Shown here: piece after piece, positions 1 to 29,010 of the stretch | How positions within the stretch are numbered: position 1 is the stretch's first letter | Layout: each line of letters opens with the position of its first letter | DNA from: a virus | Direction: 5' to 3' (one strand) | Virus record (IMG/VR): IMGVR_UViG_3300036845_000044 | Span: 1 to 29,010 of that record | DNA: 29,010 bases | Position numbers and translations under genes: made by a program | Notes under the pieces: generated by a model | The model's input: the letters and a program-made list of their open reading frames with translations, nothing else | What the model was told of the DNA's origin: nothing | The model's database searches: none

Positions 1-97
1 GCCGCGTTTGCGTCTTCGGATCGACGTCGCGCATCACTGCCCTGACCATAGCCGCGCTGAAGAGTATCGGCCGCTCCCGTTGCGTCTGCTGCGTCAT
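1..97 (-). CDS. Partial phage protein with RPILFS...MVRA...KTQTR signature
   Basis: Only the first 32 codons are inside the window; the gene continues past base 1. The start ATG (97-95) overlaps the stop of the upstream gene as ATGA and has an AGGGAG ribosome site about 6 bases upstream. The visible peptide contains RPILFS, then MVRAV, then KTQTR. That N-terminal pattern recurs in a common small phage protein family (RPILFS..MVRA...KTQTRR), which I remember as ASCH-like, though the domain itself is not visible here. It is the last gene seen of the leftward early operon. Function is unknown. Confidence 0.6.
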   Translation of the reverse strand, partial: MTQQTQRERPILFSAAMVRAVMRDVDPKTQTR

Positions 98-342
98 GTG
101 GTGCTCCCTGCCATACTCGTAAAGCCTCCCAGACCGGTCGGGCAATCGCCACCCATCGGACAGACATAGCCCATCGGGCTACTCATGACGAGTCCGCATT
201 TCGGGCACTTGCTGGCCTCTGGTTGAACGCCCGGCCAGATGGGAATCTGTGGCTGCTTCGACGCTCTTTCTAGGGCTTCGATGCGCTTCTTCAGCCATTC
301 GATTTCTCCGACGACATCGTAAGTTTTGGTTCCTCCGCTCAT
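94..342 (-). CDS. Small coiled-coil plus zinc-ribbon-like protein (82 aa)
   Basis: The start ATG overlaps the previous stop (ATGA) and follows a GGGAGCGAGGG ribosome site. Residues about 10-27 (EIEWLKKRIEALERA) look like a short coiled coil. Residues about 45-67 carry two cysteine pairs, CPKC and CPMGGDC, suggesting a small zinc ribbon. There is no signal peptide or membrane segment. Neighbours are other small leftward early genes, so an accessory early role is likely, but I do not recognise the family. Confidence 0.65.
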   Translation of the reverse strand: MSGGTKTYDVVGEIEWLKKRIEALERASKQPQIPIWPGVQPEASKCPKCGLVMSSPMGYVCPMGGDCPTGLGGFTSMAGSTT

Positions 343-716
343 CCCTCGCTCCCTTGCTTGATAGCGGCGTCAATAGCAGCGTGGATCTTCCAGTCGAATT
401 GATCGGCGTCGCAGTCGAATTCGATGCGATCACCGCGCGGGTTACACAGGTTGACCCAGCCCGCACCGTTCTCCATGCAAGCCTGAATTTCCCAGCCTAA
501 CGGCAACTCACTGCACGCGCGTTGCACCGGGTCGGTGTTGTAGACCAGGTTCCAGTGCTGCGGACGATTCAACTGGCGCACAGCTTCATTACGCTCGCGC
601 TGCAAGGTTTCGAGGGCGGCCAGATAGCCGGCGGCGAAGAATTTATCCGCCCCCATGTCGAGGTATTCGTTCGAATCGTCGCGCTGTAGACTCTCCACAC
701 GAAGTCGTAATCGCAA
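339..716 (-). CDS. Hypothetical early protein (about 125 aa, start uncertain)
   Basis: The coding frame is convincing from about DMGADKFFAAGYLAALETLQRERNE onward, with a helical Ala/Glu/Arg-rich segment followed by a Trp-rich C-terminal half. The start is not settled. The frame opens just after a TGA and offers only CTG (722), TTG (716), GTG (698) or an internal ATG (656) without a clear ribosome site. A good ATG at 727 opens another frame, beginning MSCYCDYDF, that would need a frameshift to join this one. Its stop overlaps the next gene's start by four bases. Function unknown. Confidence 0.55.
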   Translation of the reverse strand: MRLRLRVESLQRDDSNEYLDMGADKFFAAGYLAALETLQRERNEAVRQLNRPQHWNLVYNTDPVQRACSELPLGWEIQACMENGAGWVNLCNPRGDRIEFDCDADQFDWKIHAAIDAAIKQGSEG

Positions 717-761
717 TAGCAGCTCATATCAATCTCTAAAAGAACAACTTAAAGTGGGGGT

Positions 762-1106
762 CTATAGCGTCTTTGCTTCGATCCGGCGCGTGCTTTCGAG
801 GGTGCGCCATACCTCGATCTTGGCTTGCGCCGCAATCATCTGCCAGCGGAACCGTTCTTCGACCTCTACGGCTGCGCTAAGCGCCACGAGATGTTCCATA
901 TAGCCTTCGTCGGCGTAGGCTTCCCGTTCCTGCGCATTGACCGATGAATGGCCGTCTTTCATGGCCGATTTCATCAGCAATGCTTTTTTGCTCTTTCGGT
1001 ATTCCTCAAGATAGACGCGCTCGGCTTTTGCCTTGGCATAGGCCGGCGCGTTGTCCCGGATGAAATCGAGCGCGCGAAAGATATTGATCTCAGCTTCGGC
1101 GGTCAT
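762..1106 (-). CDS. Hypothetical helical early protein (114 aa)
   Basis: The start ATG overlaps the stop of the Gp157-like gene as ATGA. The protein is charged and helical, with K/E-rich segments (residues about 22-45), then QEREAYADEGYMEHL and a C-terminal IEVWRTLEST. This arrangement resembles small hypothetical proteins that often accompany Gp157/SSB/Sak4 recombination cassettes in phages. No catalytic motif is visible. A role in the recombination/early module is inferred from position only. Confidence 0.6.
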   Translation of the reverse strand: MTAEAEINIFRALDFIRDNAPAYAKAKAERVYLEEYRKSKKALLMKSAMKDGHSSVNAQEREAYADEGYMEHLVALSAAVEVEERFRWQMIAAQAKIEVWRTLESTRRIEAKTL

Positions 1107-1603
1107 TTGATTTCCAGACGCTTTCCGCGTGCCAGATGTGCGCCTGGCACTTCGAAGCCATCTTCGATGGCCTTCTTGATCAATTTCTTATCCGGCGCAG
1201 GTGGGGGGGGCGCTGGATCTGTCATGTAGTTCGACGGGATCTGGCGCTCATCGTCAATCACCACGGATGCCGGGTTTTCGCGCACCGCGAGCTTGAAGAA
1301 TTGGCATTCGATCTTCTGGATGTCAGCCATCAGCATGTTGTCGAGCAGATATTTGCGAACATTGCCGGCGCGGTTCTCGATTGCTTTGCGTCGGTCAGCC
1401 ATGGCCTTTTCGGCTGCCTTTATCTGCTCGGCGCTGGCATCGAGGTTGCAAATGAATTGCGCTACGCTGATCGCCTTCGCTTCGAGATCGCCGCTGATGC
1501 TTTCAAGCGTATCGCGCACGACATCTTCAGGCATGTCGAGATCAGCCATTTTCTCAGCCGCCATGCGATGTTCGGCGGCTAGAACGTAGAGAGATGTGCT
1601 CAT
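1103..1603 (-). CDS. Gp157-like phage protein (166 aa)
   Basis: The protein matches the Siphovirus Gp157 type: an N-terminal helical region, a long coiled-coil core around residues 45-95 (AEQIKAAEKAMADRRKAIENR), then the typical NVRKYLLDNM...IECQFFKLAVRENPASV segment and a C-terminal VPGAHLARGKRLEIK. Gp157 was linked to phage resistance in Streptococcus thermophilus phage Sfi21, and the gene is commonly found beside Sak/SSB genes. A proline run (PPPP) lies near residue 131. The start at 1603 follows GAGGTCTCG. It sits between the SSB-like gene and a hypothetical gene in the leftward operon. Confidence 0.8.
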   Translation of the reverse strand: MSTSLYVLAAEHRMAAEKMADLDMPEDVVRDTLESISGDLEAKAISVAQFICNLDASAEQIKAAEKAMADRRKAIENRAGNVRKYLLDNMLMADIQKIECQFFKLAVRENPASVVIDDERQIPSNYMTDPAPPPPAPDKKLIKKAIEDGFEVPGAHLARGKRLEIK

Positions 1604-1614
1604 TTTTCGAGACC

Positions 1615-2244
1615 TCAGAATGGGATGTCGTCATCCATCGATTCGAAGCCACCAGCAGCAGGGGCGGGGGTGCTTGCGCTAGCTTTGCGCGGCGTGCGAT
1701 GGCGAAGCGTGCCGATCAGCTTCGCGAGTTGCACCGGCTGAACCTTCTTGTCGAGGATCTCGCTCGCCGTCATTTCGGACTGAGAGTCGAAGAAGTAGGC
1801 CGGCACCACCTTGGTTCCTATTTCGCCGGTCTCGACACCGTTCTCGAGCTTCTGGTAGTCCTCGGTTTCGAATAGAATGCCGATCGGCTTGCTCATCAGG
1901 GAGTCGAAGATCATGCCTTCGACATCGACCATTCCTTGCGCGATGCGATCCCACTTGCGAACAAGCGCTTTCTTCGGAGCCATGTCGCGCACCCGTAGGC
2001 AGGCCATCAATGCCTGCAATTGCTTGAAACCGTACAGTTCCTTTCCTTCCTTGTTGTAGGCCCACAAGGTGAAATTGGCGCTCTGTTTGTCGTTCGTTTC
2101 GAACGCGAAGTCGATACCGATCGTGCCTTTCGCGCTCTTCACATCTTCGGCGCGATTGAAAATTCCGACATACTTTCCGATCTCGGTGATGCGGCCGCTA
2201 CGTTCATCGGCCTGGCGTGCTGCTGTCGTGTTCAATGAGTACAT
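1615..2244 (-). CDS. SSB-like single-stranded DNA-binding protein (209 aa)
   Basis: The last residues are MDDDIPF, the acidic aromatic-ended tip that SSB proteins use to dock partner enzymes; a flexible Ala/Pro/Ser linker precedes it (residues about 185-200). The body (about 1-180) has mixed beta content with FTLWAYNKEGKELYGFKQLQAL and could be an OB fold, but this is not provable by eye. Ribosome site AAGGAT lies 5 bases upstream of ATG 2244. The position between a Sak4-like ATPase and Gp157 fits a phage single-strand annealing/recombination cassette. A second protein with the same tail is encoded at 11082-11333. Confidence 0.75.
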   Translation of the reverse strand: MYSLNTTAARQADERSGRITEIGKYVGIFNRAEDVKSAKGTIGIDFAFETNDKQSANFTLWAYNKEGKELYGFKQLQALMACLRVRDMAPKKALVRKWDRIAQGMVDVEGMIFDSLMSKPIGILFETEDYQKLENGVETGEIGTKVVPAYFFDSQSEMTASEILDKKVQPVQLAKLIGTLRHRTPRKASASTPAPAAGGFESMDDDIPF

Positions 2245-2260
2245 GTCTGATCCTTGTGAT

Positions 2261-2911
2261 TCAGGCGGGAATGGTCATTTCGTAAAAGGCGGTTATTGCA
2301 CCGTCGACATAGGCGAGGTCGTTCGGAACGCGATCGGCTTCGAACAATCCCATGGGACTTTTAACGGTGTCCCGGCCGCTGTTACGCGTGGTGAAGGTGT
2401 ACTCACCATCGTTGACATCGGTACGCAATACGATCGTCACAAGCCCTTCGATCGTGATTTTTTCGTCGAGCATCTTGCCGATCGTCTTGATCTTGGTATT
2501 GCCCGATTGATCTTCTTCGGTATGGCTTAGGATGTACATGCGCACATCGTCGGCGAGGTCTCCAGCGGCCATCAGAACGTCCCACGCGTGGCGCCCGATC
2601 TCTGTGAATTTGTCAAAACCGCGCTCGTCGCTGCGACGCATGAATTCGTTCGCGAGCATGTACTGGAAGTCGTCGAGCACGATTACCTTGCGCTGCGTCT
2701 TGCGCATAATCGCGATGATCTCGTCAGATTTGTCGGTCACGAAGATGTTTCCGGCCGGCGCTTCTTTCGTGCGGCGTGCCCATCCCTTACCTCGGAACGG
2801 GAGCGGCTTGCGAACCGTCTGGATCAAGAGGGTCTGTGCCGGGTCCATATTGGCCATGGAGTACGACTTGCCTGTTCCGGACTGGCCGAGGATTAACGAG
2901 GCAATGCTCAT
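2261..2911 (-). CDS. Sak4-like RecA-fold ATPase (AAA_24 type, 216 aa)
   Basis: Walker A is GQSGTGKS near the N-terminus (residues about 8-15), and a Walker-B-like strand is VIVLDDFQYML (residues about 78-88). This is the usual layout of phage Sak4/AAA_24 nucleotide-binding proteins, which act with an SSB in single-strand annealing; the SSB-like gene follows directly. I chose ATG 2911 because GGGAGATCGAA lies immediately upstream and it overlaps the HNH stop as ATGA. A longer frame to 2950 lacks a ribosome site. The ribosome site lies inside the 3' end of the HNH gene. Confidence 0.82.
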   Translation of the reverse strand: MSIASLILGQSGTGKSYSMANMDPAQTLLIQTVRKPLPFRGKGWARRTKEAPAGNIFVTDKSDEIIAIMRKTQRKVIVLDDFQYMLANEFMRRSDERGFDKFTEIGRHAWDVLMAAGDLADDVRMYILSHTEEDQSGNTKIKTIGKMLDEKITIEGLVTIVLRTDVNDGEYTFTTRNSGRDTVKSPMGLFEADRVPNDLAYVDGAITAFYEMTIPA

Positions 2912-3324
2912 TTCGATCTCCCGATCGACAGCGCTTTCTCTATCGACCATCCATAGGTATTAAGACGCATGGTGATAGTGTTTGACTTGACACCGAGACG
3001 CCGAGCCCACTCGGCGACAGACAAAGTCTCTCCGTTAAATGTCAGATTTCTGATACGGGACGTGTTCTTGCCTTGCTCGCTCATTGGCATCCATCTGCAG
3101 TTGCCAGGCTCATAGTCTCTATCGTTGTCGATTCGATCGAGGGTCATGCCGTTGCAATCGCCCATATCCGAATAGAAGTTTTCGAAGTCTTGCCAACGAT
3201 CACAGACCTTGATTCCACGTCCTCCATAGCGGTGATAGCGGACGTTAGAAGGCGTCTGGCAACGTCGCTTCATGTTCTTCCAGCATTCGTACTCGCGGGT
3301 TCTGCTTTTCTGATGTGTTTTCAT
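2908..3324 (-). CDS. HNH endonuclease A, free-standing homing type (138 aa)
   Basis: This is a phage HNH family protein: YECWKNMKRRC, then YGGRGIKVCDRW, GMTLDRIDND and YEPGNCRWM...EQGKN form the nuclease core (residues about 10-90). The C-terminus (LSVAEWARRLGVKSNTITMRL...GWSIEKAL) is a helix-turn-helix DNA-binding tail. The same core and tail recur in HNH D at 22220-22837. I chose ATG 3324 because AAGGAT lies upstream; an upstream in-frame start would deepen the overlap with the neighbour. The stop overlaps the Sak4 start. It overlaps the preceding small gene by 80 bases, unlike the 4-base overlaps around it, which suggests insertion. Confidence 0.85.
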   Translation of the reverse strand: MKTHQKSRTREYECWKNMKRRCQTPSNVRYHRYGGRGIKVCDRWQDFENFYSDMGDCNGMTLDRIDNDRDYEPGNCRWMPMSEQGKNTSRIRNLTFNGETLSVAEWARRLGVKSNTITMRLNTYGWSIEKALSIGRSK

Positions 3325-3415
3325 GATTTCGATATCCTTGTGATTCTTGCCATTCAATGAATTCTTGAAATTCTTCGATTTCCTGCTGCTGCCGCCATTC
3401 CGCGCCGTTGCTCAC
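3245..3415 (-). CDS. Small Gln/Glu-rich ORF, 3' end probably altered by the HNH insertion
   Basis: The GTG start at 3415 overlaps the stop of the upstream membrane-protein gene as GTGA, which supports translation. The peptide begins with EWRQQQEIEEFQEFIEWQE, a strongly helical Gln/Glu segment. The last 80 bases overlap the HNH A gene in another frame, so the C-terminal 25 or so residues are probably read from inserted DNA rather than being the original tail. Function unknown. Confidence 0.45.
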   Translation of the reverse strand: MSNGAEWRQQQEIEEFQEFIEWQESQGYRNHENTSEKQNPRVRMLEEHEATLPDAF

Positions 3416-3534
3416 GTCGATCTCACGACATGCACCGGCTCTGCCTGGATGAAAATAGACAGCGTTGACGCAAGACCGGCCGTGACGATGAGCCACAGGA
3501 CAATGATTTCGCCGATGTTTCGAAGTGTTTTCAT
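3412..3534 (-). CDS. Single-pass membrane peptide (40 aa)
   Basis: The start MKTLRNIGEII is followed by one hydrophobic segment (IIVLWLIVTAGLASTLSIFI, residues about 9-28) and a short polar tail. The ATG overlaps the stop of the upstream gene as ATGA, and its own stop overlaps the next start as GTGA. It is one of three consecutive tiny membrane proteins in the leftward early operon. Function is unknown; there is no evidence for holin activity. Confidence 0.6.
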   Translation of the reverse strand: MKTLRNIGEIIVLWLIVTAGLASTLSIFIQAEPVHVVRST

Positions 3535-3614
3535 GTTGACCATCCGTAAATAAGCATCAGGGCGAAGCAGGTTCCAACCACCAGAACACCAAACCAGTCG
3601 AGCGTGGTCCGCAT
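3531..3614 (-). CDS. Membrane micropeptide (27 aa)
   Basis: ATG 3614 has a GGGAGATAACC ribosome site and the ORF ends in an ATGA overlap with the next gene. The peptide MRTTLDWFGVLVVGTCFALM continues for a few more hydrophobic residues, giving one membrane segment. Tight coupling on both sides supports it as a real gene despite its size. Function unknown. Confidence 0.55.
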   Translation of the reverse strand: MRTTLDWFGVLVVGTCFALMLIYGWST

Positions 3615-3616
3615 GG

Positions 3617-3850
3617 TTATCTCCCAAAGGCGAATGCGATCAGCAGCATCGTCACGATCCCCATGACACCGGCGCCAGCTGTGAATGCAATAGCCAGATC
3701 GGCCTCGTAAAACTCGCGCTCAGTCGGCGTTTTAATCGCCGGCCGCTCGATCCCGCGAAGCTGCCGCATGATCCGGTTCACCAGCTTGCGCAGGAGCCAC
3801 TTGAATGAGGGCGTGCGCGTGATATTGCTTAGGAAAAGAGGGCGCATCAT
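3617..3850 (-). CDS. Small membrane protein (77 aa)
   Basis: A basic N-terminal half (residues 1-45, rich in Arg/Lys) precedes a hydrophobic C-terminal segment (LAIAFTAGAGVMGIVTMLLI, about residues 52-71), a single membrane anchor. The start overlaps the upstream stop as ATGA, and GGAGATCGA forms the ribosome site. The stop lies two bases from the next start codon. It belongs to the cluster of tiny membrane genes. Function unknown. Confidence 0.6.
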   Translation of the reverse strand: MMRPLFLSNITRTPSFKWLLRKLVNRIMRQLRGIERPAIKTPTEREFYEADLAIAFTAGAGVMGIVTMLLIAFAFGR

Positions 3851-4050
3851 TCGATCTCCGATTCTTCCCGTGTCGGCTCCAACGCATCACCGTGGATCGG
3901 GCAAATGTTGTCTTCGGCGTAGCCGTACTCGTAGCCGTGGTTATGAATCACGCCGCGAACGTTCTCTTTGCAGAACGGGCACCAGCCGATCGATCCCTCG
4001 CGCGTCGGGCGGCGCAGCATGCAGTCGATTTCTTGCGCGGCGGTTCTCAT
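3847..4050 (-). CDS. Small zinc-finger-like protein (67 aa)
   Basis: The cysteine/histidine pattern WCPFC (residues about 23-27), then HNHGYEYGYAEDN, then CPIHG (about 50-54) suggests a single zinc site, followed by an acidic tail (TREESEIE). The start at 4050 has AAGGAGT four bases upstream. The stop overlaps the next gene's ATG. It could be a small nucleic-acid-binding early regulator, but this rests only on the metal-binding pattern. Confidence 0.6.
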   Translation of the reverse strand: MRTAAQEIDCMLRRPTREGSIGWCPFCKENVRGVIHNHGYEYGYAEDNICPIHGDALEPTREESEIE

Positions 4051-4064
4051 GTGGACTCCTTACC

Positions 4065-4148
4065 TCAGTATTTACAGCGCTCAGGCGGTAGCGACTCTAC
4101 CCAGCCAGGTCTATTTACCGCCGCGTGTCCGCAACGGAGAATCGCCAC
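4065..4148 (-). CDS. Possible micropeptide (27 aa) in an otherwise empty gap
   Basis: The gap 4051-4236 holds no other good ORF. In it a GTG (4148) opens a 27-codon frame encoding CGHAAVNRPGWVESLPPERC followed by KY. The composition looks protein-like, and it ends just before the ribosome site of the next gene. The ribosome site (CAGGGG) is poor and the start may be wrong. A short inverted repeat CTGAAC-N5-GTTCAG sits at 4151-4167 just upstream. Confidence 0.3.
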   Translation of the reverse strand: MAILRCGHAAVNRPGWVESLPPERCKY

Positions 4149-4236
4149 CCCTGAACGCTGTGTTCAGGTCAACCTTGCTGAAGGGCCAAGTACTGCATTC
4201 TTCGGTTTCGAGCCGTCGCTCTACGCCCAGCTGAAA

Positions 4237-4428
4237 TCAATCCGTCTCGCCAACCGTTCGAATCACGCGCGGCTCACCTGAGATGACCAAAGAAGCTTCC
4301 AGTGCAGCCATAGCCTTGATACATTCCGCGGCAGCTACACCGGGATTTCCCCGCTGGAACACAAGCTCATCAGCAGCATCGTGAAGCGCCTGAATTGCTG
4401 CTCTTACCTTGAAGGTGGCGACTTCCAT
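4237..4428 (-). CDS. Hypothetical helical early protein (63 aa)
   Basis: ATG 4428 is preceded by AAGGAGT. The protein is Ala-rich and helical (IQALHDAADELVF; AAAECIKAMAALEASL) without membrane segments or metal motifs. It lies between the 107-residue hypothetical gene and the gap at 4051-4236. Function unknown. Confidence 0.6.
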   Translation of the reverse strand: MEVATFKVRAAIQALHDAADELVFQRGNPGVAAAECIKAMAALEASLVISGEPRVIRTVGETD

Positions 4429-4438
4429 CTCAGACTCC

Positions 4439-4762
4439 TTAAGCCGTTTCGTGCTGCTTGACCTTGCTGCGGACCCAGGCGAGACGTTCAGCGTTGAGGT
4501 GCTGCGTTGCGGTTTCAGTTTCTTTCAAATAAACCACGTTGCCACCGAACGGAGTCATGGGATGCAGGTTGTCCGCTCGAAACGTCTTTCTGAGTTCCCT
4601 AAGAATTTTGGTTATTGCGTCGATGTCTAGGTCGCACTCAATGGTCCAGTCATAAACGTTTGCGCAAAGACCGGTGTTCCGAGAAAACGGTTCGCCTTGT
4701 GGCGCGCCTGCATCAATCCAATCGATCCACGATTGCAGAAACCGCTTAAGCAAATCGCTCAT
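4439..4762 (-). CDS. Hypothetical early protein (107 aa)
   Basis: ATG 4762 has a strong AGGAGATCGAA leader, the same leader used by the Sak4 gene and the 77-residue membrane-protein gene. The N-terminus MSDLLKRFLQSWIDWIDAGAP is amphipathic. The middle holds acidic residues (ECDLDIDAITKILREL), and the C-terminus HLNAERLAWVRSKVKQHETA is helical and basic. I recognise no family. Confidence 0.6.
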   Translation of the reverse strand: MSDLLKRFLQSWIDWIDAGAPQGEPFSRNTGLCANVYDWTIECDLDIDAITKILRELRKTFRADNLHPMTPFGGNVVYLKETETATQHLNAERLAWVRSKVKQHETA

Positions 4763-4771
4763 TTCGATCTC

Positions 4772-4879
4772 CTAGAACTGCGCTTCAACGAGCGGCTGAA
4801 GATGCAACCACGCCACATACGACAGAGGCCGGAGTCCGTGCGCATTGCACTGGGCTACGTAGGCTTGGTAGGTGGGCAT
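4772..4879 (-). CDS. Small hypothetical protein (35 aa)
   Basis: The ORF starts at ATG 4879 with AAGGAG six bases upstream, right after the stop of the Ala-rich gene, and its TAG forms part of the ribosome site of the next gene. The peptide starts MPTYQAYVAQCNAHG and ends LVEAQF. Tight spacing and the strong ribosome site support translation. Function unknown. Confidence 0.55.
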   Translation of the reverse strand: MPTYQAYVAQCNAHGLRPLSYVAWLHLQPLVEAQF

Positions 4880-4889
4880 GGCGGGCTCC

Positions 4890-5588
4890 TTATTCCGCGT
4901 CGATCATTCTCGAATACAAGTCGTGCGCGCTGGCCTGCAACTCGACCACGGTCGGCTCAAGCTTGGCTTTAGCGGCGGCCCCTGCGGCGGCCCGTGCGGC
5001 GGCCCGTGCGGCGTCCCCTGCGGCGGCCCCTGCGGCGTCCCATGCGGCGGCCCGTGCGGCGGCCCATGCGGCGGCCCGTGCGGCGGCCCCTGCGGCGGCC
5101 CATGCGGCGGCCCATGCGGCGTCCCCTGCGGCGGCCCATGCGGCGGCCGCATCTTTCCTGGCTGCATCAAGCTTCGGCTGTATCGCAATGAGGTCGGCGG
5201 TGCACGTGATCTGCGGATGTGCCTGAATTGCTTGAGCGTGATGCGCGAGGCCCGGGTTCAATGCAAGCCACGCAGCGCAGTGCACGCGGATCAGCCAGTC
5301 CATCGCCATCCATCCTCGCTTCTGCGAAAGCTCGGGCGTTTTGTTCGTGCCGGGCAGGCGAACGATGTATTGCTTGAGCTGCATGCGCTCTTCGTCCGAT
5401 CGCATGCAGTCGTTCCACGACATACCGAAACTACGGAGAACCGGATCGACGCATTCCGGCGCATCGCCAAACGGCTCGCCGGCAAACATGCTCACCACCT
5501 CGAGCAGGCAATGACCCTGTTCGGGCGTCTTGTGATTGCCGTGGTTCAGCGTGATTGCGTCCAGTTCTTCCAGCGTCAGTCGTTTCAC
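4890..5588 (-). CDS. First gene of leftward operon: protein with Ala-rich tandem-repeat tail (232 aa)
   Basis: I chose GTG 5588 because GGAGA lies just upstream; ATGs at 5642 and 5633 fall inside the promoter/operator and would lie upstream of or at the transcription start. Residues about 1-140 are ordinary globular sequence (LTLEELDAITLNHGNHKTPEQG; HCLLEVVSMFAGEPFGD; MAMDWLIRVHCAAWLALNPG). Residues about 146-205 are four-residue repeats A-(W/R/G)-(A/D)-A, encoded by a perfect 12-bp DNA repeat. A charged end (KAKLEPTVVELQASAHDLYS) follows. The repeat probably forms a long Ala-rich helix. Function unknown; it is the most promoter-proximal gene, a place where phages often put host-takeover or superinfection genes. 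Confidence 0.7.
   Translation of the reverse strand: MKRLTLEELDAITLNHGNHKTPEQGHCLLEVVSMFAGEPFGDAPECVDPVLRSFGMSWNDCMRSDEERMQLKQYIVRLPGTNKTPELSQKRGWMAMDWLIRVHCAAWLALNPGLAHHAQAIQAHPQITCTADLIAIQPKLDAARKDAAAAWAAAGDAAWAAAWAAAGAAARAAAWAAARAAAWDAAGAAAGDAARAAARAAAGAAAKAKLEPTVVELQASAHDLYSRMIDAE
4981..5148 (-). repeat. 14 exact-period 12-bp tandem repeats inside a coding region
   Basis: On the plus strand the unit is CvTGCGGCGkCC, repeated 14 times without a single indel. It varies only at the second base (C/G/A) and the tenth base (G/T). A partial unit lies at 4971-4980. On the coding strand each unit gives Ala-X-(Ala/Asp)-Ala with X = Gly, Arg or Trp. The clean phase suggests recent expansion by slippage, and copy number is likely to vary among relatives. 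Confidence 0.92.
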
Positions 5589-5631
5589 TTGTCTCTCCGG
5601 TCGGTGCTGCGTGTCGTGCAGCGTTAGAGAC

Positions 5632-5660
5632 ATCTTAGACATAGCCGTCTTAACTGTCAA
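5632..5660 (-). promoter_or_regulatory. PL-like early leftward promoter
   Basis: Reading the minus strand, TTGACA (5660-5655) is followed by exactly 17 bases and TAAGAT (5637-5632), a near-consensus sigma-70 promoter. It directs transcription into the Ala-rich gene and the whole leftward operon. Two repressor-type operators cover it, so it is very likely the PL equivalent. Confidence 0.85.
5635..5653. promoter_or_regulatory. Operator 1 on PL
   Basis: TTAGAC-N6-GTCTTAA is a palindrome overlapping the -10 and spacer of the leftward promoter. The same half-sites recur at 5657-5676 and at PR (6423-6443). Binding by the repressor or the Cro-like protein would block polymerase. Confidence 0.75.
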
Positions 5661-5676
5661 GACGTGAATGTCTAAA
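5657..5676. promoter_or_regulatory. Operator 2 on PL
   Basis: TCAAGAC-N6-GTCTAAA has the same half-site arrangement as operator 1. It covers the -35 element of the leftward promoter and the DNA upstream of it. The centre-to-centre distance to operator 1 is about two helical turns, which would allow cooperative binding on one DNA face. Confidence 0.72.
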
Positions 5677-5700
5677 TTTGAACGGAAATAGACGAAGGCG

Positions 5701-5717
5701 ACTGAGCGTTGCTCAGT
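5701..5717. repeat. Perfect 7-bp inverted repeat at the end of the immunity operon
   Basis: ACTGAGC-GTT-GCTCAGT lies across the stop of the 74-residue gene (5713). It could be a weak leftward terminator separating the repressor operon from PL, but no T-run follows on the minus strand, so the role is uncertain. Confidence 0.4.
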
Positions 5718-5937
5718 GCATAAGGAGGGCGAGCGCGCGCATGTGCGCCATGAGAAGGCCGTTCATGGCCTGAAGGGCGTCTTCCGGACGAAGGTTTATC
5801 TCGAGCCGCTGCAGGGCGCCAGTGGGCCCGATCTCAATCGTGACCGACGATGTAGGGGCGGGCGGTGGAGGAGGCAAAACGACATCATTGAGTACGACCA
5901 GCCGCAGATAAGGCTTTTGCGGCGTCTCCTGTTTCAT
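5713..5937 (-). CDS. Hypothetical protein downstream of the repressor (74 aa)
   Basis: ATG 5937 lies 32 bases after the stop of the repressor gene on the same strand, so the two are probably co-transcribed in the lysogen. The protein has a proline run (LPPPPPAP, residues about 21-28), a beta-like centre (TIEIGPTGALQRLEINLRP) and a helical C-terminus. The ribosome site is weak (GGGTGA). A lysogeny accessory or exclusion role is possible from position only. Confidence 0.55.
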   Translation of the reverse strand: MKQETPQKPYLRLVVLNDVVLPPPPPAPTSSVTIEIGPTGALQRLEINLRPEDALQAMNGLLMAHMRALALLMH

Positions 5938-5969
5938 GGTTCACCCGCTGTGGGAGCGGGCGACGGCCT

Positions 5970-6398
5970 CTATGTGCCGGTCCCGCGTTTCTGACTCTCT
6001 GAAGTAAACATTACCGACGCCTTGGAATTTTCAATTAGCTGAATAGAGGTCGAAAGGTGCAGTAAATCGTTCTCTTCGAGAGCATTTTTATTCGCCAGGT
6101 CCACGATTCTCCTGACGATATCGGCCACGCGCGGCTGCAGGGCGCCTTGCAACACGTCGAACTCGGGGCTGAGCAGCGCCGGCAGCGGACAACGAAGCTT
6201 GAGGGACAGTGCGTCAAGATTACTGAGTCTCGGATCCGTGGCTTCATGTCGCAACCGATGGATCTGCCGCTGGCCGAGCCCGGTTCGCTCGCCCATATCG
6301 GCATCGTTACGAAACATCTTCCCCTCGCCAATCAGGCGACCGATGTTCTCACTGAGGATCTTCTGTGCTTTAGACATGGGTGGAAGTTTAGTTTTCAC
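5970..6398 (-). CDS. Phage repressor, XRE-type helix-turn-helix (CI position)
   Basis: The N-terminal half (residues about 10-55, MSKAQKILSENIGRLIGEGK then RTGLGQRQIHRLRHEATDP) has the layout of an XRE/Cro-CI helix-turn-helix. The C-terminal half has no LexA-type Ser/Lys protease motif I can see, and the length (135-142 residues) is short, so RecA-induced self-cleavage is not predicted. The start is uncertain: GTG 6398, or ATG 6377 seven codons later. Neither has a ribosome site. A leaderless transcript, as for lambda cI from PRM, is possible because a TATGAC element lies just upstream of the GTG. It is divergent from the Cro-like gene. Confidence 0.75.
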   Translation of the reverse strand: MKTKLPPMSKAQKILSENIGRLIGEGKMFRNDADMGERTGLGQRQIHRLRHEATDPRLSNLDALSLKLRCPLPALLSPEFDVLQGALQPRVADIVRRIVDLANKNALEENDLLHLSTSIQLIENSKASVMFTSESQKRGTGT

Positions 6399-6415
6399 GC
6401 GTAGTCATATGTGTC

Positions 6416-6444
6416 TTGCTTGTTAAGACATTTGCGTCTAAAAT
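6416..6444 (+). promoter_or_regulatory. PR-like early rightward promoter
   Basis: TTGCTT (6416-6421), a 17-base spacer and TAAAAT (6439-6444) point toward the Cro-like gene at 6481. The palindromic operator at 6423-6443 overlaps the spacer and -10, as expected for PR. Confidence 0.78.
6423..6443. promoter_or_regulatory. Operator at PR
   Basis: TTAAGAC-N6-GTCTAAAA matches the two PL operators in half-sites and spacing. It overlaps the rightward promoter and lies upstream of the divergent repressor gene, so one site can control both lytic and lysogenic transcription. Confidence 0.75.
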
Positions 6445-6480
6445 AGGCGTGTCATCTACCAACCACGTAGCGATCACGTC

Positions 6481-6681
6481 ATGAATGAATTCCGAATCCT
6501 GCGCGAGTGGCTTTCCCAGCAATCGCTGACGCCGATCGCAAAAGTGACCGGCATCAACCGCCGGACCTTGCAGCGCATCGTCACGGAAGACGACTACCTC
6601 GTGAAGGTCGACAAGTACCTGGTGCTGAAAGCCGCAATGGATGGTTCGAACAAGAAGCACACCAAGAAAGCAGCTGCCTAA
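6481..6681 (+). CDS. Cro-like small DNA-binding protein (66 aa)
   Basis: This is the first gene after PR and is divergent from the repressor. A small helix-turn-helix is suggested by LREWLSQQSLTPIAKVTGI then NRRTLQRIV (residues about 7-35), with a basic Lys/Ala tail. The length is that of Cro proteins. The ribosome site is poor. A strong terminator follows within 10 bases, the same layout as cro-tR1 in lambda. Expected role: lower repressor expression and switch to lytic growth by binding the same operators. Confidence 0.65.
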   Translation: MNEFRILREWLSQQSLTPIAKVTGINRRTLQRIVTEDDYLVKVDKYLVLKAAMDGSNKKHTKKAAA

Positions 6682-6686
6682 CTAAC

Positions 6687-6717
6687 GACCATCCGACAGA
6701 CCGGATGGTCTTTTTTT
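6687..6717 (+). terminator. Strong intrinsic terminator after the cro-like gene
   Basis: GACCATCCG and CGGATGGTC pair perfectly over 9 bp around a 6-base loop and are followed by seven T. Genes continue in the same direction from 6770, so antitermination or a further promoter would be needed to express the replication genes. Confidence 0.92.
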
Positions 6718-6769
6718 CGCCGCAGCGCGTCATTCCAAACGATTACAAATAATTTGGACCGGATCACAA

Positions 6770-7162
6770 ATGGAGCAACCCGCCTTGTTTTACGAGACGT
6801 TTAACGACGCTTTGGATGCCTGTGTAAAGGCGTGCGGTGGAGCGAAGGTCGTGGGCTGCAAGCTCTGGCCGGAGAAGACGCCGGACGCTGCGCATCGTCT
6901 TCTGCTCGCGTGCCTTAACGAGGATCGCGCCGAAAGGCTCGGGCCCGAGCACCTGCTGATGATCATGCGACTCGGTCGTGAGCGCGGGTTCCATGCGGCG
7001 ATGAATTTCATCGCACGGGACTCGGGGTACGGAGATCCGATGCCGATCGAACCGGAAGACGAGAAGGCACGTCTGCAGCGCGAGTTCATCGAAGCGCAGC
7101 GATCAATGCAAAAACTCGCCGAGCGCATGGAGCGAGTCGGCCTTATCAGGAGCGCAGCATGA
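6770..7162 (+). CDS. CII/CP76-like phage regulator (130 aa)
   Basis: The N-terminal segment (FNDALDACVKACGGAKVVGC, LWPEKTPDAAHRLLLACL) is a helix-rich fold with the pattern of phage CII-type regulatory proteins (Phage_CP76 family). It then has AERLGPEHLLMIMRLGRERG and an acidic/helical C-terminus (KARLQREFIEAQRSMQKLAE). Position between Cro and the O-like initiator is that of lambda cII. The family assignment is by resemblance and position. The stop overlaps the next ATG. Confidence 0.6.
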   Translation: MEQPALFYETFNDALDACVKACGGAKVVGCKLWPEKTPDAAHRLLLACLNEDRAERLGPEHLLMIMRLGRERGFHAAMNFIARDSGYGDPMPIEPEDEKARLQREFIEAQRSMQKLAERMERVGLIRSAA

Positions 7163-7239
7163 CTATCGACCTGTGGATTGATCTCTATTTCGCCGCGGTG
7201 ATCTTTGTCGCCTTTGGCGGGTTCTGGGTGATCGCGTGA
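7159..7239 (+). CDS. Membrane micropeptide (26 aa)
   Basis: The ATG overlaps the previous stop (ATGA) and its own stop overlaps the next GTG (GTGA). The peptide is almost entirely one hydrophobic segment (LYFAAVIFVAFGGFWVIA) after MTIDLWID. Coupled translation supports it. Function unknown. Confidence 0.5.
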   Translation: MTIDLWIDLYFAAVIFVAFGGFWVIA

Positions 7240-7343
7240 AGACCATCCTTAAGCGCGCCGTCATGTGGGCGTACTGCCACGAGTTCATCTGCGCTGCCAC
7301 GGTGGCTAAGGTGTTCGCAAGGTTTGATCTGAAGGGGCATTAA
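7236..7343 (+). CDS. Small hypothetical protein (35 aa)
   Basis: It starts at a GTG overlapping the previous TGA and ends directly against the ATG of the next gene. The sequence starts VKTILKRAVMWAYCHEFIC and ends ARFDLKGH. It is amphipathic and helical. Contiguity with both neighbours is the main support. Confidence 0.45.
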   Translation: MKTILKRAVMWAYCHEFICAATVAKVFARFDLKGH

Positions 7344-7529
7344 ATGAAATTCACCATCGAAAACGTAACCATCACGGCTGAAGGCGATCCGAACAGTCCC
7401 GTGTTCGCTGTCGAAATCAGCAGCGGCTCGAAGCCAAGCACTGTCTATATCGGCGCAGATCAATTGCCGATGCTCGTGACGGCATTGGGCGCTATCGCTC
7501 AACTTGTCGAAATTGCCAAACAGCTCTAA
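7344..7529 (+). CDS. Hypothetical beta-rich small protein (61 aa)
   Basis: It begins immediately after the previous stop, with GAAGGGG upstream as ribosome site. The first 40 residues alternate in a beta-like pattern (FTIENVTITAEGD; FAVEIS; TVYIGADQLP), followed by a hydrophobic helix (MLVTALGAIAQLVEIAKQL). It precedes the initiator gene in the early right operon. Function unknown. Confidence 0.6.
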   Translation: MKFTIENVTITAEGDPNSPVFAVEISSGSKPSTVYIGADQLPMLVTALGAIAQLVEIAKQL

Positions 7530-7540
7530 CGGATGCATGC

Positions 7541-8278
7541 GTGCAAGAAAATCCACAGCTCGAGGATGGATACACAAGGCTCGCTAATGAGCTATTCGAC
7601 GCCATTCTTGCGTTTCCGTTTTCTGGGCGCCAACTGAAGGTTGTCATGACGATCATTCGGAAGACATATGGCTACAACAAGAAGCGCGACGACATGTCGG
7701 CTTCCCAGATCGCGAATGTATGCGGTATGGCGCGGCCGCATGTTGTGAAGACGCTCGGTGAATTGGCCGGTATGAACGTCATCGTGAAGCAGTCCGGCAA
7801 GTTTGGATCGCTTATCGAGATCAACAAGAAATACATGTCTTGGGGTAGTACCGAATTGGTATCACCTAGTACCGAATTGGTATCACGTGGTACCGAATCG
7901 GTACATGTACCGAAACAGTACTCCCCTAGTACCGAATCGGTACAGGTCGCTAGTACCGAATCGGTACACACAAAAGACAACCTTCCAAAAGACAACCAAC
8001 AAAAGACATTAGCGCCGAGCGAAAGAATCTCGCTCGACGCAGATGGCGTGTGGATCAATATCCCGGACGCCTTGATGGCGAATTGGGAACAAGCCTATCC
8101 AGCCCTTAGCCTGGAGGCGGAGCTTTCGAAAGCTGCCGCTTGGATCATCGCCAATCCGAAAAACAAAAAATCGAACTACGCACGCTTTCTCACGAACTGG
8201 CTGACGAGGGCGCAGGACAGCGCGCCTCGCCGTTCGACGAATGCGAATTCTGATAACCGTCCCAAGCTCGTGTACTGA
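7541..8278 (+). CDS. Lambda O-like replication initiator (245 aa)
   Basis: The N-terminal domain (YTRLANELFDAILAFPFSGR, then IIRKTYGYNKKRDDMSASQIANV, about residues 10-60) is the winged-helix signature of phage replication protein O. The middle, residues about 100-145, is a low-complexity stretch of repeated STE(L/S)V motifs dictated by DNA iterons that form the probable origin. The C-terminal half (WINIPDALMANWEQAYPALS; KNKKSNYARFLTNWLTRA) is typical of the partner-contact region. GTG 7541 is the only suitable start. The stop overlaps the next ATG. Role: bind the iterons and recruit the primase-helicase. Confidence 0.85.
   Translation: MQENPQLEDGYTRLANELFDAILAFPFSGRQLKVVMTIIRKTYGYNKKRDDMSASQIANVCGMARPHVVKTLGELAGMNVIVKQSGKFGSLIEINKKYMSWGSTELVSPSTELVSRGTESVHVPKQYSPSTESVQVASTESVHTKDNLPKDNQQKTLAPSERISLDADGVWINIPDALMANWEQAYPALSLEAELSKAAAWIIANPKNKKSNYARFLTNWLTRAQDSAPRRSTNANSDNRPKLVY
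7848..7967. repeat. Probable replication origin: six palindromic iterons inside the initiator gene
   Basis: Fifteen-base units GTACCGAATYGGTAY start at 7848, 7869, 7890, 7907 (variant, CGAAACAG core), 7929 and 7953. Each unit is itself close to a palindrome. Spacing is 21, 21, 17, 22 and 24 bases, about two helical turns. They are followed at 7968-8010 by an A-rich stretch with three AAAAGACAwyy repeats, like the unwinding element beside the lambda iterons. Confidence 0.85.
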
Positions 8279-8838
8279 TGAAAACCTTTATCGACTACGG
8301 CATCGACATCGGCAACCGTTCGGGCGTCGAGATCAAGACGACTTGCCCGCAGTGCTCCGCTGGCCGGAAGAAAGCCCTTGAACAACGTTTCGAGGAAAAC
8401 ACGATTCGCACCGAGAGCGGTTGCCAGGAGTGGATCGGCGCCAAGACAGACAAGGGGTATGGCTTGATCGAAGTGGATGGGAAGACGCGCCGCGCGCACC
8501 GAGTCGCCTACGAGCACTTCCAAGGGGCGATACCTGCTGGCATGTTGATCCTGCATCGCTGTGATAACCCGGCATGTGTGAACCCAGAGCATCTTCGCCC
8601 CGGCACCCAGGCCGAGAACATGCAGGACATGGTTGCTAAGGGTCGCCAGCGCATTGTGGTCACCGATGCGCGAAAGGGCCCAAAGTCGGCGTATGAGACA
8701 AACACAAGCGGACACGTCGGGGTCTACTCGATCCGTGGTGGTGCGCGTTGGGGCGCGAAGCTCGGGAATCGCTATCTCGGTTCATTCGCAACGTTCGATG
8801 AAGCGGTGGCTTGCCGCGCCCAGGCGGAGGCAGCATGA
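8278..8838 (+). CDS. HNH endonuclease B with AP2-like tail, fused to a duplicated primase N-terminus (186 aa)
   Basis: Residues 1-32 are a second copy of the primase start (FIDYGIDIG; EIKTTCPQCS; RKK), including the first CxxC half of its zinc finger. From about residue 33 the protein is an HNH nuclease: ESGCQEWIGAKTDKGYG, RRAHRVAYEHF, then the HNH core ILHRCDNPACVNPEHL. The C-terminus (NTSGHVGVYSIRGGARWGAK then YLGSFATFDEA) is an AP2-type DNA-binding domain. The ATG overlaps the initiator stop; the native start and ribosome context of primase therefore now drive the endonuclease. The stop overlaps the true primase ATG. It is related to HNH C, not to HNH A/D. Confidence 0.85.
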   Translation: MKTFIDYGIDIGNRSGVEIKTTCPQCSAGRKKALEQRFEENTIRTESGCQEWIGAKTDKGYGLIEVDGKTRRAHRVAYEHFQGAIPAGMLILHRCDNPACVNPEHLRPGTQAENMQDMVAKGRQRIVVTDARKGPKSAYETNTSGHVGVYSIRGGARWGAKLGNRYLGSFATFDEAVACRAQAEAA

Positions 8839-10544
8839 AAACTTGGTCCGACTTTGGGATTGATGTTGGTGGCCATGTTTCTGGCGAGATCAAGGCGCTA
8901 TGCCCGCAGTGCTCGCCTACCCGCAAGAAGAAGAATCTCAAGGTCCTGAATTGCAATCTCGACAAGGGAGTTTTTAATTGCTGGCATTGCTCGTGGTCGG
9001 GAACGCTCAAGGGTGGCGAATGGCAAAAGCCAGAGATCCGCAAGGTCTACACGAAGCCGACTTTCGTCAAGGTTGAGAAAAAGACTGACGAACTGCAGGC
9101 ATGGTTCGACACGCGCGGCATCTCCGCCGAGGTCGTGAAGCGTAACCAGATCACGCTGGGCAAGGAGTATTTCCCGCAAGTCGAGGAAGAGCGCGGTTGC
9201 GTGCTGTTCCCCTACTTCCGTGGCGAAGAAGTCATCAACATCAAGTACCGGACGCGCGACAAGCTTTTCCGCATGGCGTCGGGTGCAGAGCGAATTCTGT
9301 ACGGCATTAACGATATCAATCCGGACGTGCTGGTCTGGGTTGAGGGTGAGATCGACAAGCTATCCGTCGAAATGGCGGGGCTAATAAGCTGCGTATCGGT
9401 TCCTGACGGTGCGCCGGCTGCTGATTCGAAGTCGTACAGCAACAAGTTCGATTTTCTGACCGATAAAGCGCTCGAGGCCGTCAAGTTGCACATCATCGCT
9501 GTCGATAGCGATGAACCTGGCGTTCGGCTGCAGGAAGAGCTTGTTCGGCGCCTTGGCCGCGAGAAGTGCCTTGTCGCGGTGTGGCCGGAAGGCTGCAAGG
9601 ACGCAAATGAAGTTCTGCTGACGCACGGTGCCGATGTGGTCGCGGAGTGCCTGGCGAACGCGCGACCGCTGCCCATCGAAGGGACATACAGCGTCGACGA
9701 CATCTCGGAATCGATCTTCAACGACTACGAATACGGCCCGGAGCGCGGCATTTCGACCGACTGGCGCGTGATGGATGACACGTACCGTGTTATGGCCGGC
9801 GAGTGGACGCTTGTGACGGGCATCCCCGGTCATGGCAAGTCGGAATGGCTTGATGCGTTGGCGCTCAATCTGGCCGAGTCGCACGGCTGGTCGTTCGGCG
9901 TGTTCTCCCCGGAAAACCAGCCGATCAAGTACCACGTCGAAAAGATGGCTGAGAAGGTCATTGGCAAGCCCTTCATGAAAGGCCTGACGGAGCGCATGAC
10001 GCGCGACGAAGTGCAACGCGCGCTGTCGTTCATTAACGAGCACTTTCATTTCATGCTGCCGGAGTATCCGACGATCGAAGGGTTGCTCGAGATCGCCCAG
10101 CAGCTCGTGCTTCGCCACGGTATACGCGGTCTGATCATCGACCCGTGGAACGAGATCAACCCGCAGCGAGACGGGAGCGTTTCGGAGACGGACTATATCT
10201 CCCAGGCGCTCACGCGGATCCGCACGTTTGCCCGAAAGAACCAGGTGCACGTGTGGCTCGTGGCGCACCCGACAAAGCTGCGCAAGAACGACGACGGAAA
10301 GTACCCGGTGCCGACTCCGTACGACGTTTCCGGCTCGGCGCACTGGCGCAATAAAGCCGACAACTGCATCACGGTTTACCGCGACGTGATGACCGATGGC
10401 CCCGTTCAGGTGCACGTACAGAAGGTGCGTAAAAAAATGAACGGCAAGGTCGGCATGGTCGAGTTCGATTACGACAAGGTATGCGGCCGGTATCAGGCGC
10501 ACCACGTTGGCATCTTGCCGTATCGAAAGGCGAGAGCCGCATGA
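8835..10544 (+). CDS. Phage DNA primase-helicase (T7 gp4 type, 569 aa)
   Basis: I chose ATG 8835 because it overlaps the HNH stop (ATGA) and begins with the expected WSDFGIDVG start. Residues 23-50 hold a zinc finger (CPQC ... CNLDKGVFNCWHC). A TOPRIM domain follows (VWVEGEIDKLSVEMAG near 175-190, and IIAVDSDEPG near 227-236). A RecA-like helicase domain has Walker A GIPGHGKSEW near 335 and LIIDPWNEINP near 435 as the Walker B region. C-terminal residues include a GSAHWRNKADN sensor-like segment. Role: unwind DNA and make primers at forks started by the O-like protein. The first codons carry more A/T-ending codons than the copy at 8278. Confidence 0.9.
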   Translation: MKTWSDFGIDVGGHVSGEIKALCPQCSPTRKKKNLKVLNCNLDKGVFNCWHCSWSGTLKGGEWQKPEIRKVYTKPTFVKVEKKTDELQAWFDTRGISAEVVKRNQITLGKEYFPQVEEERGCVLFPYFRGEEVINIKYRTRDKLFRMASGAERILYGINDINPDVLVWVEGEIDKLSVEMAGLISCVSVPDGAPAADSKSYSNKFDFLTDKALEAVKLHIIAVDSDEPGVRLQEELVRRLGREKCLVAVWPEGCKDANEVLLTHGADVVAECLANARPLPIEGTYSVDDISESIFNDYEYGPERGISTDWRVMDDTYRVMAGEWTLVTGIPGHGKSEWLDALALNLAESHGWSFGVFSPENQPIKYHVEKMAEKVIGKPFMKGLTERMTRDEVQRALSFINEHFHFMLPEYPTIEGLLEIAQQLVLRHGIRGLIIDPWNEINPQRDGSVSETDYISQALTRIRTFARKNQVHVWLVAHPTKLRKNDDGKYPVPTPYDVSGSAHWRNKADNCITVYRDVMTDGPVQVHVQKVRKKMNGKVGMVEFDYDKVCGRYQAHHVGILPYRKARAA

Positions 10545-10630
10545 CGACGCCCGCCAATCCATGGGTACCGGTTCAGGAGCATCTGAAGCGGTTTCTTGAA
10601 GAGCTTGCGAAGAAGCAAGGGAGACGATGA
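10541..10630 (+). CDS. Small hypothetical protein (29 aa)
   Basis: It starts in an ATGA overlap with the primase stop and ends in an overlap with the next gene. The peptide starts MTTPANPWVPVQEHLKRF and ends with a basic KKQGRR tail, predicted to be helical. It is supported mainly by translational coupling. Confidence 0.45.
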   Translation: MTTPANPWVPVQEHLKRFLEELAKKQGRR

Positions 10631-11079
10631 TGGCTAACCGCGAAAAACCGACGATAAAAACCGTGATCGAGACGATCGAACAGCACGGCGGCCAGATGCA
10701 GACGGCAGAGCTTAAGGCAGCGCTCGGCGAAATGTCCGAAACCTCCATCTACCGCGGATGCAAGGACGGGATCGACGAGGGTTACCTGACTCTTCAGCGA
10801 GTGAAGCGAAATTCCCACGAAACGGGGCGAAAGCAGTGCGTCTACGTTCGAACGAAGAAGCTTTATGAAGCGCCGAAGCTTGCAGCGAAAACGCTCCGGA
10901 CGCGCGATAGCAAATGGCGCAAGAAGTCGCTCGACGAACAGAGCGCGGAGATTCTGCCGTTTCGGCACTGGCAAGACGCATTGCTGTTTGGCGCATACGG
11001 GAAGCCGTACAAGCCGGCAGCGGTAACAGGGCGCATCTACTCGAAGATGCGGGAAGACGATCTGGAAGAGGCAGCTTAA
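10627..11079 (+). CDS. Hypothetical early protein with possible winged-helix start (150 aa)
   Basis: Two adjacent ATG codons (10627, 10630) follow AGGGAG; the second has the better spacing. Residues 1-60 (TVIETIEQHGGQMQTAELKA then MSETSIYRGCKDGIDEGYL) look like a winged helix-turn-helix. The rest is basic (RTRDSKWRKKSLDEQ) and ends YSKMREDDLEEAA. It may bind DNA. The family is not recognised. Confidence 0.6.
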   Translation: MMANREKPTIKTVIETIEQHGGQMQTAELKAALGEMSETSIYRGCKDGIDEGYLTLQRVKRNSHETGRKQCVYVRTKKLYEAPKLAAKTLRTRDSKWRKKSLDEQSAEILPFRHWQDALLFGAYGKPYKPAAVTGRIYSKMREDDLEEAA

Positions 11080-11081
11080 AC

Positions 11082-11333
11082 ATGGCATACGACAACACGA
11101 ACCGCGGCACGCTTGGCCGCAACCTGAAGCGCGCGAAAGACACTCACCCGGAATATTCGGGCAAGTTGAACGTCGACGGCGTCGAATACTGGGTGTCTGG
11201 GTGGGTAAAGGATGGTCCGACCGGCAAGTTCTTTAGCCTGGCGATCAAGCCGAAGGACGAGCAAGCCGCAGCGCCTGCACCTGCTGCGCCGGCTGGCCGC
11301 TTCGAAGAAATGGACGACGACATCCCGTTCTGA
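11082..11333 (+). CDS. Small protein with SSB-type acidic tail (83 aa)
   Basis: I chose ATG 11082 because it lies two bases after the previous stop with GGAAGAGG upstream. The first half (NRGTLGRNLKRAKDTHPEYS, GKLNVDGVEYWVSGWVKDG) is a compact beta-rich domain of a type common in phages (DUF736-like by memory). An Ala/Pro linker follows, and the protein ends FEEMDDDIPF. That tail is nearly identical to the tail of the SSB-like protein at 1615-2244, although the bodies differ. It may bind single-stranded DNA, or compete with SSB for partner proteins. Confidence 0.68.
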   Translation: MAYDNTNRGTLGRNLKRAKDTHPEYSGKLNVDGVEYWVSGWVKDGPTGKFFSLAIKPKDEQAAAPAPAAPAGRFEEMDDDIPF

Positions 11334-11340
11334 GGTTGCC

Positions 11341-11946
11341 ATGCTCCAGTCACAGCTCAAGCCCAAGAAGTGCAGATCCTGCGCGAAGACATTCACGCCG
11401 GCGCGCTCGATGCAGAAAGCCTGCTCCGTCCAGTGTGCGATCGACCTGGCAAAAAAGCTCGCTGACCAGAAAGCAGCCAGGGCGAAGCGGGAAGAGCGGG
11501 TATCGCTGCGGGAGCGGAAAGCGAAGCTCAAGACGCGCCGCGAGTTCATCGCTGAAGCGCAGGCGGTCGTCAACAAGGTCGCCAGGCTCCGGGACATTCT
11601 TGCCGGGCACGCATGTATCTCGTGTGGAGCTAGACCTGACTGGCGGTTCGGGGGCGCCGTCGACGCGGGCCATTACCGATCGGTTGGAAGCGCGCCGCAC
11701 ATGCGCTTCTTTCTGCCCAATATCCGGCTCCAGTGCAAGCGATGCAACCGTGATCTGGGTGGCGCGACCGTTAGCTACCGGGCGGGACTCGTCGAGCGGA
11801 TCGGAATCAACCGCGTTGAAGAGATCGAATCCATGCAGTGGACCGCTAAATGGTCCGTCGAGTATTTGCAGCGTCTCAAGAAGGTCATGAACAAAAAGGC
11901 TCGCCGGTTAGCGCGTCGAATCGAAATGATGAAGGAGGCCGCGTGA
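11341..11946 (+). CDS. ninG: NinG-like recombination protein (201 aa)
   Basis: The N-terminal zinc finger (KKCRSCAKTFTPARSMQKAC then SVQCA) is typical of lambda NinG (Rap). A long charged helix (residues about 35-80) follows. The C-terminal nuclease-like domain has CISCGA, then DAGHYRSVGSAPHMRF, then NIRLQCKRCNRDLGG. Rap/NinG is a structure-specific nuclease that acts in phage recombination. ATG 11341 follows GAGG. The stop overlaps the next GTG. Position late in the early operon matches lambda nin genes. Confidence 0.88.
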   Translation: MLQSQLKPKKCRSCAKTFTPARSMQKACSVQCAIDLAKKLADQKAARAKREERVSLRERKAKLKTRREFIAEAQAVVNKVARLRDILAGHACISCGARPDWRFGGAVDAGHYRSVGSAPHMRFFLPNIRLQCKRCNRDLGGATVSYRAGLVERIGINRVEEIESMQWTAKWSVEYLQRLKKVMNKKARRLARRIEMMKEAA

Positions 11947-12188
11947 TCCCAAAAGGCGCAAAAGTTCGCATCAAAGACAGCGAGATTGATAGCTTCTATG
12001 TCGATTTCCAGAATCGCGTCCGCGATCGCATCGGAATTGTTCGAGGTCACGTGGGAACGAAGACTCGAGATCCGATTCCCCTCGTTGAATTTCCGGCAAT
12101 TGGTCGAAGGAGGCATTTCGACGCAGGAATGGTCCGGGAGAAGTGGCTTGAAGTGGTTGACTTGCCGACAAACTCGGAACCGGCATGA
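11943..12188 (+). CDS. Hypothetical early protein (81 aa)
   Basis: GTG 11943 overlaps the ninG stop and follows a very strong AAGGAGG. The protein has an SH3-like, beta-rich pattern (IPKGAKVRIKDSEID; RIGIVRGHVGTK; PLVEFPAIGRRRHFDAG), then REKWLEVV. No catalytic motif. It ends in an ATGA overlap. Confidence 0.6.
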   Translation: MIPKGAKVRIKDSEIDSFYVDFQNRVRDRIGIVRGHVGTKTRDPIPLVEFPAIGRRRHFDAGMVREKWLEVVDLPTNSEPA

Positions 12189-12361
12189 CCATCTTCGAAG
12201 ACATGATGCTCTACCCCAGCTCGCACAAGCGCGAATGCCTGTTCCAGAACCGCTGCATCTGCGGCCAGTACGAGCGTCAGAACGCCGACTTCGAGGCAAG
12301 GCTTAAGCGGGCTATGGAGAGGTGCTCAACGGATATTTGCAACGATCGGGAGCCAGCATGA
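12185..12361 (+). CDS. Small Cys-containing protein (58 aa)
   Basis: It is coupled to both neighbours by ATGA overlaps. The peptide has CLFQNRCICGQYERQ and a later C...C pair (MERCSTDICND), so metal binding is possible. Function unknown. Confidence 0.5.
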   Translation: MTIFEDMMLYPSSHKRECLFQNRCICGQYERQNADFEARLKRAMERCSTDICNDREPA

Positions 12362-12660
12362 TCGACATCGAGCGACTCGAATCACTGGCTAAGGCGGCTG
12401 GTGGAGAGGAGTGGACGGCTACGGATCGGATCGTATGGTTTGGCGATGGCGATTCCGCTTTGCAGGTAATGAATCCGATCCCCGTCTTTATTACATACGA
12501 CAACCTCGGAACATGGCCCGATCCGATCGCGGCTGAGGATGTGGCTCAGTTCGCTGCCGCTGTCAGTCCTGCCGCGATTATCGAGCTCATCGCGGAGATG
12601 CGAGCGTTGCGGGCTATGTCGAAGGGACCCGATCAACTGCAGTACCCACAGGAGAAGTGA
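12358..12660 (+). CDS. Ead/Ea22-like hypothetical protein (100 aa)
   Basis: I chose ATG 12358 (coupled, GGGAG upstream). The pattern is that of Ea22-like phage proteins: LAKAAGGEEWTA near the start, a variable middle, IAAEDVAQFAAAVSPAAIIE, then a helical ELIAEMRALR end. Ea22-like proteins are common accessory genes in lambdoid early operons with unknown function. The family call is by resemblance. Confidence 0.55.
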   Translation: MIDIERLESLAKAAGGEEWTATDRIVWFGDGDSALQVMNPIPVFITYDNLGTWPDPIAAEDVAQFAAAVSPAAIIELIAEMRALRAMSKGPDQLQYPQEK

Positions 12661-12661
12661 A

Positions 12662-12949
12662 ATGGAGCACTGGCAGAAACCCTGCAATCCGCAAGCGGTC
12701 AAGCAAGACACCGTAACCAGCCTCGGCAACGAGCTGGCCGATGCGATCGTCAATCTGCGCGCGCTCATCACGAACCTGGCTTCGTGTGCGAAGCCGGTAT
12801 GTGCGAACTCGCTCGCCACGCAACAGGGCATGCAGTCGAACAGACCGCCGCAGGCCACGCAGGCCAACGAACAGCTTCTGGCCCTGATCGAGCAGGTCAA
12901 CGGAGCCAGCCAGGACGTGCGCGACATCATCGACGGGCTGCGGGTATAA
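12662..12949 (+). CDS. Hypothetical helical protein (95 aa)
   Basis: ATG 12662 has GGAGAAG upstream. The protein starts MEHWQKPCNPQAVKQD, then has a helix (LGNELADAIVNLRALITNL), a Gln/Pro-rich middle and a second helix (NEQLLALIEQVNGASQDVRD). It may oligomerise as a coiled coil. Function unknown. Confidence 0.58.
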   Translation: MEHWQKPCNPQAVKQDTVTSLGNELADAIVNLRALITNLASCAKPVCANSLATQQGMQSNRPPQATQANEQLLALIEQVNGASQDVRDIIDGLRV

Positions 12950-12959
12950 GGAGAGCGCT

Positions 12960-13169
12960 ATGAAACTTTGCAAAGACTGCGAGCATTTTCGCGCATCGCC
13001 GTTGGTTACGTACACGTTTTGCACGCATGAGGATGCGGCGAAAGACCCCGTGTCGGGACGGGCATTTGCCGATTTCGAGCGCGACATCCTTGGCAATTGC
13101 GGAAAGGATGGAAAGCTGTTTGAGGCAAAGCCAGTGCGCATCGGATTCTTCAAGCGCATCTTCGGCTGA
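12960..13169 (+). CDS. Small zinc-binding-like protein (69 aa)
   Basis: ATG 12960 follows AAGGAGA. The pattern CKDCEHF (residues 4-10), FCTHEDA (about 20-26) and NCG (about 46-48) gives four cysteines and histidines for one zinc site. The C-terminus is basic (GFFKRIFG). It resembles small Cys-rich phage early proteins of unknown role. Confidence 0.6.
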   Translation: MKLCKDCEHFRASPLVTYTFCTHEDAAKDPVSGRAFADFERDILGNCGKDGKLFEAKPVRIGFFKRIFG

Positions 13170-13188
13170 TCGGGCTAACGGGGAAATC

Positions 13189-13602
13189 ATGGAAACGATC
13201 GACGACAACCAGCAACTGGATGAATTCTGCACACGATGGGCGCAGTGGCATCGATCGCGCAGACTGTTCGCGCCGCCGATCCCGCTGAACATCCTCGCAC
13301 GGATGAGACCTCAGCCGGTCAGAGAGGCACCTGATGCCATCCTGAGCGCCGATCTTTCCTACTTCAATCTGGCTCTGCTGGGACAGCCGGAAGGAACAGC
13401 AAAGATGGCGTTCTACCTCTACTACCTGCACGAGATGCGGCCGATCAAGACTGTGGCGGCAGCGATGGACATCAGTCCGCAAGCGTTCTACAAGGCGCTC
13501 AAGAAATGCCGCTCGGATTCTTATGCGCTCTATACGCGCATGATGAGTGGTCAGGAAACCGAAACGGTTGATAAAACCGTGGTTGATGAAATTGCCAGTT
13601 AA
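13189..13602 (+). CDS. Q-like late regulator candidate (137 aa)
   Basis: It is the last gene of the early right operon, directly before a terminator and the late genes, the place of antiterminator Q. The C-terminal half (FYLYYLHEMRPIKTVAAAMD, then ISPQAFYKALKKCRSDSYAL) is a helix-turn-helix like those of phage antitermination or late-activator proteins. The N-terminal WAQWHRSRRLFAPPIP is also seen in some Q-type proteins. ATG 13189 follows a weak GGGGAAATC site. The identification rests on position plus the HTH. Confidence 0.55.
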   Translation: METIDDNQQLDEFCTRWAQWHRSRRLFAPPIPLNILARMRPQPVREAPDAILSADLSYFNLALLGQPEGTAKMAFYLYYLHEMRPIKTVAAAMDISPQAFYKALKKCRSDSYALYTRMMSGQETETVDKTVVDEIAS

Positions 13603-13636
13603 ATCCATAATTCAGGAAAGCTGAATCAATATCACT

Positions 13637-13671
13637 AAGCCTCGCATGGTCAACGCCACGCGGGGCTTTTT
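13637..13671 (+). terminator. Intrinsic terminator ending the early right operon
   Basis: AAGCCTCGC and GCGGGGCTT pair (one G-T wobble) around a 14-base loop and run into a TTTTT tract. It separates the Q-like gene from the late region and would be a natural target for late antitermination. Confidence 0.82.
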
Positions 13672-13907
13672 GCTTTGTCGATACGCTCGCTTCGAGCGTA
13701 GTTCGCAGTCTCACGGAATTCAAGTATTGCCAGTCACGCGGCAGTCGGTGTCGCAGAGCACAACCGGGCTGGCTCCCTTCTTCACGCAAGACGTGAGTGC
13801 GCTAACCGCGTCAGCTTCGGACGAATTGGAAGTCGTAGCTCTCCGCCGGGAAACCGGAACTCGATACGACGCGGGCCGTGGCACCCCCTCAAACATTGGA
13901 GTCGATC
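13672..13907 (+). other. Non-coding gap before the late operon
   Basis: About 236 bases contain no ORF with a credible ribosome site on either strand. A perfect 7-bp hairpin (ACGCTCG-CTT-CGAGCGT) lies at 13683-13699. I see no near-consensus promoter and no tRNA cloverleaf. By analogy with lambda this gap could hold the late promoter and Q-utilisation site, but nothing in the sequence proves it. Confidence 0.4.
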
Positions 13908-14240
13908 ATGACCGATGCAATCGCGCAGGCAGCAGCAGACATGGCAGCGGCACCGAGCAGCACGGAGCCCGTCACCGGCAATGTGCTGGTCAACGAGACG
14001 CCCGCAGGTGAACAGGGAAACGTGAATGCGGCCGCTGGGTCGCAACCGGCCGCGGATACGACGTTGAAATCGAGCGAGCAGCCGGCTACGAATGAAGCGC
14101 CCGAAGCTATGCCCCGTGAATCGCACCTGATGCTGCTCGAGCACAAGCTCACAGCTATGCACGCCAAGTTCAAGACCGGCGAGCGGATCGTGATCGATGA
14201 GTTCGAGTCGATCCTCGGTCACATTCGCGCTGTGCTCTGA
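13908..14240 (+). CDS. Hypothetical protein before terminase (110 aa)
   Basis: ATG 13908 has a TTGGAG site upstream. Residues 1-70 are low-complexity Ala/Pro/Thr/Glu-rich and likely disordered. Residues 75-110 (LMLLEHKLTAMHAKFKTGER and DEFESILGHIRAVL) are helical. Its place as first late gene suggests a packaging accessory, but the family is unknown. Confidence 0.6.
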   Translation: MTDAIAQAAADMAAAPSSTEPVTGNVLVNETPAGEQGNVNAAAGSQPAADTTLKSSEQPATNEAPEAMPRESHLMLLEHKLTAMHAKFKTGERIVIDEFESILGHIRAVL

Positions 14241-14261
14241 AGTAGATGCGAGTAGATCGCA

Positions 14262-14543
14262 ATGGCTAAGGGCATAAAAACGGGTGGCCGCTCCAAGGGG
14301 ACGCCCAACAAAGCGACCGCGGACATCAAGGCACTCGCACAGGTGCATGCCGTTGATGCGGTCGCCATGCTCGCAGTCATCATGATGAATAGCGAGAGCG
14401 ACACCGCGCGCATTGCTGCCGCCAAAGAACTGCTTGACCGTGGCTACGGCAAGGCGATGCAGGGCGTTGAACTCACCGGCAAGGATGGCGAGCCTGTGGC
14501 GTTCAGGCAGATCGAGCGAGTGATTGTCCGTTCTAAGGATTGA
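14262..14543 (+). CDS. Terminase small subunit candidate (93 aa)
   Basis: The N-terminus KGIKTGGRSKGTPNKATADI is the DUF5681-like basic segment frequent in small proteins encoded just before the large terminase. It is followed by helices (VDAVAMLAVIMMNSE; TARIAAAKELLDRGYGK) that could form a DNA-binding or oligomerising core. It overlaps the large terminase start by 20 bases. Expected role: recognise the packaging site. The call is by position and resemblance. Confidence 0.65.
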   Translation: MAKGIKTGGRSKGTPNKATADIKALAQVHAVDAVAMLAVIMMNSESDTARIAAAKELLDRGYGKAMQGVELTGKDGEPVAFRQIERVIVRSKD

Positions 14544-15762
14544 CACTGCGGCGGTCTACGAACCGCTGCTGAATCCAGCCCGGTACAAGGGCGCACACGG
14601 CGGTCGCGGGTCAGGCAAGTCTCATTTCTTCGGCGAGTTGTGGCTCGAAGAGAACATCGCCGAGAAGTTGGACTTCGTCTGCGTGCGGGAGACGCTCAAG
14701 TCGCTTGAGTTCTCGGTAAAGAAGCTGCTGGAGTCGAAGATCGAGCGTTTCAACGCAGGCGCCTATTTCGACGTGCAGGATCGCCGGATCATGTCCAAGG
14801 CCGGCGGTGTGACGATCTTCGAAGGAATGCAGAACCATACTGCGGAGTCGATCAAGTCGCTTGAGGGCTTCGACCGCGCGTGGTTCACGGAAGCGCAGAA
14901 CGCGACGGACAAGAGCCTGACGATTCTGCGCCCGACCATCCGCCAGCCCGGTTCGCAGTTGTGGTTCGACTGGAATCCCGATAGCCCCACCGACCCGATT
15001 GATGTACTGCTGCGCAGTGGTGACGATGAGTTGCCGGATTCGGTCGTGGTCGAGGCGAACTATATGGACAACCCGTGGCTGCCTGACGTGCTGCGCGACG
15101 AAATGGAGTTCGACAAGCGCCGCGACCCGGACAAATACGCCTGGGTGTGGCTGGGCAAGTACCGGCAGAACAGCGAAGCGCGTGTATTCCGCAACTGGCG
15201 CATCGAGGAGTTCGAGCGGCCGGCCGGGACGATTCATCGCTTGGGCGCGGACTGGGGATTCTCGGTCGATCCCAGCGTTCTTATTCGCAGCGATATCGAG
15301 GGCAACCGGCTGTACGTCGACTATGAGGCGTACATGGTGGGCTGCGAGATCGTGAACCTGCCGGAACTGTTCATGAGCGTGCCGGATGCTGAGAAATGGC
15401 CGATTACGGCTGACTCTGCAAGACCGGAGACGATCAGCCACATGCAGAAGAACGGATTCCCGAAGATCCGGCCTGCGATCAAGGGCGCAAAGAGCCTGGA
15501 AGAGGGTGTCGAGTTCCTCAAGAGCTTCGACATCATCGTGCATCCGCGCTGCAAGCACCTGATTGATGAACTGACGCTGTACAAGTACAAGGAAGACCCG
15601 CTGACCGGGGCAATCCTTCCCATTCTCGAAGACAAGGACAACCACGTGATCGATGCGCTGCGCTACGCCTGCGAAGGGGCTCGTCGTGCCGGGAAGGCTC
15701 CGAAGCCGTCGAAACCCGTGATTCGCCGCACCGTGCATGGTGCTGGCGCCTGGATGGGCTGA
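14524..15762 (+). CDS. Terminase large subunit (terminase_3 type, 412 aa)
   Basis: Walker A GGRGSGKSHF lies near residues 26-35, and Walker B is in FDRAWFTEAQ (about 114-123). The nuclease domain has the DWGFSVDPS segment (about 239-247), EAYMVG, TADSARPETI (about 297-306) and a final DNHVIDALRYA (about 376-386), whose Asp residues are the usual metal ligands. Start TTG 14524 gives the expected LRIDTAAVYEPLLNPARYKG beginning; no ATG fits. Role: ATP-driven packaging and headful or site cutting. Confidence 0.92.
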   Translation: MSVLRIDTAAVYEPLLNPARYKGAHGGRGSGKSHFFGELWLEENIAEKLDFVCVRETLKSLEFSVKKLLESKIERFNAGAYFDVQDRRIMSKAGGVTIFEGMQNHTAESIKSLEGFDRAWFTEAQNATDKSLTILRPTIRQPGSQLWFDWNPDSPTDPIDVLLRSGDDELPDSVVVEANYMDNPWLPDVLRDEMEFDKRRDPDKYAWVWLGKYRQNSEARVFRNWRIEEFERPAGTIHRLGADWGFSVDPSVLIRSDIEGNRLYVDYEAYMVGCEIVNLPELFMSVPDAEKWPITADSARPETISHMQKNGFPKIRPAIKGAKSLEEGVEFLKSFDIIVHPRCKHLIDELTLYKYKEDPLTGAILPILEDKDNHVIDALRYACEGARRAGKAPKPSKPVIRRTVHGAGAWMG

Positions 15763-15763
15763 T

Positions 15764-17935
15764 ATGGCGCGCAAACGCAAATCCGACGACGCTGAAAGTA
15801 GCGGTCTCGATCCGATCGTCAAGGAAGCGAAAGATCGTTTCAAGCGCTGCGAGGACGCTGAGAGCGAATTCCGCAAGCTGTTCGTCGAGGACATGAAGTT
15901 CGCGAACGGTGATCCGGACAACAACTGGCAGTGGCCGGACCGCATCCGCCAGTCGCGTGATGGCGACGCGCGCCCGTGCCTGACCATCAACAAGGTCCGT
16001 CAGCACAATCTGCAGATCATCAACGACGCGAAGCAGAACAAGCCGAGCATCAAGACGCTGCCGATAGACGGTCAGGCAGACATCCAGATCGCGAAGATTC
16101 TCGATGGCATCATGCGCCACGTCGAATACAACTCGCACGCCGAGATCGCTTACGACACGGCGACGGAATTTGCAGTGCAGGGCGGTCTTGGCTACTGGCG
16201 CGTCATCACCGACTATGCGCACGACGGTTCGTTCGAACAGGAAATCTTCATCCGCCGGGTGAAAGATCCGCTGTGCGTGATGATCGACCCGGATATCCAG
16301 TCGGCCGACGGCGCCGATGCGAAGTTCGGCTTCGTGTTTGAGGATGTGCCGAAGGACGAATACGAGGCGATGTATCCGGATGCCGATCCGGCGAACGTCA
16401 CCTTCCCGATGGAATCCACCGGCGACCCGTGGCTGGAGAAAGATCACGTGCGCGTGTGCGAATACTTCCGGCGCGCCGAGAAGACCGACACGCTGGTCAA
16501 TCATCCGGCGCGCGGCCCGGTTCGCATGTCGCAAATCACCGACGCTGACGAGCGCAAGGCGTTGCAGGACGATGACAGCGTGAAGAAGCGCGCGATCTCC
16601 GAGCCGCATTTCGAGTGGTTCAAGATCGCGGGCGACAAGATCATCGACCGCAAGGAATGGCCGGGCCGCTATCTGCCGATCGTGCGCGTGGTGGGCGAGG
16701 AAATCGTCATCAACGGCAAGGTCGAGCGCAAGGGCCACACGCGGAACATGAAAGACGGCCAGCGCATGTACAACTACATGACGTCGGCCAACGTCGAGTA
16801 CGTCGCGCTGCAGACCAAGACGCCGTATGTCGCGCCGGCTGAAGCCCTTGAAGGCTACGAGGATGAGTGGGCGAACGCGAACAAGGACAACAAGGCGTAT
16901 CTGCCCTACAACAGCCGCGACGAGTTGGGCAATGAGATTGCGCGTCCGCAGCGCGAGCAGCCTCCTGTAGGCGCTTCTGCGTACCTGCAGGCCATGCAAA
17001 CGGCCCAGCAGGAACTGATGATGACCTCGGGCCAGTATCAGGAGCAGTTCGGCGCGCCGTCGAACGCGGATGCGGGTGTTGCAATCGCAGCCCGCCAGCG
17101 TCAGGGCGACAAGGCGACGTATCACTTCATCGACAACGTTGCGCGGGCCATTCGCTATACCGGTCGCATCATGGTCGACCTGATCCCGAAGATCTACGAC
17201 ACGCAGCGTGTGGTGCGTATCGTCGGTGAAGATGGCAGCGAGGACTTCGCACAGATCAATCCGGACCAGCAGCATGCAGTAGGCGACCAGCAGGGCAATC
17301 CGCAGCAGGTTCCAGCGGATAACTCGAAGCTGAGCGCCGCGCAGGCCGCGCAGCTCATCTACAACCCCGGTATCGGTCGTTACGACGTGACCGTGGAAGT
17401 GGGCCCGAGCTACGAGACGCGCCGTCAGGAAGCGTTCCATGCGCTCACACAGATCATGTCGCAGGATCAGGAACTGATGAAGGTGGCCGGCGACCTGCTG
17501 TTCAAGGCTGCGGACTTCCCGATGGCCGAAGAGGTCGCGGAACGCCTGCACCGCACGATCCCTGCTGCGATCCTTGGCGAGGGCCCGACGCCGACCGAGC
17601 AGGACATGGAGCAGAAGATCCAGCAGATGGGCCAGATGATCGAGCACATGAGCCAGATGCTTCAGGACAAGTCCCGCACGGAAGGCCGCGAGGACGATCA
17701 TCTTCAGGTTGATATTTACAAGGCGGAAACGGACCGCATCAAGGCTATCGCGCCCGACATGGCGCCCGAAATGATCGCTGCCATTGCCGCGCACCTTGTT
17801 GCCGAGACGCTGCGAACAGGCGATCCAGCACAGATACAGCCGCTGCCGACCGGCGACCCAAGTCAGCAAATGCAGCAGCCCCCTCAACCCGCTTCGGCGG
17901 GTTTTTCTTTGCCCGCTCAACCTGCACAGGGGTAA
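15764..17935 (+). CDS. P22-like portal protein (723 aa)
   Basis: ATG 15764 lies just after the terminase stop with GGATGGG upstream. Length and order match P22 gp1-type portals: N-terminal DRFKRCEDAESEFRKLFVED and NNWQWPDRIRQSRDGDARPC, then LTINKVRQHNLQIINDAKQN, a long beta/alpha body (EYFRRAEKTDT; VGEEIVINGKVERKGHTRNM), and a Gln/Met-rich coiled C-terminus (QDMEQKIQQMGQMIEHMSQM). The portal forms the dodecameric DNA channel. Its last 20 codons contain an intrinsic terminator hairpin (17886-17910). Confidence 0.9.
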   Translation: MARKRKSDDAESSGLDPIVKEAKDRFKRCEDAESEFRKLFVEDMKFANGDPDNNWQWPDRIRQSRDGDARPCLTINKVRQHNLQIINDAKQNKPSIKTLPIDGQADIQIAKILDGIMRHVEYNSHAEIAYDTATEFAVQGGLGYWRVITDYAHDGSFEQEIFIRRVKDPLCVMIDPDIQSADGADAKFGFVFEDVPKDEYEAMYPDADPANVTFPMESTGDPWLEKDHVRVCEYFRRAEKTDTLVNHPARGPVRMSQITDADERKALQDDDSVKKRAISEPHFEWFKIAGDKIIDRKEWPGRYLPIVRVVGEEIVINGKVERKGHTRNMKDGQRMYNYMTSANVEYVALQTKTPYVAPAEALEGYEDEWANANKDNKAYLPYNSRDELGNEIARPQREQPPVGASAYLQAMQTAQQELMMTSGQYQEQFGAPSNADAGVAIAARQRQGDKATYHFIDNVARAIRYTGRIMVDLIPKIYDTQRVVRIVGEDGSEDFAQINPDQQHAVGDQQGNPQQVPADNSKLSAAQAAQLIYNPGIGRYDVTVEVGPSYETRRQEAFHALTQIMSQDQELMKVAGDLLFKAADFPMAEEVAERLHRTIPAAILGEGPTPTEQDMEQKIQQMGQMIEHMSQMLQDKSRTEGREDDHLQVDIYKAETDRIKAIAPDMAPEMIAAIAAHLVAETLRTGDPAQIQPLPTGDPSQQMQQPPQPASAGFSLPAQPAQG
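17886..17910 (+). terminator. Terminator-like hairpin inside the 3' end of the portal gene
   Basis: AACCCGC-TTCG-GCGGGTT is a perfect 7-bp stem with a stable UUCG loop followed by TTTCTTT. It lies in frame inside the last 17 codons of the portal, so translation would normally run through it. It could attenuate transcription when ribosomes lag. Confidence 0.7.
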
Positions 17936-17938
17936 CTC

Positions 17939-18244
17939 ATGAGCTACATCGGAATCCTTCAGGACGCGTCCAACCCGACCCCGGTCACTGCACTTTTCAT
18001 CATCCGCCAGACGCTGGCTCCTGCATCGGTCGGCGCGAATACGACTTCCGAGCAGACGTTCACGGTCCCCGGCCTCCAGGTCGGTGATTCGCTCGATGTC
18101 AACAAGGCATCGCATCAGGTCGGCTTGTCGATCGGCAACGTGCGCGTCTCTGCTGCGAACACGATCGCAATCCAGTTCGTGAATTCGAGCGCGGGTGCGA
18201 TTGTGCCGGCTACCGAGCAATACATCATCGGCGGTCAGCGCTAA
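17939..18244 (+). CDS. Small head-region protein (101 aa)
   Basis: The ATG lies three bases after the portal stop. The protein is beta-rich and Ser/Thr/Val-rich (FIIRQTLAPASVGANTTSEQ; VPGLQVGDSLDVNKA; IAIQFVNSSAGAIVPATEQY) with no Cys. This looks like a small structural or decoration protein. Position between portal and scaffold fits a head role. Family not recognised. A terminator follows. Confidence 0.6.
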   Translation: MSYIGILQDASNPTPVTALFIIRQTLAPASVGANTTSEQTFTVPGLQVGDSLDVNKASHQVGLSIGNVRVSAANTIAIQFVNSSAGAIVPATEQYIIGGQR

Positions 18245-18267
18245 GACGCAGCAACACAGCTTTCCAG

Positions 18268-18303
18268 AAGGCCCGTTTCCAGCGATGGAGCGGGCCTTTT
18301 TGT
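18268..18303 (+). terminator. Intrinsic terminator between the small head gene and the scaffold
   Basis: AAGGCCCG...TTCCA pairs with TGGA..CGGGCCTT around a short loop, followed by a T tract. It lies in the middle of the late operon, so it is probably partial or overcome by antitermination, setting relative head-gene dosage. Confidence 0.8.
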
Positions 18304-18349
18304 TTATCCGTACCCGGCGGCATCCGGGGCTAAATCCTTGGACACGTCC

Positions 18350-19084
18350 ATGCAAACCGAAGAGAACGCAGCAGAACAGAACGTCACGCCTACGGCCTCC
18401 ACGGAACAGGCGCAACAGCCCGCTCAAGAAGTCAGCACGGAACCGGGCGCCGAGCAAACCGCAGTTGAGCAGACCGAACAGGCGCAGCAGGAAAAGCCCA
18501 AGAACGACTGGGTTCAACGCCGCATCGACCAGCTCACGCGGGAGAAGCATGAGGAAAAGCGGCAGCGTGAAGCGCTAGAGCAGCAGTTGCAGCAGTACCG
18601 GCAACCCGCTGAGACGACGCAGCAGCCCGCGCAGCGGCAGATGAGCGCCGATGACGTGCGGGCCGAAGCGAAGCGCCTCATTCAGCAAGAGAAATTCGAC
18701 GAAGCCTGCAACAAGGTATTCGACGCAGGCAAGACCGAGTTCTCGGGCGACTGGGATTCATCGTTGCGGACGTTCCAGATGCTCGGCGGCGCATCGCCTG
18801 AGTTTCTCGAAGCGGTCACGTCGATGGATGCCGGCCACAAGGTGCTTCATCACCTGGGCCAGAACCCCGACGTCGCTGAACGCGTGCTGTCCCTTCCTCC
18901 GTTGCGCATGGCGCTTGAACTGGCGCGTCTTGAATCGACGGTCGGTCAGGCCAAACCCAAACCCGTTTCCAACGCCCCCGCACCGATCAACCCGATTGGC
19001 GGACGGTCTGCGCCTGTCGAGCCCGAAGAGTTCGCGACGACGGCGGAACAGATCGCGTGGTGGAAGAAACACGGCTCCAAATGA
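18350..19084 (+). CDS. Scaffold protein (about 244 aa)
   Basis: It lies immediately before the coat gene. The N-terminal 100 residues are Gln/Glu/Ala-rich and disordered (TEQAQQPAQEVSTEPGAEQT), followed by a strong coiled coil (REKHEEKRQREALEQQLQQY) and a helical second half (FQMLGGASPEFLEAVTSMDA). The C-terminus is basic (IAWWKKHGSK), as scaffolds use to bind coat. The start is uncertain: ATG 18350, or TTG 18338 four codons earlier; neither has a good ribosome site. Role: template the procapsid and then leave. Confidence 0.78.
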   Translation: MQTEENAAEQNVTPTASTEQAQQPAQEVSTEPGAEQTAVEQTEQAQQEKPKNDWVQRRIDQLTREKHEEKRQREALEQQLQQYRQPAETTQQPAQRQMSADDVRAEAKRLIQQEKFDEACNKVFDAGKTEFSGDWDSSLRTFQMLGGASPEFLEAVTSMDAGHKVLHHLGQNPDVAERVLSLPPLRMALELARLESTVGQAKPKPVSNAPAPINPIGGRSAPVEPEEFATTAEQIAWWKKHGSK

Positions 19085-19093
19085 GGCTGAAAA

Positions 19094-20296
19094 ATGTCTA
19101 ATACTCTTCTCAATACCAGCAAGATCCTCGACAAGTCGTTGATGATCCTGGAAAACAACCTCGCGTTCTCGTCGCGGGTCAACAAGGAATACAGCGACGA
19201 GTTTGCGGTCAAGGGCGCGAAGATCGGTTCGACCGTCAACGTTCGCAAGCCGGTGCGCTTCGTCGGCACGACCGGCCCCGCGCTGGCTGTCGAGAACGTG
19301 GTGGAAACCGTCGTGCCGGTCACGCTCGACACGCAGTTCCACGTTGACTTCACGTTCTCGTCGCAGGAACTGACGTTGAACGTTGACGACTTCGCTGAGC
19401 GCTATCTCGCGCCGGCGATGGCGACGATTGCCAACAAGATTGACCTGGACGGCCTCGGGCTGTACACGACGGTCGCGAATCAGGTCGGCACCGCCGGCAC
19501 CACGCCGAGCGACATCGCAACGCTGCTGGCTGCTGGCACGCGTCTGGACCAGGAAGCGACGCCGCGCGACGGTCAGCGTGCGGTCGTGTGGGATCCGGCA
19601 GCGAACGGCTCGATGGTGAAAGCCGCGGCGGGCCTCTTCAACGCACCGCAGAAGATCAGCGACCAGTACGCAAGCGGCATCTTCGTTCCGGCGCTTGGCT
19701 TCGACGTCGGCATGGACCAGAACATCCGCCAGGCGACGGCAGGCACGCGCACCAACGGCACTGTATCGGGCGCAGGCCAGACGGGTAGCTCGCTGCTCGT
19801 GACCGGTCTCGGTGCTGCGGCTACGGTCGCGGCCGGTGACACGTTCACGATCGCGGGCGTGTTCGCGGTGAACCCGCAATCGCGCCAGTCGACCCGTGTT
19901 CTTCGCCAGTTCACGGTGCTGACCGCCGCGACGGCGGATGGCTCGGGCAACGCAACGCTGTCGATCTTCCCGGCGATCAACACCGCGGCGTCGAACCAGC
20001 AATATCAGACGGTCACGGCCGGCCCGGCCAACGCTGCTGTCGTGACGTGGGACGTGGCTGCGAGCACGCAGTACACCGTGAACATGGCGTACCACAAAAA
20101 CGCCTTCACGCTGGCCACGGCTGATCTGCAAATGCCGGAAGGTGTCGACTTCGCCGGCCGTCGTAACCACAAGGGCATCTCCATGCGGATCGTGCGTCAG
20201 TACGCGATCGGCACGGATACTTTTCCATGTCGAATTGATGTCCTTTATGGGTGGAGACCCCTGTACGGCGAGCTTGCATGCCGCATCGCAGGCTAG
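19094..20296 (+). CDS. P22-type major coat protein (400 aa), with diverged 3' end
   Basis: The ATG follows GAGGCTG. The protein has the P22 coat (gp5) layout: N-terminal SNTLLNTSKILDKSLMILEN, GSTVNVRKPVRF, then FSSQELTLNVDDFAERYLAP, a variable middle domain, and the family ending MRIVRQYAIG...PCRIDVLYGW...GELACRIAG. From codon 375 (base 20216) the codon choice changes abruptly: 11 of the next 14 third positions are A/T, against mostly G/C before. The ending remains a normal P22-type ending, so the gene should be functional. This shift lies next to HNH C. Confidence 0.9.
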   Translation: MSNTLLNTSKILDKSLMILENNLAFSSRVNKEYSDEFAVKGAKIGSTVNVRKPVRFVGTTGPALAVENVVETVVPVTLDTQFHVDFTFSSQELTLNVDDFAERYLAPAMATIANKIDLDGLGLYTTVANQVGTAGTTPSDIATLLAAGTRLDQEATPRDGQRAVVWDPAANGSMVKAAAGLFNAPQKISDQYASGIFVPALGFDVGMDQNIRQATAGTRTNGTVSGAGQTGSSLLVTGLGAAATVAAGDTFTIAGVFAVNPQSRQSTRVLRQFTVLTAATADGSGNATLSIFPAINTAASNQQYQTVTAGPANAAVVTWDVAASTQYTVNMAYHKNAFTLATADLQMPEGVDFAGRRNHKGISMRIVRQYAIGTDTFPCRIDVLYGWRPLYGELACRIAG

Positions 20297-20320
20297 AGAG
20301 GCTGGAATTTAAGTTGTAAA

Positions 20321-20362
20321 CTCCTCGGATTTGCGGCAATATTTAGTCTCAAATCCGAGGAG
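20321..20362 (+). promoter_or_regulatory. 13-bp perfect hairpin hiding the ribosome site of HNH C
   Basis: CTCCTCGGATTTG (20321-20333) pairs perfectly with CAAATCCGAGGAG (20350-20362) across a 16-base loop. The ribosome site GAGGAGG (20357-20363) sits in the 3' arm, six bases before the HNH ATG at 20369. A message read through from the coat gene would fold and hide the site. A weak promoter (TTGTAA at 20314-20319, AATATT at 20338-20343, 18-base spacer) would start near 20350, giving a transcript without the 5' arm. There is no T-run, so it is not a terminator. Confidence 0.85.
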
Positions 20363-20368
20363 GCAAAG

Positions 20369-20971
20369 ATGGTTGAATGTTGCATCAAAGGTTGTGAAAA
20401 GGCGTCCAAATCGCGTGGCATGTGCAACACGCATTACGAGCGCTATCGGCTTGGGCGGAATGTTTCTGCTGACGCCCCAAAGCAATATCACGGGCTCAGT
20501 AATCAGGACCGTTTTGAAAAGTATTTCAAGGCCGATGAGTCTGGTTGTTGGCTTTGGCTTGGCTCACTGAACAACAAGGGATATGGGCAGTTCAATCTGA
20601 AGGGTGATCGCCCCGTTCCGGCGCATCGAGCCTCATGGTTGATCTACAAGGGCGTGATTCCAGTGAATCCGGAAAGCGCTTATCAGACGCTGTATGTGCT
20701 CCACCGTTGCGACAATCCAAAATGCGTCAATCCTGAGCACCTGTTTTTGGGTTCGCAGCAGGGAAACATGGACGACAAGATGCAGAAGGGCCGTCATGCG
20801 TATGGCGTCTCGCTCGGCGTCGATCATGGCAATGCAAAGATGAACGAACAAATTGTCCGAGAGATACGCGCAAGCGCGGAATCCGATGCAGTTCTCTCGA
20901 AAAAATATGGCATCTCGCGAGCGAGTATCTACGCCGCGCGGCGCCGGCAGACATGGAAGCACGTCACCTAA
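20369..20971 (+). CDS. HNH endonuclease C, free-standing homing type (200 aa)
   Basis: An N-terminal zinc finger (ECCIKGCEKASKSRGMCNTH, residues 3-22) is followed by an HNH_3 nuclease domain: DESGCWLWLGSLNNKGYGQF, VPAHRASWLIYKGVIPV, then the HNH core VLHRCDNPKCVNPEHLFLGS with KMQKGRHAYG. The C-terminus (AVLSKKYGISRASIYAARRR) is a helix-turn-helix. The nuclease core resembles HNH B. Codon use is more A/T-ending than the capsid genes, a sign of recent arrival. It sits between coat and a terminator, with translation probably controlled by the hairpin at 20321-20362. Confidence 0.88.
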   Translation: MVECCIKGCEKASKSRGMCNTHYERYRLGRNVSADAPKQYHGLSNQDRFEKYFKADESGCWLWLGSLNNKGYGQFNLKGDRPVPAHRASWLIYKGVIPVNPESAYQTLYVLHRCDNPKCVNPEHLFLGSQQGNMDDKMQKGRHAYGVSLGVDHGNAKMNEQIVREIRASAESDAVLSKKYGISRASIYAARRRQTWKHVT

Positions 20972-20989
20972 GCAGTATCAGACAAACGC

Positions 20990-21014
20990 AAGCTCACTTC
21001 GGTGGGCTTTTTTT
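20990..21014 (+). terminator. Intrinsic terminator after HNH C
   Basis: AAGCTCAC-TTCG-GTGGGCTT pairs over 8 bp (one T-G wobble) with a UUCG loop and a run of T. It probably ended the head-gene block before the endonuclease arrived and now closes the HNH transcript. Confidence 0.85.
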
Positions 21015-21027
21015 ATGGGCGCGAGGA

Positions 21028-21366
21028 ATGTCACACACCTACGAATACCAGGAATTCCCCAAGTGGACTCGCAACGGCGATAAGGAGCGACTCGTCCACT
21101 CTCGCGAAGAGCTTGAGGCGCTTGGGGATGGATGGTCCGACCATAAATATGTCGCCCCCAAGACGATCATTGAGGGTGAAAATTTCCAAAAGTATCCAAT
21201 GTGGGTCGGCTCGGTGCTCGTGAATAGCGCTGAAGAAGAGGCCGCATTGGGGGAGCCAGACACCGACGAGCGCACCGCACTGTTCCAGATCGCTGCCGAA
21301 AAGGGCGTGAAGATCGACAAGCGCTGGTCGACTGAGAAGATCCGCGCTGCGCTGGAGGCCGCGTGA
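21028..21366 (+). CDS. Head-tail region protein with C-terminal HeH/LEM-like domain (112 aa)
   Basis: I chose ATG 21028 because GAGGA lies just upstream. Residues 1-70 (TYEYQEFPKWTRNGDKERLV; YPMWVGSVLVNSAEEEAALG) are of an unrecognised type. Residues about 75-112 (ERTALFQIAAEKGVKIDKRW then STEKIRAALEAA) form a HeH/LEM-like helical hairpin often found in small phage structural proteins. The stop overlaps the gp4-like GTG. Role probably in head completion, inferred from position. Confidence 0.62.
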   Translation: MSHTYEYQEFPKWTRNGDKERLVHSREELEALGDGWSDHKYVAPKTIIEGENFQKYPMWVGSVLVNSAEEEAALGEPDTDERTALFQIAAEKGVKIDKRWSTEKIRAALEAA

Positions 21367-22079
21367 CAACCGCCGTCGACCTGATCACGCTCGCGCTGAA
21401 GGACATCGGCGCGCTCGGCGTGGGTCAGGCGATCTCGGCAGAGGACACCGCCGATGCGCTTGCCACGCTGAACATGCTGATGGATCAGCTTTCGGTTGAG
21501 CGGTTGAGCGTCTTTCACCTGGTCGATACCGCGCATCAGGCGAATGGATCGGTGTCGTACACGGTCGGCCCCGGTGGCGATTTCAATATCCCGCGGCCGG
21601 TCAAGATCAACGCCGCGTACGCACGCCTGCAAAGCAGCGGAGCAGGGAGTGCGGTCGATTACCGGATCACCATGATTGACGCGCGCGAGGACTATGCGCG
21701 GATCAGCCTCAAGACGCTCGTTTCGTTCCCGGAATACGCATTCCTCGATACCGCGTATCCGCTCGCGAACCTGATTCTTTACCCGGTGCCGAACAGCAGC
21801 TACGAGCTGCATATCGTCACGATGGACGTGCTGCAGCAGTTCGCCACAGCCGCGACCGTCGTCAACCTGCCGGGGCCGTACAAGGCGCTGCTTCGCTACA
21901 GCCTCGCTATCTATCTGGCGCCGTCGTATCAGCTTGAGCCGACACCGTCGCTGGTGAAGCTCGCGATGAATGCGAAGCGCGTCGTCAAAAGAATGAATGT
22001 CCAGATTCCTTCGCTGACCATGCCGCGCGGACTGATGTCGAAGTCGCGCTATAACATCTACAGCGACACGGAATACTGA
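21363..22079 (+). CDS. P22 gp4-like packaged DNA stabilisation / head-tail adaptor (238 aa)
   Basis: GTG 21363 overlaps the previous stop with GGAGG upstream. The N-terminus VDLITLALKDIGALGVGQAI then ALATLNMLMDQLSVERL is the helical signature of P22 gp4-type adaptors, which bind below the portal and close the channel after packaging. Beta-rich middle (SVSYTVGPGGDFNIPRPVKI) and helical C-terminus with ending SDTEY follow. The stop overlaps the first ATG of the duplicated gp10 start (22079). A diverged copy of its last five codons appears at 22142-22159. Confidence 0.82.
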   Translation: MTTAVDLITLALKDIGALGVGQAISAEDTADALATLNMLMDQLSVERLSVFHLVDTAHQANGSVSYTVGPGGDFNIPRPVKINAAYARLQSSGAGSAVDYRITMIDAREDYARISLKTLVSFPEYAFLDTAYPLANLILYPVPNSSYELHIVTMDVLQQFATAATVVNLPGPYKALLRYSLAIYLAPSYQLEPTPSLVKLAMNAKRVVKRMNVQIPSLTMPRGLMSKSRYNIYSDTEY

Positions 22080-22159
22080 TGCGCATCCCTCTCACCAGCG
22101 GTGCGTATCAGGCGCAGAGCGTCATTGCGAACGCGCAGCGCAGCGATATGGAATATTAG
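22079..22159 (+). pseudogene. Truncated native 5' end of gp10 joined to a copy of the gp4 C-terminus
   Basis: Bases 22079-22144 are 22 G/C-ending codons encoding MRIPLTSGAYQAQSVIAN then AQRS, the natural gp10 start overlapping the gp4 stop. The frame then reads GAT ATG GAA TAT TAG, giving S-D-M-E-Y-stop with the preceding AGC, which mirrors the gp4 ending S-D-T-E-Y-stop with changed third bases. So a 26-codon remnant remains upstream of HNH D while a complete diverged gp10 start lies at 22838. The remnant is probably still translated from the gp4 context. Confidence 0.88.
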
Positions 22160-22219
22160 GATAGCTAATGTATAGCGGTTTCCTGATGTATACTTATCCA
22201 ATTAACTTTGGAGGTGTAC

Positions 22220-22837
22220 ATGGTCGCTTCAATTGATATTTCTGGCAAAAAGTTTGCCCGCTGGACAGTTCTTTCATTTCATGGGTCTGTCAACAAAAAA
22301 CGGATGTGGAACTGCATCTGTGAGTGCGGCACGGAAATGAAGGTGAATGGGACATCCCTAAGAATGGGGGTCTCAAAATCATGTGGATGTCTCAGCGCAG
22401 ATAACGTAAGGACGCGCTTGACGAAGCACGGAATGACCAAGCATCCGCTATTTGGCGTATGGAAGGGAATGCTGTCGCGTTGCAACAATCCCCATGCCAA
22501 GTCATTCCCTGACTATGGCGGCAGGGGCATAAAAGTCTGTGACAGGTGGTTAGATTTCAAGGCATTTCACGACGACATGATCGATGCGTACGGACCCGGC
22601 ATGACGATCGAGAGAAAAGATAACGAAGAGGGTTATTCGCCAGGAAATTGCACGTGGATACCAAAAGCCGAGCAAAACAGGAATCGACGGTCGGTAATTT
22701 TCATCGATACGCCAGTAGGTCGACTCTCAATATCCGATGCTGCAAGAGTTGCCGGTGTGAGTTGGTTTGCCATCAGCAATAGGGTTAAGAAGGGTTGGTC
22801 CATTGAAACTATTCTTTCACCTGCGAGAGGGAAGTAG
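22220..22837 (+). CDS. HNH endonuclease D, free-standing homing type (205 aa)
   Basis: ATG 22220 follows a strong GGAGGTG. An N-terminal domain with C..C and CGC cysteines (MWNCICECGTEMKVNGTSLR; KSCGC, residues about 30-60) precedes the nuclease core (FGVWKGMLSRCNNP; YGGRGIKVCDRWLDFKAF; GMTIERKDNEEGYSPGNCTW). A C-terminal helix-turn-helix (LSISDAARVAGVSWFAISNR then GWSIETIL) matches HNH A. The stop codon abuts the gp10 ATG and the gp10 ribosome site (GAGAGGGAAG) lies in the HNH 3' end. Codon use is clearly more A/T-ending than the flanking tail genes. Confidence 0.9.
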   Translation: MVASIDISGKKFARWTVLSFHGSVNKKRMWNCICECGTEMKVNGTSLRMGVSKSCGCLSADNVRTRLTKHGMTKHPLFGVWKGMLSRCNNPHAKSFPDYGGRGIKVCDRWLDFKAFHDDMIDAYGPGMTIERKDNEEGYSPGNCTWIPKAEQNRNRRSVIFIDTPVGRLSISDAARVAGVSWFAISNRVKKGWSIETILSPARGK

Positions 22838-24262
22838 ATGCGAATTCCTTTGACCAGTGGGGCATACCAGGCACAAAGCGTAATAAGTGAAGCCCAAAGG
22901 TCGGTCAACCTGTACGGTGAAGCGAACCCGCAGGACGCGCCGTGTCCGTTCACGTATTACCCGACGCCGGGCCTGACGCTTGTCTCGACGCCGCCGGTCG
23001 CAGGGGAAAGCCGCGGCATCTACACGGCGAGCAATGGCAAACGGTACGAGGTCGTGGGCGATGGCATCTACTCGGTAGCGGATGACGAGACGTACACGCA
23101 ACTCGGCTCGCTGACGACTAACTCCGGCCCGGTGTCGATGGTCGATAACAGCCTCGACATGTTCATCGTGGATGGCAGCGTATCTGGATTCACGGTCAAC
23201 CTCACCACGAACGTGCTGTCGGCGGTCACGGACCCTTCGTTTCTCGGTGCCGACAAGGTTGATTTCGTCGATACGTTCTTCGTCTTCAACCGTCCCGATA
23301 CGCAGCAGTTTTACATCGGTCTATCGAACAGTACCGGCTTCGATCCGCTCGATATCGCGGCCAAGTCGACCTATTCGGACAAGCTAGTGACGCTGGCGGT
23401 GATGCACCGCGAGATATGGCTGTTCGGCGCGCTGACGACCGAGGTCTGGTACAACACCGGCGCCTCGGATTTCACGTTCGGCCGCATGCCGGGCGTGTTC
23501 ATCGAGCACGGCTGCGCGGCGAAACACTCAGTCGCGAAGATCGATCTTGCGCTCTTCTGGCTCGGGAGTGACCTTCAGGGGCAGGGCGTCGTGTACGCCG
23601 GCCGTAATTACCTGTCCGAGCGCATCTCGACGCATGCGATCGAGCAGGAAATCGCTACCTACGCGCGGATTGATGACGCGATCGGCTTCTCCTACCTGCA
23701 GAACGGCCACGCGTTCTACTTTCTGACGTTTCCGACCGCGAACGTGACGTGGTGCTTCGATGTCGTCACGTCGCAGTGGCACCAGCGCGCGTTTCTCGAA
23801 GCGGATGGGACGCTGAGCCGGCACCGCGCGAACTGCTATTCGTTCAATCAGGGGCGTTGCCTGGTCGGTGACTGGGAAACCGGGCTCGTCTACCATTTCG
23901 ACCTGAACGCTTTCACCGACAACGGCGTGACGATCGAATATATCCGCGGTTTTCCGCACATTTCGGGCGCCGACGGTAACCGCGTGCTGTTCCGCCAGTT
24001 CATCGCGGATATGGAGGTTGGAAACGGCCTTCCTGACGACTCAGACAGTCCTGAAATCCGGCTGCGCTGGAGCGATGACCGCGGGCGTAGCTGGGGTAAC
24101 TGGGTCGTGGCGTCGCTTGGCAAGGTCGGCGAGTACCTGACATCGATCCAGTATCAGCGGCTCGGCTACGCGCGCGATCGCGTGTTCGAACTGTCGTGGT
24201 CGGCACCGGTCAAGACCGCGCTGAACGGCGCATTCGTTGACGTTTCGCGGGCCCGCACATGA
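22838..24262 (+). CDS. P22 gp10-like tail hub / packaged DNA stabilisation protein (474 aa)
   Basis: The protein has the P22 gp10 type: start MRIPLTSGAYQAQSVISEAQ, then SVNLYGEANP, a beta-propeller-like body with IYSVADDETYTQLGSL, WLFGALTTEVWYNTG, KIDLALFWLGSDLQGQGVVY, and a C-terminal IRLRWSDDRGRSWG and RVFELSWSAPVKT. It plugs the tail below gp4. The first 22 codons (22838-22903) are mostly A/T-ending and differ from the native copy at 22079; from codon 23 (GTC AAC CTG) the codon style is again native. So the 5' end was supplied with HNH D. Confidence 0.88.
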   Translation: MRIPLTSGAYQAQSVISEAQRSVNLYGEANPQDAPCPFTYYPTPGLTLVSTPPVAGESRGIYTASNGKRYEVVGDGIYSVADDETYTQLGSLTTNSGPVSMVDNSLDMFIVDGSVSGFTVNLTTNVLSAVTDPSFLGADKVDFVDTFFVFNRPDTQQFYIGLSNSTGFDPLDIAAKSTYSDKLVTLAVMHREIWLFGALTTEVWYNTGASDFTFGRMPGVFIEHGCAAKHSVAKIDLALFWLGSDLQGQGVVYAGRNYLSERISTHAIEQEIATYARIDDAIGFSYLQNGHAFYFLTFPTANVTWCFDVVTSQWHQRAFLEADGTLSRHRANCYSFNQGRCLVGDWETGLVYHFDLNAFTDNGVTIEYIRGFPHISGADGNRVLFRQFIADMEVGNGLPDDSDSPEIRLRWSDDRGRSWGNWVVASLGKVGEYLTSIQYQRLGYARDRVFELSWSAPVKTALNGAFVDVSRART

Positions 24263-24735
24263 GCGATGTGAACGCGACCAACGCGAACATGCCGAATCCC
24301 GGCGTGCCGTTTCTGGACGGCTCCGGGCGCATCAGTCGGGTGTGGTGGGCGTTCCTGCTGTCGCTGTTCCAGCGATCGGGAGGCGTTGGGCCGGCGCCGG
24401 TACCCGGAATCACGCTTGACGACGTGTTCGCGATCGAGCAGACGTACGGCATGCCGCCGCCGCCCGCCGACCGGCTTCTGGAAATGATCTTCGCGCCGGC
24501 CGTAGCTGTTTTGCCGGTCGCCAACCAGACCTTCGTGAACGGTACCGACTTCACGCCAGGCACGACCACGGCGTTGACGCTTGGCAACTCTTTCGCGTCC
24601 GCATCCCAGCTATGGGTGTTCTTCGATGGCACGTTCCAGGGCGATGACCAGTATTCGCTAAGCGGCACGACGCTGACATTCACGGACGTGATTCCGGTAG
24701 GCGTGAGCAAGGTCTACGTCAAAGGATTGAGATAA
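24259..24735 (+). CDS. Tail-region protein (158 aa)
   Basis: The ATG overlaps the gp10 stop. The first 50 residues (VPFLDGSGRISRVWWAFLLS then LFQRSG) have a short hydrophobic stretch and the RxWWAFL pattern seen in small podovirus tail proteins. The C-terminal half is beta-rich (FFDGTFQGDDQYSLSGTTLT, FTDVIPVGVSKVYVKG), like a domain attached to a tail fibre or needle. Function unproven. Confidence 0.58.
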   Translation: MSDVNATNANMPNPGVPFLDGSGRISRVWWAFLLSLFQRSGGVGPAPVPGITLDDVFAIEQTYGMPPPPADRLLEMIFAPAVAVLPVANQTFVNGTDFTPGTTTALTLGNSFASASQLWVFFDGTFQGDDQYSLSGTTLTFTDVIPVGVSKVYVKGLR

Positions 24736-24737
24736 GC

Positions 24738-25079
24738 ATGCAACGTATCCCGGTTGTTATCCAGTCAGCGCAACTGACCACATCGGCGGCCACCTATTAC
24801 ACGGCGCCGTCCGGCGTGACCGCGACCATCAACAATCTTTCTTTCACGAACACATCTGCGAGCCCCGTGGCGGTCACGCTGTACCGCGTGCCGAGTGGTG
24901 GTTCGCCTTCAGCCGCGAACTCGATCATGTCGGCATTCTCACTGGCCGCCGGGCAGACGTACGTTCCGCCTCAGGCGATCGGCCTGCAACTGTCGCAGGG
25001 CATGACGCTTCAGGCGCTCGCAGGAACCGGAGCCGTGGTGACGATCGCCGGCGGCGCTTATGAAACCTCGGGAAGCTAA
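24738..25079 (+). CDS. Small beta-rich tail-region protein (113 aa)
   Basis: It starts two bases after the previous stop, with TTGAGAT upstream. The whole protein is Ser/Thr/Val/Ala-rich and beta-like (ATYYTAPSGVTATINNLSFT; PVAVTLYRVPSGG; GQTYVPPQAIGLQLSQGMTL), a jelly-roll-like pattern of structural virion proteins. Its stop abuts the next ATG. Function not recognised. Confidence 0.58.
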   Translation: MQRIPVVIQSAQLTTSAATYYTAPSGVTATINNLSFTNTSASPVAVTLYRVPSGGSPSAANSIMSAFSLAAGQTYVPPQAIGLQLSQGMTLQALAGTGAVVTIAGGAYETSGS

Positions 25080-25661
25080 ATGAAGAATTTCCATTTCCTC
25101 GCCAATGGCGTCGACGTCAATCCGCTGATGCTGGCAATCCGCCGTCGGCCGGACCTGTGGAAAGAGGACACGTTCCTTCGCCACTACCCGCAGGGACCGT
25201 TTGGCGAGACGGAAACGATCATGCTCCGCTTTCCCGAGAAGGTCGAAGGGCTCACCGAGGAACAGATCGACGCGTACAAGGCCAATCAGCTTGCGGGATA
25301 CGACCAGTACGAAGCGATCGACTACCCCGCGTACAAGGTGCTGCACGAAGCTCGACCGCTTGTTATGAACCTGATGGCGCGCGTCGGCGGCGAACGGCTG
25401 GGCCGCGTGATGATCAACAAGATTGTCCCGGGCGGACAGATCTTCGCGCACGCCGACACGCCGGAGCAGACGCGCTACTACACGCGCTTTCATGTCGTTT
25501 TGCACGGCCTTCCCGGCGCGATCCTGAAATGCGGCGACGAGCAGATCAGCATGAACACTGGCGAATGCTTCTGGTTCGATAACAGCCAGATTCACGAGGT
25601 CATCAACAACAGCGCTGGCGAGCGCGTTTCGATGGTCGTCGATATCAGGACCTCGCGATGA
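25080..25661 (+). CDS. Aspartyl/asparaginyl beta-hydroxylase-like 2OG oxygenase (193 aa)
   Basis: The double-stranded beta-helix signature is visible: IFAHADTPEQTRYYTRFHVV (residues about 121-140) supplies an H-x-D pair, and GECFWFDNSQIHEVINNS then RVSMVVDIR (about 161-190) supplies the distal His and the Arg that binds 2-oxoglutarate. This is the Asp_Arg_Hydrox family, Fe(II)-dependent hydroxylases of Asp/Asn side chains. It begins on the base after the previous stop and overlaps the GNAT gene. Its target is unknown: a virion protein or a host protein are both possible. Confidence 0.78.
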   Translation: MKNFHFLANGVDVNPLMLAIRRRPDLWKEDTFLRHYPQGPFGETETIMLRFPEKVEGLTEEQIDAYKANQLAGYDQYEAIDYPAYKVLHEARPLVMNLMARVGGERLGRVMINKIVPGGQIFAHADTPEQTRYYTRFHVVLHGLPGAILKCGDEQISMNTGECFWFDNSQIHEVINNSAGERVSMVVDIRTSR

Positions 25662-26161
25662 TGGGCGTCGCGTGCGGGCCATACATCGACCAGCTTCTGC
25701 CGCAGGGCGTGATCACGTTCGCCATTGAGCCGTTCTCATCGGTATACGGTGAATTGCTGCCGCTGCTCGAGCAGCACTACGGCGAGATTTCGACGCACAA
25801 GGATCACGGCGTGCCGCTCGAACCGCTTGTGAATGTGTACCGCGCGCGCGAGGCCGATGGCTCGCTGGTGATGGTCATCGGCAGGGACATGGGCCAGATC
25901 GTCGCGTACTTCGTCTGCTTCGTGGCGCCGGGTCTGCACTACGCCTCATGCCTCACATGCTCACCGGACATTTTCTATGTCGCGCCGGAACGCCGCAAGG
26001 GTATGGCCGGTATCCGCATGTTCCGGTTTATCGAGAAGGAACTGAAGCGCCGCGGCGTGAAGCGTTGGGCGGTCGGCAGCAAGGTTGCGCACGACGCGTC
26101 GGCGCTGTTCCGGTTCCTCGGCTTCGAGCCGGTTGAAACGACTTACGAAAAATGGCTATAG
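25658..26161 (+). CDS. GNAT-type acetyltransferase-like protein (167 aa)
   Basis: Start ATG 25658 overlaps the previous stop (a second ATG is at 25661). The core IFYVAPERRKGMAGIRMFRF then IEKELKRRGVKRWAVGSKVA (residues about 102-145) contains the R-x-x-G-x-A/G acetyl-CoA loop in the form RRKGMAG, and the end SALFRFLGFEPVETTYEKW is a typical GNAT C-terminus. Such proteins occur in podovirus tail operons, sometimes annotated as tail-associated acetyltransferases. Substrate unknown. Confidence 0.72.
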   Translation: MMGVACGPYIDQLLPQGVITFAIEPFSSVYGELLPLLEQHYGEISTHKDHGVPLEPLVNVYRAREADGSLVMVIGRDMGQIVAYFVCFVAPGLHYASCLTCSPDIFYVAPERRKGMAGIRMFRFIEKELKRRGVKRWAVGSKVAHDASALFRFLGFEPVETTYEKWL

Positions 26162-26170
26162 GGGATTGAT

Positions 26171-26923
26171 ATGGTCGCAGCAGCAATCGGGATAGGCGCG
26201 GCAGCAACCGTGGCCGGGTCGGCCATATCGTCCAGCGCCTCAAAAAGCGCCGCCAATACGCAGGCGCAGGCCGCCGAGGACGCCGCGCATCTGCAGAACG
26301 ATCAGTTCAACCAGACGCAGGCGAATCTGTCGCCCTTCATCCAGCTCGGTTCCGGCAATATAAATTCGTTGCAAAGCGCGTTGAATAATCCGATTTTCAA
26401 CCAGCAGTTCAGCGCGCCGACCGAGGCTCAAGCGCAGCAGACGCCCGGCTATCAGTTCACGCTCAATCAGGGCTTGAAGTCGGTGCAGAACAGCGCAGCC
26501 GCACGCGGGCTGGGTTCGTCAGGCGCGGCCATGAAAGGCGCCTCGTCCTACGCAACCGGTCTTGCCGATTCGACCTACAACGACGTATTCAATCGCGCGC
26601 TGTCGACGTTCAACACCAATTACGGCAATGCATCGAGCAATGTGAACCGGCTGGCCGGCGTGGTGGGGAGCGGACAGAACGCGGCGGCAGGGCTCGGCGC
26701 GCTCGGCGCGCAGACCGCAGGCAATATCGGCAACACGATTCAAGGGGGCGCCAATGCGTCGGCGGCCGGCACGATCGGCAGTGCGAATGCCATCAGCAAT
26801 GGCCTGAACGGCATCGGCAGCAACGCGCTGACGGCTGGCTTGCTGGTCAACAACGCCAGCGGCGGCGGCGGGTCATCCGCTGCAATGACGCCCGGCAGCA
26901 ACGGCTTCGGCTTCTCGGTATAG
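26171..26923 (+). CDS. Ejection/DNA-transfer protein 1 (250 aa, gp7-like)
   Basis: The ATG follows GGGGATTG. The N-terminus is hydrophobic and small-residue rich (GIGAAATVAGSAISSSASKS), followed by AANTQAQAAEDAAHLQND and the widely shared phage segment QTPGYQFTLNQGLKSVQNSA then ARGLGSSGAAMKGA and STYNDVFNRALSTF. The C-terminus is Gly/Ala/Ser-rich. This type is known as an internal virion protein that forms the channel for DNA entry. It is the first of three ejection genes. Confidence 0.75.
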   Translation: MVAAAIGIGAAATVAGSAISSSASKSAANTQAQAAEDAAHLQNDQFNQTQANLSPFIQLGSGNINSLQSALNNPIFNQQFSAPTEAQAQQTPGYQFTLNQGLKSVQNSAAARGLGSSGAAMKGASSYATGLADSTYNDVFNRALSTFNTNYGNASSNVNRLAGVVGSGQNAAAGLGALGAQTAGNIGNTIQGGANASAAGTIGSANAISNGLNGIGSNALTAGLLVNNASGGGGSSAAMTPGSNGFGFSV

Positions 26924-26932
26924 GAAAAGAAA

Positions 26933-28417
26933 ATGCCCATCGATAGCTCGATCGCCCTGAACGCCAACGCACCGAAGCCGACGAATCCGCTTCAGACCGC
27001 GCTTAGCGTCGCACAGTACCGCCAGTTGAACGCCGCCGGCCTCGCTCAGCAACAGCAGCTCGACGCGAATAAAGCAACATCGTCGGCATACCAGCAAGCC
27101 ACCGACCCGACCACAGGTGCCGTCGACAACAACAAACTCGTCGGCATCCTCAGTCAGGACCCGGCCGCCGCGTACAACCTGCCGCAAGTCATTCAAGGCA
27201 TCAACACACAGAAGCAGCAGCAGCAGACGCTGCAAACCGGCCAGCTTGACCAGTCGATCAAGGCACAGACTGGTCTGCGCCAGGGACTCGGCAGTCTGCT
27301 GACGAAGCCCGACCTGTCGCCTCAGGATGTCCAGGGATTCGCCACGACGCAACTGCAAGCTGGTGCGATCACGCCTCAGGTCTACCAGGCCGAATTGCAA
27401 TCGATGCCGCAAGATCCGCAACAGCTTCGCCAATGGGTATCGCAGCACTACATGTCGGCGCTCAGCGGTGAGACTCAATTGCACGCCATGCTGCCGCAAT
27501 ACGCGCAGATCAACACTGGCCCGGCGACGGTCGCGGTCAACCAGAACCCGATGGCGGCCGGCGGCGGTGTCGGCACGGTCGGCTATACGGTGCAGAACGG
27601 CCTGTCGCCTTCCGATGCTGCGAGCCCGGTCACGGTCAATGCGAACGGTCAGCCGACCATGATCACGAAGGCGCAATTCGCTGGCGCGCAGGGTCAACCG
27701 CCGCTGCCGCAAGGGACGCCGGGTGCGGCTCCCGCCGCTCCGGCCACTCCCGGCCAGCTTCCCGGCGGCGGGTTCTCCGCTGCGCCCCCGCTCGGCGCCG
27801 ACAAGATCGCGGGCGACGCTGCAACGCGTTACGGCAACCTGCAGCAGGCCGCAAGTCAGGCAAAGCCGCTCATGCAGACCTATGACCTCGCGGCAGACAA
27901 CCTGAAAAGCACGATCGCTGGTAAAGGCTCATCCGCGGCGCTTAACGTCCCTGCGTTGCTGAACACGTTCGGGATTCAAGCTGGCTCGGATGAGGTCAAG
28001 AACAACCAGTTGCTCGTCAACTACCTGAACAGCGCGGCGGATCAGGCGGCATCGTCCTTGGGTCTGTCGGGCAGTGATTCTCGGCTCGCTGCAGCGAAAG
28101 CCGGGCAGCCCGACCCGCACAACATGAATGCGCCCGCACTGCTCGAATCGATCCAGCACGTGAAGGGACTTCAGCAGGCATTGCTCGACCGTCAGCAGGC
28201 AACGACCAACTTCCTGTCTGCGAACGGCAACAACACGAGCGCGCTGCCGCAGTTCGAAACGAAGTGGAACCAGTCGTTCAACCCTGACGTGTCCTATATC
28301 CGGTCCCTTGGAGATCCGGCAGAGCAGCAGGCCGCGATGCAGAAGCTGAAGGCATCCGGCAAGCTCGGGCAATGGACGAAGGACTATCAGGCGATGAAGG
28401 CGCTCGGGGCATTCTGA
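26933..28417 (+). CDS. Ejection/internal virion protein 2 (494 aa)
   Basis: The ATG follows GGAAAAGAAA. The protein is Gln/Ala-rich and helical throughout (QYRQLNAAGLAQQQQLDANK; QKQQQQTLQTGQLDQSIKAQ; DPQQLRQWVSQHYMSALSGE), with a Pro/Ala linker near residues 255-285 and a helical C-terminal third (AALLNTFG-like NVPALLNTFG; LLDRQQATTNF; QKLKASGKLGQWTKDYQAMK). Position and composition match P22 gp20-like ejection proteins. The stop overlaps the next ATG. Confidence 0.68.
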   Translation: MPIDSSIALNANAPKPTNPLQTALSVAQYRQLNAAGLAQQQQLDANKATSSAYQQATDPTTGAVDNNKLVGILSQDPAAAYNLPQVIQGINTQKQQQQTLQTGQLDQSIKAQTGLRQGLGSLLTKPDLSPQDVQGFATTQLQAGAITPQVYQAELQSMPQDPQQLRQWVSQHYMSALSGETQLHAMLPQYAQINTGPATVAVNQNPMAAGGGVGTVGYTVQNGLSPSDAASPVTVNANGQPTMITKAQFAGAQGQPPLPQGTPGAAPAAPATPGQLPGGGFSAAPPLGADKIAGDAATRYGNLQQAASQAKPLMQTYDLAADNLKSTIAGKGSSAALNVPALLNTFGIQAGSDEVKNNQLLVNYLNSAADQAASSLGLSGSDSRLAAAKAGQPDPHNMNAPALLESIQHVKGLQQALLDRQQATTNFLSANGNNTSALPQFETKWNQSFNPDVSYIRSLGDPAEQQAAMQKLKASGKLGQWTKDYQAMKALGAF

Positions 28418-29010
28418 TGCCGAACGTTCAGGGGTTCATCCAGCAATACGCACCGGTCGCGGCCCAGGTGTCGCAGCAGATCGGCGTCGCTCCGGATGTC
28501 CTGCTAGGTCAGTGGGGCCTGGAAACCGGATGGGGCAAGTCGGTTATCCCCGGCACGAACAACCTCGGCAACATCAAGGGGCCCGGCGTCTCAGCGACGG
28601 ACAACCAGACCGGCTCGAGCGATCAGTATCGTGCCTATGCCTCTCCTCAAGACTTCGGCAACGACTTCGCAAGCCTCATTGCGCGGCGGTATCAGGGCGC
28701 TGTCGGTACCGGTGGCGATGCCAGCGCATACGGCAACGCTCTGGCGAAGGGCGGCTATGCAGAGGATTCTGGCTATGCAAACAAACTGGCCGGCGCGGTC
28801 GGAATGGTGAGGAAGTTCGGGGACGCGATTGCCTCGGCACTCTCCGGGACTGCGAATGCATCGGAACTGAGCCCGCAGAATGGTGCGCCCGTTATCTCGG
28901 CTACTGGACAACGAATCATGCCGCAGCAAGCAAAACCGCAGGCCGCGCCGGCTGCCGCCGCGCCTGCAGCATCGACCGGCGATCCGCTACTCGATATGGC
29001 GAACGCAGTG
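28417..29010 (+). CDS. Partial ejection protein with N-terminal glucosaminidase-like lysozyme domain
   Basis: The ATG overlaps the previous stop; the frame is open to the end of the window (198 codons seen), so the gene is cut. Residues about 1-130 (FIQQYAPVAAQVSQQIGVAP, LLGQWGLETGWGKSVIPGTN, NLGNIKG, QYRAYASPQDFGNDFASLIA) match the flagellar-FlgJ/glucosaminidase type of muralytic domain, with E of LETGW as the likely catalytic Glu. A Pro/Ala linker follows near residue 170. Virion-carried lysozymes of this kind open the peptidoglycan during DNA entry, usually fused to a large ejection protein, so more helical sequence is expected beyond the window. Confidence 0.82.
   Translation, partial: MPNVQGFIQQYAPVAAQVSQQIGVAPDVLLGQWGLETGWGKSVIPGTNNLGNIKGPGVSATDNQTGSSDQYRAYASPQDFGNDFASLIARRYQGAVGTGGDASAYGNALAKGGYAEDSGYANKLAGAVGMVRKFGDAIASALSGTANASELSPQNGAPVISATGQRIMPQQAKPQAAPAAAAPAASTGDPLLDMANAV

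Follow-up and report, generated by a model that had tools for sequence, protein, structure and literature searches.

The window analysed here comprises the 29,010 bases of one virus record. At the locus of interest it carries gp4, the endonuclease gene HNH D and gp10, and the frames of all three are intact (Table 1). The gp10 product is the head closure protein Hc3 of the P22 gp10 type, with the full protein spanning codons 1 to 474. Upstream of HNH D, a fragment corresponding to the gp10 start now forms a dead-end frame of 26 residues, and the TAG stop of HNH D directly abuts the ATG of the intact gp10. This bears out the first-pass annotation, which had described an endonuclease that splits gp10 while providing a new 5' end and start codon for it. 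A promoter scan found no sigma-70 promoter ahead of HNH D. In addition, a group I intron was considered for the locus and rejected, because no Rfam match was found between 21900 and 23100 and the downstream gene is complete by itself.

Table 1. Features of the gp4/HNH D/gp10 and primase loci of the window (L numbers denote loci compared in the text)
Feature	Position	Strand	Basis or remark
gp4 (recipient)	21363..22079	+	Stop TGA overlaps ATG of upstream gp10 fragment
Displaced native gp10 5' end, codons 1-22 (recipient)	22079..22144	+	Similarity to L001/L002
Probable donor gp4 end	22142..22159	+	AGC GAT ATG GAA TAT TAG, reading SDMEY-stop; inferred from 4-5 residues
Possible relic of gp10 codons 16-22 (decayed), from donor element	22161..22179	+	Shuffle comparison
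HNH D ribosome site GGAGG	22210..22214	+	Sequence
HNH D, 205 aa, ATG 22220 to stop 22837	22220..22837	+	phrog_374
Recoded gp10 codons 1-22, element-borne, start of intact gp10	22838..22903	+	Codon and base comparison
gp10 codon 23 to stop, recipient sequence	22904..24262	+	phrog_578, E 4e-112; closest to L001/L002
Copy of primase codons 1-32, in-frame fusion to HNH B	8278..8373	+	Alignment score 102 to primase start
HNH B (HNH_3), stop overlaps primase ATG	8374..8838	+	PF13392, E 3.8e-14
Diverged start of intact primase-helicase (8835-10544)	8835..8930	+	Closest to L387

The two copies of the gp10 start are equal at 20/22 residues and 42/66 bases. Another codon is used for 15 of the 20 shared residues, 17 of the 24 base changes fall at third positions, and the longest identical run in register is at most 5 bases. 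G or C occupies the third position (GC3) in 18/22 codons of the upstream copy and in 10/22 of the downstream copy, and the corresponding values are 0.80 for the gp10 body and 0.53 for HNH D. The counts of residues, bases, codons and GC3 given in the first-pass annotation were all reproduced from the sequence, and a codon-by-codon comparison likewise places the return of the native codon style at gp10 codon 23.

The upstream fragment equals L001 at 60/66 bases and L002 at 59/66, and the same two loci have the bodies closest to that of gp10, which is 92-93% identical to them from codon 23 on. Judged from these identities, the upstream fragment and gp10 codons 23-474 are parts of one recipient gene, and the HNH gene with the recoded codons 1-22 is foreign to that gene, that is, the invader. 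Meanwhile, the gp4 of the window is only 71% identical to those of L001 and L002, so that a change of lineage lies near the gp4/gp10 border.

Viral and bacterial collections were scanned for relatives, which gave 82 close gp10 relatives, a set that was later extended. The gp4/gp10 site is empty in nearly all of some 80 close relatives: the stop of gp4 either overlaps the gp10 start codon or lies almost against it, and an overlap of the form TGATG or TAATG is the rule at these junctions. Related phages with an empty site, which had been proposed as a check, are therefore present in quantity, TGATG being found at most gp4-gp10 junctions. A duplication in relatives without the HNH gene, which would have spoken against the earlier reading, occurs at none of the loci examined. 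In L046, L047, L050, L052, L071, L076, L115, L118/L269 and L247, an HNH gene of the same family lies cleanly between the gp4 stop and gp10. The HNH gene is thus sporadic and its relatives include empty sites, as expected of a homing endonuclease. HNH D is nearest to the HNH protein of L247 (65% identity over the whole length, and 53% to that of L115), yet the gp10 of L247 is only 75% identical, and L001 and L002, whose gp10 is nearest, are both without the HNH gene. Because their nearest relatives differ, HNH D and gp10 differ in history; and since the HNH relatives sit cleanly at the gp4/gp10 junction, the HNH gene of the window appears to come from an element line that is at home there. A search of 50,697 records gave, among its best matches, no annotated phage with an HNH gene directly before gp10. 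In bacterial genomes from the family of L081, one prophage-type locus (L469) has an HNH gene before gp10 without the duplication. HNH genes were also observed upstream of gp4 in the more distant relatives L138, L140, L142, L126 and L134, and in L138 and L140 they flank gp4 on both sides.

The 1.2 kb upstream of gp10 was searched for a copy of the gp10 head in 175 distinct loci. The window scored 96, L327 111 and L287 87, and the next best score was 36; because the three values lie so far above it, the duplication of the gp10 start is more than chance. A match in L347 was discarded as a script artefact at a contig end. L327 and L287 are two independent viral loci in which, as in the window, an HNH gene is flanked by a duplicated and recoded start of gp10. 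In L287 (reverse complement, about 7838-8700) a gp10 start fragment, an HNH gene and a recoded gp10 start follow one another, and the break falls inside codon 20. In L327 (2452-3144) the gp10 start is duplicated and recoded around an HNH gene on the opposite strand, and the break falls after codon 29. The downstream copy is always lower in G/C third positions, with 18 going to 10 in the window, and 18 to 11 and 17 to 9 in the other two loci. L462, from a second metagenome, is the same locus as L327 (99.98% identity over 4.3 kb), and a single extra base puts the L462 copy into another frame. These loci bear on the suspicion that the window, a record of 29,010 bases without reads, is an assembly chimera of two phages. 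The same arrangement in unrelated contigs, one of them found again in another metagenome, together with the intact frames and the repetition of the pattern by HNH B at another gene, makes a chimera highly improbable.

The upstream 26-residue frame might, instead of being a relic, be a working short gene, for instance one that encodes a leader peptide or acts as a translational coupler of HNH D, since both the stop/start overlap with gp4 and the open frame are kept. However, L247 retains only a short remnant, the clean relatives have no copy at all, and the copy in L462 is shifted out of frame relative to that of L327; we consider such a function unlikely.

A second case of the gp10-type arrangement is present in the same window and had gone unnoticed in the first-pass annotation: HNH B together with the start of the primase gene (Table 1). 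The upstream primase copy is equal to the primases of the empty sites L389 and L390 at 82/96 and 80/96 bases, respectively. The start of the intact primase agrees with the upstream copy at 19/32 residues and 63/96 bases, and with L387 at 70/96 bases. For HNH A (2908-3357, minus strand) and HNH C (20369-20971, plus strand) no duplicated start of the following gene was found, and their scores were below those of shuffles. As a separate observation, the gene at 4890-5660 on the minus strand contains a long Ala/Trp-rich tandem repeat (AAWAAAGDAAWAAAWAAAG...).

The first-pass annotation left open whether the downstream head of gp10 is recoded or merely a diverged donor flank. Under the flank reading, the element passively took with it the start of gp10 from a distant phage lower in G/C, whose divergence would be ordinary and unselected. 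The A/T-richer composition of the HNH gene and of the presumed end of the donor gp4 agrees with this. We compared the window with natural pairs of gp10 heads, part of which were chosen by codon pattern. The natural pairs that agree at 20/22 residues number 220; they share ancestry and provide counts rather than probabilities. In them, the share of equal residues with different codons reaches a maximum of 0.68, against 15/19 (0.79) in the window, and the equal bases a minimum of 46, against 42/66. Natural pairs of this kind are thus never so diverged, which argues against a passive flank, as does the position of the changes. Codons 1-14 of the two copies are equal at 32/42 bases and codons 15-22 at 10/24, so that divergence is maximal beside the insertion point, whereas in 901 natural pairs with at least 19 residues equal, codons 15-22 are equal at no fewer than 12/24 bases everywhere. 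In the sequences compared, the recoding surpasses natural divergence and peaks at codons 15-22 next to the insertion point. In addition, the peptide of the downstream head is closest to that of L002 and to the window's own native fragment, and its QAQ at positions 11-13 is shared only by L001, L002 and that fragment; the DNA, however, is no closer to L001/L002 than to other clades, which a passive flank would hardly produce. The odd codons read AGT-GAA-GCC-CAA-AGG in the window and AGT-AAC-GCC-CAA-AGG in L247 and L115. In these three loci ordinary codons return at codon 23, and in L327 too the odd codon use ends near the end of the head, again contrary to passive carriage.

Meanwhile, other observations favour the flank. 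The heads behind the HNH genes of L046, L050, L076, L118 and L138 are not unusually diverged, so that recoding is not universal at occupied sites; the primase start downstream of HNH B does resemble another lineage, L387; and comparable fungal cases were attributed to transfer out of a different species (PMC3630166). A few loci without an HNH gene, such as L306, also share the odd codons. In favour of recoding, heads behind HNH genes are lower in GC3 than their bodies: head minus body averages -0.16 against +0.01, with p 2e-5 over loci that are not independent. On balance, a passive flank is a possible but less likely candidate. The choice now leans to recoding, in view of a peptide of the recipient's own clade, a distant DNA sequence and changes concentrated beside the insertion, and we estimate selected recoding to be about twice as likely as the passive carriage of a donor flank.

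Two features that the first-pass annotation overlooked suggest where the invader came from. Directly behind the upstream fragment, 15 bases encode DMEY and a stop, as a gp4 gene would end, and the 19 bases that follow look like what is left of gp10 codons 16-22 after decay. The gp4 of relatives ends in SDTEY or SDRPY, TAG is the gp4 stop in HNH-bearing close relatives, and the distance from the gp4 stop to the HNH ATG is 60 nt in the window and 51-57 nt in relatives. The SDMEY-stop is apparently the end of a donor gp4, a resemblance of four to five residues, and the left join may fall within codon 22 of the recipient gp10, where both sequences have AGCG. The putative remnant, ATAGCTAATGTATAGCGGT against native gp10 ATCGCTAACGCACAGCGGT, was equalled by 3 of 100 shuffles. 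At the same place L247 contains an exact 18-base remnant of native gp10 that was equalled by 0 of 100 shuffles, suggesting that the clean form of L247 probably began as an insertion in gp10, most of the native head having been lost by deletion afterwards. Remnants noticed by eye in L115, L046, L050, L076 and L269 were rejected, being not significant against shuffles. Most likely, the arrangement was not born in the gp10 of the window, and the donor already had the HNH gene between gp4 and gp10. A donor phage with a gp10 start matching the recoded head, which the first-pass annotation had proposed to look for, was not found by a degenerate pattern, an HNH search or a gp10 search.

HNH D matches the PHROG family of HNH endonucleases (phrog_374) with an E value of 1e-64, and it is a protein of the homing-endonuclease type with a Cys-rich N-terminus. 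Pfam and NCBIfam searches gave no match, and the predicted fold (AlphaFold, pLDDT 91) had no significant match in the PDB, with no solved nuclease matched. Therefore, HNH D is placed in the homing-nuclease family by its sequence family, the nuclease call resting on PHROG families.

HNH D and the recoded gp10 codons 1-22 probably move together as a single unit, a homing endonuclease element of the free-standing kind. In the proposed course of events, HNH D would cut an unoccupied gp10 near codon 22, in the conserved stretch AQR-C/S-VNLY, and the broken right end, from codon 23 on, would pair with the homologous gp10 of an element-bearing, co-infecting phage. Copying would then proceed leftward through the recoded head and the HNH gene and, here, also the last codons of the donor gp4. 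Because the donor head is recoded, the left end would lack a good match in the donor, and it would be joined at AGCG, a short stretch common to both, with the native head left behind upstream. gp10 would then be read from the ATG directly after the HNH stop, and it would still work because the element carries a rewritten copy of the severed part. The synonymous recoding, heaviest in codons 15-22, would lower the susceptibility of the occupied gene to the predicted enzyme and make the recoded head a poor recombination partner for the native copy. On a wider scale, we see an even chance that phages carry natural home-and-rescue elements, in which HNH homing genes are coupled to a selected synonymous rewrite of the 5' end of their target. 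Such elements, immune to their own nuclease and able to rescue an essential gene, would be recurrent at gp10 in several phage groups, with a parallel primase case in the same genome. A selfish nuclease with neither intron nor intein could then occupy an essential phage gene by replacing the part it severs. This would account for the short second copies of a gene start that lie next to HNH genes in phages, a feature that annotation readily misses, and it allows a direct test of whether synonymous sites are under selection for nuclease immunity.

Endonuclease elements are known to replace gene ends in fungal mitochondria, namely in atp6 of Allomyces and in atp6, atp9, cox2 and nad3 of Glomus sp. 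(PMC3630166). As in the window, an endonuclease gene occupies an essential gene and supplies a new end for it, near-identical in protein and diverged in DNA, the native end is stranded, and relatives with empty sites exist. The degree of divergence is also alike, with 63.5% DNA and 91% protein identity between the Glomus atp6 copies (PMC3630166) and 64% and 91% between the gp10 copies. Diverged DNA, a conserved protein and a stranded native end, which characterize a replaced gene end, are found together in the window, L287 and L327. However, the fungal elements replace the 3' end, encode LAGLIDADG or GIY-YIG enzymes and reside in mitochondria, whereas the window element replaces the 5' end of a phage gene and is of the HNH type. 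It therefore works like the fungal mORF type but is not filed as a member, and since a 5' end is replaced, it must also bring a start codon and a ribosome site. The window case would thus be the 5'-end phage counterpart of the fungal replacements. We found no phage element that replaces a 5' end in the open-access literature, which, with subscription papers outside this scope, is weak evidence of novelty. Mobile elements in Tremella mitochondria likewise carry and exchange a homologue of a host gene fragment, but they are introns or former introns (PMC7315562), and there is no intron at the window locus.

In phages, homing of the free-standing T4 endonucleases by break repair with co-conversion is established (PMC2988022). 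The T4-like seg and mob genes resemble the window in placing a nuclease gene beside an essential gene, with co-conversion of flanks and a cut site apart from the insertion site; however, the passages of that review considered here describe no displaced gene fragment or recoded replacement, and the terms 'duplicat' and 'synonymous' are absent from its text (PMC2988022). HNH and other phage nucleases are also reported to cluster at essential genes and to mark boundaries of exchange (PMC10448857). There, genes are interrupted via introns or split proteins, and a word search of that study gave no replacement 5' end. The element of the window may further be a natural precedent for engineered cut-and-rescue drives. 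HomeR cuts an essential gene and supplies 22 or 27 recoded residues beside the cut, which keeps the drive copy working and protects it from cleavage (PMC7968924); it is a synthetic CRISPR system in flies that rebuilds a 3' end, and it parallels the phage element by analogy only.
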